Source: Lachnospiraceae bacterium
GTDB lineage: Bacteria > Bacillota > Clostridia > Lachnospirales > Lachnospiraceae
Assembly: GCA_030524635.1 (NCBI GenBank)
Contig: JAUNGG010000005.1
Coordinates: forward strand, 1 to 64,000
DNA: 64,000 nt
Direction of reading: 5' to 3'
The notes under the pieces are model-generated. The model had not been told where the DNA came from. It saw only the letters and a list, made by a program, of their open reading frames with translations, and did not search any database. Of this stretch, positions 1-64,000 are shown one piece after another (within the stretch, counting starts at the first letter, position 1; each line of letters opens with the position of its first letter). A program made the position numbers and the translations under genes.

Positions 1-40
1 TATCTAACTTTAATATCTAACCCACAGAAAGGATTTTCCT

Positions 41-778
41 ATGAAACTTCAACGTTTACTCAGTCTAACCCGCCAGGCTCTCGATGCGTATCATATGATT
101 GATGCTGGTGATCATATTGCTCTCGGTATCTCTGGCGGCAAAGACAGCTTGACCTTACTGTATGCGCTTGCGAATTTAAAACACTTTTATCCGAATCATT
201 TTGAATTATCTGCAATTACAGTTGATCTCGGACTTGGAAATATGGATTTAGAGCCTGTAAAAGCCCTTTGCCAGCACTTTTCTGTTCCTTACGAAATAAT
301 TCCCACTGACATTGGAAAAATTCTTTTTGAGGCCAGGCAAGAATCCAATCCCTGCTCTTTATGTGCGAACATGCGGAAAGGCGCTTTAAACCGTGCTGCA
401 AAGGAAATGGGCTGCAATAAAATTGCATATGCACATCATCGTGACGATCTGATTGAAACTATGATGCTTTCTCTTTTATATGAGGGACGCTTCTATGCCT
501 TTTCTCCATGTACTTATCTGGACCGGATGGAACTTACAGTGATTCGCCCATTGATTTTCGTCACAGAGGCGGAAGTAATTGGCTTCCGAAATAAATATCA
601 GCTTCCGGTGTGTAAAAATCCTTGTCCAATGGATGGTCATACGAAACGCGAATATGTTAAAACTTTAACGAAAAGACTGGAGTTTGAGAATCCTGGAGCG
701 AAAAACCGTATGTTCCGTGCTATTATCGATGGACGAATTGAAGGCTGGCCAGAACCGGACCGTTCCAAACTGCCATAA
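41..778 (+). CDS. ttcA: TtcA-like tRNA 2-thiocytidine synthetase
   Basis: Predicted cytoplasmic PP-loop ATPase that adenylates and thiolates cytidine 32 of tRNA. The PP-loop SGGKDS is at residues 31-36. Cysteines 105 and 108 (CSLC), with C191 and C195 further on, fit the family's iron-sulfur-binding cysteines; TtcA uses a CxxC pair plus one distal Cys. The 245-residue length is somewhat shorter than E. coli TtcA and fits the shorter Firmicutes members. The start has an upstream AGAAAGGA ribosome site. It appears monocistronic and is followed by about 120 bp of gene-free DNA before the recombinase. The family assignment is firm; the exact target base is inferred from homology. Confidence 0.85.
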   Translation: MKLQRLLSLTRQALDAYHMIDAGDHIALGISGGKDSLTLLYALANLKHFYPNHFELSAITVDLGLGNMDLEPVKALCQHFSVPYEIIPTDIGKILFEARQESNPCSLCANMRKGALNRAAKEMGCNKIAYAHHRDDLIETMMLSLLYEGRFYAFSPCTYLDRMELTVIRPLIFVTEAEVIGFRNKYQLPVCKNPCPMDGHTKREYVKTLTKRLEFENPGAKNRMFRAIIDGRIEGWPEPDRSKLP

Positions 779-900
779 GGATCCAATGCTATAAAATCCA
801 TAATTGAATCCGCAGTTTCAAATATAGCTAAAGATGCGAATAACATGTAAAAAATGAAATAGGATTCCCAAACTATGATTTCCAGAAAGAAGGCTGTACT

Positions 901-1956
901 ATGAGCAATTTATCCTATCATGAACAGAAAGACAGAGACAATATCTTACATCTGCGTCAGCTGACACAGGAACTGCCACTCTTCTGCTCTCAGTTTTTCC
1001 GCGGAATTGAACCGCGCACATCATCCAGAACCAGAATCGCCTATGCCTATGATTTAAAAATTTTTTTTGAATTCCTGGTAAAAGAGCATCCATCTTTTCA
1101 GGGAATGAAAATCAAGGAAATTCAATTATCGCAGCTGGATGAACTGCATTCTGTTGATATTGAGGAATATATGGAATACCTTAAATATCGTTTTAACGAA
1201 AAAAACCAGGAAATTATTAATAAGGAACGTGGAATTATGAGGAAAATCTGCTCTCTGAAAAGCTTCTATAATTATTTTTTCCGACTGGAGCAGCTTAAGA
1301 ATAATCCTCCGGCCTTGGTTCAGCTTCCGAAGCTTCACGAAAAAGAGATTATCCGTTTGGATGTTGATGAAGTAGCACTGCTTCTGGATGAAGTTGAGCA
1401 GGGAGATAAGCTGACAGAAAAGCAAAAGGCATTTCATGCCAAGACAAAGGTTCGTGATCTTGCCCTTTTGACTCTTCTTTTAGGTACTGGTATCCGGGTA
1501 TCCGAGTGCGTTGGACTTAATATTAATGATATTGATTTTAAAAATGGAGGAATCCGAATCCATCGGAAAGGCGGAAAGGAAGTAACGGTATATTTCGGTA
1601 CAGAGGTGGAGGATGCACTTCTGGATTATCTGGATGAACGAAATCAGATCATCCCCCAGACCGGACATGAGGATGCTCTCTTCCTCTCCCTCCAAAACAA
1701 ACGGATCTCCGTCCGCAGTGTTGAGAATCTTGTAAAAAAGTATGCCCGGATCGTTACACCGCTGAAAAAAATCACTCCGCATAAGCTGCGCAGTACGTAT
1801 GGTACCAATCTGTATCGTGAAACAGGTGATATTTATCTGGTAGCTGATGTACTTGGCCACTCGGATGTGAATACCACCAAAAAGCATTATGCAGCGTTGG
1901 AGGATCAGCGAAGGCGAAGTGCCCGGAATGCAGTGAAGCTTCGAGAAGACCTGTAG
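901..1956 (+). CDS. Tyrosine recombinase, XerC/XerD/XerS-like
   Basis: Site-specific recombinase of the phage-integrase family. An N-terminal SAM-like DNA-binding domain covers roughly residues 25-145 and the catalytic domain about 150-345. All expected catalytic residues are visible: R199 in TGIRVSE, K223 in HRKGG, H294 and R297 in HKLR, H320 in LGH and the nucleophile Y330. The 351-residue length and the FHAKTKVRDLALL stretch before the catalytic Arg resemble single-protein Xer systems such as XerS rather than classic 300-residue XerC/D, but this is an impression. No phage structural or excisionase gene is nearby. The 3' flank carries a perfect 17-bp palindrome and a GC-rich hairpin. It could resolve chromosome dimers, mobilise an element or invert a DNA segment; the sequence alone does not decide. 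Confidence 0.85.
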   Translation: MSNLSYHEQKDRDNILHLRQLTQELPLFCSQFFRGIEPRTSSRTRIAYAYDLKIFFEFLVKEHPSFQGMKIKEIQLSQLDELHSVDIEEYMEYLKYRFNEKNQEIINKERGIMRKICSLKSFYNYFFRLEQLKNNPPALVQLPKLHEKEIIRLDVDEVALLLDEVEQGDKLTEKQKAFHAKTKVRDLALLTLLLGTGIRVSECVGLNINDIDFKNGGIRIHRKGGKEVTVYFGTEVEDALLDYLDERNQIIPQTGHEDALFLSLQNKRISVRSVENLVKKYARIVTPLKKITPHKLRSTYGTNLYRETGDIYLVADVLGHSDVNTTKKHYAALEDQRRRSARNAVKLREDL

Positions 1957-1960
1957 AATA

Positions 1961-1999
1961 TGTAGCATATAAAATATACTGCATATTTTATATGCTACA
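1961..1999. repeat. Perfect 17-bp palindrome behind recombinase gene
   Basis: Arms 1961-1977 and 1983-1999 (TGTAGCATATAAAATAT and its exact complement) flank the 5-nt centre ACTGC. It begins 4 bp after the recombinase stop codon. It is AT-rich, so it is a weak transcription terminator but a plausible recombinase or repressor site. Confidence 0.85.
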
Positions 2000-2008
2000 A
2001 TTTGTAAT

Positions 2009-2032
2009 GCTCCAGACCTTCCGGCCTGGAGC
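2009..2032 (+). terminator. GC-rich hairpin after recombinase gene
   Basis: GCTCCAG at 2009-2015 pairs with CTGGAGC at 2026-2032 around a pyrimidine-rich loop. The following bases (TGTGTTCT) are only partly T-rich, so termination is plausible but not textbook. Confidence 0.55.
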
Positions 2033-2100
2033 TGTGTTCTGTAAAGCAGGAATTAGGATTTTTTACTGCTTCTTTGCGACTAAAATGTAACCTCGTATTT

Positions 2101-2125
2101 ATTTACATAATAATTTTATGTAAAT
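2101..2125. repeat. AT-only palindrome between recombinase and giant gene
   Basis: ATTTACATAA (2101-2110) and TTATGTAAAT (2116-2125) are exact complements around TAATT. It sits 18 bp beyond the stop codon of the giant surface gene. There is no G+C stem and no clear T-run, so it is not a standard terminator. The TTATGTAAAT arm resembles the XerD-side arm of dif sites. Confidence 0.6.
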
Positions 2126-2143
2126 CATAATAACAATGAAGAA

Positions 2144-5100
2144 TTACTTGATACTGAAACCGGGAGCGGATCCATTTTCGTTGTAGCAAGCTAGACTGGT
2201 GCAGTAGATATAATATGTGCTCAGTGAGTAACATTCACTGTTGCCGTCTAGGGAGCGAAGCCAGCTGTGATTGAGAATCGTTCCTGTTTCTGGAAGCAAG
2301 TATGCTGTAGTTTTTTGATTATTAACAGACAAAAGAGTCTGCCGTTTAAATGGGACAGCTTCCAATGGGTGTCTATAGTTTTCAGGCAATTCGTCTGAGT
2401 TTGCAAAATACTCATTTGATGATAACAACCAAAGCTTATCCCTTGTGATTACTACATTTTCTTCTGTTTTTGAATCATAGACTACATCAGACCTCACTGC
2501 TCTTGGATAAATAGCATTCTGCAGCGCCTGTGGGAAGCAGCTGATCAATGCTGTGGATTCAGAAAGCATATTTTCCTCAAAACCATTATCTTTATTGGTG
2601 ATATTGAGCATATTCTCTGTGACGACACCATTAAGCATGTTCCGGATTGCAGAATCCGGCCAGCCGCCCTCATTTGTGCCATACTTGTAACGGTTTGATG
2701 AAGTTTCATAATAGGTTGAGTGTGCACGATTCCAAGCTCGGTATCGTTTATAGATTGAGTTCAGTAAGTTTGTAGCTCCATCACCATCAGCCATCTTTCC
2801 GTTATAACTTGTACCCATAATTGCCTTTGCCTTTCCGTTTTCATCGATCATACTGATTAAAACGGAATGTGTGCAGCCATTTTCAAGGCACTCAGAGAAT
2901 ATAGTCGGATCTTTCCGGGCCTGTACGATAATCTCCTCCCATGTCATATCATGAATACATCGTTTCTCCTCCGATGGAGTATGGCTGGCATAGGTATTTC
3001 TATAATTTTCTCCGGATGCCGGGCCGAACGTAAGCGGCAGGATTGTTCCATCTGCATCGGTATCGTTAATGGCATAAATCGCTACCGCATATTTCACATC
3101 ATAATCTTCCTCCCATTTTGCATATATATGGGTATCGCTCATAATATTTGATGCTGCAAAATTATATATTTTTCTGCATTCTGCATCTTCATACCAGCCT
3201 ATAAACCGGTATCCAGGTTTTTTAGGATTATTAGCTGGCTTTGAGAGCTTACTGCCTTCTTTTATCTGACGTACCCAAGTATCCACCGCTGTCATGGTTG
3301 AATCACCATCTTTTACAATCGTGCCGCCATCCAGTTCCATGATGACCCAATAGCGTTTCAGAGGTTCTGGAAGCGTTACATGAATACTAAATGTTCCGGT
3401 TCTTTCGACGCCGGCTTCTTTATAAATAACAATGCCTGTATGGCTATTAGAGCCTCCGTCAACAACTGGATTACTTAGAGTATAGCTTCCTGCTGGTATT
3501 TCATAACTTGTGCCATCATCATACAATGCAGATACGGTCAAGTCTGATGTCGAAATCGTATAAACACGTTCCTGTGCATCATATCCTTCTGTGTTCTCAT
3601 CAATCGGATCCGGACCATGGTATTCAACACGGATTCCTGTTAATTTCACTCCGGTCTTTACAATGTTGGTTGCATTCACTGTATGAGACAGCTTCTCATA
3701 CTGATTTATTTCGTTTTCAAAGGTAACTTCTGCATAGTTGGAATCCAGCAAATCTGCAGCTGCAGTCGTGTCTTCAACCGCTATATTATCTGTATCTGCA
3801 GTAATTGCAGCCAGCTTATATCGGCCAGCGTTCAGTTCCGTTACCTGGTAATAATACCCCTGATCTACTGTGACGTTTACATGTCCCTCCCTCTGCTCTG
3901 AGGACAGCGTAATTGATTTATAGTATGTCTGCAGCACCTCCATATTATCCTTAGCTTTTTTCTCAATTCGGAAGATAAAGGTAGGATCGCCAAAGGGAAC
4001 ATACACCTCATTAATCACCTTATTAATTTTAAGAGTTGCTTTATTTCGGACATCCTCGGCTGCAATTTCCTGGAGCACATCTGCATTTTCCTTTGTCACA
4101 GAAAAACGAATCTTTTCATCAGACAAACTGTAAGACTCTGGTGCAGCTGATTCCAGTAAATAATAGCCGCCTTGAGCAATTCCAGTAATCGTGATTGTAC
4201 CATCCTCGCCTGTAATAAGCTTGTCCATCCCTTCCGGAAGTACATAGTCAATGCCGGCAATGCATTTTGTTCCATCAGTGCGATATAATTCATACTCGGC
4301 ACCAGTCAACGTCTGTGTCCTGTCATCAGCATCCACTTTAATCAGCTTAAGACTTCCCTTTTGTCTCTGATCCGTTGCTTCAACATATATGGTGGACTGA
4401 ACCGTGTCCTGACTCAAAGTAAATGCTATATGCTCGTCTGAAAGCTCATACCCTCTCGGAGCCTTGCTCTCAATAAAATAATAATCCCCCCATTCAAGAC
4501 CCGATACTCTAATCTCACCGGCTGCATCTGTTTGATAAAATGTTTCCAGAGCAGCATATTCCGTAGAAGCTGCTGGTTTATACATCAGCGTGTACCCAGC
4601 GCCTGAAACCAGCTGGCCTGCATCATCAAGTTTCGTCAGGATAACATTGCCTTTCATACGATCATTCATATAAACAATTTCCAGTATCTGATGGACCGTT
4701 GACTGGTCCAAAATAACCGAATTTGTAATAGCCTCCCGCCCGGACGGCATCACATAGCCTGCAGGATTTTTCGTTTCAACAAAATAATACTCCCCAAACG
4801 TCAGGTTATCTACCTGTAATTCTCCAGCTGCATTTGTCTTCAGTCCGCTCTGAATCAATTTATCCTCAGCTTCATCATATTTTGCTTTTCGATATAGGCT
4901 GAAAACAGCATTTTTAACTGCCCGCCCATCTGATGAATCTTTCTTGATTAAACGAATGGATGCCGGTGATTCATTGTTGCGGGCATTTACAACAGCAATC
5001 ACGTTATCCGTTCCCATCGGGTCAGAAGGATCCCCTGGTACAAATTGGTTTTTCCCAATTGTAAATTTAACCGGGTCATTGCTAAGCTCATAACCCCTTG

Positions 5101-8100
5101 GTGCCTTTGTTTCAATAAACTGATAATTTCCCCACGGCAGATTTGTAATGCTTACAGCGCCATCTGCACCAGTTACTACTCTACTTATACTTCCAGTTTC
5201 AGAATATGCCATATTTTCATCCAGAAAAACCTGGTCTCCATTTTCCCTGAAAAGTTCAAATTCAGCGTCAGCAAGCGGGCTTATGCTGCTGTCGTCCTGG
5301 TCATATTTTGTCAATATAACCTTTCCAGGGATCCGATGGTTAGGGATATTTAAAATCTCTGTTACACCGTTGATCTCAAAGCTATGACGTCCATTTATTT
5401 TTTGATATCCTTTGGGCGCCTCCAGTTCTTCCCACTGATAAGTGCCATATGGAACATTGGTAAGGACGATTTGCCCCAAAGCATTTAATTCCTGACCCTT
5501 ATCTTCAAACATGGCATTTCCGTCTCGGTCATAAACCTGGAATTTTCCCCCTGTAAGTGCAGCATAGCTTTCACTGCCATTCGCGCCTGCATGGACTAAA
5601 TGATCTGCATCCACTTTCTGCAGCGTAATCTTGCCAATGGTATCCATTAGCTTCACATAGGTTTCAGCCGATGGAAGTTCATAACGCGCCTCAAAATTAT
5701 CAGCAGAACCAATGCCATAAGCATCAAATTGTACGTAATATTGATTGACAGCTTTTTTGTCAACCAGCATTTTGTCCGATGGAGCCTGCATATTTACTAT
5801 CACATAAGTCATCTGCCGGGTTTTCATAAGGCCATCCTTCAGATTTGATGTATCCAGATGAATCCAAATGGATTTCACGTTTCCTGGATTATCAGGAAGC
5901 TCTGTGCTCCATCCTTCTGCACCGGCAGCAAATTCCTGGTCAGGATCTGTACTGTAGTATACCGTTGGAATCAGCTTCATCTTTTCTGCATAGGAGGTAT
6001 CAACCGATACAAAATTCCCCTGCCATGCAGAGGGAATTTCGGTATATTCGTCTGGTTTTGCAGTATTTAAGGCAACACGAGCTCCCTGTTCGATGTGGTC
6101 AAAGAAATCGATATTCTTTGCATTATCAGAACCCAGGCCAAAATCAAGCCGGTAAGAATATCTGGACTTGCTTTTGATCTCTTCAGGATCTGCCTCATGA
6201 TAAGGCTGTACTGCAGCTTCCGTTTCATAACCATTGGAGTAAATGGATTTGACGTACTTGGACACATATTCCCGCCATTCGGATGCAGAGTCCAGCACGA
6301 TTTTGGAAGCTCCGGAATACGCCATCCTTTCTGTGATAATTCCATTCCCATTAATATCGTATGCATCTGCCATAATTGCAGCTCCGGAAATCTGATCCAG
6401 ACCATCATCATGTACCATGAGATACGAATTTACCGTATAGTAATTTCCACAAGAAATAAAATCGGCATATTTTAATGTTACTGCAAAGGATATGGAAATA
6501 TCCGTCTGCTTACTGATCTCCAGGGGAGTATCAGAAAAATCAAAGTCTGCAATCAACATGGTCTTTCCATTGTATTCCCCTAGGGAATAGCTCACATGAC
6601 TCTCAAAGTCTTCTGATGTTACTGCATCACCAGAATAATAGGTGCCGCTTCCAGTCAGGCGGATACCGTCTGTGTCCAGATTAAGAGAAAGACCGTCTGG
6701 TATGACGGTATAAAGAGAAAAGGATTCTAACGAACCGGAATCATCTGCTTTGATACTTCCTTGAGAAGCTGCCGTTGATGTAAAACCGCCATTGTTACTT
6801 CCGGTAAATTCAGCCAAGGCTGTTTTGGAGATTAGTTTTGTAATTGGACTCCTTAACCACACATTAGAATATCCTCTCAGCACACACTCATCATAAATTT
6901 CCATGTCTCGTTCCGCCAGCTCACGGCCATAAGTCCCGGCATAGCTTTCCGTCTTCTGGGCACAGTCATTCACCTCATAGCCATTCGGATCTTTGTACAG
7001 GGAACGCAGGTAGGAAAAATTCACCAGACGATTTTCACGATCCGGTACCGCTTCTCCAGCAGCAGCTTTTTGCTGCTGTGTTTCCCAGTCAAGATGCAGA
7101 CGGACACCTACATATGCATTATAGTGATAGCTTCCAGTAATATTGTTTACCCGAACAAACATGGCTTTCATTCCGGCAGGAAGCTGTATGGTACTTTGTT
7201 TAGAGGTATTGCCGCTTCCACAATATATGTATTTGCTGAAGGGCGTATCCTGTGCGTCTGCTCCGTAAACCTCATAGTCATATCCTTTGGAATCAGAAGG
7301 CATGGTGATATAAGCAATGTCATACTCATCATCTTCCAGATTGCGCACAGAACCGTCAGTCAGGAAGATTGCCAGTTTATCATCACCCATAACAAGGCTG
7401 TATCTATCTGCATTGCCGTTTATGCCAATCTGGCTTATACCGGTAGTATTTCCGCCCAAACCTTCTGGATCATCTGAAGACTGTGGAATTACCGCTGATT
7501 TTGAAGCACTGGGATCGCTGCTTTTTTTCACAGTACTGTTAGTTGCCTTTCTTGCTGTGCTGTCTGTTGCCGCTGCAAATGTCTGCAATGGAACAAATAA
7601 TTCTCCTATTTTCCGAATACCATTTTCAACACCAGATATGCTGCGTTGAATGGATCCCCAAATCGTCACATCTGGTACATACGGCTCACGATCCGGGTCT
7701 TCCCAATCATAAGAGGCGTTGGAATCGGATGCCGGCTCCGGATGGATCTCATCATAGGTCACACTATTTCTGATCATCGTTTCCAAGTCCGTTTCTGTCA
7801 AGCCATGTTTCCGCCAATGGATATCATTCCAATCTGCAGCAAACTCCGGTACGAGAAGAGCTTCTTCTGCTTTTGCGTTGGATTCGGTTGCAATGGATAA
7901 TGGAATGCTTGACGCGGCAGCATCAACCTCCCAGCCGGATGCATTTGAATCTGACCCAGTCCTTACAGCTGCTTTGGCTTTTAAGCCGGCCTTTGAACTG
8001 GCTTTTGACGAGGCATAATTTCGATTTGAGATGCCGCGTAAAATAAACGGTACAACTTTACCATTATAGATGTTTACAGCATTCATCCGGTCAGAATAAT

Positions 8101-9277
8101 GATCTGGAGCTGAATGACTGTATGGATAATCTTCATAAGAAGAATTCCATTTGCTGTGTTCGTAAATATATCCTGCACGAGCGAAAGAATAATCTGCAAC
8201 GGTAAAGCTTACCTCATCATCCACCTTCTCATTCTCTCCTGCCTCCGTGATCCACTCAGATTCATCATGATACAGCCTGTCCAGATGGCCGCGGATCGTT
8301 ACCGTACAGTATTCTTCTGATTCTTCATCCATAAAATGATCTTTTAAAAAACCGATCTGAAACTGGTCATAATAAGTGGAATACTGAGATCCAATATCGC
8401 CGGAATGGTTTTGAAATGGGTAAAATCCCCAAACAATCTGACCGGATTTTGTTGTAATTTCTTCTAAAGAAAGTATTTTGCCGTCGTCATTTATTTTTAC
8501 ATCCGAATAACGTTTGCCCTCCGGCAGTTCTACGGCAACGAAGTAGTTGGAACGGCACAGTCCTCTTGCCAGCCAATCCTTGTCAAATCGTGTTTCGATC
8601 TCATACCAGATATAATCATGATCTGATTCTTCATAATCCGCTGCAGCCAGTTTATTTTTTTTCATGTTAATGCGGTAGCGATCACGAATAGAAGTAAATG
8701 AATAGGAAAGCGGCTCCATCTCAATCTGACCGGTACCGGCAATACGAAACACTGGTGGCTTTTTCTGATAGTATCCATTTTCTGACTTACGGGCCTGCAT
8801 CGTCCACAGCATCTGGAAGCCGCCAGATACAGACTGGCCGGTCTCCACAGAAAATTTGTTGGAAAAGGTATAGATATCATCATTTTTGTTCCAAGTACAA
8901 CTCCATTCTGAATCCGCAGCATCACTGGCCAGGTCTGATGCCTTCAAAATGCTGGCACGGTTCCCATTTCCGATTCCGGGAATATCAAACTGGATGTCCC
9001 CAGGCTCATAGGCATGCTCTGCATTTTCCAGGCGGTATGTTACAACTATTTTGGGCTGCTTTACGCTGGAACAATCAGCATCCCAAGTATAGTCATTTGA
9101 AAGAATAGACCAGGCACAACTGACCTTCCAGCCATCCAGATAATTATTATATCCACCATCTGCCCAGGTGGAAACCTGGATTCCTGTCACGGTCAGAATC
9201 AGAGCAAGCAGAAACGAAACTGTCTGGCGCACCCGGTATAACATATTCTTCAGATAATTAAGCATTCTTGAACTCAT
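2144..9277 (-). CDS. Giant secreted adhesin with Cna-B repeats, InlB-type repeat and DUF6273-like end
   Basis: Secreted protein of about 2,377 residues. A basic N-terminus and hydrophobic stretch near residues 15-40 form the signal sequence. Residues to about 1200 have no family I recognise and include Ser/Asn/Ala-rich segments with repeated SDSNAS-like motifs. About 1210-1875 holds five Cna-B (SpaA-like) domains and one divergent copy. These carry K-x-D strand starts (KVDAD, KYDQD, KLDDAG) and E-x-x-APxGY motifs, typical of intramolecular isopeptide-bonded stalks. Next come an Ig-like segment, one InlB/Flg_new repeat near 1976-2055 (GYRFIGWYEDAECRK) and a C-terminal DUF6273-like domain with WLRS. 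No LPxTG or C-terminal membrane segment is present. The start was chosen because its ATG overlaps the upstream stop as ATGA. Probably a surface-fibre adhesin. Confidence 0.8.
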   Translation of the reverse strand: MSSRMLNYLKNMLYRVRQTVSFLLALILTVTGIQVSTWADGGYNNYLDGWKVSCAWSILSNDYTWDADCSSVKQPKIVVTYRLENAEHAYEPGDIQFDIPGIGNGNRASILKASDLASDAADSEWSCTWNKNDDIYTFSNKFSVETGQSVSGGFQMLWTMQARKSENGYYQKKPPVFRIAGTGQIEMEPLSYSFTSIRDRYRINMKKNKLAAADYEESDHDYIWYEIETRFDKDWLARGLCRSNYFVAVELPEGKRYSDVKINDDGKILSLEEITTKSGQIVWGFYPFQNHSGDIGSQYSTYYDQFQIGFLKDHFMDEESEEYCTVTIRGHLDRLYHDESEWITEAGENEKVDDEVSFTVADYSFARAGYIYEHSKWNSSYEDYPYSHSAPDHYSDRMNAVNIYNGKVVPFILRGISNRNYASSKASSKAGLKAKAAVRTGSDSNASGWEVDAAASSIPLSIATESNAKAEEALLVPEFAADWNDIHWRKHGLTETDLETMIRNSVTYDEIHPEPASDSNASYDWEDPDREPYVPDVTIWGSIQRSISGVENGIRKIGELFVPLQTFAAATDSTARKATNSTVKKSSDPSASKSAVIPQSSDDPEGLGGNTTGISQIGINGNADRYSLVMGDDKLAIFLTDGSVRNLEDDEYDIAYITMPSDSKGYDYEVYGADAQDTPFSKYIYCGSGNTSKQSTIQLPAGMKAMFVRVNNITGSYHYNAYVGVRLHLDWETQQQKAAAGEAVPDRENRLVNFSYLRSLYKDPNGYEVNDCAQKTESYAGTYGRELAERDMEIYDECVLRGYSNVWLRSPITKLISKTALAEFTGSNNGGFTSTAASQGSIKADDSGSLESFSLYTVIPDGLSLNLDTDGIRLTGSGTYYSGDAVTSEDFESHVSYSLGEYNGKTMLIADFDFSDTPLEISKQTDISISFAVTLKYADFISCGNYYTVNSYLMVHDDGLDQISGAAIMADAYDINGNGIITERMAYSGASKIVLDSASEWREYVSKYVKSIYSNGYETEAAVQPYHEADPEEIKSKSRYSYRLDFGLGSDNAKNIDFFDHIEQGARVALNTAKPDEYTEIPSAWQGNFVSVDTSYAEKMKLIPTVYYSTDPDQEFAAGAEGWSTELPDNPGNVKSIWIHLDTSNLKDGLMKTRQMTYVIVNMQAPSDKMLVDKKAVNQYYVQFDAYGIGSADNFEARYELPSAETYVKLMDTIGKITLQKVDADHLVHAGANGSESYAALTGGKFQVYDRDGNAMFEDKGQELNALGQIVLTNVPYGTYQWEELEAPKGYQKINGRHSFEINGVTEILNIPNHRIPGKVILTKYDQDDSSISPLADAEFELFRENGDQVFLDENMAYSETGSISRVVTGADGAVSITNLPWGNYQFIETKAPRGYELSNDPVKFTIGKNQFVPGDPSDPMGTDNVIAVVNARNNESPASIRLIKKDSSDGRAVKNAVFSLYRKAKYDEAEDKLIQSGLKTNAAGELQVDNLTFGEYYFVETKNPAGYVMPSGREAITNSVILDQSTVHQILEIVYMNDRMKGNVILTKLDDAGQLVSGAGYTLMYKPAASTEYAALETFYQTDAAGEIRVSGLEWGDYYFIESKAPRGYELSDEHIAFTLSQDTVQSTIYVEATDQRQKGSLKLIKVDADDRTQTLTGAEYELYRTDGTKCIAGIDYVLPEGMDKLITGEDGTITITGIAQGGYYLLESAAPESYSLSDEKIRFSVTKENADVLQEIAAEDVRNKATLKINKVINEVYVPFGDPTFIFRIEKKAKDNMEVLQTYYKSITLSSEQREGHVNVTVDQGYYYQVTELNAGRYKLAAITADTDNIAVEDTTAAADLLDSNYAEVTFENEINQYEKLSHTVNATNIVKTGVKLTGIRVEYHGPDPIDENTEGYDAQERVYTISTSDLTVSALYDDGTSYEIPAGSYTLSNPVVDGGSNSHTGIVIYKEAGVERTGTFSIHVTLPEPLKRYWVIMELDGGTIVKDGDSTMTAVDTWVRQIKEGSKLSKPANNPKKPGYRFIGWYEDAECRKIYNFAASNIMSDTHIYAKWEEDYDVKYAVAIYAINDTDADGTILPLTFGPASGENYRNTYASHTPSEEKRCIHDMTWEEIIVQARKDPTIFSECLENGCTHSVLISMIDENGKAKAIMGTSYNGKMADGDGATNLLNSIYKRYRAWNRAHSTYYETSSNRYKYGTNEGGWPDSAIRNMLNGVVTENMLNITNKDNGFEENMLSESTALISCFPQALQNAIYPRAVRSDVVYDSKTEENVVITRDKLWLLSSNEYFANSDELPENYRHPLEAVPFKRQTLLSVNNQKTTAYLLPETGTILNHSWLRSLDGNSECYSLSTYYIYCTSLACYNENGSAPGFSIK

Positions 9278-9948
9278 CTCCTCTCCATATACTCTGTCCA
9301 TGCTATTTTCCAGCCATCTGTTTCTTCTGAAACGTCCTTTGCCGTAAAGGTTCCATCTGCATTTTCCTCATTAATATAGGTTTGGATCGAATCTGCCATT
9401 ACCAGGATATCAAAATCCCGGATCTGCGACACATCCGAATAAGTTACCATGATACACTCCGAAAGCGGAGTTGTCTTTTCCTTTGCTTTTATCGGAATCG
9501 TATAATAGTAATAGCCACCTAGCAAGACATCATCTGCTTCTGATATATATACCCAGTTTTCCGGGAGATTGGAACCGTCAGACGATAGATATTTTGATGC
9601 TTCATACCAGTGTTTTCCGTCAGGAGTTATTTGCGCAATATTTTTTATGGATGAATCGGAAAAATCCATAAACACGCGGATAAAAGAATCTGTTTGATCG
9701 ATGTTCTCGATCTGGATCTTCTTTTTGAAAATGTTATCTCCTACATCCTGCTTTTGAGGCGGCTCAAATTCTTCCGTAATGGAAATCGTGTTGCTGCCTG
9801 TCAGGATCTGGTTAATGATCTGCATGCGATAAGTCAAATATGCCATAGTAATGCCTGCAGATGCCAGGCAGACAACCACAACAAATGCAAGCTTCTTTAC
9901 ACATGCCTGCTTTAACCACGCTTTCCAGGAATGTAACTTATCCTTCAT
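9274..9948 (-). CDS. TasA/camelysin-like secreted protein
   Basis: A 224-residue exported protein. A basic N-terminus leads into a hydrophobic stretch at about 18-38 ending MAYLTYR. This is followed by a strand motif (TGSNTISITEEF) that parallels the post-cleavage motif of SipW substrates. Later WVYISEADD, GGYYYYTIPI and the VMADSIQ segment match the TasA-type fold pattern also seen in the two neighbouring upstream genes. It overlaps the LPKTG gene by 11 bp and the giant gene by 4 bp, and has a strong GGAGG site, so it is translationally coupled. Likely a minor fibre or adaptor subunit between anchor and adhesin; this role is inferred from position only. Confidence 0.65.
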   Translation of the reverse strand: MKDKLHSWKAWLKQACVKKLAFVVVVCLASAGITMAYLTYRMQIINQILTGSNTISITEEFEPPQKQDVGDNIFKKKIQIENIDQTDSFIRVFMDFSDSSIKNIAQITPDGKHWYEASKYLSSDGSNLPENWVYISEADDVLLGGYYYYTIPIKAKEKTTPLSECIMVTYSDVSQIRDFDILVMADSIQTYINEENADGTFTAKDVSEETDGWKIAWTEYMERR

Positions 9949-11254
9949 TCAAATCCTCCCTTGCCTTCTTTTTTTTCCGATAACAAAGTGGAAACAGGAA
10001 TAGGATCCCGCTGCCGCTGACAAGCATAACAGCAAGGAACCCGCAATTTCCCATACTCTCATCTCCGGTTTTCGGAAGGGCATCGTGAATGGCCTGACGG
10101 ATGCTCTCAATGACGGGCACAATCACTATGGATGCAGGATCTGAGGGTTCGGGAGCTGAACCAGAGAACTTGCCTGCTCCTCCAGAAGGTTCCGGATGTT
10201 GGTCTTTACCACCTCCTCCGCTGCTTCCTCCTCCAGATGATTCCGTATACTCTGTACTGAAGATCCAACGAACCCTTGCATGCTGCATTGCAGATGCATT
10301 TTGAAGCTCCCTCGGCATATGAATACGGTATGTAACAGCTTCTGTTTCATTCTGCTTCATAGAAGCTGCAATCAAGATACCATCCTTTAGAAGGTCTGCG
10401 CTCAATGGGCCAGTATACAAAATTTCTTTGCCGCAGTTAATCGTAAGAAGCAGATCAGAAAGCAGCTTTAAGGATTCTGTTGACTGATCGTCCGGAACCT
10501 CCGTCCGAAATTTGATGGAAAGCGGTCTGGAAGCTTTATTTCCAATCAGGAAGAAATCTTCCATGGTATCTCCCGGCATCATTGCAGAAAAATCCTGGAA
10601 AAAATCATTGCCGACTTTTATGAATCCATCAACCCCATTCTCGAAAATAACAGCAAACTCCGTATTTTTACCTGCATGGTACCGTTCATGCTCAGTATGG
10701 ACACATGCTTCAATAGGAACTCCAAACCAGGGATCCTCTGAGTCAAATGAAGGGTTGAAATGCACCTTCTGAATGGCTTGTGCTGTGATGTCAATTGAAA
10801 ATTCCTTTCCTGAATCGTTCTCATTCCAAACCGCAGGAATCATAACCTCCTCAAAGAAATGAATCTCCTCTCCGGTATCTACAGGCCTTGTGTAATAGTA
10901 ATAGTCGTTTTGCTTGATCCACCCCTCAGAAATACCGCCTAACATACCTTCTCCAAGGCTGTTGATGCCGGAGGGGTTGACAAATTCTGCTTTTGCCCGG
11001 ATCCATGCTGGTTCTGCTTCGTTGATAATGCAGATGATCTTTACTACCTTCTGACCTGGCAGAACAGTTTTTCTGTCCTGATAAGGGATCTGGTTTCCAA
11101 GGTCATCCAGTTCATATTCTTCAAGCGTAATCGAAATGTCACCGGTAGTTATTGTATTATCCACTTCTGCTGAAAATTGGTGGGTTGCTGCAAAGGCCGG
11201 AGCAGCAGCCAGCAGCCCCACAACAGACGCCAATATAAAAATATATTTTCTCAT
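9938..11254 (-). CDS. LPKTG-anchored TasA-like surface protein
   Basis: A 438-residue precursor. An N-terminal signal peptide ends near APAFA at residues 19-23. A TasA/camelysin-like domain follows, with the TITTGDISITLEEY start motif, GWIKQNDYYYYTRPV and ITAQAIQ. A second beta-rich domain comes next, then a Gly/Ser/Pro linker near 335-370. The C-terminus has a sortase signal: LPKTG at 393-397, a hydrophobic segment and a KKKK tail. Sortase would therefore link it to peptidoglycan; no sortase gene lies in the window. It is the only cell-wall-anchored member of the locus and is a good candidate for the fibre base. The start has a GGGAGG site. A terminator-like hairpin lies just upstream. Confidence 0.8.
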   Translation of the reverse strand: MRKYIFILASVVGLLAAAPAFAATHQFSAEVDNTITTGDISITLEEYELDDLGNQIPYQDRKTVLPGQKVVKIICIINEAEPAWIRAKAEFVNPSGINSLGEGMLGGISEGWIKQNDYYYYTRPVDTGEEIHFFEEVMIPAVWNENDSGKEFSIDITAQAIQKVHFNPSFDSEDPWFGVPIEACVHTEHERYHAGKNTEFAVIFENGVDGFIKVGNDFFQDFSAMMPGDTMEDFFLIGNKASRPLSIKFRTEVPDDQSTESLKLLSDLLLTINCGKEILYTGPLSADLLKDGILIAASMKQNETEAVTYRIHMPRELQNASAMQHARVRWIFSTEYTESSGGGSSGGGGKDQHPEPSGGAGKFSGSAPEPSDPASIVIVPVIESIRQAIHDALPKTGDESMGNCGFLAVMLVSGSGILFLFPLCYRKKKKAREDLNEG

Positions 11255-11298
11255 TCACCGCTACCTCCCGGCAATTCCCTTTTTATGGTTTGTCTCGA

Positions 11299-11332
11299 AA
11301 AAGGGCACAGAAGGACAATCCTGTACCCTTTT
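11299..11332 (-). terminator. Hairpin between TasA-like and LPKTG genes
   Basis: AAAAGGGCACAG (11299-11310) and CTGTACCCTTTT (11321-11332) pair with one G-U. On the minus strand the stem runs into TTTTTC. It sits 44 bp before the next start codon, leaving little room for a promoter. Partial termination would make the TasA-like protein more abundant than the downstream products. Confidence 0.65.
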
Positions 11333-11415
11333 CCAAGAGTTCCGTTCTTTTACCATTAATAAAAAGAATGGTCTGAACAGTTACAAAGATTGATACAAAG
11401 AATCAGGGTCTCCTC

Positions 11416-12303
11416 TTAATGTTCTGCCCCGATCAGATCCTGCACATTGCCTGCGCCTGCCTGCTTAGCATCTGTACTGTGTATGCCGGTCCATGCTGCC
11501 AAAGCGCCATTGGCATCCTCTGTACGGTTCTGGGTCTTATAAATGGTAAAGATCTGGGACAAGGTAGCCTCAGACATATCATCTCCAACCGGAATGTTAT
11601 CATTGAGCTCACTGTTATCTGTGTTCTGCAGGAAATCAGACTGGATCGCATACGCTCTTACCGGAACAGTCAGCTTCTCACCTTCCAGCTGGCCCTCCAC
11701 AATGTTTGCCAGACGAATGTAATCAAACACGGACGGTACTACAGTGGCATCTGCCGCTTCAACTGCAGCAACATAACCATCCTCCCCCGGATTGCCAATG
11801 GCAGCCTTAGCTTCTGCTGCGGCCTTTACCACCTTGTTGTAGCCATATACATAGGTCATGTAATCAGAAATGCCATCGCCGTCCTCATCAACTTCAGCGG
11901 CATTGCCGATCTGTACCCAGCCGTCATTAACGGATGAATATTTACCGGAGCTTGCCCGGAAATCAAACAACTGCTGATTGGATGTCTGTTCTTGCACCGT
12001 ACCGTCATAGCCTGCCAACTTCACCTCGGCCATGGGAATATCAAAGCTTACAAACACAATCTCATCATTGCTGCCAGTATTGGCAACCGTTGGATCTTTC
12101 CGGATCTCCTGATTCGGTACACGGGGAACATCATCCTCCGGAGTATAGTTGGGCTCAGAAAGATCAATGGTAACCTTACCAACTGTAAATGTGTTGGAAG
12201 TCGTCTCACCATCCGTCAGGTACGCAGCAGATGCTCCTGCACCTACAGCAGCGATCATGCCGCATGCAGCGATTGCTGCCAGTTTCTTTTTTGTCTTTTT
12301 CAT
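11416..12303 (-). CDS. TasA-like SipW-dependent matrix fibre protein
   Basis: A 295-residue exported protein. The signal peptide (basic KKTKKK start, hydrophobic 8-25, ASAAYLTDGE cleavage region) followed by NTFTVGKVTIDLSE is the typical SipW-cognate pattern of TasA and CalY proteins. The mature part has WVQIGN and the VRAYAIQSD signature near the C-terminus, plus an alanine-rich insertion around 160-190. The gene starts 17 bp after the signal peptidase gene, as in Bacillus sipW-tasA. By analogy it forms amyloid-like or fibrous extracellular matrix. It is probably the major subunit because a terminator-like hairpin follows it. Confidence 0.8.
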   Translation of the reverse strand: MKKTKKKLAAIAACGMIAAVGAGASAAYLTDGETTSNTFTVGKVTIDLSEPNYTPEDDVPRVPNQEIRKDPTVANTGSNDEIVFVSFDIPMAEVKLAGYDGTVQEQTSNQQLFDFRASSGKYSSVNDGWVQIGNAAEVDEDGDGISDYMTYVYGYNKVVKAAAEAKAAIGNPGEDGYVAAVEAADATVVPSVFDYIRLANIVEGQLEGEKLTVPVRAYAIQSDFLQNTDNSELNDNIPVGDDMSEATLSQIFTIYKTQNRTEDANGALAAWTGIHSTDAKQAGAGNVQDLIGAEH

Positions 12304-12320
12304 GTTTCTTTTTTGACAGA

Positions 12321-12935
12321 TTAAATCCCGAATGTTTTATCTGTCTCTCCTTTCCTCTTTTTTAACGAATTGCGTAATTTATTTTGAATCCATGTTGGAT
12401 CTCGGGCTGATTGATGGGGATCACAATTATCGTCCACAACTGCATTTAATACAAAGCAGAATGCATGCAGGCCGAAAAGCCACACAGCCGCAACGAGCAT
12501 AGCTTTTCTCGACAATTTGGATATGACATATCCTGCATAAGGAATACTGGCAGCATAGGTTCCGATGATCTTGTCCATAGTCAGAAGATTCAGATCTTCC
12601 ACTTCATTGTTGTCACCCTTCGTCACAAATCCATCTTTGGTTACTTCTACGATACGATGGGTGACAGTGACATCATCCTTTCCATTGGACATGGTAAACG
12701 TCACAATATCATTTTCCGCTGCCTGCCTATTCCTGGTATTAACAAATACAAGGCTGCCTGTGGGGATGGTTGGCTCCATAGATGATGATAAAATAATGTA
12801 TGGATGAATCCCCGCTATTTTCGGAACTGCTATAACAGCCGCAGCAATAAACGCCAGGACCGTAATCATCCAAAGACAACATTCATAAATTCGTGCTGTC
12901 CGTTTCAGGGCGTTAGCTTGATTGGTTTTCTTCAC
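12321..12935 (-). CDS. sipW: Signal peptidase I, SipW (ER-type)
   Basis: Membrane signal peptidase of 204 residues. There is a membrane segment near 20-40. Catalytic Ser52 lies in SSSMEP, and His93 in VTVTHRIVEV replaces the Lys of ordinary bacterial enzymes; this marks the ER/SipW class. The conserved KGDNNE box is at 106-111, and a second hydrophobic segment is near 145-165. I chose the GTG start at 12935 because AGGAAGG lies 8 bases upstream and because longer starts would overlap the upstream gene. It is placed directly before the TasA-like gene and is presumably the dedicated processing enzyme for the TasA-type precursors downstream. Confidence 0.88.
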   Translation of the reverse strand: MKKTNQANALKRTARIYECCLWMITVLAFIAAAVIAVPKIAGIHPYIILSSSMEPTIPTGSLVFVNTRNRQAAENDIVTFTMSNGKDDVTVTHRIVEVTKDGFVTKGDNNEVEDLNLLTMDKIIGTYAASIPYAGYVISKLSRKAMLVAAVWLFGLHAFCFVLNAVVDDNCDPHQSARDPTWIQNKLRNSLKKRKGETDKTFGI

Positions 12936-13017
12936 GTGTTGATTTCCTTCCTGTAGTTCCTTACGATGCCGGAGTGCCTTTATAAACAAATGGATGTTCA
13001 GCTCAGTATTGATAGAG

Positions 13018-14124
13018 CTAATTCTGGGTTTTATCCGGAGAAAGGATCCCAAGCTCATCTGCCTGCCGTCCATCCGGAGCCAAGGCATTTGTCAGCATCT
13101 GTCCATCCGATGTCAGATAATAGTCCCTGTCCTTCCAGGTCACATAAGCATCATGTGCCATGAATCCGCTGCCCCAAAAGTAATACCAGCTTCCATCGAT
13201 CAGCTGCCAGATATCCTGCGGATAGGTTCCGTCATGGCTGCGGTACCAGTATTCTCCTTCCGGTGTCATCTGCCAGCCAGTGTTTAAGTATTCAACGCGG
13301 TTATTATCCGGCGTATGTGCCAGGCTCTCATCGATCTTATCATTTACCTTTTTCACCTCATATCTTTCCCGATTCGCTCCGGCTGTTTCATTTGTTACGA
13401 TGCAGCTTCCTCCGCTGACCCATTCTCCGTATTTTCCATTCTTTGAGATCGCACGGATCTGATAGCGGTATGTGCCGGCGGTGAGCATCAGTGGGGCAAA
13501 ATCGTAGCTCGTACCAGCTGTTTCAGCATAATGATACGTTCCCTTCGGGTCAGAAAGCCGCAGCCGGTAGCCGACTGCATACCGGCTTTCACTCCATTGG
13601 CCCCTGCAGCCATTCCAGGTGCTTTCTGCAATCTGGCCGGTATATGCGTCCAAATGATCCAACTGAACCACTAATCGGAGCGTATGACCGTTGTCTTCCT
13701 GGCGTGCCCTTAAAAGTACTGCACCCATGCCAGAAAGGGTGATCTTATTCTTATCCAAAGCCGAAAACCGAAACTGATATCCGGCAGCAGTTGAAAGCTC
13801 AACTACATAGATATCTTTCGGATCACCATAAGAAGCATCATAAAGAGCATCATATGGATCATTAAAATTCTCGTATGGTCCATCTGAATTCAGCTCATAA
13901 TATACTTCTGCCGATTCACACAAATCTACCTGATACTGTGCCGGGCTCCTTGCAATAGCTTCAATCTGAGGCAGCCCGCTGAAATCGTAGGCATCCGAAA
14001 TAAATTTTACATTTACCCGGTCAATTCTGACCACGGCGTAAGACCGGCAGGAGGCTGCCAAAGACAGAATAGCCGCAGCCAATAATACATTTGTTATCCA
14101 GTTCACATGCTTGAATCCGTTCAT
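13018..14124 (-). CDS. Secreted protein with Fn3-like part and wall-binding repeats
   Basis: A 368-residue exported protein of unknown function. The signal segment is at about 12-32. Residues 35-260 look beta-rich, with an Fn3-like pattern near 175-245 (AGTYRYQIRAISKNGKYGEW). The C-terminal 90 residues contain aromatic repeats of the choline-/glucan-binding type (GWQMTPEGEYWY, WQLIDGSWYYF, DYYLTSDGQM). These usually attach proteins non-covalently to wall polymers. It is the first structural gene after the hairpin. SD AGGTGAG lies close to the ATG. It may help seat the fibre in the wall; this is inference from position. Confidence 0.65.
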   Translation of the reverse strand: MNGFKHVNWITNVLLAAAILSLAASCRSYAVVRIDRVNVKFISDAYDFSGLPQIEAIARSPAQYQVDLCESAEVYYELNSDGPYENFNDPYDALYDASYGDPKDIYVVELSTAAGYQFRFSALDKNKITLSGMGAVLLRARQEDNGHTLRLVVQLDHLDAYTGQIAESTWNGCRGQWSESRYAVGYRLRLSDPKGTYHYAETAGTSYDFAPLMLTAGTYRYQIRAISKNGKYGEWVSGGSCIVTNETAGANRERYEVKKVNDKIDESLAHTPDNNRVEYLNTGWQMTPEGEYWYRSHDGTYPQDIWQLIDGSWYYFWGSGFMAHDAYVTWKDRDYYLTSDGQMLTNALAPDGRQADELGILSPDKTQN

Positions 14125-14145
14125 TTCTCACCTCACCTTTCAATT

Positions 14146-14193
14146 AAAAAAAAATCCCCTTACCAAGACAATTACTTGTCCTGATAAGAGGAT
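14146..14193 (-). terminator. Terminator/attenuator between XRE gene and fibre operon
   Basis: Arms 14154-14171 and 14176-14193 pair with a few G-U wobbles around TTAC. On the minus strand the stem is followed by nine T residues (14145-14153 region). It begins 3 bp after the regulator's stop codon and ends about 21 bp before the next start, with no space for a promoter between them. Confidence 0.85.
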
Positions 14194-14196
14194 ACC

Positions 14197-14562
14197 TCAA
14201 ATCCGTTTATTTTTCATTGGACTGTTAGTCCTAAAAAATGGTAAAAGCATCAGCAGCCGTTTCAAGAAATTGTGATCCTGCCGTGTCTCCACATCTGTGA
14301 TCAGCTCCTGCCGTGCTTCCACGGTCTCTTCGATCAGCAGCTCTTCCATATGGACACCAAGCAGGATGCTCAGCATAAATAAATGATCCACAGATGGAAG
14401 TACCTGTCCCTTGAACCAGCGGTAAATTGGCTGGGGACAGGACAGGTGAAGGGATTCCTGAATGCTTTTCACGTCATATCCCTTCTCTGCAATTAATTGC
14501 CTCAGGTTGGCACCAGTACGTTTCAGATCAATATTTCTGTAGTCATCATTTCCTTTTTTCAT
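14197..14562 (-). CDS. XRE-type helix-turn-helix regulator
   Basis: Small cytoplasmic DNA-binding protein of about 121 residues. The HTH lies near residues 15-70 (LRQLIAEKGYDVKSIQESLHL, then IYRWFKGQVLPSVDHLFMLS). A basic C-terminal tail follows without a known sensor domain. The start at 14562 has GGAGG five bases upstream; a longer in-frame ATG would put that site inside the gene. It heads the fibre transcript and is separated from it only by a strong hairpin, so it probably controls the locus, perhaps through its own promoter. The target site is not identified. Confidence 0.78.
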   Translation of the reverse strand: MKKGNDDYRNIDLKRTGANLRQLIAEKGYDVKSIQESLHLSCPQPIYRWFKGQVLPSVDHLFMLSILLGVHMEELLIEETVEARQELITDVETRQDHNFLKRLLMLLPFFRTNSPMKNKRI

Positions 14563-14636
14563 AAACACCTCCATTATTCTCACAGGATCCTATAGGCAGC
14601 CGTGGCTGTTTTGGAAAAAAATTCCTGAATAAATAC

Positions 14637-14665
14637 ATTTTATCTGGATTCTGGTCTCTTTGCAA
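14637..14665 (-). promoter_or_regulatory. Sigma-A-like promoter for XRE gene and fibre locus
   Basis: On the minus strand TTGCAA (14660-14665) and TAAAAT (14637-14642) are separated by exactly 17 bases. It lies about 75 bp before the regulator's start codon and is the only good promoter I see upstream of the fibre locus. Confidence 0.6.
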
Positions 14666-14728
14666 GGGTGTTCTAAATAAAATTAATGGGAATGAAAAGA
14701 AAGCAGATTCGGAACCAAACAATAAAGA

Positions 14729-14777
14729 AGCGGTAATTTTTAAGCAGAAATCAATTTGCCGCTTAAAAATTACCGCT
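14729..14777 (-). terminator. Terminator after YneA-like gene
   Basis: Perfect 17-bp inverted repeat: AGCGGTAATTTTTAAGC at 14729-14745 and its complement at 14761-14777, with a 15-nt loop. On the minus strand it is followed by TTCTTTATTGTTT. It separates the SOS gene from the fibre locus. Confidence 0.8.
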
Positions 14778-14801
14778 CTTTACCAGAGAAGAAAGATTCG
14801 A

Positions 14802-15401
14802 TTATTTATAATATACCACTGTCAGGTAATGCCCTGCATGAATTGTGTCGCTGGTCAGCTGGTTCATCCGCTTCAGTTCAGAAATATATTCCTGTGTATC
14901 CATAGGGCTTTTAGCAGAGTAACGGGATGCAATACTCCAGAGACTGTCCCCTTCTTCTACCTGAATGCTGGTGTAATAGGGATGCAGCGCAGGAGAAACC
15001 GCTTCGTCTGCAAAGGCATTGGTCATCATAAAACCACATATATTTACTAAGATCAGAAGAGCTGCAAAGCAGATGACCAGCTTTCTCTGATAGACCTGTG
15101 CTTTCCGCCTCTGGCGCTGCCTTACCGCCCGCTTCTCTCTTTCCTGAACGGTACCGATTACATTCCGCATTGCCGTCCGCTTCAGTTCCAGCTCCTTTAA
15201 TGCCGGTTCTTCCACAGTGTCCATCCTGCTTTTTTTGAAGGAGGAAGCAGGTATAGCCTGCTTTCCTGAGCCTGTGTTTCGCTTTCTTGCTTCTTCTATG
15301 CTGATCACTTTGCATCTGTCAGCTCTTCTTGCAGCCTTTTTTTTATCACTTTCTGAATTTCGTTTCATGGTTTCTTTCAATTCGCTTCCAATCTCCTTCA
15401 T
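14802..15401 (-). CDS. yneA: LysM membrane protein, YneA-like SOS division inhibitor
   Basis: A 199-residue single-pass protein. A Lys/Arg-rich cytoplasmic region of about 107 residues leads to one membrane segment at 108-129 and a C-terminal LysM domain at about 144-197 (YTSIQVEEGDSLWSIASRYS). Membrane segment plus LysM, divergent position next to lexA and overlapping LexA boxes match B. subtilis YneA, which delays septation after DNA damage. The long basic N-terminus is much larger than the short YneA cytoplasmic part, so function could have diverged. The start has a perfect AGGAGG. I infer SOS-induced division arrest. Confidence 0.72.
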   Translation of the reverse strand: MKEIGSELKETMKRNSESDKKKAARRADRCKVISIEEARKRNTGSGKQAIPASSFKKSRMDTVEEPALKELELKRTAMRNVIGTVQEREKRAVRQRQRRKAQVYQRKLVICFAALLILVNICGFMMTNAFADEAVSPALHPYYTSIQVEEGDSLWSIASRYSAKSPMDTQEYISELKRMNQLTSDTIHAGHYLTVVYYK

Positions 15402-15511
15402 ACTTTATCCTCCTGTACCCCATCCGATCAAACTCTCTGCCATAGAAAACAGATGATCCAATCCATACAATCCAGATTTAAAATTTCATGCTGGTGTAAA
15501 TTTCATACTTT

Positions 15512-15540
15512 TATATAATCGAAAACACGTTCGCGAACAA
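15512..15540 (-). promoter_or_regulatory. Promoter for YneA-like gene
   Basis: TTGTTC (minus, 15535-15540) and TATATA (15512-15517) with a 17-base spacer. Both adjacent LexA boxes lie inside this promoter. Confidence 0.55.
15520..15533. promoter_or_regulatory. LexA box 1
   Basis: CGAAAACACGTTCG; one mismatch in the left half to the Gram-positive SOS consensus CGAAC-N4-GTTCG. It abuts box 2. Confidence 0.7.
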
Positions 15541-15547
15541 ACGTTCT
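15534..15547. promoter_or_regulatory. LexA box 2
   Basis: CGAACAAACGTTCT; a near-perfect SOS box directly beside box 1 and overlapping the -35 of the YneA-like gene. Confidence 0.85.
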
Positions 15548-15569
15548 TTATGTTTGATATCATACCACC

Positions 15570-15583
15570 CGAACATCTGTTTG
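15570..15583. promoter_or_regulatory. LexA box 3
   Basis: CGAACATCTGTTTG; central box in the divergent region, one mismatch in the right half. Confidence 0.75.
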
Positions 15584-15605
15584 TCAATTGTTTTTCAGCC
15601 TTTTT

Positions 15606-15619
15606 CGAACAAAAGTTTG
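15606..15619. promoter_or_regulatory. LexA box 4
   Basis: CGAACAAAAGTTTG; upstream of the lexA -35, one mismatch in the right half. Confidence 0.75.
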
Positions 15620-15628
15620 TATTTTTAT

Positions 15629-15657
15629 TTGCATTTTTACCGAACCTATGTTATCAT
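15629..15657 (+). promoter_or_regulatory. lexA promoter
   Basis: TTGCAT (15629-15634) and TATCAT (15652-15657) with a 17-base spacer. LexA box 5 covers the spacer and part of the -10, consistent with autorepression. Confidence 0.55.
15641..15654. promoter_or_regulatory. LexA box 5 (weak)
   Basis: CGAACCTATGTTAT; perfect left half and GTT in the right half. It overlaps the proposed lexA -10. Confidence 0.55.
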
Positions 15658-15710
15658 TATAAATAGAAAATATTTCTAATTGAAAACCACAGATTATGGA
15701 GGTTACATAG

Positions 15711-16325
15711 ATGGCACAAGGAAAAATTTCTGCAAAGCAGCAGGAAATTTTAGAATATATTAAAGAAACCATATTGAAGAAGGGATATCCGCCGGCAGTT
15801 CGTGAGATTTGTGAAGCGGTTCATTTAAAGTCCACTTCATCCGTTCACTCCCATCTTGAAACGCTGGAGGAGAATGGCTACATCCGCCGTGACCCTACAA
15901 AGCCCAGAACGATTGAGATCTTAGATGACTGCTTTAATCTCACCCGCAGAGAGGTGGTCAATGTTCCTCTTGTTGGTGCTGTGGCAGCCGGACAGCCGAT
16001 TCTGGCGCAGGAGAATATTGAAAACTATTTCCCAGTCCCTTCTGAGCTTCTTCCCAATCAGGAGGCCTTTATGCTGAAGGTAAAGGGAGACAGCATGATT
16101 AATGCCGGAATTTTTGATGGTGACCAGATTATCGTAGCGCAGCAGGAAACGGCTGAGAATGGCGATATTGTAGTTGCTCTTTTAGATGATTCTGCCACAG
16201 TAAAGCGCTTTTTTAAAGAAACAGACCGCATCCGCCTGCAGCCGGAGAATGATGCCATGGATCCTATTTTCGCAACAGATATCCAGGTGCTGGGGAAGGT
16301 AGTTGGCCTGATCCGTTTTATGTAA
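15711..16325 (+). CDS. lexA: LexA repressor
   Basis: SOS repressor and self-cleaving protease of 204 residues. A winged HTH spans about 1-65 ([20 protein letters not shown]). The cleavage site is Ala93-Gly94 in VAAGQP, and the catalytic dyad is Ser128 in GDSM and Lys165 in TVKRF. RecA-stimulated autocleavage should relieve repression of its own gene and of the divergent YneA-like gene. GGAGG lies upstream of the ATG. It ends against a bidirectional terminator shared with the rsfS operon. Confidence 0.97.
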
Positions 16326-16361
16326 GATCACTTTTTCAATCAATGTCAAACTGTCCTAAAT

Positions 16362-16411
16362 AAAATAACCAGCAGACACACCGTTTTTCTGCCGTGTCTG
16401 CTGGTTATTTT
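16362..16411. terminator. Bidirectional terminator, lexA / rsfS
   Basis: Perfect 18-bp inverted repeat (16362-16379 and 16394-16411) with A-rich and T-rich outer ends. It serves the convergent lexA and rsfS transcripts. Confidence 0.9.
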
Positions 16412-16438
16412 GTTCATTTTCATCTTCAGCGATACGCT

Positions 16439-16792
16439 TTACAGCTCCTTGACATCCACAATCGTCTTACCGTCCCTCCAGATCCGCTCCAGATCATAGA
16501 ACAGACGATCTTCTCTGCAGAATACATGAACGATAATATCCTTGTAGTCCATCAGAATCCAGTTTGCAGACTGGTAACCTTCTACCTGCTTGCACTGGTA
16601 TCCGGCTTTTGCCAGATCCTCCTGTACCTGATCTGCCATGGCTTGTACCTGATTGGAATTATTGCCGTTGGCTATGATAAAGTAATCCGCCAGCACAGAA
16701 ACGCCCTGGATATCGATGATCTGAATATCTTCCCCTTTTTTCTCCTCCAGTGCGGCAAATGCCAGCTTTACCATTTCCTTTGAATGATCCAT
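16439..16792 (-). CDS. rsfS: Ribosomal silencing factor RsfS
   Basis: About 117 residues, Iojap/RsfS family. It binds ribosomal protein L14 and blocks subunit joining when nutrients are low. Family features include DIQGVSVLADYFIIANG, VEGYQSANWILMDYKDIIVHVF and the YDLERIW end. The start at 16792 was chosen because GAAGGAG lies just upstream; the longer frame would overlap the yqeK stop codon. It is the last gene of the rplU-to-rsfS transcript and directly follows yqeK, the usual Firmicutes order. Confidence 0.92.
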   Translation of the reverse strand: MDHSKEMVKLAFAALEEKKGEDIQIIDIQGVSVLADYFIIANGNNSNQVQAMADQVQEDLAKAGYQCKQVEGYQSANWILMDYKDIIVHVFCREDRLFYDLERIWRDGKTIVDVKEL

Positions 16793-16805
16793 ATCGTTCT
16801 CCTTC

Positions 16806-17420
16806 TCAATCATTTAATTCTTTGGCCAGGACGCTCTTTCTGTGAAGCTCCTGATAGTAGTCAAATGCCTTCAGGGTCATCGGGTCGATCTTTCCGGACT
16901 TTTTATTCAGATAGGCCAGAGTCCCTTTTAATATTTCATACATCGTTTCGTCCAGATCGATGTAAGCCAGCTTACGCATCTGCGGCAGATCGGCTGCCTT
17001 ATATCGCCTGGGTTCGATGTAATCGGCGATATAAACGATCTTCTCCAGCATGGACATCTCCGGTCTTCCTGTGGTGTGGTACAGAATTGCAGACAGAATC
17101 TCCGGATCCTGGATCCCGTATTTATTCTGTGCCAGCCAGGCCCCATAATTTGCGTGGAGAACAGCCGGAGCGGCCTCCTCCTCCGGTGTAAAGGAGATAT
17201 TATGCTTTCTGCATTTTTTCAGGATAATATCATCCGAATACCGTTTCCCGCAGTCATGAAGCAGTCCTGCCAGCTCTGCCTTTTCCATGTCATATCCGTA
17301 GCGCATCGCCAGATTCATACAGGTATAGGACACGCTGAGGGAATGCTCATAGCGCATGGGATCCAGTTTCATTTCCAAATTTCTGCGGTAAGACGAAATC
17401 AAATTAAATGCTTCTGTCAT
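16806..17420 (-). CDS. yqeK: HD-domain hydrolase YqeK (diadenosine tetraphosphatase)
   Basis: A 204-residue metal-dependent HD hydrolase. The YqeK family splits Ap4A symmetrically into two ADP. Metal-binding residues are visible: H26 (RYEHS), H55-D56 (LLHDCGKR), H89, H115 (ILYHTTG) and D133 (YIADYIEP). It lies between nadD and rsfS. The short gaps show an operon, and nadD-yqeK-rsfS is a conserved trio in Firmicutes. Confidence 0.9.
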   Translation of the reverse strand: MTEAFNLISSYRRNLEMKLDPMRYEHSLSVSYTCMNLAMRYGYDMEKAELAGLLHDCGKRYSDDIILKKCRKHNISFTPEEEAAPAVLHANYGAWLAQNKYGIQDPEILSAILYHTTGRPEMSMLEKIVYIADYIEPRRYKAADLPQMRKLAYIDLDETMYEILKGTLAYLNKKSGKIDPMTLKAFDYYQELHRKSVLAKELND

Positions 17421-17434
17421 TTGGATATCCTCCT

Positions 17435-18058
17435 CTAAACAAGTACTGAATTCTGGTACAGATGGTTCTTCTCCATGTATACAAAAACGGCCTCCGGCAC
17501 AAGATCTTTCACTGATTGGCCTTCTGCTGTAAGGCTTCGGATCTCTTCAGAAGAAATATCCATTTCCCGGCAGTGAAGATACTCGATCTGAGCACCGTAT
17601 TTTTCTTTCAGGTAGTTCATCTGCCCTTTCAGGCTTCGGTGTATTCCTTCGTATTCCCGGCCGGCTGCCAGAATGACGGTCTGGGACATGATCCGTTCCG
17701 GCTCATACCACCGCTCGATTTCATAAAGGGAATCTGCCCCCACAATAAAATAAAATTCATGCTGCGGATACTCCTGATGCAGGAGTGCCAGAGTCTGCGC
17801 CGTGTAGGTATTGCCGGGACGCCTGATCTCAAAATCAGAAAATACAAAGCCAGACTGTCCCAGCAGCGCCAGCTTTACCATCTCGCAGCGAATATCTGCA
17901 TCGGTCACCGGATGATCTTTCTTGTGGGGCGGCTGCCCAGAAGGCATAAACCAGATCTGATCCAGCTGATATTCCTCCAGTGCCTGTCTCCCCAGCATCA
18001 GATGCCCGTTGTGAATGGGATCAAAGGTTCCTCCCATAATTCCAATTTTCGCCATCAT
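17435..18058 (-). CDS. nadD: Nicotinate-nucleotide adenylyltransferase
   Basis: Makes deamido-NAD from nicotinate mononucleotide and ATP. The nucleotidyltransferase signature GGTFDPIHNGH is at residues 9-19, followed by PSGQPPHK, FIVGADSLYEIERWYEPE and the C-terminal ISSEEIRS motif. The 207-residue length is normal. Two adjacent ATG codons follow AGGAGG; the second (MAKIG) has the better spacing, so the true start may be 3 bp inside. It sits between yhbY and yqeK. Confidence 0.95.
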   Translation of the reverse strand: MMAKIGIMGGTFDPIHNGHLMLGRQALEEYQLDQIWFMPSGQPPHKKDHPVTDADIRCEMVKLALLGQSGFVFSDFEIRRPGNTYTAQTLALLHQEYPQHEFYFIVGADSLYEIERWYEPERIMSQTVILAAGREYEGIHRSLKGQMNYLKEKYGAQIEYLHCREMDISSEEIRSLTAEGQSVKDLVPEAVFVYMEKNHLYQNSVLV

Positions 18059-18120
18059 TTCCTCCTGAAAACAAATTGATAAGAAATTGTGTTAAGGCAT
18101 CGGCTGCAGTGCATGAAGTT

Positions 18121-18417
18121 TTACTGCGGAAGCTGGATCTTCCGTTTTGTTTCGTCCTTCGCCGGACGGTAAAGAACGATCTTTCTTCCAATCACCTGCA
18201 CCAGCTGGGAACGTGTCCGCTCTGCCAGCACCTCACCGATGGATCTGCCGTCATCCAGACAGTTCTTTAAAACGGTAATCTTGATCAACTCCCGTGCTTC
18301 CAATGCCTCATCCACTGCCGACGTAACCTCTGGCGTCAGGCTGGATTTTCCAATCTGAAAAATCGGCTCTATATTCATAGCCAATCCCTTTAAATAGGAT
18401 CTCTGCTTACTTGTCAT
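18121..18417 (-). CDS. yhbY: Ribosome-associated RNA-binding protein YhbY
   Basis: A 98-residue CRM-domain protein linked to 50S subunit assembly. It shows the family start LTSKQRSYLKGLA-type segment, the FQIGKSSLTPEV motif, ELIKITVLKN and VQVIGRKIVLYR. The gene lies 11 bp after obgE and 62 bp before nadD in the same transcript. Confidence 0.92.
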   Translation of the reverse strand: MTSKQRSYLKGLAMNIEPIFQIGKSSLTPEVTSAVDEALEARELIKITVLKNCLDDGRSIGEVLAERTRSQLVQVIGRKIVLYRPAKDETKRKIQLPQ

Positions 18418-18428
18418 TTTTCTGCTCC

Positions 18429-19721
18429 TTATTTATAATAATCAAACACAAGACCATACATGCGAACCGTGTCACCTTCCTGAATTCCAGCCTTTTCCAG
18501 CTCGTCCAGGATACCATTTTCCTTCAGGAACTTCTGGAAGAAATCAAAGCCCTTCTCCGATTCCAGGTTCGTATAGCCCAGCATCTTCTCAATCCTTGGT
18601 CCTTCTACCACATAAATGCCGTCCTCATCCTTTTCCACCGTATAAGGAAGATTTGAAGCCACATTGATTGCAGAAAGATCGAACTCCCGCTCAAAGATAA
18701 CTGGAGTGCTCTCTACCGTTTTTAACAATTCATTGACATAATATAATAATTCCTTCACACCCTGGCCGCTTACTGCAGAAATTGGAAATACCTTGATTCC
18801 CTTCGGCTCAAACTCTGCCTTCAGCGCCTCCACCGGATCTGGAGTTTCCTCATCCACGTAAATGGCATCTGTCTTATTGGCAGCAATTACCTGAGGCTTT
18901 TGGGAAAGCTGAGGATTATAGGCTTCCAATTCCCGATTAATGGCCTGGATGTCCTCCATGGGATTCCGTCCTTCCGTAGACGCTGCATCCACTACATGGA
19001 TCAGTACCCGGGTGCGCTCAATGTGACGCAGGAAATCATGTCCCAATCCCACTCCTTCCGAAGCACCCTCGATCAGTCCGGGAATATCCGCCATCACAAA
19101 ACCGGCTCCATCCCCCAGATCGACCACGCCCAGATGAGGATTTAAGGTAGTAAAGTGATAATTTGCTATTTTCGGCCGGGCGTTGCTGACTCTGGATAAC
19201 AGGGTAGACTTTCCTACATTTGGGAATCCTACCAATCCTACATCAGCGATCACCTTAAGCTCTAACTGCACCCAAAGCTCCTGCGCCGGCTGCCCCGGCT
19301 GTGCATATTTCGGTGCCTGCATGGTGGAAGTGGCGTAATGCATATTTCCCAGGCCGCCTTTTCCGCCCTTTAAAATAACCTCCCGGCGGTTTGCACCGGA
19401 CATATCGGCAATTACCTTGCCTGTTTCAAAATCCTTGATCACAGTTCCCTCCGGAACCTTGATCACCAGGTCTTCACCGTCGGCACCATGACAGCGGCGT
19501 TTTCCGCCTTCCTGGCCGCTGGTTGCCACATATTTTCTTACATGGCGGAAATCGGTCAAAGTATTCAGTCCATCTTCTACCTCAAAGATAATATCTCCGC
19601 CCCGGCCTCCATCTCCGCCGTCCGGCCCGCCTGCCGGCACATAAAGCTCCCGGCGGAAGGAAACATGGCCGTCTCCGCCTTTTCCTGATTTAATAAATAC
19701 CTTTGCACTGTCGCAAAACAT
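18429..19721 (-). CDS. obgE: GTPase Obg (ObgE/CgtA)
   Basis: Essential ribosome-assembly and stress GTPase, about 430 residues. The glycine-rich Obg fold is at 1-158 (GGPDGGDGGRGG). The G domain follows with GFPNVGKS at 165-172, DIPG at 212-215 and NKTD at 282-285. A C-terminal OCT domain lies near 350-430. I placed the start at 19721 (MFCDSAKVFI) because Obg proteins begin this way; an upstream in-frame extension has no family similarity. It is separated from rpmA by 185 bp with a hairpin, so it may have reduced or separate transcription. Confidence 0.96.
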   Translation of the reverse strand: MFCDSAKVFIKSGKGGDGHVSFRRELYVPAGGPDGGDGGRGGDIIFEVEDGLNTLTDFRHVRKYVATSGQEGGKRRCHGADGEDLVIKVPEGTVIKDFETGKVIADMSGANRREVILKGGKGGLGNMHYATSTMQAPKYAQPGQPAQELWVQLELKVIADVGLVGFPNVGKSTLLSRVSNARPKIANYHFTTLNPHLGVVDLGDGAGFVMADIPGLIEGASEGVGLGHDFLRHIERTRVLIHVVDAASTEGRNPMEDIQAINRELEAYNPQLSQKPQVIAANKTDAIYVDEETPDPVEALKAEFEPKGIKVFPISAVSGQGVKELLYYVNELLKTVESTPVIFEREFDLSAINVASNLPYTVEKDEDGIYVVEGPRIEKMLGYTNLESEKGFDFFQKFLKENGILDELEKAGIQEGDTVRMYGLVFDYYK

Positions 19722-19867
19722 AATATTCACCATACCTTTCTTCCTGTATTGTCCCGGACAGCAGAGCCGCCGGAAATGGTTAAGAAAACCTCCCTTGGCA
19801 CCTGTCATCTGATAATACAGCGCATTTCTTCTCATACATCATGGTGTAATACAGGATTCATAAAGAA

Positions 19868-19895
19868 GGGCCTCATACCATTCAGTATGAAGCCC
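19868..19895 (-). terminator. Hairpin between rpmA and obgE
   Basis: GGGCCTCATAC (19868-19878) pairs with GTATGAAGCCC (19885-19895), one mismatch. On the minus strand it is followed by CTTCTTTA, a weak T-tract. Probable partial terminator after rpmA. Confidence 0.55.
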
Positions 19896-19906
19896 GACCT
19901 CGTTCA

Positions 19907-20197
19907 TTATTCGTTGATTACTTTTGGATAAACAGAAACCTGCTTCTTGTCTCTGCCCTTTCTCTCAAACTTTACAACGCCGTCAATTAAAGCGAATAAG
20001 GTATCATCTCCGCCCTTGCCTACGTTGTTGCCTGGGTGAATCTTGGTTCCGCGCTGTCTGTACAGAATGTTGCCAGCCAGTACGAACTGTCCGTCTGCTC
20101 TCTTCGCGCCAAGTCTCTTAGCCTCAGAATCACGGCCGTTCTTGGTAGAACCAACACCCTTCTTGTGAGCGAATAACTGAAGGTTCATCTTAAACAT
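19907..20197 (-). CDS. rpmA: 50S ribosomal protein L27 with cleavable N-terminus
   Basis: A 96-residue L27. The N-terminal [10 protein letters not shown] followed by HKKG is the Firmicutes extension removed by the Prp protease, exposing residues that reach the peptidyl transferase centre. The rest shows the L27 core ([32 protein letters not shown]). The start has GGAGG 7 bp upstream. The protease gene lies 2 bp before this gene. Confidence 0.97.
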
Positions 20198-20199
20198 AG

Positions 20200-20529
20200 T
20201 TACACCTCCCTGTATCGGATATTAATATATTCGTTTCCATAGGCTTCCCGGATATTGGTAATTCCCAATATCAAAGAATCCATCAGTAATTTTGATTCTC
20301 TGCTGACGGTTCCGGTGAAATGAAAGGTAAACCCGCCCTTCTCTTCATCGATCTGACCATCAAACGGATCATCGGTGAAGGCTTCCACAGAATTTGCCAT
20401 ATTCAGCGCCAAAGCGGACATGGCAGAACAGATAATATCCTGTCCATATTCTGCGTAACCGGCGTGGCCCTTATATTCAATGCCCTTTACCAGTCTGCTG
20501 GAATCCCGAAATACGGTTACATGAATCAT
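20200..20529 (-). CDS. prp: Ribosomal-processing cysteine protease Prp
   Basis: A 109-residue protease that trims the N-terminus of L27. The catalytic pair is H22 in [12 protein letters not shown] and C34 in ICSAMSAL, the same spacing as known Prp proteins. It is encoded between rplU and rpmA, two to three bases from each, as in most Firmicutes. Its partner is the N-terminal LQLFA motif of the adjacent L27. Confidence 0.95.
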
Positions 20530-20531
20530 AA

Positions 20532-20840
20532 TTAAGCGTTGATCTTTTCAATCTTAACCTGAGTATAGAGCTGTCTGTGGCCGTTTTTCTTGTGGTAGCC
20601 AGTTTTTCTCTTATACTTGTAAACGATAACCTTCTTAGCCTTGCCTTCCTTTACTACAGATGCAGTAACGGTTGCGCCTGCTACAGTTGGGCATCCTACG
20701 GTTAATTCACCGTTGCTTACAGCCAGTACCTGGTCGAAGGTAACGGTCTCGCCGGCCTCTACGCCCAGCTTCTCTACCTTAATGATATCGCCCTCAGCTA
20801 CCTTGTACTGCTTTCCACCAGTTGCAATAATCGCGTACAT
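20532..20840 (-). CDS. rplU: 50S ribosomal protein L21
   Basis: A 102-residue L21, starting [14 protein letters not shown] and ending with the conserved [21 protein letters not shown] segment. The start at 20840 follows AGGAGG; the longer reading frame upstream is leader sequence. First gene of the eight-gene ribosome/GTPase transcript that ends with rsfS. Confidence 0.97.
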
Positions 20841-20922
20841 TCTTAGGGACCTCCTATTATCATTACTCGCCAATTGCGGTGCCTGCGTCATGGCAGTCTT
20901 ATAACCTCATTGTGCGGCATAC
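20841..20922 (-). ncRNA. Structured leader of rplU (possible L21 leader)
   Basis: About 80 nt lie between the promoter and the rplU start. The minus-strand RNA contains CTGCC...GGCA and other complementary blocks just before the AGGAGG site. L21 autoregulatory leaders are known in Firmicutes at this place. I could not test the covariance model, so the class is an inference. Confidence 0.45.
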
Positions 20923-20928
20923 TTGATT

Positions 20929-20957
20929 ATAATAGCATGTCATCCTTTTTCTGTCAA
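20929..20957 (-). promoter_or_regulatory. Promoter of rplU operon
   Basis: Consensus TTGACA (minus, 20952-20957) and TATTAT (20929-20934) with a 17-base spacer, about 90 bp before rplU. Confidence 0.8.
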
Positions 20958-21008
20958 CCGTTTTTCTCCGCTTTTTTCGTTTTTTTTCGCTTTTTCACTG
21001 GTTTTCGC

Positions 21009-21036
21009 TTGCACATTCCTCATCACATGCTATAAT
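21009..21036 (+). promoter_or_regulatory. Promoter of MFS transporter gene
   Basis: TTGCAC (21009-21014), 16-base spacer and TATAAT (21031-21036), 60 bp before the ATG. Confidence 0.7.
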
Positions 21037-21096
21037 CTAAGATAGTTTGTCGCAAAGCGTTCCAGACAATTCCAACAGAAAGAGAGGCATTTTTAT

Positions 21097-22293
21097 ATGT
21101 CTATATCAAACAAGCTGAATCATCCAAATAAAACAGCTGCGGTCTTTCTCCGCTGCTGCTACGGTTACTTCGTCAGCGGCATGGTGATCCTGTCATTCGG
21201 TGCGATCATGCCATCTCTGATCCGGGATTCCGGCATGAATTTCGCAGCCGCAGGTGGCCTGATCTCCTTTATGGCCGTAGGAAACCTGATGGCAAGTTTT
21301 GCTTTTCCTGCTATTTCCGCCAAAGCAGGCCTGAAGCATACGATTACCTTCTGGGCTTTTACCATCCCGGTGGTCCTGCTGCTGTTCTCTGCAGTTCCGC
21401 CTCTTCCGGTGATGTATATCCTGATCTTTCTCATCGGCCTTTCCAGAGGTTCCATCACCATTATGAATAATCAGGCTGTCAATCAGATCATACCCGATCC
21501 AGCCCGGCATTTAAATCTCCTGCACTGCAGCTTCGCGGTAGGTGCATTCACTTCGCCCTTTCTGACTGCCCTTCTGATTGGGATGGGAATGGGCTGGCGG
21601 ATGATCCTGTACCTTCTGGCTGCCATGTCCGTTACCTCAGCCATCAGCTACCAGACCATGGATTACAGCCTTTTAAAGCCGCCGTCCGGCAGAAAGACAG
21701 CGTCGGAAGCAGCACCCAGAGCAGCCAGCTCCTTTCTGCGGTGTCCAGATTTTTATGTGATTGCATTTCTCCTTTTCTTTTATCTGGGACTGGAAAACTG
21801 CATCAATGGCTGGTTTGTCACCTACCTGCAGGGCACCGGCATTATGAGTGAAACCTTTGCCACCAATCTTGTATCCATTACCTGGGTGGTGATCATGATC
21901 GGCCGGCTGACCACAGCCAGACTTTCCTCCTTCGTCCGCCGGAACCGCCTGATCCTGATCCAGACGCTGGGAAGCTCGGTCTGCTTCCTGATCCTGATCT
22001 CCGCATCCACGCTGCCGGTCATTACCGCGGCACTGATGGGACTGGGGTTTTTCCTTGCCGGTATCTATCCAACCTGCGTGGCCGAAGGCGGTCAGTACAT
22101 TATAGGCTCCACCTTTGGTATGTCTGTCCTGACAGCCATCGCCTCCTTAGGCGGCATCATGACGCCGCAGTTGGTAGGCTATCTGGCAGACAGCATAGGC
22201 ATCACAGCTGCCATGGGAACTTTGATGATCAACATGGTTCTGATGATCGTATTCGGAGTTTCGAATTTCATCCGTTCCCGCAGCAACAAATAG
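21097..22293 (+). CDS. MFS transporter
   Basis: A 398-residue major facilitator with about 12 hydrophobic segments. It has a basic loop after the sixth segment (residues 190-207) dividing it into two halves. The LLHCSFAVGAFTSPF stretch in helix 5 resembles the sugar/FucP-like branch, but substrate cannot be read from the sequence. It has its own promoter and ends at a terminator shared with the convergent kinase-like gene. It is transcribed opposite to its neighbours, so it is an independent unit. No regulator is next to it. Confidence 0.82.
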   Translation: MSISNKLNHPNKTAAVFLRCCYGYFVSGMVILSFGAIMPSLIRDSGMNFAAAGGLISFMAVGNLMASFAFPAISAKAGLKHTITFWAFTIPVVLLLFSAVPPLPVMYILIFLIGLSRGSITIMNNQAVNQIIPDPARHLNLLHCSFAVGAFTSPFLTALLIGMGMGWRMILYLLAAMSVTSAISYQTMDYSLLKPPSGRKTASEAAPRAASSFLRCPDFYVIAFLLFFYLGLENCINGWFVTYLQGTGIMSETFATNLVSITWVVIMIGRLTTARLSSFVRRNRLILIQTLGSSVCFLILISASTLPVITAALMGLGFFLAGIYPTCVAEGGQYIIGSTFGMSVLTAIASLGGIMTPQLVGYLADSIGITAAMGTLMINMVLMIVFGVSNFIRSRSNK

Positions 22294-22350
22294 CTTCCGC
22301 AAGGAAACAGAGCGATCTGATTGGCCGTTCTGGCATCCATAACCATACAA

Positions 22351-22394
22351 AAAACAGCTCAGAAGTCTTTTCGTGTCAGCTTCTGAGCTGTTTT
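22351..22394. terminator. Bidirectional terminator, MFS / cytidylate-kinase-like
   Basis: Perfect 15-bp inverted repeat AAAACAGCTCAGAAG (22351-22365) and its complement (22380-22394), with A and T tracts at the outer ends. Confidence 0.9.
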
Positions 22395-22407
22395 ATCTTC
22401 CTGCAGA

Positions 22408-23043
22408 TTACCGGTTCTTCCATGCCTGCTTTGCCTCAGCAAAAGCGCGGATCATCTTCACGGCTCCATCGTAGCCTACAGCGCTGCTGTTGATGCACAG
22501 GTCATAGCCCTTCGCATCTCCCCACTTTTTGCTGGAGTAGTAGTTATAATAACTGGAACGCTTCTTATCGGTTTTCATCATGATATCCTTCGCCTTGGCG
22601 TCATCAACCTGATAAAGCTCCTTTAAATATGCGATCTTATCCTTCTCATCAGCTGAGATAAATACCGTAACTGTATTCGGATAATCAGCCAGTGCATAGT
22701 CAGCACAGCGTCCTACAATAACGCAGGATTCCTCCGAAGCCAGCTTCTTAATGGTGTCAAACTGTGCCAGAAAAATCTTATGATTAATCGGCATATCCAT
22801 GTATGCAGAAGAGGTGTAGCCCATGGAATAGGTATCCATTACCAGTGAATAAAGAAAGCTGCTGGTAGGCTTCTCATCATGAGTCTCAAAAAGCTCCTCG
22901 CAAAGTCCGCTGTGCTTTGCTGCCAGGGACAGCAGCTCCTTATCATAGCACTTAATTCCCAGCTCCTCCGCCAGCTTCATGCCAATCTTGCGGCCTGCAC
23001 TTCCGCATTGACGTCCGATTGTAATAACCAAGTTTCCATTCAT
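22408..23043 (-). CDS. Cytidylate-kinase-like protein
   Basis: A 211-residue P-loop kinase of the cytidylate-kinase-like family common in gut Clostridia. The N-terminus LVITIGRQCGSAGRKIG is the modified P-loop. CVIVGRCADYAL and the RSSYYNYYSSKKWGDAKGYDLCINS segment are typical. It is distinct from the essential Cmk, and its substrate is unknown. I chose the ATG at 23043 (MNGNL), which follows AGGAG by eight bases. It stands alone between cstA and a terminator. Confidence 0.8.
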   Translation of the reverse strand: MNGNLVITIGRQCGSAGRKIGMKLAEELGIKCYDKELLSLAAKHSGLCEELFETHDEKPTSSFLYSLVMDTYSMGYTSSAYMDMPINHKIFLAQFDTIKKLASEESCVIVGRCADYALADYPNTVTVFISADEKDKIAYLKELYQVDDAKAKDIMMKTDKKRSSYYNYYSSKKWGDAKGYDLCINSSAVGYDGAVKMIRAFAEAKQAWKNR

Positions 23044-23113
23044 ACGCAATTCTCCTTTCTGGAACCTTCTTTTATTATACTATGAATTTCCAGAAAAGTA
23101 TATATTTTAACTA

Positions 23114-24817
23114 TTATTTTACAGAAACTTTATTGTCCTTTAATCCAATTAAGACTTTTCCGCCTTCAATTACCAGAATGACTGCCAGAACAAAAATCGG
23201 AACAATGATCACGCATTGAAGCCCTTCCTTATACCATACTCCAGTCCCGGCGGCAAATTTCATAACATTTGCCCTAAAGGACAGCAGAAGTGAGGACAGG
23301 CAGGCTGCCAGCATGAATACCATGGGGAAATAAAACATCTTATTATTTTTGCCCTTTCTTGCCAGCCATACGGATACTCCCAGGAAAGCCGGAACCGCAA
23401 CCAACTGGTTGCAGGCACCAAACAGCGGCCAAATATTGGCATATCCTCCCAGACAGAGGACTCCGCCTAAGATGACCGTGATAATGGTGGCTGCATACAT
23501 GTTGCTGCACATCTTTTGGATGCTGCTTGCCTGATGCCCCGCCTTTGGTGCAAACAGCTCCTGGAACAGGAAGCGCCCCAGTCTGGTGCCGGTATCTAGA
23601 GAGGTCAGGGCGAATGCGGAAATTGCTAACGAAATAACCGTATAAGCAGCATTAACCGCGCTTTCACCAAACCCTAAGTTTGCAAAAAATTGGGAGATAG
23701 CAGTTGCAAATACGATAGCAGGTGTCTTTCCCACCGCTGTATAGTTGCCATCTGCGCAGACAGAGCCAACGGCAATCAGAGCGATCACTGCCAGAAAGCA
23801 CTCAATCAGCATGCCACCGTAGCCGATCATCTTGGCATCCTTCTCATTGTCCAGCTGCTTGGAGGTGGTGCCGGAGCCGATCAGGCTGTGGAAACCGGAA
23901 ATCGCGCCGCAGGCAACTGTGATAAACAGATACGGGAACATGGTCTGCCCATTTGCTAAAGTAAAGGAAGTAACCGGAGCAAGCTGAATCGTCGGGTTCG
24001 TTCCCATAATGCCGATCATCGCAGCGATCATCATAAAATACAGCAGAAAGCTGTTTAAATAGTCTCTTGGCTGCAGAAGGATCCATACCGGGGTTACGCT
24101 TGCAATACAGATATAAACAAACACAAATGCCAGCCAGAAATTTTTGCTCATGTAGATCGGGAACTTTAATCCCATAAAGATACAGAATGCCAGAAGCACA
24201 ACGCCTACCACAGTAGAAACAGCTAACGGCGCATTTTTCCGGTATACCAGGAAGCCGAAGGCAATTGCCAGCGGAATAAACAGAATGGATGCAGTCGCCA
24301 CAGATCCGTTTGCTGCATTATAAACCTTCACGCCGTCCTGAATGGTGTATCCCACAAAGGTACCTGCCACGATATCAGAGAACGCGGCAATTACCAAAAG
24401 AAGTACCAGCCATGCAAAGATAGTAAACAAGATTTTGCATCGATGTCCGATGTTCTCTTCGATCACCTCTCCCAGAGATTTTCCCTGATGACGAATGGAA
24501 ACAAAGATAGATGAAAAATCCTGAACAGCTCCAAAAAAGATACCTCCGATGATGATCCATAAAAGAACTGGTATCCACCCGAAAACAGCCGCCTGAATCG
24601 GGCCGTTAATCGGGCCGGCACCTGCTATCGATGCAAAGTGATGTCCCAGAAGCACAGGGGATTTCGCTGGAATGTAGTCAACCCCATCCTCCATCTCATG
24701 TGCCGGGGTGACCCGCTTCGGATCGATTCCCCACTGCTTGGCAAGCCAGGAGCCGTATGTAGCATATGCAATGATAAAGATTATTAAAGAACCTAACAAA
24801 ATGACAACTCCACTCAT
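23114..24817 (-). CDS. cstA: CstA-family carbon starvation / pyruvate or peptide transporter
   Basis: A 567-residue integral membrane protein with many hydrophobic helices. Family motifs include GHHFASIAGAGPINGPIQA, FFGAVQDFSSIFVSIRHQGKSLGEVI, GFHSLIGSGTTSKQL and ALTSLDTGTRLGRFLFQEL. CstA/BtsT proteins import pyruvate or small peptides by proton symport. GGAGGAAGG precedes the start. The next gene upstream (24849-25373) is co-directional with a 31-bp gap and is likely co-transcribed. Confidence 0.93.
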   Translation of the reverse strand: MSGVVILLGSLIIFIIAYATYGSWLAKQWGIDPKRVTPAHEMEDGVDYIPAKSPVLLGHHFASIAGAGPINGPIQAAVFGWIPVLLWIIIGGIFFGAVQDFSSIFVSIRHQGKSLGEVIEENIGHRCKILFTIFAWLVLLLVIAAFSDIVAGTFVGYTIQDGVKVYNAANGSVATASILFIPLAIAFGFLVYRKNAPLAVSTVVGVVLLAFCIFMGLKFPIYMSKNFWLAFVFVYICIASVTPVWILLQPRDYLNSFLLYFMMIAAMIGIMGTNPTIQLAPVTSFTLANGQTMFPYLFITVACGAISGFHSLIGSGTTSKQLDNEKDAKMIGYGGMLIECFLAVIALIAVGSVCADGNYTAVGKTPAIVFATAISQFFANLGFGESAVNAAYTVISLAISAFALTSLDTGTRLGRFLFQELFAPKAGHQASSIQKMCSNMYAATIITVILGGVLCLGGYANIWPLFGACNQLVAVPAFLGVSVWLARKGKNNKMFYFPMVFMLAACLSSLLLSFRANVMKFAAGTGVWYKEGLQCVIIVPIFVLAVILVIEGGKVLIGLKDNKVSVK

Positions 24818-24848
24818 TTTAATCCTTCCTCCTTCATGTTATGATCTG

Positions 24849-25373
24849 TCATTCATAAAACGGCTTTTTCAAGATCTCTGCAAGAATGCTGCCCTGCCGG
24901 TTTGTGCAGATCCTGCTCTCTGTCAGGCTCACTGCAGCCGTTCTGGCTTCGCACCACCCACGGACCGAAAAAAGATACGTTCTGCTGAAATGATAAGAAC
25001 GAATGGCCTTTTGTGCTTCGCGGCTCAGTGGTTTCCTGCACAGGAAAATGCAGGTCAAATAGGAATACATGTGATTTCTGGGAGGATATTTCTTTCCGCG
25101 GCACACCAGCTCCGGTTCTGCCTGGTTGGAAACCATCCTCCCCATCTGGGTGATCCTGTCCGGTGTCAACTCATCTACGATCTGGAAAAACACATGCTCG
25201 TAGCAGTTGGTTTCCCACATCTGAACCTCCTTCGCCAGCACATATTTCTCATTATGAGCATAGAAATGTCCGTAGGCATCATAAATCATGCCGCCATATT
25301 CAAAATCACGCTTTAAGTCGAATGTGCTCTGGTAATATGCCAGACATGCTTCCAGATAGGACTCTGCTGTCAT
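24849..25373 (-). CDS. Conserved hypothetical protein upstream of cstA
   Basis: About 174 residues, soluble, without a signal peptide or membrane segment. I do not recognise a named domain. It begins MTAESYLEACLAYYQ and has a central tyrosine- and histidine-rich part (YDAYGHFYAHNEKYVLA, NCYEHVFF). A basic Arg/Tyr stretch near 130-150 (SYHFSRTYLFSVRGWCEA) follows. The start at 25373 follows GAGGAAACAGAAG; an upstream in-frame ATG at 25406 overlaps a direct repeat. Its position 31 bp before cstA suggests a regulatory or accessory role for the transporter; this is inference. Confidence 0.6.
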   Translation of the reverse strand: MTAESYLEACLAYYQSTFDLKRDFEYGGMIYDAYGHFYAHNEKYVLAKEVQMWETNCYEHVFFQIVDELTPDRITQMGRMVSNQAEPELVCRGKKYPPRNHMYSYLTCIFLCRKPLSREAQKAIRSYHFSRTYLFSVRGWCEARTAAVSLTESRICTNRQGSILAEILKKPFYE

Positions 25374-25396
25374 CTTCTGTTTCCTCTCATGATTGC

Positions 25397-25432
25397 TTTG
25401 ACGCATTAATAAGCCAATTTTTTAACGCATTA
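25397..25432. promoter_or_regulatory. Pair of 12-bp direct repeats at promoter of cstA operon
   Basis: TTTGACGCATTA (25397-25408) and TTTAACGCATTA (25421-25432) differ at one base and lie 24 bp apart. The second overlaps a minus-strand TATAAT (25429-25434). They look like operator half-sites for an unidentified regulator. Confidence 0.45.
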
Positions 25433-25516
25433 TATAGTAACACCATTTATTAAAAATAACAAGAAAGCATTAAAAAAAACTAATAATTATAAAAAAACAA
25501 TAAAATAAGAGGGCAA

Positions 25517-25550
25517 AAAAACGTAATGAACTTATTTTCATTACGTTTTT
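25517..25550 (-). terminator. Terminator after rluD
   Basis: AAAAACGTAATGAA (25517-25530) and its exact complement (25537-25550) around a 6-nt loop. The A/T outer arms supply the T-run on the minus strand. Confidence 0.8.
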
Positions 25551-25578
25551 CCAGTCAATTATGAATAAACCAAAAAAA

Positions 25579-26520
25579 TTATTTTAGATTCTTAAGCTTC
25601 TCCAGCAATTCCTCAAAGTACAAGGGAAGGGGGGCAGAAAACTCCATATACTGTCTGGTCCTCGGATGGACGAACCCTAGGATTCCGGCATGAAGAGTCT
25701 GACCCTGAAGATTTTTAAATGGACATTTGTCAGGACCGTAAACCTGGTCCCCTAAAAGAGGGTGATGGATGCTGGCCATATGAACCCGGATCTGATGGGT
25801 ACGCCCGGTTTCCAAGCGGCATTCGATATAGGTAAAATCCCGAAAACGCTCCAGTACCTTGTAATGAGTGACCGCCTCCTTCCCGTTCCGCGTATTGATA
25901 CTCATCTTCTTCCGATCCACCGGATGGCGGCCGATAGTGGCGTTTACAGTACCCTCATCATCCTTTAACACGCCATGTACCACAGCCTGATACCGCCTGG
26001 TAATCGAGTGCTCCTTAAGCTGTGCCGCGATCTCCCTGTGGGCCATATCATTTTTACACACGATCAAAACCCCTGTGGTATCCATATCGATCCGATGGAC
26101 AATACCTGGCCGCATAACGCCGTTGATCCCGGAGAGCTGGCCGCGGCAGTGGTACATCAGGCCATTTACCAGCGTTCCGCTTATGTGTCCTGCAGCCGGA
26201 TGAACCACCATTCCCTTTGGCTTGTTGACCAGAATAACATCCTCATCTTCATACAAAATGTCCAGAGGAATCGGCTCTGCCAGGATCTCCGGCTCCACAG
26301 CCTCCGTCACATGACAGGAGATGATATCACCTTCGCAAATCTTATAGCTGCTCTTCGCCGGCTTATCATTTACCAGCACATCGCCGGATTTCAGAAGCTT
26401 CTGAAGATAAGAGCGGGACAGATTTTCGCAGCAGTCTGTCAAATACTTATCGATTCTGGTATCCTGATCTTCTTCCGCCACTACAAAGTTCTGATTCAAG
26501 CCTGTTCTCCCCTCTTCCAT
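25579..26520 (-). CDS. rluD: RluA-family 23S rRNA pseudouridine synthase (RluD-like)
   Basis: A 313-residue enzyme that isomerises uridines in 23S rRNA. An N-terminal S4 RNA-binding domain spans about 15-80 (RIDKYLTDC, SRSYLQKLLKSGDVLVND). The catalytic domain has HRIDMDTTGVLIV, containing the catalytic Asp, and the LETGRTHQIRVHMA motif. It overlaps lspA by 25 bp, a common lspA-rluD arrangement in Firmicutes, so the two are coupled. Confidence 0.94.
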   Translation of the reverse strand: MEEGRTGLNQNFVVAEEDQDTRIDKYLTDCCENLSRSYLQKLLKSGDVLVNDKPAKSSYKICEGDIISCHVTEAVEPEILAEPIPLDILYEDEDVILVNKPKGMVVHPAAGHISGTLVNGLMYHCRGQLSGINGVMRPGIVHRIDMDTTGVLIVCKNDMAHREIAAQLKEHSITRRYQAVVHGVLKDDEGTVNATIGRHPVDRKKMSINTRNGKEAVTHYKVLERFRDFTYIECRLETGRTHQIRVHMASIHHPLLGDQVYGPDKCPFKNLQGQTLHAGILGFVHPRTRQYMEFSAPLPLYFEELLEKLKNLK

Positions 26521-27032
26521 GAAAATACCATTAGATCCTCATCCTTGTAATACCACATGATCAGCACGATCAAAAGGAATGCCGCAACGGTAACATAGCA
26601 GTCCGCTACATTGAAGATAGGGAAATCGATCAGGCTGAAGTATAAGAAATCCACTACAAACTGCTGGCTGATCCGGTCGATCATATTTCCCAGTGCACCT
26701 GCCACCAGCAGCACCATACAGCCGCCCAGAGGCAGATATCGTTTTGTAAAAGGCATGCGCAGAAGGGCATAAATCACCACAGCAAGGACCACCGCTGCCA
26801 CCAGGAAGAAAAACAGCTGGCGTCCCTGAAGCATTCCAAAGGCTGCCCCTCTGTTTTCCAGATAACGGAGCTCAAACACCCCTTTGATGATCACGATCTC
26901 CGGCTGATCCTTTAAATGAGCTACAGCCAGCCTTTTTGTCCACTGATCCAGCCAGATCAGCACCGCTGTGCTTAAGAAAAAGGCGAGAAATCCCTTTCCC
27001 TTTTTATTGAATGAAGTTCTGTTGTCAAGCAT
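26496..27032 (-). CDS. lspA: Lipoprotein signal peptidase (signal peptidase II)
   Basis: A 178-residue membrane aspartyl protease that cleaves diacylated prolipoproteins. Four hydrophobic helices are visible. Conserved boxes are LDQWTKRLAV, YLENRGAAFGML, GALGNMIDRI (first catalytic Asp) and FPIFNVADCYV (second catalytic Asp). Clients in this window include the lipobox-bearing carboxypeptidase at 32123. It lies between aroB (14-bp gap) and rluD. Confidence 0.95.
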   Translation of the reverse strand: MLDNRTSFNKKGKGFLAFFLSTAVLIWLDQWTKRLAVAHLKDQPEIVIIKGVFELRYLENRGAAFGMLQGRQLFFFLVAAVVLAVVIYALLRMPFTKRYLPLGGCMVLLVAGALGNMIDRISQQFVVDFLYFSLIDFPIFNVADCYVTVAAFLLIVLIMWYYKDEDLMVFSWKRGEQA

Positions 27033-27046
27033 ATCTGATTCTCCTG

Positions 27047-28180
27047 TTAATTCTGCTGCTGTTCGCCCTGCTGTCTTACTGGGGCATTCTCATCTTTTAA
27101 GACACAGGCAAGCCCCTGTGCCATTTCCTCCCTGCTTACCGTGCGGTCCACATAAGCCTCGCCCATTTGCTTTAACAGAATGAATTTTATGGTGCCGGCA
27201 TCCATCTTCTTATCGTGCTTTACTGCTTCCAGCACATCATCTGCCTCCACACCGTCCACAGTGACCGGCATATGAAAGGCAGCCATGGCAGTACGAAGCT
27301 GATCCAGTTCCTCCCTGGTCAGGTATCCGCGGCGGGCTGAAATCTCACTGGCAGCCAGAAAGCCCACTGCCACACAATGTCCGTGGGGCATAGTAAACTC
27401 CTTCAGCTTTTCAATGGCGTGGCCCAGGGTGTGGCCGAAGTTTAAGAGAGCCCGGTCCCCTTTTTCGGTAGGATCAAATTCTACCACGTCCCGCTTGATC
27501 CGGTTGCTTTCCAGGATCATCTGCTGGCAGATCTGGTAATCCCGGTTCATAATTGCTTCTGCATGATCGATCAGCCAGTGATAGTAGGAAGCATTCTTAA
27601 TCAGTCCATGCTTTACCACCTCTCCCATCCCGGAGATAAACTGTTCCTCCGAAAGTGTAGCCAGTGTCCTCACATTGGTATACACCAATTTCGGCATATG
27701 GAAAGCACCTACCATATTTTTGTAGGCATCAAAATCCACACCGGTCTTGCCGCCTATGCTGGAATCCACCTGTGACAGCAGCGTGGTAGGAATCTGAATA
27801 AAGGAGATTCCACGCAGATAGGTAGCTGCCCCAAATCCGCATAAATCGCCCGTCACGCCTCCTCCCAAGGCGACCAGCATATCATTTCGGTCATAGGCCT
27901 TCTGGATCAGGGCTTCGTACAGATCCCGGACTGTATTCAGATTCTTCTGCTCTTCCCCTGCCGGAAAGATAAAGGTATCCACCTGACGGCAGACAGGCAG
28001 AAGCCGCTCCTTCACTTCCTCCAGATACAGCGGCGCCACATTGGAGTCGGCAACGATGCAAAGCTTTTTCTTTTCTGTTCCCAGCTTCTGCACCTCCTCC
28101 GTCAGCCGGTCAAAGGACTGCTCCAACACGATATCATAAATTGGCTTTTCATCTAAATGTACACATAATCGGTCTGTCAT
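27047..28180 (-). CDS. aroB: 3-dehydroquinate synthase
   Basis: A 377-residue NAD- and metal-dependent enzyme of the shikimate pathway, turning DAHP into 3-dehydroquinate. Visible motifs are ALGGGVTGDLCGFGAATYLRG, SQVDSSIGGKTGVDF, MGEVVKHGLIKN and NFGHTLGHAIEK, the metal-binding histidine region. GGAGG lies upstream of the ATG. It is followed closely by lspA. No other aromatic pathway gene is in the window, so it is an isolated aro gene in a division/lipoprotein neighbourhood. Confidence 0.95.
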   Translation of the reverse strand: MTDRLCVHLDEKPIYDIVLEQSFDRLTEEVQKLGTEKKKLCIVADSNVAPLYLEEVKERLLPVCRQVDTFIFPAGEEQKNLNTVRDLYEALIQKAYDRNDMLVALGGGVTGDLCGFGAATYLRGISFIQIPTTLLSQVDSSIGGKTGVDFDAYKNMVGAFHMPKLVYTNVRTLATLSEEQFISGMGEVVKHGLIKNASYYHWLIDHAEAIMNRDYQICQQMILESNRIKRDVVEFDPTEKGDRALLNFGHTLGHAIEKLKEFTMPHGHCVAVGFLAASEISARRGYLTREELDQLRTAMAAFHMPVTVDGVEADDVLEAVKHDKKMDAGTIKFILLKQMGEAYVDRTVSREEMAQGLACVLKDENAPVRQQGEQQQN

Positions 28181-28282
28181 ACTGATTCCTCCTGTTGTTC
28201 TATTTATTGATCATACCAGACAACCCTGAAAATTCTGTCCGGATTTCTGTACACAAAAGCTGATGCTTCCGGCATACAGAAA

Positions 28283-28322
28283 GAGCAAACACACTTCCCC
28301 AACCGGAAGAAGGTGTCTGCTC
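28283..28322 (-). terminator. Terminator-like hairpin after sepF
   Basis: GAGCAAACACACTTCC (28283-28298) pairs imperfectly with GGAAGAAGGTGTCTGCTC (28305-28322). On the minus strand CTCTTTCTG follows. The remaining 170 bp before aroB holds no gene. Confidence 0.5.
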
Positions 28323-28350
28323 GTCCGCATAAAACTGCTTCTTTTTCCGC

Positions 28351-28863
28351 TTATAAATGAATATTTAATCCGGATACGCCGCTTAAGTTTCCGCCGGACA
28401 GCAGGTCCTGAAAATCACCGGATAACTCAACTGACTGTGGTGTTGCAATGAAGATATAATTCGAGATCTTCTGCAGGTTTCCGCCGATGGAATAGGTAGC
28501 GCCGGAAGTAAAGTCGATGATTCTCTGGGCAACTTCCATATGTATCCCTTCCAGATTCAGAACGACTGCCTTCCCTGCAAGCAGATAATCACATACCTCC
28601 CGGGAATCCTCCATGGATGTAGGCTTGATCATGGTCACTTCCATGCCCCGCTTCATCGGGACTACCTTTGAATTACGGCCCCCCAGGAAACGCGGCTTAG
28701 AATCTGCCTCATCATCGTAGTCGTCCTCTTCCGTTCTTTTTGAGAAAAATCCCTTCTTCGGTGCCTCCTCCTCAAAAGAATCGTCATCATCTAAATAGTA
28801 ATCGTCCTCATCTTCTCCATCACTCAGACGCATAGAACTCATCAGTTTGCTTAAAAGGCTCAT
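28351..28863 (-). CDS. sepF: Cell division protein SepF
   Basis: A 170-residue membrane-binding protein that tethers and aligns FtsZ filaments. A short amphipathic N-terminus (MSLLSKLMSSMRL) is followed by an Asp/Glu-rich linker at about 15-55. The C-terminal SepF core (SKVVPMKRGMEVTMIKPTS, DYLLAGKAVVLNLEG, IDFTSGATYSIGGNLQKIS) forms rings in other species. It sits downstream of yggS, the same order as B. subtilis ylmE-sepF. The gene gap is 19 bp. Confidence 0.95.
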   Translation of the reverse strand: MSLLSKLMSSMRLSDGEDEDDYYLDDDDSFEEEAPKKGFFSKRTEEDDYDDEADSKPRFLGGRNSKVVPMKRGMEVTMIKPTSMEDSREVCDYLLAGKAVVLNLEGIHMEVAQRIIDFTSGATYSIGGNLQKISNYIFIATPQSVELSGDFQDLLSGGNLSGVSGLNIHL

Positions 28864-28882
28864 TTTACGTTCTCTCCAATCT

Positions 28883-29563
28883 TTACCTGGAACCGAAAAT
28901 GCTGGTCCCTACCCGAACCATGGTAGCACCCTCTTCGATTGCCACTTCATAATCACCGGACATACCCATTGAAAGCACATCCATACTAACATTATCAATG
29001 TTTTTACTTTTCATGTCAACATAAAATTCAAATAATTTTTTAAATACTTTTCGATTTTCTTCGGAATTCTCGACAAATGGTGCAATTGTCATCAACCCCC
29101 GGATATGAACACGGGATAATTTGCTGATTGCCAGCGCTGCATCCAGCACTTCTTCCAGCATGAATCCGTATTTGCTTTCCTCTCTGGCTACATTCACCTC
29201 CAAAAGGATGTCCACATCCAGATCCTTCTTTTCCGCCTCCTCCTGAATCTGCTCTGCCAGCCGGATGGAATCCACCGAATGGATCAGCACGGCCTTATCA
29301 ATGACCTGTTTTACCTTATTGCGCTGCAGGTGACCGATCATGTGCCAGCGGATATCATCTTCCATGGCGGCCTTCTTCTCTACGATCTCCTGGACCTTAT
29401 TCTCTCCAAAATCCCGAACGCCTTCCTCATAAGCCTCCTGAATCATTGCAACCGGCTTTGTCTTGCTGACTGCAATCAGCGTGACCTCCTTCGGATCTCT
29501 TCCTGCCCGAAGGCATGCCTCTTTTACCCGGCTTTGTACTTCCCGCAATTGTTCCTTTACCAT
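28883..29563 (-). CDS. yggS: PLP homeostasis protein YggS/YlmE
   Basis: Pyridoxal-phosphate-binding alanine-racemase-like barrel without racemase activity; it balances PLP and amino-acid pools. The PLP lysine lies in TLIAVSKTKP. IRWHMIGHLQRNKVKQV, LLEVNVAREESKYGF, GLMTIAPFV and the LSMGMSGDYEVAIEEGATMVRVG end are diagnostic. I use the start at 29563 (MVKEQL), which follows GAGGTG; the upstream ATG has no such site. It precedes sepF in a conserved division-linked pair. Confidence 0.94.
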   Translation of the reverse strand: MVKEQLREVQSRVKEACLRAGRDPKEVTLIAVSKTKPVAMIQEAYEEGVRDFGENKVQEIVEKKAAMEDDIRWHMIGHLQRNKVKQVIDKAVLIHSVDSIRLAEQIQEEAEKKDLDVDILLEVNVAREESKYGFMLEEVLDAALAISKLSRVHIRGLMTIAPFVENSEENRKVFKKLFEFYVDMKSKNIDNVSMDVLSMGMSGDYEVAIEEGATMVRVGTSIFGSR

Positions 29564-29630
29564 ATATTTCACCTCTGATTTATTTTTATGCATAACTAGA
29601 ATCCACAGAATTCTGTCCAGTTACCTTCTG

Positions 29631-31142
29631 TTACTGATAGATCAGCTTGCCTTCCTCCACGGTAGAAGCATCCAGCACAATGTGATCGTAAACGGATAAA
29701 CCATACCGCATGCCCTTTTTAATGGTGTAATACTCATCATTGGAGGCCAAGACTTCAATCTGCTTAAACACTGCATACCCTTTATTAATATTGTAAACTC
29801 CCTGCAGGGATGCGCTGGCTCCGATCTGGAACCGCCCGCCGTTGTCTGCAGCTCTTGCCGCCTGAGATGCGGCATCGTTGGTCTCAGCCTCCGTTTCTCC
29901 TTCCTCATCCGGAGCAGCGTCCTCCTCCGCAATATTGGCGCCGGTAGGTTTTACCAGATAGTCGCCGGCATTCAGCTCATTGCCGTCACTGATATCAATA
30001 TAATAATACTCTTCTGTGGAATAGTAAATGGTGGCAGGTACAAATACCACGGAAGTTCCCTGTTCCGAATAGACCTCTTTCATAAAGCCGGTGGTGGAAT
30101 CATCTCCGTCACCGCCCTTGGCCAGATATCCCACCGGGACCAGATGGAAGGTCTTATTGGTCACGGCGCTGATCGGGATCTTCAGACCGGATACCTTTTG
30201 GGTTACGATCTCAAACTGAACATACCGTTCCGAGATAAACTGCACCATATATTTATTAAAATCCAGCTTTCCATATGTCTTTCCGTCTGTACCGGTGAAG
30301 ATAGAAAAATCGCCGATCACACTCAGATCCTTTCCATCAAAGTTGACCCGAAGGGATGTGGAATCCTGATATTCCGCAGCATCTTCCTCCGTCATGGGAA
30401 AGACCACTGACCAGTTATCGGATGTGACGATCTTGTATACCGGAGAATCCTTTGGAACCTTTTGTCCCGATTTTGTGATCGATCTGGAATAGGCAGCTCG
30501 GTTAAATACTTCTTCTGAGATCTGTGACACATCCAGATCCTCGTAAGAATCGATGGCGTAGGAGATCACCCCCGCCTGATCTGCCCGGACCTGCTGAAAA
30601 TTCACCCCAGCCTGTCCCATCATTGCATCCAGATTATCCAATGCATTAAAATTCGCATATTCCAGAACCTGTGCCTCCAGCGAATACTTGGTATCATAAA
30701 CGGAGTGGAACTGTTCATCCTGGAATGTGATGCTGAAGGAGGTCAGCTGCTTTTTCAGGTCGGAAAGATTTTCCTCACTCAGTGCAGCACCTGCCTCAGG
30801 ATGCTCTGCCATAAATGCTGCAATGGACCCGGTCTCATCGATGGAATATATGCTGGTGCCTACGCTGGCTCGTTTCCCTTCCCGCACATAGTAATTGATA
30901 TCACCTGCCCGGTCCGTATATTTCGTCGTTTCATCCCGCAGGATAATCCCCGTATAATCCTTCTCATTGACAATGCCGCCGTCCACTACCTCATAGAACT
31001 GAACCTTATCCCGCTTCATATAAGTATAAACGCTGAAGGTCATATATACAAAGATAATAGCAAAAATAATCATGCCTACATTCAGATTCTTTGGCCGTCT
31101 GTATGGCACGATCTTGCGGTTTTTCTTTTTCTTGCTGCCCAT
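29631..31142 (-). CDS. HlyD-like membrane fusion protein, division-cluster associated
   Basis: A 503-residue membrane-anchored protein. It has a basic N-terminus, one membrane segment near 23-43 and a large extracytoplasmic part with a periplasmic-adaptor pattern. The beta-barrel-like segments include VFPMTEEDAAEYQDSTSLRV and PISAVTNKTFHLVPVGYL. Near residue 415 is an acidic low-complexity stretch. HlyD-like adaptors normally couple to an ABC or RND pump, but no partner is nearby. Instead it precedes yggS and sepF with a 67-bp gap. A strong AAGGAGG precedes its start, immediately downstream of three 118-bp tandem repeats. Its role in division or wall export is unknown. Confidence 0.65.
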   Translation of the reverse strand: MGSKKKKNRKIVPYRRPKNLNVGMIIFAIIFVYMTFSVYTYMKRDKVQFYEVVDGGIVNEKDYTGIILRDETTKYTDRAGDINYYVREGKRASVGTSIYSIDETGSIAAFMAEHPEAGAALSEENLSDLKKQLTSFSITFQDEQFHSVYDTKYSLEAQVLEYANFNALDNLDAMMGQAGVNFQQVRADQAGVISYAIDSYEDLDVSQISEEVFNRAAYSRSITKSGQKVPKDSPVYKIVTSDNWSVVFPMTEEDAAEYQDSTSLRVNFDGKDLSVIGDFSIFTGTDGKTYGKLDFNKYMVQFISERYVQFEIVTQKVSGLKIPISAVTNKTFHLVPVGYLAKGGDGDDSTTGFMKEVYSEQGTSVVFVPATIYYSTEEYYYIDISDGNELNAGDYLVKPTGANIAEEDAAPDEEGETEAETNDAASQAARAADNGGRFQIGASASLQGVYNINKGYAVFKQIEVLASNDEYYTIKKGMRYGLSVYDHIVLDASTVEEGKLIYQ

Positions 31143-31155
31143 AGGGAGCCTCCTT

Positions 31156-31522
31156 CTTTCCCTCCAATCGCTGCACTCTCAGAACTGCGTTCTGATCTGC
31201 AGCAGACTCCAGACCTACGGTCTGTCGTTAGCTTATTGGGTGAAAGCAAATACTGCGCTTCGCTTCGTGCTTGCTTTCCCTCCAATCGCTGCACCTTCAG
31301 AACTGCGTTCTGACCTGCAGCAGACTCCAGACCTACGGTCTGTCGTTAGCTTATTGGGTGAAAGCAAATACTGCGCTTTGCTTCGTGCTTGCTTTCCCTC
31401 CAATCGCTGCACCTTCAGAACTGCGTTCTGATCTGCAGCAGACTCCAGACCTACGGTCTGTCGTTAGCTTATTGGGTGAAAGCAAATACTGCGCTTCGCT
31501 CCGTGCTTGCTTTCCCTCCAAT
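31156..31522. repeat. Three 118-bp direct tandem repeats plus partial fourth
   Basis: Copies start at 31156, 31274 and 31392, each exactly 118 bp; a 13-bp partial copy follows at 31510. They differ by only a few bases. Each copy contains two short hairpins with triplet loops, CAGAAC-TGC-GTTCTG and CAGACC-TAC-GGTCTG, and an ATTGGG...CCAAT pairing. The array fills the 5' flank of the HlyD-like gene. The period is not a multiple of three, and reading frames across it are unlikely to be genes. Confidence 0.95.
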
Positions 31523-31528
31523 AAGCTA
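31465..31528. repeat. Near-perfect inverted repeat closing the 118-bp array
   Basis: TAGCTTATTGGGTGAAAGCAA (first 20 bases at 31465-31484) is nearly the complement of 31507-31528. The stem is about 20 bp with a 21-nt loop. Only the last copy has the extended arm, so this may mark an original element end. Confidence 0.75.
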
Positions 31529-31559
31529 CATTATAAGAAAAAGTGCACAAAAAAGCAAG

Positions 31560-31594
31560 TGAAAAAAGCCGCTGCAAGTGATCATTGCAGCGGC
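31560..31594 (-). terminator. Strong terminator after small P-loop gene
   Basis: GCCGCTGCAA (31568-31577) pairs with TTGCAGCGGC (31585-31594). On the minus strand the stem ends in six T residues. Confidence 0.9.
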
Positions 31595-31612
31595 CTGAAT
31601 CCTTATGTATGA

Positions 31613-32032
31613 TTATAAAGAAATAATCACGTCGTCCTTAGCATTATCCGGCAGTTCATGTGCATCCATGGATACGCTTAATACGAAGGTTACATGATAC
31701 TTCTCACCGATTTTTTTCAAAGTTGCGATGGTTTCGGAGATATCTTCTCCTTCCAGACTTGCCAGCTTTAAGAAGCTGTCTAAAAACATGATCTCCAGGT
31801 CATGATCCTGGGAAATAATACCGCTGACGAAACCGATAAAACTCTCACTGGAGCTTAACGGGAACTCATTTACATTGATCAGACGAATCTTGTTGCTCAA
31901 TTCATACATATGCTTGGAGCTCTTGTCAAGATATACGATAGAACCTTTTGCGGTCTTAATCGATTCATTGGCCTTTTCTAACAGATGTTTTGTCTTTCCC
32001 TTCCCCTTTTTTCCTGCTATAATCTGAACCAT
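31613..32032 (-). CDS. Small P-loop NTPase-like protein of unknown function
   Basis: A 139-residue cytoplasmic protein. A Walker A motif GKKGKGKTK is at residues 7-15, and a hydrophobic strand ending in Asp (LEIMFLDSF) near 80-85 may be Walker B. The rest is alpha/beta, without a DNA-binding or membrane segment. Similar clostridial proteins are sometimes labelled twitching-motility PilT-like, but it is far shorter than PilT and lacks its Asp/His boxes. It has its own promoter and terminator, so it is a monocistronic unit. Function unknown. Confidence 0.65.
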   Translation of the reverse strand: MVQIIAGKKGKGKTKHLLEKANESIKTAKGSIVYLDKSSKHMYELSNKIRLINVNEFPLSSSESFIGFVSGIISQDHDLEIMFLDSFLKLASLEGEDISETIATLKKIGEKYHVTFVLSVSMDAHELPDNAKDDVIISL

Positions 32033-32090
32033 AACAATCTCCTCCTTAGGTTTATTTAAGTTGTATAAAATGTCAATTAATTATAAAACA

Positions 32091-32119
32091 ATTATAGTAT
32101 AACTATCCAAAAAACGCAA
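32091..32119 (-). promoter_or_regulatory. Promoter of small P-loop gene
   Basis: TTGCGT (minus, 32114-32119), a 17-base spacer and a perfect TATAAT (32091-32096), about 60 bp before the ATG. Confidence 0.75.
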
Positions 32120-32122
32120 CGA

Positions 32123-33121
32123 CTAATTGACAATTTTCTGAATTATTTCCGTCATGTTATCATAAAGGTTCGGACGGCTCCCTGCCTTCAGCACGACAGA
32201 AATATATTCCTTCTCCTTTTCATCCCGGCTGGCCATGATCAGACAGTAGCCTGCCGCATTGGTAGTTCCGGTTTTTCCGCCGAATACAGTAAGGCCATCC
32301 GGCGTTGTCCGTTCTCCTGTCATGTACCAGTTGCCGCCCTTCCATTCCTTGGAAACAGCTTCTCCGGCGGCGTTGGTATAGTTTGCTGTGTAAGCTGTAG
32401 TACCCGTTATTTCGCGGAACTTAGGCAGCTTCAGCGCTTCATTAAAAATCAGATACAGGTCGTATGCTGTGGTCAAATGCTCTGCATTGGTCAGTCCATG
32501 AGGATTGGTAAAATGGGTGCTGGTCGCCCCTAATCTGGCGGCCTCCTGATTCATCAGCTCTGCAAATCCGTCAACGCTGCCTGCCATATGAACGGCGATC
32601 GCTGCCGCTGCGTCGTTTCCTGAAGGAAGCATCAGGCCGTAAAGGAGCTGCTCCAGTGTCAGTGTGTCACCTGGCTTGATGTTGCAAAGGCTGGCTCCCC
32701 GCTCTGTTATCACAGCGTCCTCGGTTACGGTGACCAGATCCTCCAGATTGCCGTACTTGATGGCTACGATAGCAGTCATCACCTTAGTAATACTGGCCGG
32801 GTGAAGCTGCTCAAACACGTTTTTTCCGTAGATGACCTGGCAGTCTGTCAGATCAAAGACAGCCGCTGCTTCTGCATTCACAGCGCTGTCCTCCCAGACA
32901 GCGTCCGGCGCTGCCACGCAGAGATCCTCCGCAAAGCCCAAAGCCCGACCGCTTAGGACCGTATCAGTCCCATCTGCTTCACTTTGGCTGGAAAGGGTCA
33001 AATTCCGCTGAGACCATACATAAGGACGCTCAAGGGTCTTCTGGCTGCATCCCGCAGAAGAAAACATGAACGCAGCAAGGCACGCAGCAAGGATCAGCTT
33101 TGTTTTCTTTCTTATACCCAT
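32123..33121 (-). CDS. dacF: D-alanyl-D-alanine carboxypeptidase (PBP5-like lipoprotein)
   Basis: Serine D,D-carboxypeptidase of the S11 family, about 332 residues; it trims the terminal D-Ala of peptidoglycan stems. The three active-site motifs are present: PASITK (SxxK), SGN in LPSGNDAA, and KTG in GGKTGTTNAAGYC. The signal peptide ends in a lipobox-like FSSAGC at about residue 25, suggesting a lipoprotein rather than the usual C-terminal amphipathic anchor. The start at 33121 follows AGAGGCAG. It lies 10 bp after mgsA and is the distal gene of the wall/division block. Confidence 0.88.
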   Translation of the reverse strand: MGIRKKTKLILAACLAAFMFSSAGCSQKTLERPYVWSQRNLTLSSQSEADGTDTVLSGRALGFAEDLCVAAPDAVWEDSAVNAEAAAVFDLTDCQVIYGKNVFEQLHPASITKVMTAIVAIKYGNLEDLVTVTEDAVITERGASLCNIKPGDTLTLEQLLYGLMLPSGNDAAAAIAVHMAGSVDGFAELMNQEAARLGATSTHFTNPHGLTNAEHLTTAYDLYLIFNEALKLPKFREITGTTAYTANYTNAAGEAVSKEWKGGNWYMTGERTTPDGLTVFGGKTGTTNAAGYCLIMASRDEKEKEYISVVLKAGSRPNLYDNMTEIIQKIVN

Positions 33122-33131
33122 ACTTCTGCCT

Positions 33132-33527
33132 CTAACGATACATCTCGCGCCATTCCAGATCACCGCGGTCCAAAGCCTTGATCAGCAGCTCTGCGGTGGC
33201 CAGATTCGTTGCCAGCGGGATGTTGTAGGTATCACAAAGCCGGACTGCATTATTTACATCTGGTTCATGAACCTTAGAGCCGACCGGGTCGCGCAGGAAA
33301 ATAACCAGATCAATCTCATTGTGCTCGATCTGCGCTGCCATCTGCTGCTCACCGCCCAGATGTCCTGCCAGATATTTATGAACGTTCAGATTTGCAACCT
33401 CCTCAATGAGCCGCCCAGTCGTGCCAGTAGCATAGAGCTCATGCTTGCTCAAAATTCCTCTGTAAGCAATGCAGAAATTCTGCATCAGTTTCTTCTTTGC
33501 ATCATGTGCAATCAGTCCGATATTCAT
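33132..33527 (-). CDS. mgsA: Methylglyoxal synthase
   Basis: A 131-residue enzyme converting dihydroxyacetone phosphate to methylglyoxal and phosphate, a bypass of lower glycolysis under phosphate limitation. Recognisable parts are IGLIAHDAKK, the phosphate-binding ATGTTGRLI, GEQQMAAQIE and VIFLRDP. The start at 33527 follows AAGGAGGAG; an upstream extension of 84 residues has no similarity to the family. It lies 14 bp after rodA, a conserved clostridial neighbour. Confidence 0.95.
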   Translation of the reverse strand: MNIGLIAHDAKKKLMQNFCIAYRGILSKHELYATGTTGRLIEEVANLNVHKYLAGHLGGEQQMAAQIEHNEIDLVIFLRDPVGSKVHEPDVNNAVRLCDTYNIPLATNLATAELLIKALDRGDLEWREMYR

Positions 33528-33541
33528 TACTATACTCCTCC

Positions 33542-34672
33542 TTAATTGTGAGCGCTTTTTCTCTGTAGTCCAACATTTAATACGATTCCCATTCCCACAT
33601 ACATGCTGAGAAGGGAACTGACACCGTAACTGATAAATGGCAGAGGCAGACCGGTGTTTGGAAATAATTTCGTAGCAACTGCTATATTGGAAAAGCTTTG
33701 GAAACCAATCAGTGCTGCCATTCCGGTGCACAGAAGCTTGCCGCTTACATCTTTGGCTCTCCTTGCCATCCATAAACATTCATAAATAATAAGCAGGAAC
33801 AGTCCAAGAACAACCATACTTCCCACAAATCCTAATTCTTCTCCAATTACTGCGAAGATAAAGTCAGTGGATTCCTCCGAGAGGAAGTTGCCGTTCTTTA
33901 CGGAGGCGATAGTCGTGTTATTCAGTCCCTTTCCCCACAGCTGTCCGGAACCAATTGCCATAACCGAATTATCCTGCTGCAGGTTCGCATCCTGGTATTT
34001 ACCAGGATTGATGAAGCTTAAAATTCTTTGCGCCTGGTACCCGCGGAGAAATGGTATCATTTCATATTGCAGCAGATAGATAAAAGCGGCTGCAACCGGG
34101 ATTAAGACAGCAATCACACCTAATATCCACTTATAACTAAGCCCGGCAGCGAAGATCATTGCAGTGAAGATCATGATAGTGATCAGGCTGGTAGACAGAT
34201 TCGGCTCGGCTAAAATCAAAAGAACCGGTAAGCCGAACAGCACAGCCGCCGCCGCCAGTATGGATACCTGGTTGATCCGCTCCTGGTATTTATCAAAATA
34301 CCAGGAGAAGAAAATAATCAAACCAATTTTTGAAAACTCCGATGGCTGCAGCTGACCGATTCCCGGCAGCACGATCCACCGTGTAGCACCTCCCCGCATA
34401 ACACCGTTTAAAAGCACCCATGCCAGAAGGCCGATGCACGCAAGGTAAATCACTGTACTGACATTTAAAATCCGATGGTAATCCACCAGTGAAAGAATTA
34501 GAGCAATCGTAAGCCCTACACCGATCCCCATCATCTGACGGACTACCTTGGCATCTTCCATGGAGCCGGATGAAGCGCTTCGGATCACCAGAACACCGAT
34601 CACGCTCAGTGCCAGCATATAAAACACCAGACGGAAATTAAAATCTCGCAGCTTATAATCAAATAACAGCAT
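33542..34672 (-). CDS. rodA: Peptidoglycan polymerase RodA
   Basis: SEDS-family glycosyltransferase of about 376 residues with some ten membrane helices. It polymerises lipid II during side-wall synthesis together with a class B PBP. Motifs include YQAQRILSFINPG, GSGQLWGKGL, the ESTDFIFAVIGEELGFVG loop and the end LPFISYGVSSLLS. The start at 34672 follows AAGGGG and overlaps nothing; longer starts would run into minE. The likely partner is the large PBP2 at 36513. Confidence 0.94.
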   Translation of the reverse strand: MLLFDYKLRDFNFRLVFYMLALSVIGVLVIRSASSGSMEDAKVVRQMMGIGVGLTIALILSLVDYHRILNVSTVIYLACIGLLAWVLLNGVMRGGATRWIVLPGIGQLQPSEFSKIGLIIFFSWYFDKYQERINQVSILAAAAVLFGLPVLLILAEPNLSTSLITIMIFTAMIFAAGLSYKWILGVIAVLIPVAAAFIYLLQYEMIPFLRGYQAQRILSFINPGKYQDANLQQDNSVMAIGSGQLWGKGLNNTTIASVKNGNFLSEESTDFIFAVIGEELGFVGSMVVLGLFLLIIYECLWMARRAKDVSGKLLCTGMAALIGFQSFSNIAVATKLFPNTGLPLPFISYGVSSLLSMYVGMGIVLNVGLQRKSAHN

Positions 34673-34673
34673 A

Positions 34674-34940
34674 TCAGCATATCCCCTTACTCGGTATCTC
34701 AAGAATCGGGAATGCAGCATAGAGCGCTGTTCCCGGACGGCCATTCACAACTCTTATTTCAATGCCCTCCCGGTCAATCGTCATGTATTTCGATATGACA
34801 CGAATCATGTCATCCTTCATCCTTTCTATCAGCTCCGGCGAACAATCCACCTTGTCTGTGACCAGAACCACCTGAAGCCGCTTTTTCGCAAGGCTTCCGG
34901 AATGATTCCTGCGGATCCTCTGAAATACACTCCAAACCAT
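34674..34940 (-). CDS. minE: Cell division topological specificity factor MinE
   Basis: An 88-residue protein that stimulates MinD ATPase and restricts MinCD to the poles. The anti-MinCD segment is LAKKRLQVVLVTDK, and a dimerisation part follows (ELIERMKDDMIRVISKYM, EGIEIRV). It directly follows minD (11-bp gap) and ends 1 bp before rodA. The presence of MinE implies an oscillating rather than a DivIVA-fixed Min system. Confidence 0.95.
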   Translation of the reverse strand: MVWSVFQRIRRNHSGSLAKKRLQVVLVTDKVDCSPELIERMKDDMIRVISKYMTIDREGIEIRVVNGRPGTALYAAFPILEIPSKGIC

Positions 34941-34951
34941 CTGATCCCCTC

Positions 34952-35743
34952 CTAAGCCTTTCTTAAAAGACTTGACAGCCGCATTAAAAACTTAGGCTGG
35001 GTATCCAGGCTGAGGAATGGCAGCTGCTCCCCCATAATGCGCCGGCAGATATTCAAGTAAGCCTGTCCGGCCAGGGAACCCATCCCAACCAGCGGTTCCC
35101 CCTGGTTGGTGGAAATGACGATAGACTCATCATCCGGCACCACCCCAATTACATTCACAGCAAGGATGTCCATCACATCATCCATGGACATCATGTCCCC
35201 CCGTCGCACCATATCCATCCGGATACGGTTTACGATCAGATCGATCGCGCCCATCTCGGCAGCCTCCAGAAGTCCGATGATACGATCCGCATCCCGGATA
35301 GCAGATACCTCAGGAGTTGTCACCACTAACGCTCGGTCAGCGCCTGCGATGGCATTCTGGAAGCCACGTTCAATACCGGCCGGACAATCCAGCAGTATGT
35401 AGTCAAATTCATCCCGCAGATCGTCTACCAGCTTCGTCATCTGCTCCGGGCTGACCGCATTCTTATCTCTGGTCTGAGCAGATGGCAGTAAATACAGGTT
35501 CGGATATCTTTTGTCTCTTATGAGGGCCTGCTTCATGCGGCAGTTCCCTTCTACAACGTCTACCAGATTATAAACAATCCGGTTCTCCAGTCCCATAACC
35601 ACGTCCAGGTTCCGAAGACCGATATCGGTATCAATCAATACCGTCTTCTTTCCCAGGATGGCAAGTCCGGTTCCTACGTTTGCAGAAGTGGTGGTCTTAC
35701 CGACCCCTCCTTTTCCGGAAGTAATAACAATCACTTCACTCAT
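34952..35743 (-). CDS. minD: Septum site-determining ATPase MinD
   Basis: A 263-residue deviant Walker ATPase that carries MinC to the membrane. The P-loop GKGGVGKTTTSANVG starts near residue 10, followed by DTDIGLRNLDVVMGLENR, DCPAGIERGF and VTTPEVSAIRDADR. A C-terminal amphipathic, basic end (FLMRLSSLLRKA) is the membrane-targeting helix. AGGAGG precedes the start at 35743. It lies between minC and minE. Confidence 0.96.
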   Translation of the reverse strand: MSEVIVITSGKGGVGKTTTSANVGTGLAILGKKTVLIDTDIGLRNLDVVMGLENRIVYNLVDVVEGNCRMKQALIRDKRYPNLYLLPSAQTRDKNAVSPEQMTKLVDDLRDEFDYILLDCPAGIERGFQNAIAGADRALVVTTPEVSAIRDADRIIGLLEAAEMGAIDLIVNRIRMDMVRRGDMMSMDDVMDILAVNVIGVVPDDESIVISTNQGEPLVGMGSLAGQAYLNICRRIMGEQLPFLSLDTQPKFLMRLSSLLRKA

Positions 35744-35807
35744 GTCGTTATCCTCCTGCATAAAATAGCTATTATATTATACTATATAACCTTGATTTTT
35801 TCCAGTA

Positions 35808-36473
35808 TTAATTAAAATTAAACATGCTCAAAACATTCTTTTTCATGAGTTTTGTGCATATCGCTCCATTTTCCACACTGGCAATCATGGGTCCCCGCCC
35901 CAGCCGCTTATTCTTCTCCCCCACGCGGCTGGAATAATCAGCGATCCGAATCTGGACCGGCGCCATGTCCAAAGCTACCACTACAGCAGATTCGTTGCCT
36001 GCGGCCCCGGCAAACACCGATCCCTTCAGCTCACCCAGAATGATAATATTTCCCTTAGCGGTTACTCTGGCGCCGTGATGGACATCTCCGATCACCACAA
36101 TGCTGGCCTCCGATTCCAGGCTGTCGCCCCGGGACAGGGTTCCTTTATAGAACTGTCCGGTCTGGGAGCTTAACTCCATCAGCTTTTCATTCAGCGCCTT
36201 CTCACACCGGCGGATCTGATCTCCATTCTGGTCGATCAGGCACAGGATCTCTACCTGGGAGCTTCCCATAATAGCATTTACAATCTGGTATTCTTCCTCC
36301 GGTGTAAGCTTGCGTCCTTCCAGGGCAAGGGCCATCTGAACTGAGCCCCAGAATTTTGCGCTTTCCCGGAATTTTCTTTCGATATCGGCCAGAATCTGTT
36401 CAAAGGGGACCTTCGGATCCAGATATACACTCATGCCGGATTTATTTCCTTTTATCACAACGGTACTACGCAT
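35808..36473 (-). CDS. minC: Septum site-determining protein MinC
   Basis: A 221-residue inhibitor of FtsZ polymerisation. An N-terminal domain (about 1-100) is followed by the C-terminal beta-helix (about 110-205) with SLESEASIVVIGDVHHGARV and AKGNIIILGELKGSVFAG, which binds MinD. The gene lies 64 bp before minD and 39 bp after pbp2, as in other Clostridia. The divergent N-terminus is normal for this family. Confidence 0.93.
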   Translation of the reverse strand: MRSTVVIKGNKSGMSVYLDPKVPFEQILADIERKFRESAKFWGSVQMALALEGRKLTPEEEYQIVNAIMGSSQVEILCLIDQNGDQIRRCEKALNEKLMELSSQTGQFYKGTLSRGDSLESEASIVVIGDVHHGARVTAKGNIIILGELKGSVFAGAAGNESAVVVALDMAPVQIRIADYSSRVGEKNKRLGRGPMIASVENGAICTKLMKKNVLSMFNFN

Positions 36474-36512
36474 AGCATCACCTCAGTTCATTCGTGAACC
36501 TAATCGGAAAAG

Positions 36513-39404
36513 CTAGTCCCCGATGGTTACATTTGATGTTTCCAATGCTCCTGTATTTACAATCTCATCTACACTGGTATATCCGTAATACAGCTCATAT
36601 ACATGCTTTGCCACGGTAGCCGCATTGGACGAGGAATATCCATAGGGAATATTCACCGTCACACAGATCTCCGGATGGGTATAAGGACCGTAGGAGATAA
36701 AGAACGCGTGGTTTCCTCTGGTCCGGGACTCCTGAGCCGTACCGGTCTTGCCGGCGATCTCGATGGGCAGATCCTTAAAGATCTTAGATGCGGAGCTTTG
36801 TGTGATCACCGCCCGCATGCCCTGTGCAACCGCATTCCAGGTAGAGTCCTGGATCTGGATCTGAGAGCTGATCTCCGGTGTAAAATCCTGGATCAGATTG
36901 CCGTCGGAATCCGTTTCCTTATCCAGAAGGCTTAACTCAAATACGGTTCCCCGGTTTGCCAATGCAGCTACATAACGGGAAAGCTGTACATTCGTATAGT
37001 TATTGGTACCTTGTCCCATGGCAGAACGCTCCGGGTCAATATTGGAGATCTCCGGGTCACGCTCTGAGATCTCCACGCCGGAATCATGATCCAGGCCAAA
37101 CATAGTAGCATATTTCTGAAGCAGCGCCAGGCCCTTTTCTGTATTGTAAACTCCATTTTCATCCATGGACAGCCGGTGGGCTACCTCCGAGAAAAAGTAG
37201 TTGCAGGAATTCTGCAGGCCGCCTACCACATCCAGCGGTCCGTGATGCCCCGGGCTGATCCAGCAGCGGATCGGCGTGGCCACATCCTCATAGATACCAG
37301 TACAGTTAATGGTCTCCCCAAGATTGATGACGCCTTCCTCCAGGCCGGCGATGGCTGTGATCGGCTTAAAGGTAGAGCCGGGCGCCTTCTGTGCCTGGGT
37401 CGCATTGTTGTAAAGAGGCTGCGATAAGTCATTTTGAAGTCTGGAGAAATAAGCACTGTCTACCGTGCCGGACATCCGGTTATTATCATAACTTGGATAG
37501 GTTACCAGTGCTCTCACCTCACCGGTGTTCACATCGGTGATCACACAGGCGCCGCTGCACGGATCCAGCGCAAGCTGGGCCGGTGTAATCTGGATCTTGG
37601 ATATCTTGTCAAGCAGAAAGGTGTAGGCGTAGGCTTCTCCGTTTCCACGCAGGGCAGCGATCTGATTCGGCTCCTCCGGCAGCACACCCTGGTCATAAAG
37701 GGCAAGACAAAGCTGCTTTCCCGTAATAATATTGTCATCGATCAGGAACCGGTAGATCCGCTTGGTAAATCTGGAATCATCCATCAGCTGCTCCAGACAG
37801 TAATCCACCAGCTGGTTATAGATATCATCCGCGCTGGAATAGCGGCTGTTGGCATTTAATTTCGTAGTATCCACCCAACTGTCCGCAATTCCGGAATAGA
37901 GATAGTCCCGCAGGCTGATCTCATCTGCTTTCCAGGCCTGATATTCCTCTCCATTGGTATCGATCTTGGATTCATCTATGATCCCCACAGCAGAGGAGGA
38001 CAGGTAGGAATAGATGTATACCATATAATTCGCCATGTCCTTGGGCAGGTCCTTCATCATGGTGGCATTTTCACTCATCAGCTCGGCACGAAGCTGTGCC
38101 ATGATCCGTTCCCTGGAGCTTTCAAAGGTGCTTTGGATCTGCCGTTCGGTGTCAGAGGCATCCTCCGCTTCAAATTCACTTAAGGAGAGAACATTGTTGT
38201 TGATCAGCTGATAGTAGGCATCCTTGATCGGTATTTTCAAATTACTTGCATCGGTATTTTCGGTATTGGGGTCATCCTCGGGAACCAGCTTACTCACCAG
38301 AATACCAGCCAGCTGACGCTCAATAATATGGTAGATTCCTTTCTGAAGGTCGCTGTCCAGGGTGAGATAGATATCATGTCCGGCTACCGGTTCTGTTTCC
38401 TCCTTCACCTCGCGGATCCTTCCCCGGTTGTCCACATTCACCACGCGGTAGCCCTTCTTTCCCTGAAGCTCCAGCTCCATGGAGGCTTCAATGCCGATCA
38501 GACCTATGATGTCATTAATATCGTAATCGGGATTGGACTGCTGCAGCTCCTCCAGACGTTCTCTCTGCATTTTTCCTGTGTAGCCGATGATGGGAGCAAA
38601 GTAAATGCTGTCATTGTAAACCCGCACAGACGACTCTTCAATATTTACACCCTGCAGGTCTGCCGTATTTTCCATCACCTCCGCTACGGTTTCATCATCT
38701 ACATAGGTAGCAACCGTAGTAGATAAGTATCTCTGGAAGGAGGTCAGGGACATGGTATACCGGATATTGATCAGATCCAGAGCGGTCTTATCGTCCAGCA
38801 TAATGGTATTTCCCTTTTCATCCTTCATTACATCCAGTCCGTAATCTTTCTTTTTTTTCTCAAACAGCTCTCTGGCAGTCACATCTGCAGGATATTTGCC
38901 CAGATCCTTGTCGATCTCCTCCCTCAGCTCACTGATATTCCGTTTGCCGAAGATATCCCGCAGAAAACCAAGCCGGCCTGTATCGCTGTAGGAGGTAAAG
39001 ACCATTTCCCCGCTCTCATCAAGGCCAACCTCAAACTTTCCCTGTACATCTGCATCATGCTTTTCCAGTATCCGGACCAGCCGAAGCAGCATCTGATTCA
39101 TCTCAGCCGTGGTGCGGTAGGCACCTGTGTCCTGTACGGTAACGGAGTAGGCCAGCTCATTGTAAGCCAGCAGCTTTCCGTTTTTGTCATAAATATTTCC
39201 CCGTGTACCGGCTGTATACAGGGTTTGTTCTGTCTGTTGAATATAATATTTCAGCGTATCCTCCCCTTTCACGATCTGCAAGTTAAACAGATGAGCGCCT
39301 AATACCCCAAACATGCAGGTAAAGGCAACTGTAAGGGCGAATAGTCTGGAATAAGCAACTTTATGGATAAATTCCTTCAGTATCTCACGCAGGTCTTCAA
39401 ACAA
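36513..39404 (-). CDS. mrdA: Penicillin-binding protein 2 with large insertion
   Basis: Class B transpeptidase for cell elongation, 963 residues against about 600-720 for typical PBP2. One N-terminal membrane helix is at about 20-40. The dimerisation domain follows with the TRGNIYDKNGKLLAYNELAY segment. The transpeptidase starts at about 345 and has SxxK in APGSTFKP near 675 and KTGTAQ near 885. Between about 370 and 600 lies an extra helical stretch of roughly 230 residues that interrupts the start of the catalytic domain. Overlap with mreD is 8 bp. It is probably the partner of RodA. Confidence 0.9.
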   Translation of the reverse strand: MFEDLREILKEFIHKVAYSRLFALTVAFTCMFGVLGAHLFNLQIVKGEDTLKYYIQQTEQTLYTAGTRGNIYDKNGKLLAYNELAYSVTVQDTGAYRTTAEMNQMLLRLVRILEKHDADVQGKFEVGLDESGEMVFTSYSDTGRLGFLRDIFGKRNISELREEIDKDLGKYPADVTARELFEKKKKDYGLDVMKDEKGNTIMLDDKTALDLINIRYTMSLTSFQRYLSTTVATYVDDETVAEVMENTADLQGVNIEESSVRVYNDSIYFAPIIGYTGKMQRERLEELQQSNPDYDINDIIGLIGIEASMELELQGKKGYRVVNVDNRGRIREVKEETEPVAGHDIYLTLDSDLQKGIYHIIERQLAGILVSKLVPEDDPNTENTDASNLKIPIKDAYYQLINNNVLSLSEFEAEDASDTERQIQSTFESSRERIMAQLRAELMSENATMMKDLPKDMANYMVYIYSYLSSSAVGIIDESKIDTNGEEYQAWKADEISLRDYLYSGIADSWVDTTKLNANSRYSSADDIYNQLVDYCLEQLMDDSRFTKRIYRFLIDDNIITGKQLCLALYDQGVLPEEPNQIAALRGNGEAYAYTFLLDKISKIQITPAQLALDPCSGACVITDVNTGEVRALVTYPSYDNNRMSGTVDSAYFSRLQNDLSQPLYNNATQAQKAPGSTFKPITAIAGLEEGVINLGETINCTGIYEDVATPIRCWISPGHHGPLDVVGGLQNSCNYFFSEVAHRLSMDENGVYNTEKGLALLQKYATMFGLDHDSGVEISERDPEISNIDPERSAMGQGTNNYTNVQLSRYVAALANRGTVFELSLLDKETDSDGNLIQDFTPEISSQIQIQDSTWNAVAQGMRAVITQSSASKIFKDLPIEIAGKTGTAQESRTRGNHAFFISYGPYTHPEICVTVNIPYGYSSSNAATVAKHVYELYYGYTSVDEIVNTGALETSNVTIGD

Positions 39405-39915
39405 TGGTCGTATCTCTCCTTTTTTCCATCTCTTCCAGTCTCCGGCTGGTGAATAAGAACAGCCGGTAAATGAAAAGGGTGGTCACAACGCTGAATAGGA
39501 TCTCCGGCACCATGATCTCTCGGAAGTAATAAAGCAGATTCAGCTTGCCCCGAATCAGGAAGCGGAATACATACATATATAAATTATAAGCCAGCTCATT
39601 TAACACACATAAGATCAGCGGCAGGGTGATGTAATCCTCATAATAGTATTTGGTACAGATCCCATTCACATAACCGATATAAACAAAAATTAGCATATAA
39701 AAGCCAAAAGGACCGCTGTAAAACAGATCAGACAGCAGGCCTGCAAACAGGCCGTACAGCATCCCAGCCCAGCTTCCATGGATAAATCCAAAGGAAAAGG
39801 TCAGGATCAAAAGCAGATTCGGTGCCGCCGACAGGAAAGGAATCATAGGGAAAACACAGGTCTGAATGGTAAATGCCAGTACCATCAGCAGTAAATTAAC
39901 CAGAATCCGCCTCAT
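39397..39915 (-). CDS. mreD: Rod shape-determining protein MreD
   Basis: A 172-residue integral membrane protein of the elongation complex with five or six helices. It is recognised by position and the family pattern FGFIHGSWAGMLYGLFAGLLSDLFY. It overlaps mreC by 4 bp and pbp2 by 8 bp. The C-terminus is charged (RRLEEMEKRRD). Confidence 0.92.
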   Translation of the reverse strand: MRRILVNLLLMVLAFTIQTCVFPMIPFLSAAPNLLLILTFSFGFIHGSWAGMLYGLFAGLLSDLFYSGPFGFYMLIFVYIGYVNGICTKYYYEDYITLPLILCVLNELAYNLYMYVFRFLIRGKLNLLYYFREIMVPEILFSVVTTLFIYRLFLFTSRRLEEMEKRRDTTIV

Positions 39916-40784
39916 GAACCGGCCTCCTCTCCTGCTTCTGTTTCCGTTTCTTCCTCTCCGGTGCTCTTCGTTCCTGTAATGATCAGCACCTCCTGAAGAT
40001 TATCAAAGTCAGCCACCGGGATCAGATAGCCCGATTTGGTCAGCCGTTTGGGGTCCACGGTAATATCTGCCGCATAGCCGATCAGGATGCCTGGAAGGAA
40101 CTTGGAGCTGATATTGGAGGTGATGATCTGATCACCGTCCTTCACATCTCCGTCCTTTGTGATATTGGTGATCCGAAGCCGCCCCTCCTGGAACAGAGTC
40201 AGGTCACCGGCTACAATACAGTTATCTCCCGACTGGATCGCCATGGCGCTGACCCGGCTGGAATCGTCAATAATCGAACGAACCGTGGCATAGTTGGCGC
40301 CCACATCCGTCACAATCCCCACCAGACCGCCTCCGGCCATCACGTTATCATCTACCTCCACGCCGTCTGCCGAGCCTTTATTAACCCGGAACACCTGAAA
40401 CCAGTCACCAGAGTCCTTTGCAATGATCCGGGCGCCGATCTTTTCATAATTCATATAATCCTGATCCAGCTGGTACAGCTCCCTGAGACGGGACAATTCA
40501 AACTGACCGGCCTGCAGGCGGTTATTCTCCTCCATCAGGCGGGCCACCTCGTCCTTCAGCTTTTCATTTTCAGCCAGAGCGCTTTTCAGCTGGCTGTAAT
40601 CCCGCATCTCCGTGTAGATTCCCTTTCCTACTGCATTGACGCCGGTCTGGATGGGAACCAGCACATATCCCACGCCGGTCCGCAGCGGCTCCATGATTCC
40701 ATCTTTAATTGAAGTGATTCCTATCAGCAGGATACAGATGACCGTAAGTCCGATCAACAGATATTTGCTGCGCTTTGTTTCCAT
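39912..40784 (-). CDS. mreC: Rod shape-determining protein MreC
   Basis: A 290-residue bitopic protein that organises the elongasome and activates PBP2. A membrane helix is at about 10-28 and a coiled coil at about 65-105 (LKSALAENEKLKDEVARLMEENN). The extracytoplasmic beta-domain follows (ADGVEVDDNVMAGGGLVGIV, ATVRSIIDDSSRVSAM). The acidic C-terminal tail (GEEETETEAGEEA) is unusual but seen in clostridial relatives. It is directly adjacent to radC; mreB is absent between them. Confidence 0.93.
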   Translation of the reverse strand: METKRSKYLLIGLTVICILLIGITSIKDGIMEPLRTGVGYVLVPIQTGVNAVGKGIYTEMRDYSQLKSALAENEKLKDEVARLMEENNRLQAGQFELSRLRELYQLDQDYMNYEKIGARIIAKDSGDWFQVFRVNKGSADGVEVDDNVMAGGGLVGIVTDVGANYATVRSIIDDSSRVSAMAIQSGDNCIVAGDLTLFQEGRLRITNITKDGDVKDGDQIITSNISSKFLPGILIGYAADITVDPKRLTKSGYLIPVADFDNLQEVLIITGTKSTGEEETETEAGEEAGS

Positions 40785-41537
40785 CTATAATATTCCTCGT
40801 TCCCGTAAACTGATATAAGTAGTATCGCCGATAATCACATGGTCTAACAGGTAAATCCCGATCATCTGGCCGGCTTCAAAAACCCGTCTGGTCATCAGCT
40901 CATCCTCCTTGCTTGGAGCAGGATCGCCGCTTGGGTGATTGTGCACCAGAATCAGTGCAACTGCACCGCAGCGCAGCGCCTCGATAAAGATCTCTCTCGG
41001 TGAGATCAGGGAGGAATTCACCGTCCCCTTGGAAATAACCGATTCCCGTATCAGATGCTGCCTGGTGTCAAAAAACAGAACTCTCACCTGCTCCTGCTCC
41101 AGATGGCGCATTTCCTCCATACAGTACTCTGCGATCTCGGAAGGCTCCTTTAAAACCGACTTTCCGGCCCGTGCTGCCTGCCGCCAGATCCGCCGGGACA
41201 GCTCTCCGATGCACAAAAGCTGAATCGCTTTCACCCGTCCGATCCCTTTGATTTTCATAAATTCCGGCAGAGAAAGATGCAAAAGCCCTAAAATACCCTT
41301 ATTCGGATAATTTAAGGCTAATATCTTTTGTGCCAGTTCCAGAGAGGTCTCCTCCTTGGAGCCAGTCCGGATAATGACCGCCAGAAGCTCTGCATCCGTC
41401 AGATGCTCCGGCCCCATTTTCAGACATCGCTCATAAGGACGCTCCTCTGCAGGAATGTCTTTCATTTTCTTTCGTGCTTCCTGTGGTCTTGACGATTCTC
41501 TCGTCAGTTCTTGCTTCTGCACATCCTTTTGCTTCAT
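40785..41537 (-). CDS. radC: RadC-family JAB/MPN protein
   Basis: A 250-residue protein with a C-terminal JAB-type metalloprotein domain; the metal motif is HNHPSGDPAPSKED. An N-terminal HhH-like part includes LLAVIIRTGSKEETSLELA and FMKIKGIGRVKAIQL. Its true biochemical function is unclear despite the DNA-repair name. GGAGG precedes the start. It is usually found between maf and mreB in Clostridia; here both are missing and it adjoins mreC. Confidence 0.93.
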   Translation of the reverse strand: MKQKDVQKQELTRESSRPQEARKKMKDIPAEERPYERCLKMGPEHLTDAELLAVIIRTGSKEETSLELAQKILALNYPNKGILGLLHLSLPEFMKIKGIGRVKAIQLLCIGELSRRIWRQAARAGKSVLKEPSEIAEYCMEEMRHLEQEQVRVLFFDTRQHLIRESVISKGTVNSSLISPREIFIEALRCGAVALILVHNHPSGDPAPSKEDELMTRRVFEAGQMIGIYLLDHVIIGDTTYISLRERGIL

Positions 41538-41657
41538 ATATATCCTCCAGTTTCTTACTCTCCAAGTACGAATTCCCAGGGAAGATATATGGAAAACCGC
41601 TATGTCACTGCAGGATTACTCCACAGATGCGAACCAGCTATGATGCAGCTGATTCCC

Positions 41658-41909
41658 TTACAGCCAGCGGTAGATCAAAAGGGCCAGCGCCATGCCGATG
41701 ATGCCTGCCATGGTGATCCGGATGGATAATCCGAACGTAATGACAAGGATGCCGAAATTCAGGACCAAAGGTGTATTCAGTCCGAAGGATTCCCCGAAGC
41801 TTAACCAGGAAAGCAGCGGAATTCCTTCCGTAATGCTTCCAATGAAGCCTCCCAGGACAACTCCTGCCAGGAGTAAGATCAACAGCACCCAAAAATTTTT
41901 ATTTCTCAT
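41658..41909 (-). CDS. DUF4321 membrane protein
   Basis: An 83-residue protein with two hydrophobic helices separated by a short loop (GGFIGSITEGIPLLSWLSFGES, then MAGIIGMALALLIYRWL). It matches DUF4321, a small clostridial family encoded upstream of the maf/radC/mre cluster. Function unknown; the context suggests a wall or division role. About 120 bp separates it from radC. Confidence 0.82.
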   Translation of the reverse strand: MRNKNFWVLLILLLAGVVLGGFIGSITEGIPLLSWLSFGESFGLNTPLVLNFGILVITFGLSIRITMAGIIGMALALLIYRWL

Positions 41910-42022
41910 CGTCTATGCGCTCCCCCATGCCCATCTTTCATTTTATCATAACTTTCCAGTTCTGTATAGGATTTGAAAAATTTTTATAATTCCGTAAGGT
42001 TTTTGCTTGTTATTATTTGTTA

Positions 42023-43303
42023 TTATAAAGATACTACGCCGTTCTCAATCAACTTCTGCAAAGACATCATAATGCCAAGCTTTGCATGATACCAGGTCAA
42101 ACCTCCCTGGAAATAGACAGCGTATGGAGGTTTGATCGGCCCGTCCGCGCTCAGCTCAATGGATGAGCCCTGGACGAAGGCACCGGCTGCCATGATGACT
42201 GGAGCATCATAGCCAGGCATATCCCATGGCTCCGGGGTGACGAAGCTGTCCACTGGAGCGGCTGCCTGGATTCCCTGGCAGAAGGCGATCACGCCTTCCG
42301 GTGTTCCAAAGGTGATTGCCTGAATGATGTCATAACGTTCCTCCGTTCCGTTTGGAACCACAGCAAAGCCCAGCTTTTCGTATACATTGGCTGCAAAGAC
42401 AGCGCCTTTGATGGCACCTGCCACCACAGTAGGAGACAGGAACAGGCCCTGATAGAATGAGGTATTCAGGCCAAGGCTGGCACCTACCTCCTTGCCCAGG
42501 CCAGGAGCACTTAATCGGTAAGATGCACGGTCAATGCAGTCCTTCCTGCCTGCGATATAGCCGCCGATGGGGGCCAGGCCGCCGCCGGGATTTTTAATCA
42601 GGGAACCAACGATCATGTCAGCACCTACATCAGTAGGCTCGATGGTTTCTACAAATTCTCCGTAGCAGTTATCTACCATGCAGATGACCTCTGGCTTAAT
42701 GTTTTTGATAAATGCGATCAGTTCTCCGATCTGCTCTACTGATAAAGTAGGACGTGGATCATACCCTTTGGAGCGCTGAATGGTAACCAGCTTTGTCTTC
42801 TCATTGATGGCCTTGGCAATTCCATCGTAATCAAATTTCCCTCCAGGAAGCAGATCCACCTGACGGTAGGACACACCGTACTCCTTTAAGGAACCGACAG
42901 AATCCCGGATGCCGATTACCTCCTCCAGGGTATCATAAGGCTTGCCTACCGGAGACAGCAGCTCATCTCCAGGACGCAGATTGCCGGACAGTGCAATATG
43001 GAGGGCATGGGTGCCGCTGATCAGGTTGGGACGCACCAGGGCTGCCTCTGCGTGGAACATGCTGGAATACACCTCTTCCAGGGTATCCCGGCCCAGATCA
43101 TTGTAGCCGTAACCAGTAGTGGCGGCAAAATGGATATCGCTGACCCGATTGTCCTGCATGGCCTTGATCACCTTCATCTGATTGTATTCGGCGGTCTCAT
43201 CGATGGTTTCAAAACGCTCCTTTAAGCTGTTTTCAATCTCTCTGCAGAAGGCCAGAACCGGATCGCTGATTCCTAACTGTCGGTACATTTCATTTGTGTT
43301 CAT
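42023..43303 (-). CDS. PLP-dependent methionine gamma-lyase / aluminium resistance family protein
   Basis: A 426-residue fold-type I PLP enzyme related to cystathionine beta-lyase and often annotated as aluminium resistance protein. It has the early substrate part FAATTGYGYNDLGRDTLEEVY, ALVRPNLISGTHALHIAL, and MVDNCYGEFVET, with the presumed PLP lysine in VGSLIKNPGGGLAPIGGYIAG. The reaction in vivo is not settled. It is encoded downstream of miaA (228-bp gap), the usual clostridial pairing. Confidence 0.88.
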   Translation of the reverse strand: MNTNEMYRQLGISDPVLAFCREIENSLKERFETIDETAEYNQMKVIKAMQDNRVSDIHFAATTGYGYNDLGRDTLEEVYSSMFHAEAALVRPNLISGTHALHIALSGNLRPGDELLSPVGKPYDTLEEVIGIRDSVGSLKEYGVSYRQVDLLPGGKFDYDGIAKAINEKTKLVTIQRSKGYDPRPTLSVEQIGELIAFIKNIKPEVICMVDNCYGEFVETIEPTDVGADMIVGSLIKNPGGGLAPIGGYIAGRKDCIDRASYRLSAPGLGKEVGASLGLNTSFYQGLFLSPTVVAGAIKGAVFAANVYEKLGFAVVPNGTEERYDIIQAITFGTPEGVIAFCQGIQAAAPVDSFVTPEPWDMPGYDAPVIMAAGAFVQGSSIELSADGPIKPPYAVYFQGGLTWYHAKLGIMMSLQKLIENGVVSL

Positions 43304-43531
43304 AAAATATTGTCTTCTTTCCTTGTTGTTTTCTTTTTCATTTATTATCCTGTTGGACGCAGATCTAAAATACCGCTTCCTTCTGCGCTTCCAATCTGCA
43401 TCCCCTGTATATTTTCCGCATTTCTCAGCTGTTTGTCAATTTCTTTCTTGTATTTCTTTTTAAACTTTTCGCCAGATTCCCTGCTCTTTTGGCTGAAAAC
43501 TGCCAAAATCAGCGAAAAGCGGGCGAAAGCT
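43304..43531. other. Intergenic region between miaA and PLP enzyme
   Basis: About 230 bp. I see no gene, strong hairpin or convincing promoter; it holds only T-rich stretches. Confidence 0.5.
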
Positions 43532-44476
43532 CTATAATCCGCATTCCTGGATCCTGCTGATCATATACTCCAGAACCTGATCCTTATTAAAGTTAAATTC
43601 CGGCAAGTTCAGCCACTGGACATCCCGCTCCCGCTTAAACCAGGTGATCTGGCGCTTGGCAAAATGCCGGGTATCCCGTTTTAAGATATAGACTGCCTCC
43701 TCCAGCGTACATGCCCCATTCAGGTAATCCAGGATCTCCTTATAACCAAGCCCCTGCATAGACACCATACCCCGGCAGCAGCCCATTTCCTGCAGCCGCC
43801 GCACCTCATCCACCAGCCCCTGTTCCATCATCAGATCCACCCGACGGTCGATCCGCTCATACAGCAGGCTGCGCTGGGTATTGACTACAAAGTAAAGGAA
43901 CTTGTATGGAGATTCCTTCTGCCGCTCCTGCTCATTGTGAATCGAGATCTTCTCTCCGGTCTGGCGGAAATACTCCAGAGCACGGATCACCCGCTTCACA
44001 TTATTGCTGTGGATGGCCTCTGCCGACTCCGGGTCCGCTTCAGCAAGAAGCTGGTGCAGATACTCCCCTCCCTTCTCCTCCGCCAGCTGCTCCAGCTCCT
44101 GCCGGATGTGATCTCCCTCCGGGTTTTCTTTAAAATCAATGTCATAGAGCAGCGCCTGAATGTAAAATCCCGTTCCTCCCGCTACAATCGGGATGTTGCC
44201 ATGGGAATAAATCTCCTCCAGAGCCTTTTTTGCCATCTGCTGGAAGATCACCACATTAAAATCCTCTGTAGGCTCTAACACATCGATCAGATAATGAGGA
44301 ACACAATCCATCTCCTCCGGCGTCACCTTGGCAGAGCCGATATCCATATGGCGGTATACCTGCATGGAATCTGCACTGATGATCTCTCCGCCTATCGCCT
44401 TGGCAAGCCGGATGGACAGATCAGTTTTTCCTACGGCGGTGGGGCCGGTTAAGATGATAAGAGGGCGTTTTTCCAT
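43532..44476 (-). CDS. miaA: tRNA dimethylallyltransferase
   Basis: A 314-residue enzyme that adds dimethylallyl to N6 of A37 in tRNAs reading UNN codons. The P-loop LTGPTAVGKTDLS is at the N-terminus, followed by GEIISADSMQVYRHMDIGSAK, the VGGTGFYIQALLYDIDF segment and FAKRQITWFKRE. I placed the start at 44476 because GGAAG lies upstream and family members start here. Its product is the substrate of MiaB at 53067. Confidence 0.95.
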   Translation of the reverse strand: MEKRPLIILTGPTAVGKTDLSIRLAKAIGGEIISADSMQVYRHMDIGSAKVTPEEMDCVPHYLIDVLEPTEDFNVVIFQQMAKKALEEIYSHGNIPIVAGGTGFYIQALLYDIDFKENPEGDHIRQELEQLAEEKGGEYLHQLLAEADPESAEAIHSNNVKRVIRALEYFRQTGEKISIHNEQERQKESPYKFLYFVVNTQRSLLYERIDRRVDLMMEQGLVDEVRRLQEMGCCRGMVSMQGLGYKEILDYLNGACTLEEAVYILKRDTRHFAKRQITWFKRERDVQWLNLPEFNFNKDQVLEYMISRIQECGL

Positions 44477-44561
44477 GTTCTTTGCTTCCTTTCCTGCAGC
44501 GATCCATATCCTGCTTTTTATTTCCCTTCTGATTTCACAATCATTTTTGCTGCCTGGCTTC

Positions 44562-45647
44562 TTATTCTTCTGTTGCATTTTCCAGCAGCATGATCTTTTT
44601 GTTCTCGCAATCCAGTTCCGTCATAATTCCATAAGGCAGAATCCCAATGGGCATAGCATGTCCAAAATTCACATTATAAAAGACCGGCAGATCTGTCAGC
44701 CCCTCCTGCTTTGCAACCACTTCCCGGATCGCGTTCTTATACTCCTCATAATATGCTTCGTCCTGAGGCTTTCCTACCAGAATTCCCCGGATTACCTGTA
44801 AAATTCCCTGAGCAGCCAGATTCATCAGCGTTCGCTGCACAAAATCCGGCAGCGGCTTTTCCTCACTGGTTTCCAAAAACAGGATTGCTCCCTTCCACTG
44901 TTCCAGGGAAGGCCATATCTTTGTGCCGTTCACCATCATAAAGACATCAAGACATCCGCCCAAAAGATGTCCCCGGATCTTTCCTCTTCCCTGAAGGACT
45001 TCATATCCATGAACATCCTGCTGAAGGCGTTTGGGAATATTCTGGTTCGTCTCGCTCCATGCAACACGATCATCCGACCAGTATTTGCTGGACGGTATTT
45101 CATAGTAGGCAGTATCCTTGAACAAAAACCGTTTTACCGCCCGCTTTGTATAGTCGAACATCTTCACATATTCGCCGAATTCACACATCACAGAGGGCCC
45201 GTAAAAGGATACCAGACCTGCGTGATACATCATAAGATGATTGACGGTAGTGTCCGAATATCCCATAAAGATCTTGGGATTTTCCCGGATAATGTTAAAA
45301 TCAATATAGGGAAGGATGCGGATGGTATCATCCCCTCCGATGGCGCTGAATATGGCAGAGATGGAAGGATCCTGGAAAGCATCCATCAGATCCTGTGCCC
45401 GCAGCCTGGGATTATCATAAACAAACTTGCTTCCGCTTAAAGCATGGGGCATAACAACCACTTCCAGTCCAAACTCCTTCTCCAGCCGTTCCTTGGCAAT
45501 ATCATATTTATGGATCAGCTTCCGATCCCCCAGACCGCCCCAGGAAAGACTGACAACAGCAATTCGGTCACCTGGCTTTAACCGTTTCGGCTTGATCATC
45601 GGTTTTTGGAACGACGTTGTTTCTGTTTCTACTCTGTTTTCCATCAT
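44562..45647 (-). CDS. S66 family LD-carboxypeptidase / MccF-like peptidase
   Basis: A 361-residue serine peptidase. The nucleophile is likely S131 in FMGYSDTTVNHL. The AIGGDDTIRILPYID segment and HLLGGCLDVFMMVNG fit the MccF/LdcA family. Such enzymes cut L,D-peptide bonds in recycled wall peptides or inactivate microcin-C-like nucleotide peptides. The sequence cannot separate these. It is preceded by a GNAT gene 3 bp away, so both are co-transcribed. Confidence 0.87.
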   Translation of the reverse strand: MMENRVETETTSFQKPMIKPKRLKPGDRIAVVSLSWGGLGDRKLIHKYDIAKERLEKEFGLEVVVMPHALSGSKFVYDNPRLRAQDLMDAFQDPSISAIFSAIGGDDTIRILPYIDFNIIRENPKIFMGYSDTTVNHLMMYHAGLVSFYGPSVMCEFGEYVKMFDYTKRAVKRFLFKDTAYYEIPSSKYWSDDRVAWSETNQNIPKRLQQDVHGYEVLQGRGKIRGHLLGGCLDVFMMVNGTKIWPSLEQWKGAILFLETSEEKPLPDFVQRTLMNLAAQGILQVIRGILVGKPQDEAYYEEYKNAIREVVAKQEGLTDLPVFYNVNFGHAMPIGILPYGIMTELDCENKKIMLLENATEE

Positions 45648-45650
45648 ATT

Positions 45651-46160
45651 TTAATTCCCTTTGCGGATCCGTGTATAGTATTCTGTTTCATCCTCATGGT
45701 GAATGACAGCACCATTGTTCATCATGATCTTTAAAGATGCCGGATTGTTCTTCTGGCAGGACAGCCATATCTCCTCCTCCGGGATGATATCCCATGCCTT
45801 CTCCAGCACCAGCTTTAATCCCGCCGTTCCATAGCCCTTGCAGCGGTATGGTTTTAAGATTCCATAACCGATATGACCGCCGCGCTTCTTCAGCCCTTCA
45901 TTCAGGAAATGACGGAGGCGGAATAACCCTACGATCTCCTCATCATCCCACAGAAAATAGTAGGTCTCCGGCACCCAGCCTTCCGGCATTCCAATTCCCT
46001 TTGAATACCGGATCAACCGGGGAAATACTTCCGACTCGAAGGCTTCTCTGGTTAAATGATGGTATGGATTGGTAAAGCCCATCTCTTCTTCCGGAAGATG
46101 ATATAAAACCTGATACTCCTTTTCCTTGTCCTGTTCATTTAATTCCTTTATGTATATCAT
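45651..46160 (-). CDS. GNAT acetyltransferase (RimJ/RimL-like)
   Basis: About 169 residues. GNAT features include GHIGYGILKPYRCKGYGTAGLKLVLE, the acetyl-CoA-binding region, and a late CQKNNPASLKIMMNNGA. The start at 46160 follows AAAGGAGG. The substrate is not predictable. It precedes the S66 peptidase by 3 bp and follows another GNAT gene by 63 bp. Confidence 0.85.
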   Translation of the reverse strand: MIYIKELNEQDKEKEYQVLYHLPEEEMGFTNPYHHLTREAFESEVFPRLIRYSKGIGMPEGWVPETYYFLWDDEEIVGLFRLRHFLNEGLKKRGGHIGYGILKPYRCKGYGTAGLKLVLEKAWDIIPEEEIWLSCQKNNPASLKIMMNNGAVIHHEDETEYYTRIRKGN

Positions 46161-46223
46161 ATATGGTACCTCCTTTTCTGCCGTCAATCTGATTACCAGG
46201 TTCTCACAGCAGGTCCAGTAATG

Positions 46224-46682
46224 TTATGTATCCATCCGCTTCAGTTTCCGGATTCCTTTGCTCCGATAAATCAGATCCCCTCTGGCAGCAAACCCACATT
46301 TCTCCCAGAACTGATTTCCTTTTTCATTTCGTGCAAATACCACAAGCCCCAGTTTGTTGATGCCTTCCTGCTCCAATGCATAAAATGCCGCATCCAACAG
46401 CATTCCTCCAATCCCCTGCCGCTGCTGGGATTCCTGTACGGCTGTGTGGTAGATATATCCTCTCCGCCCATCATGGCCGCTCATGATGGCGCCCACAATA
46501 TGGTCATTTTTCACTGCAACGAAGCAAGTATCCGGATTTCTCTTCAGAAAACGCCCAATTCCTTCCCTGGAATCATCCAGATCATTTAATCCCATTCCCG
46601 GAGTGCTGATCCAGAGCTGATAAACTGCGTCGTAATCTTCTATTGTCATGATTCTGATTGTAAGTGTATTTTCTTCTGTCAT
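46224..46682 (-). CDS. GNAT acetyltransferase
   Basis: About 152 residues. An N-terminal ITIRIMTIEDYDAVYQLW-type start is followed by the core GRRGYIYHTAVQESQQRQGIGGMLLDAAF, which holds the QxxGxGxxL acetyl-CoA motif, and NKLGLVVFARNEKGNQFWEKCGF. The start was set at 46682 from a GGGAG site. Substrate unknown. It is the first gene of the GNAT-GNAT-S66 group inserted between mutL and miaA. Confidence 0.85.
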   Translation of the reverse strand: MTEENTLTIRIMTIEDYDAVYQLWISTPGMGLNDLDDSREGIGRFLKRNPDTCFVAVKNDHIVGAIMSGHDGRRGYIYHTAVQESQQRQGIGGMLLDAAFYALEQEGINKLGLVVFARNEKGNQFWEKCGFAARGDLIYRSKGIRKLKRMDT

Positions 46683-46850
46683 CCTGCACTGCTCCCTATC
46701 TCTCAACCCAATATCAATTTAAGTTTTTAATATTATAAACACGCCCATTAAATATGTCAATTATCTTATCTGTTTTGAATTTTGAGTTCAATGACATTTT
46801 TTATATTATGTAGTAGAATTATGTTACGGCCGTACTTTGAACCTATTGTT

Positions 46851-46884
46851 ATCATTTGTTTCCCTTAACAGGGATTCAAATGAT
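46851..46884 (+). promoter_or_regulatory. Hairpin in leader of Rpn-type nuclease gene
   Basis: ATCATTTGTTTCCC (46851-46864) pairs with GGGATTCAAATGAT (46871-46884), 12 of 14 positions, with a 6-nt loop. It lies just before the GGAGG site of the gene. Confidence 0.6.
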
Positions 46885-46916
46885 CCACTTAAGATCACCA
46901 GGAGGTAATAAACAGA

Positions 46917-48023
46917 ATGAGGAAACCTGTTATTACAGAACAAACACAGGTAACAAGTCCTGCATCTACGCTAAAAAAACACTTTCCCCAGATCCGCACC
47001 AGACAGGAACTGCGTCAGATGATATTCCGGCAGCCTGCTCTTAATGACCTTTTTATGAGATGGAGCCAGGAATATCAGGAGGATTTTCTGGACCGTTGCA
47101 CAGGATTAAAGGGGATGAAGGTTCTATATGACGGCATTTTTAAAGAGATTTTTAATCCAGAAGTAAATCCAGAACGGCTGTCTGAGCTTTTGTCCCTGCT
47201 GATGGAACGTAAAGCTGTCATTCAGACAGTCTTGCCTAATGACTCTGTTCGTCTGGGAGCGGAATCTTCTCTGCTTTATATGGATATTATTGTCCAGCTG
47301 GAGGATGGCAGTCTATGCAATGTAGAAATTCAAAAGATCGGGTATGCCTTCCCTGGACAGCGCTGCGCCTGCTATTCCGCGGATCATCTGCTGAGGCAGT
47401 ATAAACGGGTCAAGAGTATAAAAGGAGACAAATTCAACTACCGTGACATAAAACAGGTTTATACCATTGTCTTTTTCGAACGGTCTCCATCAGCCTTTCA
47501 TGACTATCCGCAGAATTGGCTGCATAAATTTTGTCAGCAGTCCAATACCGGTCTGACCATGGAACTTCTTCAGGAATATTTCTTCATTCCGCTTGACATT
47601 TATCGTAAAAGCATGGAAAATAAAGCTATAGAAAATGATCTTGAGGCATGGCTTGCTTTCTTAAGTTTTACAGAGCCCAGCCGAATGGAAGAATTAATTA
47701 CAAAGTATCCTTCGTTTAAAGCCATGTATCAGGATATCTATGAACTTTGTCTTAATACAGAGAAGGTGATGAGTATGTATTCAAAAGAACTGGAGATACT
47801 GGACCGCAATACTGTGATGTACATGATTGATGAAATGCAGGAGCAGATTGATACAAGCAAAAAGATCATAGCTGAGCAGAAACAGGCTATTGATGGGCAA
47901 AGACTGGCTATCAATGAACAACAGCAGACCATGGCTCAGCAAAAACAGGAACTCCAGGAAAAGGAGAGGGAAATTGCAGCCTTAAAAGCCCAGTTGGCTG
48001 CCGCCAAAGCACACCAGCCATAA
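46917..48023 (+). CDS. Rpn-family PD-(D/E)XK nuclease / putative transposase
   Basis: A 368-residue protein. The nuclease part is at about 40-200 and includes LYDGIFKEIFN, LGAESSLLYMDIIVQLEDG and CNVEIQKIGYAFPGQRCACY, with a D...E-x-Q active-site pattern. A C-terminal coiled coil rich in Gln and Glu (about 300-365) follows. Rpn proteins promote recombination in bacteria and are common in gut Clostridia; they usually lack terminal repeats, as here. It is transcribed opposite to its neighbours and has a hairpin leader. The Gln-rich tail may tune copy or oligomer state. Confidence 0.82.
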   Translation: MRKPVITEQTQVTSPASTLKKHFPQIRTRQELRQMIFRQPALNDLFMRWSQEYQEDFLDRCTGLKGMKVLYDGIFKEIFNPEVNPERLSELLSLLMERKAVIQTVLPNDSVRLGAESSLLYMDIIVQLEDGSLCNVEIQKIGYAFPGQRCACYSADHLLRQYKRVKSIKGDKFNYRDIKQVYTIVFFERSPSAFHDYPQNWLHKFCQQSNTGLTMELLQEYFFIPLDIYRKSMENKAIENDLEAWLAFLSFTEPSRMEELITKYPSFKAMYQDIYELCLNTEKVMSMYSKELEILDRNTVMYMIDEMQEQIDTSKKIIAEQKQAIDGQRLAINEQQQTMAQQKQELQEKEREIAALKAQLAAAKAHQP

Positions 48024-48069
48024 CGGATAAACGCTCTTCAATCAAGAAACAATAATGCTCTATGAAAGA

Positions 48070-48110
48070 CGGCTGCTGCACATCTGATTTTTATCATTGT
48101 GCAGCAGCCG
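48070..48110. terminator. Bidirectional terminator, Rpn / mutL
   Basis: CGGCTGCTGCACA (48070-48082) pairs exactly with TGTGCAGCAGCCG (48098-48110). T- and A-rich flanks serve both directions. Confidence 0.85.
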
Positions 48111-48145
48111 CTTCTGTTTCTGAAAGTCAGAAAACTATGATATCT

Positions 48146-50257
48146 TTACACAATCCTTTTAAATTTCTTCTCCAGCTCATACTTGCTCATGGATACAATA
48201 GTTGGCCGTCCATGAGGGCAGGCATATGGATTTTCCATATCCAGAAGCTGGTCGATGAGAGCATCCGCCTCTGCCGCTGACATGGCGTGATTTCCCTTTA
48301 CTGCCGCTTTGCAGGACATGGATGCAACCTTCTCATAAATAAGATCGGAATTCCCTGCCTGAGTATCTTCGGATAAGCCATCCAGCATCTCCAGCAGCAG
48401 ATCCTTCTTCGCAACAGAAAACAGATTTGCCGGAATTCCCCGGACAGCATACTCCCGGCCGCCGAAATGTTCGATTTCAAATCCAATACCGTTAAAGTAA
48501 TCCATGTATTTCTTCATCAGCACTTCTTCCGTCATGCTTAAGGTAAGGATGATCGGAGGATTTACCATCTGAGTTCCGAATTCCCTGGTCTTCAGCGATG
48601 CCATGGTCTTTTCAAACAGCACCTTCTCGTGGGCAGCATGCTGGTCAATAATGTAAAGCTGCTGATTATATTCCACCAACCAATAGGTGTCAAACAGCTG
48701 GCCGATCAGACGATGGCGTTCCCTGGCCTTTTTCTCTAAAAATTTGTCGTCAAACAGTTCCATCTGACTGCCTTCCGCCGGCTGCTGAATCGGATTCTGT
48801 GACAAGACTCTTCCTTTATCCAGCCCATCTGCCAGTACTGCACCAGGAGTTGGATGCTCAGGAGCTGCATTCCTTCCCGCCAGTTCTCTCCGAAGGCTCT
48901 CCATCAGATCTGGTGACGCCGGATACGGCTGTCTGGCTGCTGCCGGCTGCTGCTCTGTCATAGAGTCAGACGCTTCCTCTTCCAAGGCTCCGCGCTCCGA
49001 CCCTGCTTTTTCTGACAGACCATTTTCCAGCAGCTCCGACCGCAGCGGGTTTAAACGCCGTTCACCGTAAGCATCTCGTTTGGATCCGCCCTCCTTTAAA
49101 AAGCCATCCTCCGGCATGGAGGTCAGCTGCTTTAACGTCTGCTCATACAGCCCCATCCTCTTTTTCTCAAAAGGCTCCGGGCTGGATGCCAGCTTCTGAT
49201 TCCGCTCCTTTTCCGCCTCCCGTTTAGACACCGGATCGTCTGCCGTCAACTCTACTTTGGGAATCAGCTCCTTGTGGGTCAGAGCCTGAGCCACAGCACC
49301 TCGCACCATTCCATACACCAGCTCACCATCCCGAAACCGCAGCTCCATCTTCGTTGGATGAACGTTCACATCCAGAGATTCCGGCTCCATGGTAAAATGC
49401 AGCATTACAAAGGGGTACTTATGCTGCATCATAAACGGTTTATATGCCTCCTCGATGGCTCTGGCTATAATGCCGCTTTTGATATACCGTCCATTAATAA
49501 AGTAATTTTCGAAATTCCGGTTATTGCGGGCGATCACCGGCTTTCCGATGAAGCCGGTCACTGCCACGTCTCCGGCGATGGTATCGATGGGAAGTAGATT
49601 GGAAGCGATCTCCCGGCCGAATACCGTATAGATCATGTCTTTTAAATTATTGTTCCCGGAGGTATGAAGCTTGTTCTGGTTATTCTGAATAAACCGGATG
49701 GAAATATCCGGATGGGACATTGCAATCTTTTCTACCAAATCGGCTACATGTCCGGCCTCTGTAGCCGCTGTTTTCAAAAACTTTTTCCGGGCAGGAGTAT
49801 TGTAAAACAGATTGCGGGCGATAAAAGTGGTTCCGTCCGGTGCCCCAACCTCCTCCATGCTTTTTTCCAGCCCGCCCTCGATCTGATACCGGGTTCCGGT
49901 CAGAGAATCGGAAGTCTTTGTGATCAGCTCCACCTGGGAGACGGCTGCAATGCTGGCCAGTGCTTCTCCGCGGAAGCCTAAAGATGAGATGGTAAACAGA
50001 TCCTCCACCGACTTGATCTTGCTGGTAGCGTGGCGCAGAAAGGCCAGCGCCACCTCCTCCTTCGGGATCCCGCAGCCGTTATCGGTTACACGGATAAAGG
50101 AAATGCCGCCGTCCTTGATCTCCACCGTTATGGCAGTGGCCTTGGCGTCAATGGCGTTTTCCAGAAGCTCCTTTACCACGGAGGCAGGACGTTCCACCAC
50201 CTCGCCGGCAGCGATTTTATTGATCGTACTTTGATCCAGTACGGTTATGTTCGGCAT
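48146..50257 (-). CDS. mutL: DNA mismatch repair protein MutL
   Basis: A 703-residue GHKL ATPase and mismatch-repair endonuclease. The N-terminal ATPase has ELLENAIDAKAT, DNGCGIP and GFRGEALASIAAV. A long low-complexity linker occupies about 335-515. The C-terminal domain carries the nuclease motif DQHAAHEKVLFE and later SCKAAVKGN and CPHGRP, so this is an active nicking type, as expected without MutH. The start follows GAGGGG. It lies 83 bp after mutS in the same direction. Confidence 0.97.
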   Translation of the reverse strand: MPNITVLDQSTINKIAAGEVVERPASVVKELLENAIDAKATAITVEIKDGGISFIRVTDNGCGIPKEEVALAFLRHATSKIKSVEDLFTISSLGFRGEALASIAAVSQVELITKTSDSLTGTRYQIEGGLEKSMEEVGAPDGTTFIARNLFYNTPARKKFLKTAATEAGHVADLVEKIAMSHPDISIRFIQNNQNKLHTSGNNNLKDMIYTVFGREIASNLLPIDTIAGDVAVTGFIGKPVIARNNRNFENYFINGRYIKSGIIARAIEEAYKPFMMQHKYPFVMLHFTMEPESLDVNVHPTKMELRFRDGELVYGMVRGAVAQALTHKELIPKVELTADDPVSKREAEKERNQKLASSPEPFEKKRMGLYEQTLKQLTSMPEDGFLKEGGSKRDAYGERRLNPLRSELLENGLSEKAGSERGALEEEASDSMTEQQPAAARQPYPASPDLMESLRRELAGRNAAPEHPTPGAVLADGLDKGRVLSQNPIQQPAEGSQMELFDDKFLEKKARERHRLIGQLFDTYWLVEYNQQLYIIDQHAAHEKVLFEKTMASLKTREFGTQMVNPPIILTLSMTEEVLMKKYMDYFNGIGFEIEHFGGREYAVRGIPANLFSVAKKDLLLEMLDGLSEDTQAGNSDLIYEKVASMSCKAAVKGNHAMSAAEADALIDQLLDMENPYACPHGRPTIVSMSKYELEKKFKRIV

Positions 50258-50340
50258 ATTCTGAACCCCTCACTTTCTTTCTAAACCTTCGTGCACCGCC
50301 ATACAGCAAAGTCCTTGGCTGCATGGGACATCTCGGTGCG

Positions 50341-53001
50341 TCAGTTCCCAGCCCACCGGTTCTTCAGCTTCGTCTGCAGCCGGTATAATGTGTTTAAAGC
50401 ATCAATCGGCGTCATGCGGGACAGCTCCAGCTCTCCCAACTCCCGGATAATGTCATCATCCTTCACGGTATCAAACAGGGACATCTGCTGCAAGTCCACC
50501 TCATCCGGCTTTGCAACTGCCTTTCTCTGTGTTACCGTAGCATTTCCCTCTGCAATTTCCTTGGCCTTTGCCGTGATATCGGCTCCGCTCAGCTCCGCCA
50601 CGATCTCCTTGGCTCTGGCGATCACCGAATCCGGCACACCGGCCAGCTTTGCCACCTGGATACCGTAGCTCTTATCGGCGCCGCCTTTGATGATCTTCCG
50701 CAGGAACACGATATCGTCCCCCTGCTCCTTGACGGCGATACAGTAGTTATTTACCCCGCTCATGGTGCCTTCCAGCTCAGTCAGTTCATGGTAATGGGTG
50801 GCAAATAAGGTTTTGGCTCCCAACAGCTTCGTATTGCTGATATGCTCCACCACTGCCCAGGCGATAGAAAGTCCGTCAAAGGTGCTGGTTCCCCGCCCGA
50901 TCTCATCCAGTACCAGAAGGCTGTTTTTAGTAGCATTCCGCAGGATATTGGCGACTTCTGTCATTTCCACCATGAAGGTGCTCTGGCCGCTTGCCAGGTC
51001 ATCTGAGGCGCCCACACGGGTGAAAATCCGGTCGCAGATGCCGATATTGGCCTCATCTGCCGGAACAAAGCTTCCGATCTGGGCCATCAGCACGATCAGA
51101 GCCACCTGCCGCATATAGGTGGATTTTCCTGCCATGTTAGGGCCGGTGATGATGGAGATCCGGTTTCTGCCGTTGTCCAGGCAGGTATCATTGGCCACAA
51201 ACAGATCATCCCGCATCATCTGCTCTACCACCGGATGACGGCCGTTTTTAATATTAATGGTTCCCTTCTCGTTGATGGAAGGCTTCACGTAATTATGCCG
51301 GGTAGCTACCACAGACAAGGATGCAAACACATCGATGCCGGCCAGTGCCTTGGCCGTCTTCTGGATCCGCAGCACCTCTGCTGCAATGGTATCCCGCACC
51401 TGGCAGAATAAGTCATATTCCAAGGAAACCAGCTTTTCCTCTGCACCCATAATAATATCTTCCAGATTTTTCAGCTCATCGCTGGTAAAACGTTCTCCAT
51501 TTACCAGCGTCTGCTTCCGCACAAAATAGTCGGGCACCTGATTCTTAAAGGAATTGCTGACCTCAAAATAATACCCAAACACCTTATTAAACTTTACCTT
51601 TAGGTTCTTGATCCCGGTCTTTTCCTTCTCTCTGGTTTCCAGCTCTGCCAGCCAGGTCTTTCCCTCTGTCTTGGCATGGCGTAGCTTATCTGCCTCCTCG
51701 TGAAAGCCGTCCTTGATCATTCCGCCGTCACGGACGGAAATCGGCGGCTCCTCCACAATAGCCCGATCGATCAGATCACGAAGATCCTCCAGCGGATCCA
51801 GCTCCTCCTCAAAACCTTTTAAAAGAGGACTGTTGAATTCCTTTAAAATATCCTTAATGTAAGGGATCATTGCCAGGGAATTCTTAAATGCCAGAAGATC
51901 CCTGGGATTGGCTGTTTTGTAGCTGATCCGGCCAATCAAACGCTCCAGGTCATACACCGGATTTAAGTATTCGCAGATCTCTTCCCTGGAAATATAATTC
52001 ATGTTAAATTCCTGAACCGCCTCCTGGCGGGCCAGGATCTCATCCTTATGAATCAAGGGCTGCTCAATATAGCTTCTTAACAGTCTGGCTCCCATAGCCG
52101 TCTTGGTCTTATCCAGCACCCAAAGCAGCGTTCCCCGCTTCTGCTTCTCCCGCAGTGTTTCCACCAGCTCCAGATTCCGTCTGGTAGAGGTATCGATCAC
52201 CATAAACTGCCCCACCTGATAGGGCGTGATGGTAGTCAGATGATCCAGGGTGCTTTTCTGTGTCTCATACAGATACTGCATTACACAGCCGGCGGAAATA
52301 ATGCCCGTATCATAATCCGCCAGCCCCAGCCCGTCCAGGCTTCCCACATGATAATGCTCCCGAAGGATCTTCCGGCAGGTCTCATCCCCAAAAAAGTGGC
52401 CATCCAGTGCTGAGATGGACACATGATACCGCTCCTTCAGCTCCTCCACATCCACACCAGACACATAGAATGCCTCATTGCAGATAATCTCAGAGGGAGA
52501 AAACTTATTGATCTCATCAAACAGATCCCGCTCCGACTTTACCTCTGTCACAAAGAAATCTCCGGTGCTGATATCGGCAGAGGAAATACCGAAGGTCTCC
52601 CCAATGTAGACAATGCCCATCAGATAGTTATTCTTCGTCTCATCCAATGCCTGGGCGCTAGTGATGGTACCTGGTGTTACCACCCGGATGACTTCACGCT
52701 TTACCAGTCCCTTGGCCAGCTTCGGATCCTCCATCTGCTCCGCAATGGCCACCTTAAAGCCCTTCTGAATCAGCTTATTTAAATAAGAATCCACAGCATG
52801 GAAAGGGACGCCGCACATAGGCGCCCTCTCCTCTAAGCCGCAGTCTTTTCCGGTTAATGTGATTTCCAGCGCTTTTGAAGCTTTCAGCGCATCATCAAAA
52901 AACATTTCATAAAAGTCACCTAGACGATAAAATAAAATACAGTCCGGATACTGCTTCTTTGTCTCCAGATACTGCGTCATCATTGGTGTCATTCCTGCCA
53001 T
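50341..53001 (-). CDS. mutS: DNA mismatch repair protein MutS
   Basis: An 886-residue mismatch-recognition ATPase. The F-x-E mismatch motif is in RLGDFYEMFFDDA at the N-terminus. Walker A is GPNMAGKSTYMRQVAL near 610, followed by the signature DDLASGQSTFMVEM and DEIGRGTSTFDG. A C-terminal part continues beyond the ATPase. It lies between miaB and mutL and is normal in length for a full MutS. AGAGG precedes the start. Confidence 0.98.
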   Translation of the reverse strand: MAGMTPMMTQYLETKKQYPDCILFYRLGDFYEMFFDDALKASKALEITLTGKDCGLEERAPMCGVPFHAVDSYLNKLIQKGFKVAIAEQMEDPKLAKGLVKREVIRVVTPGTITSAQALDETKNNYLMGIVYIGETFGISSADISTGDFFVTEVKSERDLFDEINKFSPSEIICNEAFYVSGVDVEELKERYHVSISALDGHFFGDETCRKILREHYHVGSLDGLGLADYDTGIISAGCVMQYLYETQKSTLDHLTTITPYQVGQFMVIDTSTRRNLELVETLREKQKRGTLLWVLDKTKTAMGARLLRSYIEQPLIHKDEILARQEAVQEFNMNYISREEICEYLNPVYDLERLIGRISYKTANPRDLLAFKNSLAMIPYIKDILKEFNSPLLKGFEEELDPLEDLRDLIDRAIVEEPPISVRDGGMIKDGFHEEADKLRHAKTEGKTWLAELETREKEKTGIKNLKVKFNKVFGYYFEVSNSFKNQVPDYFVRKQTLVNGERFTSDELKNLEDIIMGAEEKLVSLEYDLFCQVRDTIAAEVLRIQKTAKALAGIDVFASLSVVATRHNYVKPSINEKGTINIKNGRHPVVEQMMRDDLFVANDTCLDNGRNRISIITGPNMAGKSTYMRQVALIVLMAQIGSFVPADEANIGICDRIFTRVGASDDLASGQSTFMVEMTEVANILRNATKNSLLVLDEIGRGTSTFDGLSIAWAVVEHISNTKLLGAKTLFATHYHELTELEGTMSGVNNYCIAVKEQGDDIVFLRKIIKGGADKSYGIQVAKLAGVPDSVIARAKEIVAELSGADITAKAKEIAEGNATVTQRKAVAKPDEVDLQQMSLFDTVKDDDIIRELGELELSRMTPIDALNTLYRLQTKLKNRWAGN

Positions 53002-53066
53002 GAAGTACCTCTCTTCTTTTGCTCTCTCTTTGTTGTTCGTTTTCTGTCATTTTATTTGAAGCCTGC

Positions 53067-54578
53067 TTAGGGCTGCATGGTTCCCATGTAATAAAAGCCC
53101 TTAAATTCATCTAAAGATACCTTCACGATCGTTCCGATGAGAGAAGCATCTCCTGGAAAGTGCACCACTGTATTATTTCCTAACCGTCCGGTCACCAGGC
53201 TGCTGTCGTGATCGTTGATCTCCTCCACCAGCACCTCCTGCACAGTATGAACCTCACGTCCGGATACCCTGGAGCCGGTTTCCTGCACCAGCTTCAGCAG
53301 CCGGTCAAAACGATCCTTCACCACAGCTTCCGGCACCTGGTTCTCCATGGCTGCCGCCGGCGTTCCGGTTCTCTTGGAGTAAATGAAGGTAAATGCGCTG
53401 TCAAAGCCAACCTTCTCCACCACGTCCATGGTTTCCAGAAAATCCTCCTCTGTTTCCCCAGGGAATCCTACAATAATATCGGTAGTCAGCGAAATACCGG
53501 GAACCTCCTTTTTAATCTTGGATGCCAGCTCCAGATACTGCTCCTTTGTGTATTTCCGGTTCATGACCTTTAAGATCCGGCTGCTTCCAGACTGGAGCGG
53601 CAGATGCAGATGGGGGCAGATCTTCTTTGACTCCTTCATAACCGCAATCAATTCATCGGACAGATCCTTTGGATGGGAGGTCATAAAACGGATCCGACGG
53701 ATCCCCTCTACCTGCTCTACCTGCCGGAGAAGCTCTGCAAAGGAGATGGGATGCTCCAGATTCTTTCCGTAGGAATTTACATTCTGACCAAGAAGCATGA
53801 CCTCTACAACACCGTCCGCAGCCAGGCGCTCCACTTCCTTGATGATCTCCTCCGGATTCCGGCTCCGCTCCCGCCCTCTCACGTATGGGACGATGCAATA
53901 GCTGCAGAAATTGTTGCAGCCAAACATAATATTGACGCCGGATTTAAAGGCATATTTGCGCTCGGCAGGGAGATTCTCCACGATCTTGTCCGTGCCTTCC
54001 CACACCTCTACTACCATCTTTTTCTGGTTTAATCTGCGGTAAATCAGCTCGGCAAGCTGGTAGATATTGTGGGTTCCAAAGATTAAATCCACAAAGCGGT
54101 AGCTTTTTTTCAGCTTCTCCACCACTTCCTTTTCCTGCATCATACAGCCGCAGAGGGCAATCATCATCCGGGGATGCTTTTTCTTTAACGCACCAAGCTG
54201 GCCCAGGCGGCCATATACACGCAGATTGGCATTTTCCCGGACGGTGCAGGTGTTATAGAGAACAAAATCGGCGGTTTCCGTATCCACCTCAATAAATCCA
54301 ATAGATTCCAGAATACCAGCCAGCTTCTCAGAATCCTTGGCATTCATTTGGCACCCGAAGGTTTGGATGCAAAAGGTTCCGTAAGCCTGCCGGGAAATCA
54401 TCTTGTCCAGCATTTCCTGGCCGTACTGATTCAGCGCTTCACCGGATGCAAGCATTGATTCGAACCGGGCCTTGAGAAGCGTTCTTGCCTTCTCCATAAA
54501 ATAAAGCTGCCGCTCCGGTTCTGCGGCAGGCGCATGTTGGTAAATGTTTTGCTCGTTATCTATAAAGTTTGAATTCAT
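53067..54578 (-). CDS. miaB: tRNA-2-methylthio-N6-dimethylallyladenosine synthase
   Basis: A 503-residue radical SAM methylthiotransferase that adds methylthio to i6A37 made by MiaA. The N-terminal cluster cysteines are in QTFGCQMN, NTCTVRENAN and CGCMMQE. The radical SAM motif is CNNFCSYC followed by IVPYVRGRERSR. A C-terminal TRAM domain carries VLVEEINDHDSSLVTGRL. Before the core is an extra N-terminal stretch of about 65 residues, common in Firmicutes. I use the ATG at 54578 (MNSNF), eight bases after AAAGGA. Confidence 0.96.
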   Translation of the reverse strand: MNSNFIDNEQNIYQHAPAAEPERQLYFMEKARTLLKARFESMLASGEALNQYGQEMLDKMISRQAYGTFCIQTFGCQMNAKDSEKLAGILESIGFIEVDTETADFVLYNTCTVRENANLRVYGRLGQLGALKKKHPRMMIALCGCMMQEKEVVEKLKKSYRFVDLIFGTHNIYQLAELIYRRLNQKKMVVEVWEGTDKIVENLPAERKYAFKSGVNIMFGCNNFCSYCIVPYVRGRERSRNPEEIIKEVERLAADGVVEVMLLGQNVNSYGKNLEHPISFAELLRQVEQVEGIRRIRFMTSHPKDLSDELIAVMKESKKICPHLHLPLQSGSSRILKVMNRKYTKEQYLELASKIKKEVPGISLTTDIIVGFPGETEEDFLETMDVVEKVGFDSAFTFIYSKRTGTPAAAMENQVPEAVVKDRFDRLLKLVQETGSRVSGREVHTVQEVLVEEINDHDSSLVTGRLGNNTVVHFPGDASLIGTIVKVSLDEFKGFYYMGTMQP

Positions 54579-54650
54579 GGTCACATTCCTTTAACTTAAT
54601 AATTCGTAATGTCTGTATTTCTGATGAATACAACGCCTGATTTAAGGCCG

Positions 54651-55895
54651 CTATGGCCGCACCTGCCCATTGCCGTAAATAATATATTTGGTTGTGGTCA
54701 ACTCCTTCAGCCCCATCGGCCCTCTTGCATGAAGCTTCTGGGTGCTGATGCCGATCTCTGCGCCAAAGCCAAATTCACAGCCGTCTGTGAAACGGGTAGA
54801 TGCATTAACATAGACGGCAGCGGCATCCACTTCATTTAAGAACTTCTGTGCATTGGCGTAATCCTTGGTGATGATCGCCTCTGAATGCTTCGTATTATAC
54901 CGGTTAATATGTTCAATGGCTTCCTCCACAGAATCCACCAGCTTACAGGAAATCATATAATCCAGATATTCCCTGCCCCAGTCCTCCTCTGTTGCCTTCA
55001 CAAACTCCGGTACGATCCGGCAGGCTTCCTCATCTCCCCGGATCTCCACCTGCTTCTCATCCAGCCTTGCCTTCAGCAGAGGAAGAAAGCCTGCTGCGAT
55101 CTTCCTATGTATTATCAGTGACTCACAGGCATTGCAGACACCGATCCGCTGGGTCTTGGCATTAAAAATAATGTCCAGCGCCATGTTAAAATCAGCAGAT
55201 TCATCCACGAAGATGTGGCAGTTTCCCGTTCCTGTTTCAATGACTGGGATCGTACTGTTCTCTACCACTGCCCTGATCAGTCCGGCTCCGCCTCTTGGGA
55301 TCAGCACATCCACATACTGGTTCAGCTTCATGAATGCCTGAGTAACGGCACGGTCGGTATCCGAGATCAATTGTACTGCATCTGCCGGAAGGTTTGCTTC
55401 CAAAAGCCCTCGCTGCAGGCAGGCTACGATCGCCTGATTGGAGCAGATGGCATCACTGCCGCCCTTTAAGATCACAGCGTTTCCGCTTTTAAAACAAAGG
55501 CCGAAGGCGTCTGCCGTCACATTGGGGCGTGCCTCGTATATGATCCCGATCACGCCTAATGGCACCCGCTTCTGACCGATCATCAGCCCGTTGGGGCGCT
55601 GCTTCATGGAAAGCACCTCGCCCACCGGGTCATCCAGCGCTGCCACCTGTCTAAGACCGTCTGCCATTCCCTGGATCCTGGCCTGGGTCAGCTTCAGGCG
55701 GTCTAAAAGTCCCTGGCTCATACCGGCGGCCGCTGCCTTCTCCATATCCTTCTGATTCGCAGCCAAAATCTCTTCCTGGCCTGCGATCAGGCTTTTTGCT
55801 GCTGCCAAAAGCCCCTGGTTTTTCTCTGTCACACCAAGAATACCAAGCTTTCTGGAAACAGCCTGGGCCCGCTGCCCGATTTCCTGCAATGTCAT
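54651..55895 (-). CDS. proA: Gamma-glutamyl phosphate reductase
   Basis: A 414-residue NADPH enzyme that reduces glutamyl-5-phosphate in proline synthesis. The catalytic Cys is in [38 protein letters not shown] is the cofactor region. GGAGG sits 5 bp before the ATG. Its ATG overlaps the stop of the upstream cyclo-ligase gene as ATGA, so the two are coupled. Confidence 0.97.
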
Positions 55896-56512
55896 ATCTT
55901 ACCTCCTGTTGTTGTGATCCCATCTGGGGTAATCACCAGATCCATTTTCCTGTCCCAGGGCTCCTGGGGCACCGCTTCCACCATCTGAAAATCATATGCC
56001 AGGCCCCATTTGGGGTGATCTGGCTCCCGCTGGAAAAAGCGGTCATAAAAGCCGCCGCCGTATCCCATGCGGCCGCCGAAGGAATCAAAAGCAACTCCCG
56101 GAACCACTACCAGGCTCCTGACTGCCTGCGCCTGCTTTGATCCGGAAACCGGCTCTAAAATTCCCATGCAGCCTGTGGAAACATCTTCCAGGCCTGCAAT
56201 TTCATAGAAGGCTATCTCTCTTCCCTCTACTCTGGGGACTGCAGTTCGGATTCCCCGCTTCCAAAGCTCTTCTATAATCGGCAGAGTTCCTGCTTCATTT
56301 CGGATATCCAGATAAAGATAAATCCATATGGAATCTGCCGGACTGCCTTTGAAAGGATCTCTTCCCGCCTTCTCCAAAAAACTGGGAAGCTGCCCAAAAA
56401 ACTGCTCCTTCAGCTGCCTGTCCCAAAGCTGCTTTTCCTCCGGGCTGACTGCCTTCCGAAGGCGCTTGATACGATTTCGAAGCAGCGTTTTTTCCTCACT
56501 GCTTCTTTCCAT
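55892..56512 (-). CDS. 5-formyltetrahydrofolate cyclo-ligase
   Basis: About 206 residues, ATP-dependent conversion of 5-formyl-THF to methenyl-THF. Recognised by [16 protein letters not shown] at the N-terminus, the [23 protein letters not shown] signature and GLAYDFQMV. The start at 56512 is chosen because it overlaps DUF896 by 17 bp and follows GGTGA. Its position between proB and proA is conserved in some Lachnospiraceae but its link to proline synthesis is unknown. Confidence 0.88.
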
Positions 56513-56714
56513 ACTTTTCACCAAGATTGGTAATGCTTCCATCGGCTTCCTTGATGGAAATATTGTCAAGATTTCCCCTAAGGCTTGCACGGATCGCTTT
56601 GATATAATCCTGGCGGAGCTGCTGCTGCTCTGCCTTCTCCTCATCTGTCAGGCCTACTGACTGAGACTTATGATATAATGTATTGATTCGGTCGATTTTT
56701 TCCTGCATTGTCAT
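56496..56714 (-). CDS. DUF896 protein (YnzC-like)
   Basis: A 72-residue helical protein of the DUF896/YnzC family (IDRINTLYHKSQSVGLTDEE, followed by LRQDYIKAIRASLRGNLDN). The family is found in Firmicutes and is SOS- or sporulation-linked in some Bacillus species; the function is not established. It overlaps the cyclo-ligase start by 17 bp, so it is likely co-translated. Confidence 0.88.
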   Translation of the reverse strand: MTMQEKIDRINTLYHKSQSVGLTDEEKAEQQQLRQDYIKAIRASLRGNLDNISIKEADGSITNLGEKYGKKQ

Positions 56715-56795
56715 AGTTTTCCCGTCCTTTCCAAACCAAATTCGTTCCCTGTTCTAATATCCCTTCCCCATAAAAGCGGTGAATTTTTTCATAAG

Positions 56796-57659
56796 TTAAT
56801 ATTCGTAATTTAAATAGTTCATCAAATCAAAATTCAGGTTGTTATGTGCCAAGAACAAGGTCCCCTTATCCTTGCCTTCCATAATATCCTGGATCACGGA
56901 TACTTCCTCACCATTGGCGATCACCATGTCCGTTCCGCTGTCGGTTGCAATCCTGGCAGCCTCCAGCTTGGCCGACATGCCGCCGGTTCCCACATCGCTG
57001 CTGGAGGTGGATTTTCCCATGGACATCAGCGCCTCGTTGATCTCGTAGACCTCGCTGATAAACCGGGCGTCTGGATTAGTCTTTGGATCATCCGAATACA
57101 AGCCGTCAATATCAGAAAGCAGGATCAGCAGATCTGCTTCGATCAAAGCGGATACCACCGCTGATAAACGGTCATTATCGCCAAAGGTGTCCACATATGG
57201 GATCTCTGCTGTGGAAACCGTGTCGTTTTCATTTACAATAGGAATCGCTCCCAGCTTTAACAGCTCCTCAAAGGTATTCTGGGCATTGTAGCGGGAGCTG
57301 TCGTTGATCATAGTGTGTTTCGTCAGAAGCACCTGGGCTGCTGTCTGATTATATTCAGCAAACAGCCTCTGGTATACCATCATCAGCCTGGCCTGTCCTA
57401 CTGCGGCAAAGGCCTGCTTCTGCGCCAGAGAATCCGGCCTTCTGCGGTAACCCAGCGCCTGACGTCCGGCAGCGATAGCACCGGAGGAAACCAGCACCAC
57501 CTGCTTTCCCTCTCCCTTCAGATCACTGATGACCCGGATCAGCTTCTCGATCTTTGAAAGATTCAAATCACCTGTTTCTGTATGTGTCAGTGAGGAGGAG
57601 CCGATCTTAATCACGATCCGCTTTTTCTCCCTTAATTTTTCTCGTTCTCCCTTAACCAT
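56796..57659 (-). CDS. proB: Glutamate 5-kinase, PUA-less
   Basis: A 287-residue amino-acid kinase that phosphorylates glutamate, the first step of proline synthesis. RIVIKIGSSSLTHTE, VLVSSGAIAAGRQALG, NENDTVSTAEIPYVDTFGDND and GTGGMSAKLEAARIA are diagnostic. The C-terminal PUA domain of the enteric enzyme (about 367 residues) is missing, as in many Clostridia. AGGAG lies eight bases before the ATG. It leads the proB-DUF896-cyclo-ligase-proA group. Confidence 0.95.
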   Translation of the reverse strand: MVKGEREKLREKKRIVIKIGSSSLTHTETGDLNLSKIEKLIRVISDLKGEGKQVVLVSSGAIAAGRQALGYRRRPDSLAQKQAFAAVGQARLMMVYQRLFAEYNQTAAQVLLTKHTMINDSSRYNAQNTFEELLKLGAIPIVNENDTVSTAEIPYVDTFGDNDRLSAVVSALIEADLLILLSDIDGLYSDDPKTNPDARFISEVYEINEALMSMGKSTSSSDVGTGGMSAKLEAARIATDSGTDMVIANGEEVSVIQDIMEGKDKGTLFLAHNNLNFDLMNYLNYEY

Positions 57660-57707
57660 GTCTCTATCTCCTAGTATTTCTAGTAACCCTTACGGTTACG
57701 TCCTATC

Positions 57708-59318
57708 TTACGCCAGTCCGACTGATTCGTCAATAGGCCGATAGCGCCTTGCAATTTCCTCTGCCACCTTAAGTCCGTCCATTGCCGCCGAGGTGATGCC
57801 TCCTGCGTAACCGGCTCCTTCTCCGCAGGGAAACAATCCCTTTACCTGGCTTTCCAGCTGCCCATCCCGGTGGATTCGGATCGGTGATGAGGTCCGGCTC
57901 TCGATCCCGGCCAGAATGGAATCTCCCCGGTCAAAGCCTGGGATCACTCCTCCAAACCGGTCAATTCCCTCGATCAGAGAATCGGATATGGACTCCGGCA
58001 GGATCTCCCTCAGATTCGCAAAGGAAACCCGTCCCTCAAACTGAGGCACGATCTGACCGTACTGGCTGGATATCCGGTTTTCCTTAAAATCCTCATAAAG
58101 CTGAACCGGTATGCTGCCCTTTCCGGCCTGATAAGCAGCCTCCTCCAGCCTCCGCTGAAAGGCAATGCCGGAAAGGGGCCCATCTCCTCCGAAATCTTCC
58201 GGGGTCACCGTCACGATCAAGGCACTGTTGGCATTTTTCCCATCTCTGGCGTGATAGCTCATGCCATTCACAGCCAGACGTCCTTCCTCGGAGGAAGCAT
58301 TGACCACAAAGCCTCCCGGACACATACAGAAGGAGTAAACCCCTCTGCCGTTTTTACAGGTGTGGGTCAGCTTATAGCTGGCAGGTCCCAGGATCCTGGC
58401 TGCCTCCTGCCCATACTGCGCCTCATCGATCATAGACTGGGGATGCTGGATCCGAAGTCCTACTGCAAATGCCTTGGCATCCATAGGGACCTGCCGCTTC
58501 CACAAGATTTCAAAGGTATCTCTGGCGCTGTGCCCCACTGCAAGGACAATCGCCTCCGCCGGGATCTCCTCTCTTCCATTGACGATCAGCCCCTGGAGCG
58601 CTCCGTCTTGTATGGAAAAATCTGTCACCTGACTGTGGAACCGGACCTGACCGCCCAGTCGGATGATCTCCTGGCGCATGGCTGCCACGATCTGGCTGAG
58701 CACATCTGTACCGATGTGAGGCTTATTCACATAGCAGATGGAAGGATCTGCCCCAAATTCAGAAAATAGCTCCAGAACCTTCCGGTTTCGGCCCATGGGG
58801 TCCTTCACTAAGGTATTCAGCTTTCCATCAGAAAAGGTTCCTGCTCCCCCTTCTCCAAACTGTACATTACTGTTGGGATCCAGTTTTCCCTCTTTCCAAA
58901 AGGTCTGAACCTGTCTGGTTCGTTCCTCCACAGAACCTCCCCGCTCCAAAATCAGCGGCCGGTAACCATGCCGGGCCAGCATCAGGCCGCAGAACAGCCC
59001 TGCCGGACCGCTTCCGACGATAACCGGCGGATGGGATAATGTTCCGGAACCGGAAGCCGGAAACTGGTATGGCTTTTCCTTGCTGATGGATGCGTTGGAA
59101 TTTTTGGAGCGCTTCACCACCTGCTCCTCCCGGTCCGTTTCCACATCCAGCACATAGCTGTAGGCGATCTCCTCCCGCTTTCTGGCATCCACCGACTGCT
59201 TGACAATGCGGACGCTTTTGATCTGGCTGTCTGAGATCCGAAGCAGCTTGGCCGTCCGGATTAATAAATCTTCATATGTATGTGTGATCGGTAATTTTAC
59301 CTGGGTAATTCGAATCAT
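57708..59318 (-). CDS. FAD-dependent oxidoreductase (COG2509-like)
   Basis: A 536-residue flavoprotein. An N-terminal RNA-binding-like region (about 1-75) precedes the Rossmann motif VIVGSGPAGLFCGLMLARHG at about 98-117. Family segments include LERGGSVEERTRQV, FGEGGAGTFSDGKLNT, FCMCPGGFVVNASSE and FPCGEGAGYAGGITSAAMDGL. The substrate is unknown. It ends 1 bp before the HI0933-like flavoprotein gene, and both are probably co-transcribed. Confidence 0.85.
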   Translation of the reverse strand: MIRITQVKLPITHTYEDLLIRTAKLLRISDSQIKSVRIVKQSVDARKREEIAYSYVLDVETDREEQVVKRSKNSNASISKEKPYQFPASGSGTLSHPPVIVGSGPAGLFCGLMLARHGYRPLILERGGSVEERTRQVQTFWKEGKLDPNSNVQFGEGGAGTFSDGKLNTLVKDPMGRNRKVLELFSEFGADPSICYVNKPHIGTDVLSQIVAAMRQEIIRLGGQVRFHSQVTDFSIQDGALQGLIVNGREEIPAEAIVLAVGHSARDTFEILWKRQVPMDAKAFAVGLRIQHPQSMIDEAQYGQEAARILGPASYKLTHTCKNGRGVYSFCMCPGGFVVNASSEEGRLAVNGMSYHARDGKNANSALIVTVTPEDFGGDGPLSGIAFQRRLEEAAYQAGKGSIPVQLYEDFKENRISSQYGQIVPQFEGRVSFANLREILPESISDSLIEGIDRFGGVIPGFDRGDSILAGIESRTSSPIRIHRDGQLESQVKGLFPCGEGAGYAGGITSAAMDGLKVAEEIARRYRPIDESVGLA

Positions 59319-59319
59319 G

Positions 59320-60645
59320 TTATTTCTTATTATCTCCTGTTTTTATGGTCCGTCCGCTTCTCTGTACGGCCGCTTTTGAAGGAAGCGGATATTCCCGATG
59401 CCCTCCATTCCACTGGGCCGCCTGGGTTCCTGCCACCTTACCGGAAGACCAGGCCCACTGCAGGTTATAGCCGCCGCAGATCCCGTCCACATCCAGCAGC
59501 TCCCCGGCAAAGAAAAGTCCCGGAACCAGCCTGGATTCCATGGTAAACGGATTGATCTCCGACACATCCACACCGCCGCAGCACACCTGTGCATTGGCAA
59601 AGGGATTGACGGAGCTGACCAGTGCCTCATACTCCTTTAAGCTCTTGATCAGCTGAGCCCGCTGCTTTGCTGATGACTGGCTCACCGGCTCATCCATCCG
59701 GATCCCTGCCATCCGCAGCAGCACCTGAGCCAGCTTTTTATTTACCACACCGGTGAGGAAATCCTCGCCCCTCCTGTGGCCAAATTCCTGAAACCGCTGC
59801 TTGAAAAATACATGAGTCTCCTCCAGATCCATGAAAGGAAGGAAATCGATCCATACCTGCACCTTTTTCTTCTCATCCAATGCCCTGGCTGCAAACCGGC
59901 TTAGCTGGAACACCGGAATGCCGGAAATACCGTAATCGGTGATCTGCAGCTCCCCGCTTTCCTCCCACGCCTTCTGCCCTGCAACGCAGAGGGTAAGCCT
60001 TGCATCCGTCCGGATCCCTGCCAGCTGCTTGTAATGATTTCCCTGGCACCGGAGCTGAACCAGAGCCGGCAGAGGCTTGATCACATGGTGCCCAAGCGAT
60101 CTGGCCAGCTCATAACCGCTGCCGTCAGAGCCGGTATTCGGTGCTGCCTTAGAGCCGCATGCCAGAATCAGGCTGTCCGCCGACAGAGTCTGGCGGTTTG
60201 TAGAAATTGAAAAAAGTGTCTGCCCCTTCTTCCTCTCCCAGCGAATGGTTTTCGGCTCGCATTCCGTCAGTACCGTAACCCCTAAGTGCTCGCATTCCAG
60301 CCGAAGGGCATCCAGGACAGCAGACGCCTGATCCGATACCGGATAATAATAGGTTTCCATCCGGCTTTTGCACAGCACTCCCATAGAAGAAAACCACCGC
60401 AGCGTATCCTTCCAGCCAAACTGGTCAATTACCCGCATCGGAAATTCCGGATCCTCACAGCGGAAGCAGTTCGCCTCCATCCGCCCGTTGGTCAGATTAC
60501 ACCTTCCATTTCCAGTGGAGAGTATCTTCTTCCCCACACGGTCCATATGCTCGATTACAGTAACCATCGCCCCAGACCTGGCTGCCCAGATAGCAGCCGT
60601 CAGCCCTGCTGCGCCGCCGCCGATAATGACCACTTGCTTTTTCAT
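59320..60645 (-). CDS. HI0933/BaiN-like NAD(P)/FAD-dependent oxidoreductase
   Basis: A 441-residue flavoprotein starting MKKQVVIIGGGAAGLTAAIW, with KKILSTGNGRCNLTN, the HI0933 pattern, and a C-terminal CCGGVDVSEINP and FAGELLDVDGICGGYNLQWA. BaiN relatives include a bile-acid 7-alpha-dehydroxylation-associated enzyme, but the family is broad, so I do not claim that role. I set the start at 60645 from AGGAGG; a long upstream extension lacks family similarity. It follows the COG2509-like gene by one base. Confidence 0.88.
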   Translation of the reverse strand: MKKQVVIIGGGAAGLTAAIWAARSGAMVTVIEHMDRVGKKILSTGNGRCNLTNGRMEANCFRCEDPEFPMRVIDQFGWKDTLRWFSSMGVLCKSRMETYYYPVSDQASAVLDALRLECEHLGVTVLTECEPKTIRWERKKGQTLFSISTNRQTLSADSLILACGSKAAPNTGSDGSGYELARSLGHHVIKPLPALVQLRCQGNHYKQLAGIRTDARLTLCVAGQKAWEESGELQITDYGISGIPVFQLSRFAARALDEKKKVQVWIDFLPFMDLEETHVFFKQRFQEFGHRRGEDFLTGVVNKKLAQVLLRMAGIRMDEPVSQSSAKQRAQLIKSLKEYEALVSSVNPFANAQVCCGGVDVSEINPFTMESRLVPGLFFAGELLDVDGICGGYNLQWAWSSGKVAGTQAAQWNGGHREYPLPSKAAVQRSGRTIKTGDNKK

Positions 60646-60796
60646 TGCTTCCTCCTGTACCGCTCCTGACTGCAGTCTTCTCTTTCTCTGCCTGCAGCAG
60701 CCTTCTTCTTTTTTCGCTGCCTGCCGCAGCCGAAATCTTTTTCCTTTCAGACTGTAACCTATTCTATCCGTTTTTTCTCGTTCTTGCAACTGTTTC

Positions 60797-61201
60797 TTAA
60801 CTGGTATAGGATTCCAAATAGCTGTAAATTTCCTCCATCGCCGGAAACCAGATCCCATGACGCAGCTTCTCCCGCTCCGCCTCCGGAAAATCGGTGATGG
60901 GAATATGAGTATATAGGCAGATCTCAGAACGGCTGCTCCCAAATACCAGCAGAAAGCCATCCTCAGACACCAGCAAAAAGCGCATTTCCTCAGATGGCAC
61001 CGGCCGGATCTGTTCCTGATTGACTACAATCTGATCCTCTGGCATCGTCTCAGTTTCCGGAAGTGTTTCCTCTGTCTCAGACTCCACAGCCGGTGGCTGC
61101 AGCATCCCCTCCTCCTGATTCTGCATGATCATAAAAACGCTGAACAGGCTGATCAACGCCAGCCCCAACAGCAAAAGAAAGCAGATATGATACTTTTTCA
61201 T
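60797..61201 (-). CDS. Membrane-anchored protein with BofC C-terminal-like domain
   Basis: A 134-residue protein. An N-terminal membrane anchor lies at about 5-25, followed by an acidic Glu/Thr/Pro linker to about 65. A compact C-terminal domain (FLLVSEDGFLLVFGSS, SEICLYTHIPITDFPEAERE) ends IYSYLESYTS. It resembles the C-terminal part of BofC, the B. subtilis sporulation checkpoint protein that inhibits SpoIVB. Such proteins are common in Lachnospiraceae, including some that do not sporulate, so the role is unclear. Confidence 0.6.
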   Translation of the reverse strand: MKKYHICFLLLLGLALISLFSVFMIMQNQEEGMLQPPAVESETEETLPETETMPEDQIVVNQEQIRPVPSEEMRFLLVSEDGFLLVFGSSRSEICLYTHIPITDFPEAEREKLRHGIWFPAMEEIYSYLESYTS

Positions 61202-61334
61202 GGATTACCTCCTTGTCAAAGTATAGTATCTGCTTATTCTTCCCTTTTTAACCATTTACCTGCTAATTTTTGTATTTGCTGCATCCATTCAGCAGATTTC
61301 GGCTGCATAGACCCAAAATCTGCCGTTCATTTTC

Positions 61335-63095
61335 CTACAAAAGCCGGAACTTTCTGGCAATCCGAACCAGCCGGCGGCCTGCCGGCATATCATAAAGCTC
61401 TACCTCGTCTACTGCCTGCAGCTTGATCAGAGCCACGCCATACACTGCAATTGCAGCCATAACGGCAGCAAATACCTGTACGCCCAGCCACAGCCTTCCA
61501 TCTGGAAGGATCTTGGAACATCCAAGAGAAACCAGATAAGCTGCAATTCCCATCACAACTGCACTGAAAAACGGCAAGATAAAGGTCTTCCGATATTCCT
61601 GGCGGTAATCCAGATATTTCCCAATGGAAATCCCATTCAGGATACACATGGTCAGCGCAAATAAAATGTTGGAGAAGATTACAGCGTAAATTCCCCATTT
61701 TAATCCATAGAGCATCACAACCAGAATCACCACATGCAGAACAAGGGAGACTGCCGCATTCTTCAGCGGCGTATTCATGTGATTGATGCCCTGCAAAATT
61801 GCATTCGTTACGGTAGATAAGGAATAAAATGCCACTGCGGATGCGCCTGCCATGGTAATCTGCACCAGCAAATCCCCGCTCTTGCTTGGAAACAGGAGAT
61901 TATTGATGGGAGCAGACAGCACAGTAAGCCCTACTGTAGCCGGAATTGCAATCAGCATGGAAAAACGGATGGCTGTGCTGACCTTATCCAGCACCTGTCC
62001 TCGGTCCTTGCTGGCGACAGCACGGGAAAGGGACGGGATCAGTGAGGAGGACAAGGCATTGGCAATGGCCACCGGAATCATAAACAAGGTGTGATATTTT
62101 CCAAAAATCCCCCACTGGGAAGCAATCACATCAGACTGCCCTAAGTGAGCCATCCCCTGTCCAAAGAAAAAGTTATCCAGCACAGAGCTGATGTTGTAAA
62201 CGGTGCTGCTTAAGACAATAGGAAGGATGGTCATGGTCAGGATCCCTGCCAACTCCCCGTACCCTTCTGTAGCACCAGTTCCATCTTTCCGGCATTGACG
62301 CCTCATGGTTTTCCGGTAGGTCAGCATTAAAAATGCACAGAACAGAAATGCGATCAAAGCGCCCGCTCCCGTTCCGATGGTGCCTCCGGCTGCTCCAAAG
62401 GCATAGGAATATTCGGTTCCTCCACGAACCAGATTGACTTTCATGCCTTCGCGGAACAAATACCAGGCTGCAGCAATGCTGACTACTGCATTTGCCACCT
62501 GCTCCAGAATCTGGGAGATAGCAGTGGGCACCATGGTTCCGGTTCCCTGGAAATATCCACGAAGGACTCCCAGAAATGCCATAATCCATATGGTAGGCGC
62601 CAGTGTCCGCAATGCATAGCTGGAATATGGCATCTGCATGGCTCCGGCAAAGAGATCGGCGCCAAACCAGATGGCAAAGGCGGCAATTCCGCCCACCACC
62701 GCTGCGTATACCATGGACGCCTTCAGGATCCGGACAGAATTGCAGTACTGTCCCTTGGCAATCCTGGTGGAAACCATCTTGGATACGGCAGTAGGAAGGC
62801 TGTAGGAGGAAACGATCAAAAGAATCGAATAAATGCTGAAGGCTGAGGTATAATAGCCGTTTCCTTCATCTCCAATGATCCCAATCAGCGGGATCCGGTA
62901 AAAGAGTCCGATCAGGCGGACTACAATACCGGCTGCTGCCAGGATGCTTCCCTGAATAACGAAGCTGGCCGCCCCATCCATGTTTTTTCCTTTTTTCTGA
63001 GAACTATTTTTGGGGGAAACGTTTCTACCCCCATTCCTCCCCCGGGAGGTACCGGGCTTTCTTCTGCTGTTAAGATTTCTGCTGTTATTCTCCAT
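61335..63095 (-). CDS. SpoVB/MVF-like polysaccharide flippase
   Basis: About 586 residues with roughly 14 membrane helices, a MOP-superfamily transporter likely flipping lipid-linked oligosaccharides. SYSLPTAVSKMVSTRIAKG and LVRGGTEYSYAFGAAGG are family-like. The first 50 residues are a hydrophilic extension rich in Arg, Lys, Asn and Ser. Another start at 62981 (MDGAAS) with a strong AAAGGA site would remove it; I report the longer form with doubt. It overlaps the upstream DUF3048 gene by 11 bp. Confidence 0.8.
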   Translation of the reverse strand: MENNSRNLNSRRKPGTSRGRNGGRNVSPKNSSQKKGKNMDGAASFVIQGSILAAAGIVVRLIGLFYRIPLIGIIGDEGNGYYTSAFSIYSILLIVSSYSLPTAVSKMVSTRIAKGQYCNSVRILKASMVYAAVVGGIAAFAIWFGADLFAGAMQMPYSSYALRTLAPTIWIMAFLGVLRGYFQGTGTMVPTAISQILEQVANAVVSIAAAWYLFREGMKVNLVRGGTEYSYAFGAAGGTIGTGAGALIAFLFCAFLMLTYRKTMRRQCRKDGTGATEGYGELAGILTMTILPIVLSSTVYNISSVLDNFFFGQGMAHLGQSDVIASQWGIFGKYHTLFMIPVAIANALSSSLIPSLSRAVASKDRGQVLDKVSTAIRFSMLIAIPATVGLTVLSAPINNLLFPSKSGDLLVQITMAGASAVAFYSLSTVTNAILQGINHMNTPLKNAAVSLVLHVVILVVMLYGLKWGIYAVIFSNILFALTMCILNGISIGKYLDYRQEYRKTFILPFFSAVVMGIAAYLVSLGCSKILPDGRLWLGVQVFAAVMAAIAVYGVALIKLQAVDEVELYDMPAGRRLVRIARKFRLL

Positions 63096-64000
63096 AAATC
63101 TCGATCTTGCTCTTGTCCAGGGCATTGACGATGCATACCCAGGTCTTTCCCTGGTTCAAGATGATTTCCTTTCCATCCGGTCCGTAGTAGTGGGTGACGC
63201 CGAATTCCCCGTCCTTTTCCCACGTAATGGGAATTCCCTTTCCATTGGTAAAGAAATACCCATTTTCACCGGAAGTATGTACATTAATATTCAAGTATTC
63301 GGTAGTTGCATATCGGCCGGTCTGGCAGTACTGGATGATCAGATTCTTCGCCGTGATCGGGCCCTCGTTTCCCCGGTGAATGTCCCCATACTGGTAACGA
63401 TGGTAAAGTCCGTCATCCGCCTGATACACAAACATAGCCTTATTCATCACATAGCCTGGAATCACCTTTATGGCCTCCATCGCGCCCTGGCTTTCATCCA
63501 GACGGTACTCTCCATCTGCAAACTGGTAATGACCGCGATAGTCTGCATTGTATTCCGTAGAATATCCCAGCTTTTCAATGGCCTTTTTCAGGCGGTCGCC
63601 GCTGGTGTAGGCATTATGAGGCGCTTTTTTATCATTCGAACGATAAAAGGCTGTGGCGCCGATGCCTTCAATGCCGTTGATATTATCCACATTTTTCAGA
63701 TATGGAACCGCAAAGGTGCTCTGTCCATAGTGAGAGTAAATAGCATCAAATTCTCTGGCAAAGTAGGTGTAGTAGGTCCGGCAGCTTCTGGTGGAGCCGA
63801 TCCGTTCCAGATCATCATAATCCTCGATGATCGACATGTAGCGGTTCATGGTGCCCTCCACATTAGCCTCGTAGACAACGCCGGCCCGGTTGATTCCGTA
63901 CTGAGGAAGGGCCGCCTTATCATTGCTCATCATGGTTGCGACGGGGCGGCGGTTGCCGATGGCCTCATCTACCCATTCGCCGGTCAGATAGCTTCTTACC
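63085..64000 (-). CDS. DUF3048 (YerB-like) protein, partial at window edge
   Basis: The reading frame continues past 64000, so the 5' end is missing; at least 305 residues are visible. The extra residues read VRSYLTGEWVDEAIGNRRP, the typical DUF3048 start, followed by ALPQYGINRAGVVYEANVEG. Later parts (KNLIIQYCQTG, GKGIPITWEKDG, VCIVNALDKSKIEIYG) are family-typical. YerB-like proteins are secreted lipoproteins of unknown function. Any signal peptide lies outside the window. It overlaps the flippase gene by 11 bp. Confidence 0.87.
   Translation of the reverse strand, partial: VRSYLTGEWVDEAIGNRRPVATMMSNDKAALPQYGINRAGVVYEANVEGTMNRYMSIIEDYDDLERIGSTRSCRTYYTYFAREFDAIYSHYGQSTFAVPYLKNVDNINGIEGIGATAFYRSNDKKAPHNAYTSGDRLKKAIEKLGYSTEYNADYRGHYQFADGEYRLDESQGAMEAIKVIPGYVMNKAMFVYQADDGLYHRYQYGDIHRGNEGPITAKNLIIQYCQTGRYATTEYLNINVHTSGENGYFFTNGKGIPITWEKDGEFGVTHYYGPDGKEIILNQGKTWVCIVNALDKSKIEIYGE

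Follow-up and report, generated by a model that had tools for sequence, protein, structure and literature searches.

The locus at 14583-2144 on the minus strand of the 64,000-nucleotide stretch of Lachnospiraceae DNA analysed here (the window) is real and conserved, and represents a variant of the TasA/BsaA fibre systems with a new candidate docking device. The device is a tail, shared by adhesins with unrelated adhesive domains and absent from an earlier note on this DNA, that, compared position by position at the level of sequence, resembles the TasA N-terminal donor strand. With moderate confidence, we propose that the operon encodes a TasA donor-strand fibre that TasA2 would fasten to the wall and to which the adhesin would dock via its strand-mimicking tail. 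How TasA-type fibres display adhesins and attach to cells is unsettled, and we found almost nothing on this subject for gut bacteria. Should adhesins indeed dock by this tail, Gram-positive bacteria, among them common genera of the human gut (Blautia, Fusicatenibacter), would have a counterpart to chaperone-usher pili with their tip adhesins, one that a 26-residue motif makes recognisable from sequence.

Gene content and conservation of the operon

The genes and limits claimed for this group in the earlier note are all present, co-directional on the minus strand, and the gene overlaps are confirmed (Table 1): TasA2 and TasA3 overlap by 11 bp, and TasA3 and the giant adhesin by 28 bp, or by 4 bp with an alternative start of the giant at 9277 that gives the 2,377 residues of the earlier note. 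Since a strong hairpin followed by a T-run lies between the XRE-family regulator and the next gene, the regulator may have its own transcript, and what had been read as a single group may be two transcripts; a scan such as ours is expected to give about 11 chance sites over this region, and the hairpin at 14193-14154 is the strongest of all. The SipW reading frame reaches upstream to 13088, and its probable start, the GTG at 12935, was picked from the ribosome-binding site. We call the product SipW as an ER-type Ser-His signal peptidase beside TasA-type genes; it scores 88.8 bits against TIGR02228 (cut-off 51.85) and 85.2 bits against the Bacillus SipW equivalog profile, below the cut-off of 190. 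Scans of the window for tRNAs and Rfam families were empty.

Table 1. Features of the operon, in gene order, with the evidence for each
Feature	Position	Strand	Evidence
XRE-family regulator, 128 aa	14197..14583	-	HTH_3 weak; kept in congener L057 (2e-73)
Intrinsic terminator-like hairpin, XRE/operon gap	14154..14193	-	18 pairs + T8 tail
Secreted protein, C-terminal choline-binding repeats, 368 aa	13018..14124	-	PF19127 6.6e-7
SipW signal peptidase, ER-type	12321..12935	-	SSSMEPT, THRIVEV; TIGR02228 3.2e-25, NF046067 4e-24
TasA1, TasA/BsaA-type, SipW-type signal peptide, probable shaft subunit	11416..12303	-	TIGR04088 3.6e-6, above cut-off; TIGR04090 and Peptidase_M73 sub-threshold
Mature N-terminus of TasA1, AYLTDGETTSNTFTVG, putative donor strand	12178..12225	-	aligns with A28-G42 of B. 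subtilis TasA (AFNDIKSKDATFASG)
TasA2, two-domain TasA-type anchor protein, 438 aa	9938..11254	-	AlphaFold model and match to TasA fibre 8aur
TasA-fold second domain of TasA2	10217..10639	-	structure match, residues 206-346
LPKTGD sorting signal of TasA2	10061..10078	-	sequence; then TM segment (KD 2.24) and basic KKKK tail
TasA3, TasA/BsaA-type, SipW-type signal peptide	9274..9948	-	TIGR04090 3e-8, sub-threshold
Giant SpaA/Cna-B adhesin, 2,385 aa	2144..9301	-	SpaA 2.4e-78, Flg_new 4.7e-11, DUF6273 2e-4
SpaA/Cna-B domain array of giant	3812..5326	-	five SpaA domains by Pfam, 2.4e-78
Tail motif of giant (VTFENEINQYEKLSHTVNATNIVKT), residues 1859-1883, internal, 502 aa from C-terminus	3653..3727	-	profile A8, E 6e-9
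Flg_new (InlB-type) repeat	3116..3292	-	Pfam, 4.7e-11
DUF6273-like C-terminal domain, possible ligand-binding tip	2147..2701	-	21.7 bits, just under 23.5 cut-off

All seven genes stand in the same order in a congener, Lachnospiraceae bacterium isolate S34M_St_102 (G005; L057/L088), with 60-90% identity where measured (TasA1 90%, giant 72%, TasA2 60%). Because this seven-gene unit is conserved, we rejected chance, a pseudogene or an assembly artefact as the origin of the locus. The choline-binding-repeat protein has a counterpart in the same position that is 65% identical; within the operon it was seen in the congener only, and about ten partial relatives of it (11 matches including itself) occur elsewhere in the genome.

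With TasA1 as the query, public species genomes yielded 49 loci. The order SipW, TasA1, TasA2, TasA3, adhesin was found in four loci (the window, L088, L091 and L157, the last of another family), the order SipW, TasA1, TasA3, TasA2, adhesin in six, including those of Blautia schinkii (L093), Fusicatenibacter saccharivorans (L103) and Lacrimispora saccharolytica (L100/L104), and SipW, TasA1, TasA2, adhesin in four, with the same parts reordered in other loci; these counts are minima, as the loci were annotated by purpose-built profiles and a strict ORF caller that drops some genes. Permuted operons of this kind, with smaller adhesins, are spread over the Lachnospiraceae and other Clostridia (Blautia, Fusicatenibacter, Lacrimispora). 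What holds up of the earlier note is a conserved genetic unit, a SipW/TasA-type locus that combines an adhesin with a single TasA-type protein anchored to the wall. Its gene order recurs in relatives, contrary to the outcome that the note had named as refuting; the uniqueness that the note implied by a fusion of two systems known separately is lost, since operons joining an adhesin to SipW and TasA genes are widespread.

TasA1 and TasA3 as putative fibre subunits

The SipW-type signal peptide of TasA/BsaA (camelysin-like) fibre proteins is found on both TasA1 (TIGR04088, 27 bits against a cut-off of 19) and TasA3 (..MAYLTY, recognised by eye). Since TasA3 (33.7 bits) and TasA1 (27.8 bits) fall below the 60-bit cut-off of the BsaA profile TIGR04090 while the TasA3 relative in L103 passes it (66 bits), we name the two, judging from these scores, BsaA-like rather than members of the BsaA family. 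When the PDB was searched by sequence, none of the profiles built for TasA1, TasA2 and TasA3 found a credible match, and the relation of TasA2 to TasA is visible by structure only. In other Clostridia (L110, L111, L105, L158), TasA-type N-termini are fused to longer proteins (500-780 residues), or a single protein has two TasA-type matches.

TasA2 as the likely anchor

TasA2 has the sequence of a sortase-anchored surface protein, with an LPXTG motif, a TM segment and a basic tail, and its TIGR01167 score of 14.2 is just below the cut-off of 15.9; profile searches found no Pfam domain beyond a weak anchor match. An AlphaFold model built from 20 relatives (mean pLDDT 71) predicts two good domains, at residues ~40-183 and ~202-340. 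In a VIA-align search of the PDB with this predicted model, the second domain matched the TasA fibre 8aur with Z 9.3 over 135 residues at 3.1 A, and the top three entries were all TasA (8aur 9.3; 5of2 7.7; 5of1 7.6, the last with a match range that begins in the first domain), with unrelated folds at 7.0 or less; a Z of 9.3 is above these unrelated rows, yet not high. The first domain gave generic beta-sandwich matches only (Z 7 or less), and a TasA fold is thus predicted for the second domain alone. Foldseek alone placed integrins and CupB6 on top at a TM of 0.17 or less, which is not meaningful, and a genome-contig scan with the single TasA2 sequence found no match. The TasA2 of the window is without the AYLTD signal peptide motif; that of L103 passes the SipW-type profile (20.1).

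A C-terminal TM segment is present in 30 of 32 TasA2 relatives, in most cases after an xxxTGx motif, which is a canonical LPXTG in few (the window, L088, L157) and degenerate in most (e.g., PVKTGD, APKTGL). Two of 148 TasA1/TasA3-type proteins passed a similar anchor test. Because TasA2 relatives regularly bear anchors and TasA1/TasA3-type proteins almost never do, TasA2 is likely the anchor of the system; attachment by sortase is not certain across all its relatives. In the other two of the 32 relatives, L060 and L061, choline-binding repeats take the place of the LPXTG-like anchor, so that one type of anchor appears to have been exchanged for another.

A tail common to adhesins of TasA/SipW loci

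The adhesin that adjoins the TasA-type genes varies between loci: some have SpaA arrays, others SpaA with VWA domains (L063, L066), TED thioester (L089, L097), TQ ester (L091) or AgI/II C2 domains (L059, L062). Despite these unrelated adhesive domains, 52 adhesins have in common a gap-free tail of ~26 residues, F.N...SH.D..VN.[IF], a set that takes in loci found via the tail itself, so that the count is no estimate of frequency. The tail consists of F.N at the end of the last domain, about ten residues and SH.D..VN.[IF], which becomes WLDGD...N.F in more distant Clostridia. It lies at most 35 residues from the end in 47 of the 52, none of which has a sorting signal (LPXTG) or a C-terminal TM segment, and it is also present in adhesins where no SpaA domain was detected (L058, L062, L097, L102).

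We found the tail to be specific to these loci. An 18-row tail profile gave nine matches at E 1e-5 or better in 145 relatives, mostly members of the profile, and all on SipW-bearing contigs. In 397 genomes of the family and 391 of the class, the latter scanned with a second tail profile as well, 22 matches at E 1e-3 or better outside the loci already examined were inspected (14 family, 8 class), some of which are possibly close relatives of profile members; TasA-type genes lay beside 21 of them, the exception being a 74-residue frame (L149). One of these matches (L141) has a TasA1 neighbour and no SipW in its stretch, and another (L146) lies 219 residues from the end of a 510-residue frame that may be broken. 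The LPXTG Cna-B pilins of the host genome itself did not match the tail profile.

These results bear on whether the locus encodes a sortase-assembled pilus, in which a class C sortase encoded elsewhere would polymerise or attach the proteins, with the giant as pilus adhesin. Such a pilus could draw on three sortases elsewhere in the genome, two of class C and one class B-like, on the LPKTGD of TasA2 and on SpaA domains, which are typical of sortase pilins. However, neither the operon nor the window contains a sortase gene and the class C genes sit in LPXTG pilus loci of their own; sorting signals are missing from the giant, TasA1 and TasA3, as from all the tail adhesins; and the BsaA polymers of C. 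perfringens form without need of the neighbouring srtB (PMC7395162). With no class C sortase in the locus and a Cna-B subunit that has no sorting signal, the locus does not qualify as a class C sortase pilus, and we regard assembly by a distant sortase as very improbable. The term 'sortase-anchored' in the earlier note fits the one protein with LPXTG and is weakened by the mostly degenerate or exchanged signals of its relatives, and 'sortase-assembled' is not supported for the fibre. The literature likewise speaks against the 'amyloid-like shaft' of the note: TasA fibres are donor-strand polymers (PMC9674648), and C. perfringens colonies that make BsaA do not stain with Congo Red (PMC7395162).

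Likeness of the tail to the TasA donor strand

We compared 25 similarity-reduced tails, aligned on the N of N-x-[IF], with a matrix of 14 positions derived from 123 distinct TasA-type N-termini with no tails included, scoring the ten upstream positions. The tails scored -7.5, compared to -15.3 ± 1.3 (sd) for residues shuffled within the tail, and none of 20,000 shuffles was as good; the outcome depends on the choice of N-x-[IF] as the anchor and, as the sequences are related by descent, overstates the likeness and gives no probability of independent events. Of ten registers, the true one (0) was the best, with the nine shifted ones lower. Agreement was found at -8 (aromatic or Leu), -7 (Ser/Thr) and -4 (Asp); -2 and -1 were neutral, and -10, -9 and -3 disagreed. 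When whole adhesins were scanned with the TasA matrix, the best match fell within the last 60 residues in 10 of 57 (2.9 expected), a moderate enrichment. In B. subtilis TasA (AFNDIKSKDATF, A28 to F39; letters confirmed in 8aur), the conserved hydrophobic positions of the tail, -8 and +2, correspond to F29 and F39, both of which are donor-strand contacts in a cryo-EM study (PMC9674648). In TapA, the motif AFHDI imitates AFNDI of TasA and donates a strand (PMC10151520).

In the arrangement that we favour, SipW would process TasA1 and TasA3 and free their N-terminal strands, and the two would polymerise, each mature N-terminal strand being donated to the next subunit as in B. subtilis TasA. TasA2, with its two predicted beta-sandwich domains and LPKTGD end, would tie the fibre to the cell surface, probably by a sortase encoded elsewhere. 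The Cna-B adhesin would be joined without sortase, the tail after its last Cna-B domain filling the open groove of a terminal TasA subunit, in parallel to the docking of TapA by its N-terminus. One consideration counts against such docking: with a donor strand at the C-terminus, the domain to which the strand belongs lies on the other side compared with TasA. More tentatively still, and as a plausible generalisation, gut Clostridia may make sortase-independent adhesive fibres into which interchangeable Cna-B, thioester, VWA or AgI/II adhesins plug by a donor-strand mimic that replaces LPXTG, with an anchor protein of exchangeable anchors holding the fibre to the cell.

The giant adhesin and its internal tail

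Four adhesins are giants of at least 2,250 residues with SpaA arrays (the window, L088, L154, L157). In the giant of the window, whose tail sequence is one of the rows of the profile that detects it (A8), the tail is followed by an Ig-like stretch recognised by eye, the Flg_new repeat and the DUF6273-like end; there is no sorting signal, and the protein ends in ..GSAPGFSIK. An 'LPETG' near the end was rejected as such a signal, as it lies inside the DUF6273-like region with no hydrophobic stretch after it. All four giants have the tail internally, with ~500 residues after it, and since three others share the placement, it is no local accident. The strand part of the giants' tails is the farthest from the consensus (SHTVNATNIV). 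The giants are thus an awkward case that counts against docking, in which the internal strand could still insert or docking may have been lost.

As a second alternative, the adhesin may be secreted as a matrix protein in its own right that shares its regulation with the TasA fibre; the tail would then form the final strand, or a cap, of the terminal domain and play no part in docking. The F.N with which the tail begins, taken here for the strand that normally closes a Cna-B domain, would fit this, as would the internal tail of the giant; docking of the tail to TasA is, moreover, read from sequence. On the other side, the tail occurs in adhesins with and without a detected SpaA domain, is restricted to TasA/SipW loci and is similar to the TasA strand, and we consider a separate matrix protein unlikely, though less so than a sortase-assembled pilus.

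Identity between the giant and its congener counterpart is uneven, at 40% over the last ~45 residues (2144-2280), 35-50% over residues 421-600 (7502-8041) and ~75% over the rest, a pattern that fits a binding tip and a linker. A model of the last 686 residues had a pLDDT of 33. Diversification of the DUF6273 tip by a DGR was rejected, as the genome (assembly 94% complete) contained no RVT_1 reverse transcriptase and no template repeat of the gene end. In another genome (G063), TasA/SipW genes are adjoined by a frame of 4,567 residues that includes a SpaA domain (L146:5641-19344).

Relation to known fibre systems

The C. perfringens sipW-bsaABCRSD operon, like the present one, joins SipW and a BsaA-family protein, for which TIGR04090 (NCBIfam) is named, to further secreted proteins, and its extracellular filaments need no neighbouring sortase (PMC7395162). 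It differs in that its transcript includes the two-component system BsaRS, which has no equivalent here, and in that BsaA is without LPXTG and its polymer is mostly released (PMC7395162). B. subtilis tapA-sipW-tasA shares SipW, the TasA fold, the N-terminal donor strand and a strand-imitating partner, TapA (PMC9674648, PMC10151520); unlike the locus here, it has no LPXTG anchor protein and no Cna-B adhesin, and the imitated strand is N-terminal in TapA, whereas in our adhesins it follows the domains. B. cereus sipW-tasA, calY and capP comprise two TasA-type subunits and an accessory protein and are sortase-independent, but CapP, a small DUF4047 protein that has QKKV/AEE repeats, is not an adhesin (PMC13082335).

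These comparisons raise the possibility that the adhesin with its tail is a TapA- or CapP-like chaperone or initiator of the fibre, its adhesive part being secondary. TapA does initiate with its donor strand (PMC10151520), and C. perfringens bsaB and bsaC mutants make fewer polymers (PMC7395162). A huge adhesin whose adhesive domains are exchanged between loci is, however, what would be expected for binding rather than for assembly, and we give such a role little credence; it is also compatible with docking by the tail, so that the two do not exclude each other.

The class C sortase pili of the same genome (C13, C24) share the Cna-B/SpaA domains, but have LPXTG pilins beside a class C sortase and neither TasA, SipW nor the tail. 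In both of these loci (L074, G000:C24; L075, G000:C13) a third LPXTG protein ends in LPRTGD, and that of L074 weakly matches TasA2 (3e-4). In the freely accessible journal literature that we searched, we found no account of the tail or of SipW/TasA operons with adhesins in Lachnospiraceae.

A record labelled 'Bacteriophage sp.' from human faeces (MT835485.1; L087) is 99.5% identical to Fusicatenibacter saccharivorans over 13,450 bp. About 340 codons into the adhesin gene (L087 16607 / L103:13449), it switches to a large serine recombinase and phage-like genes; this appears to be a prophage integrated inside the adhesin of a TasA/SipW operon, with one junction in the record.
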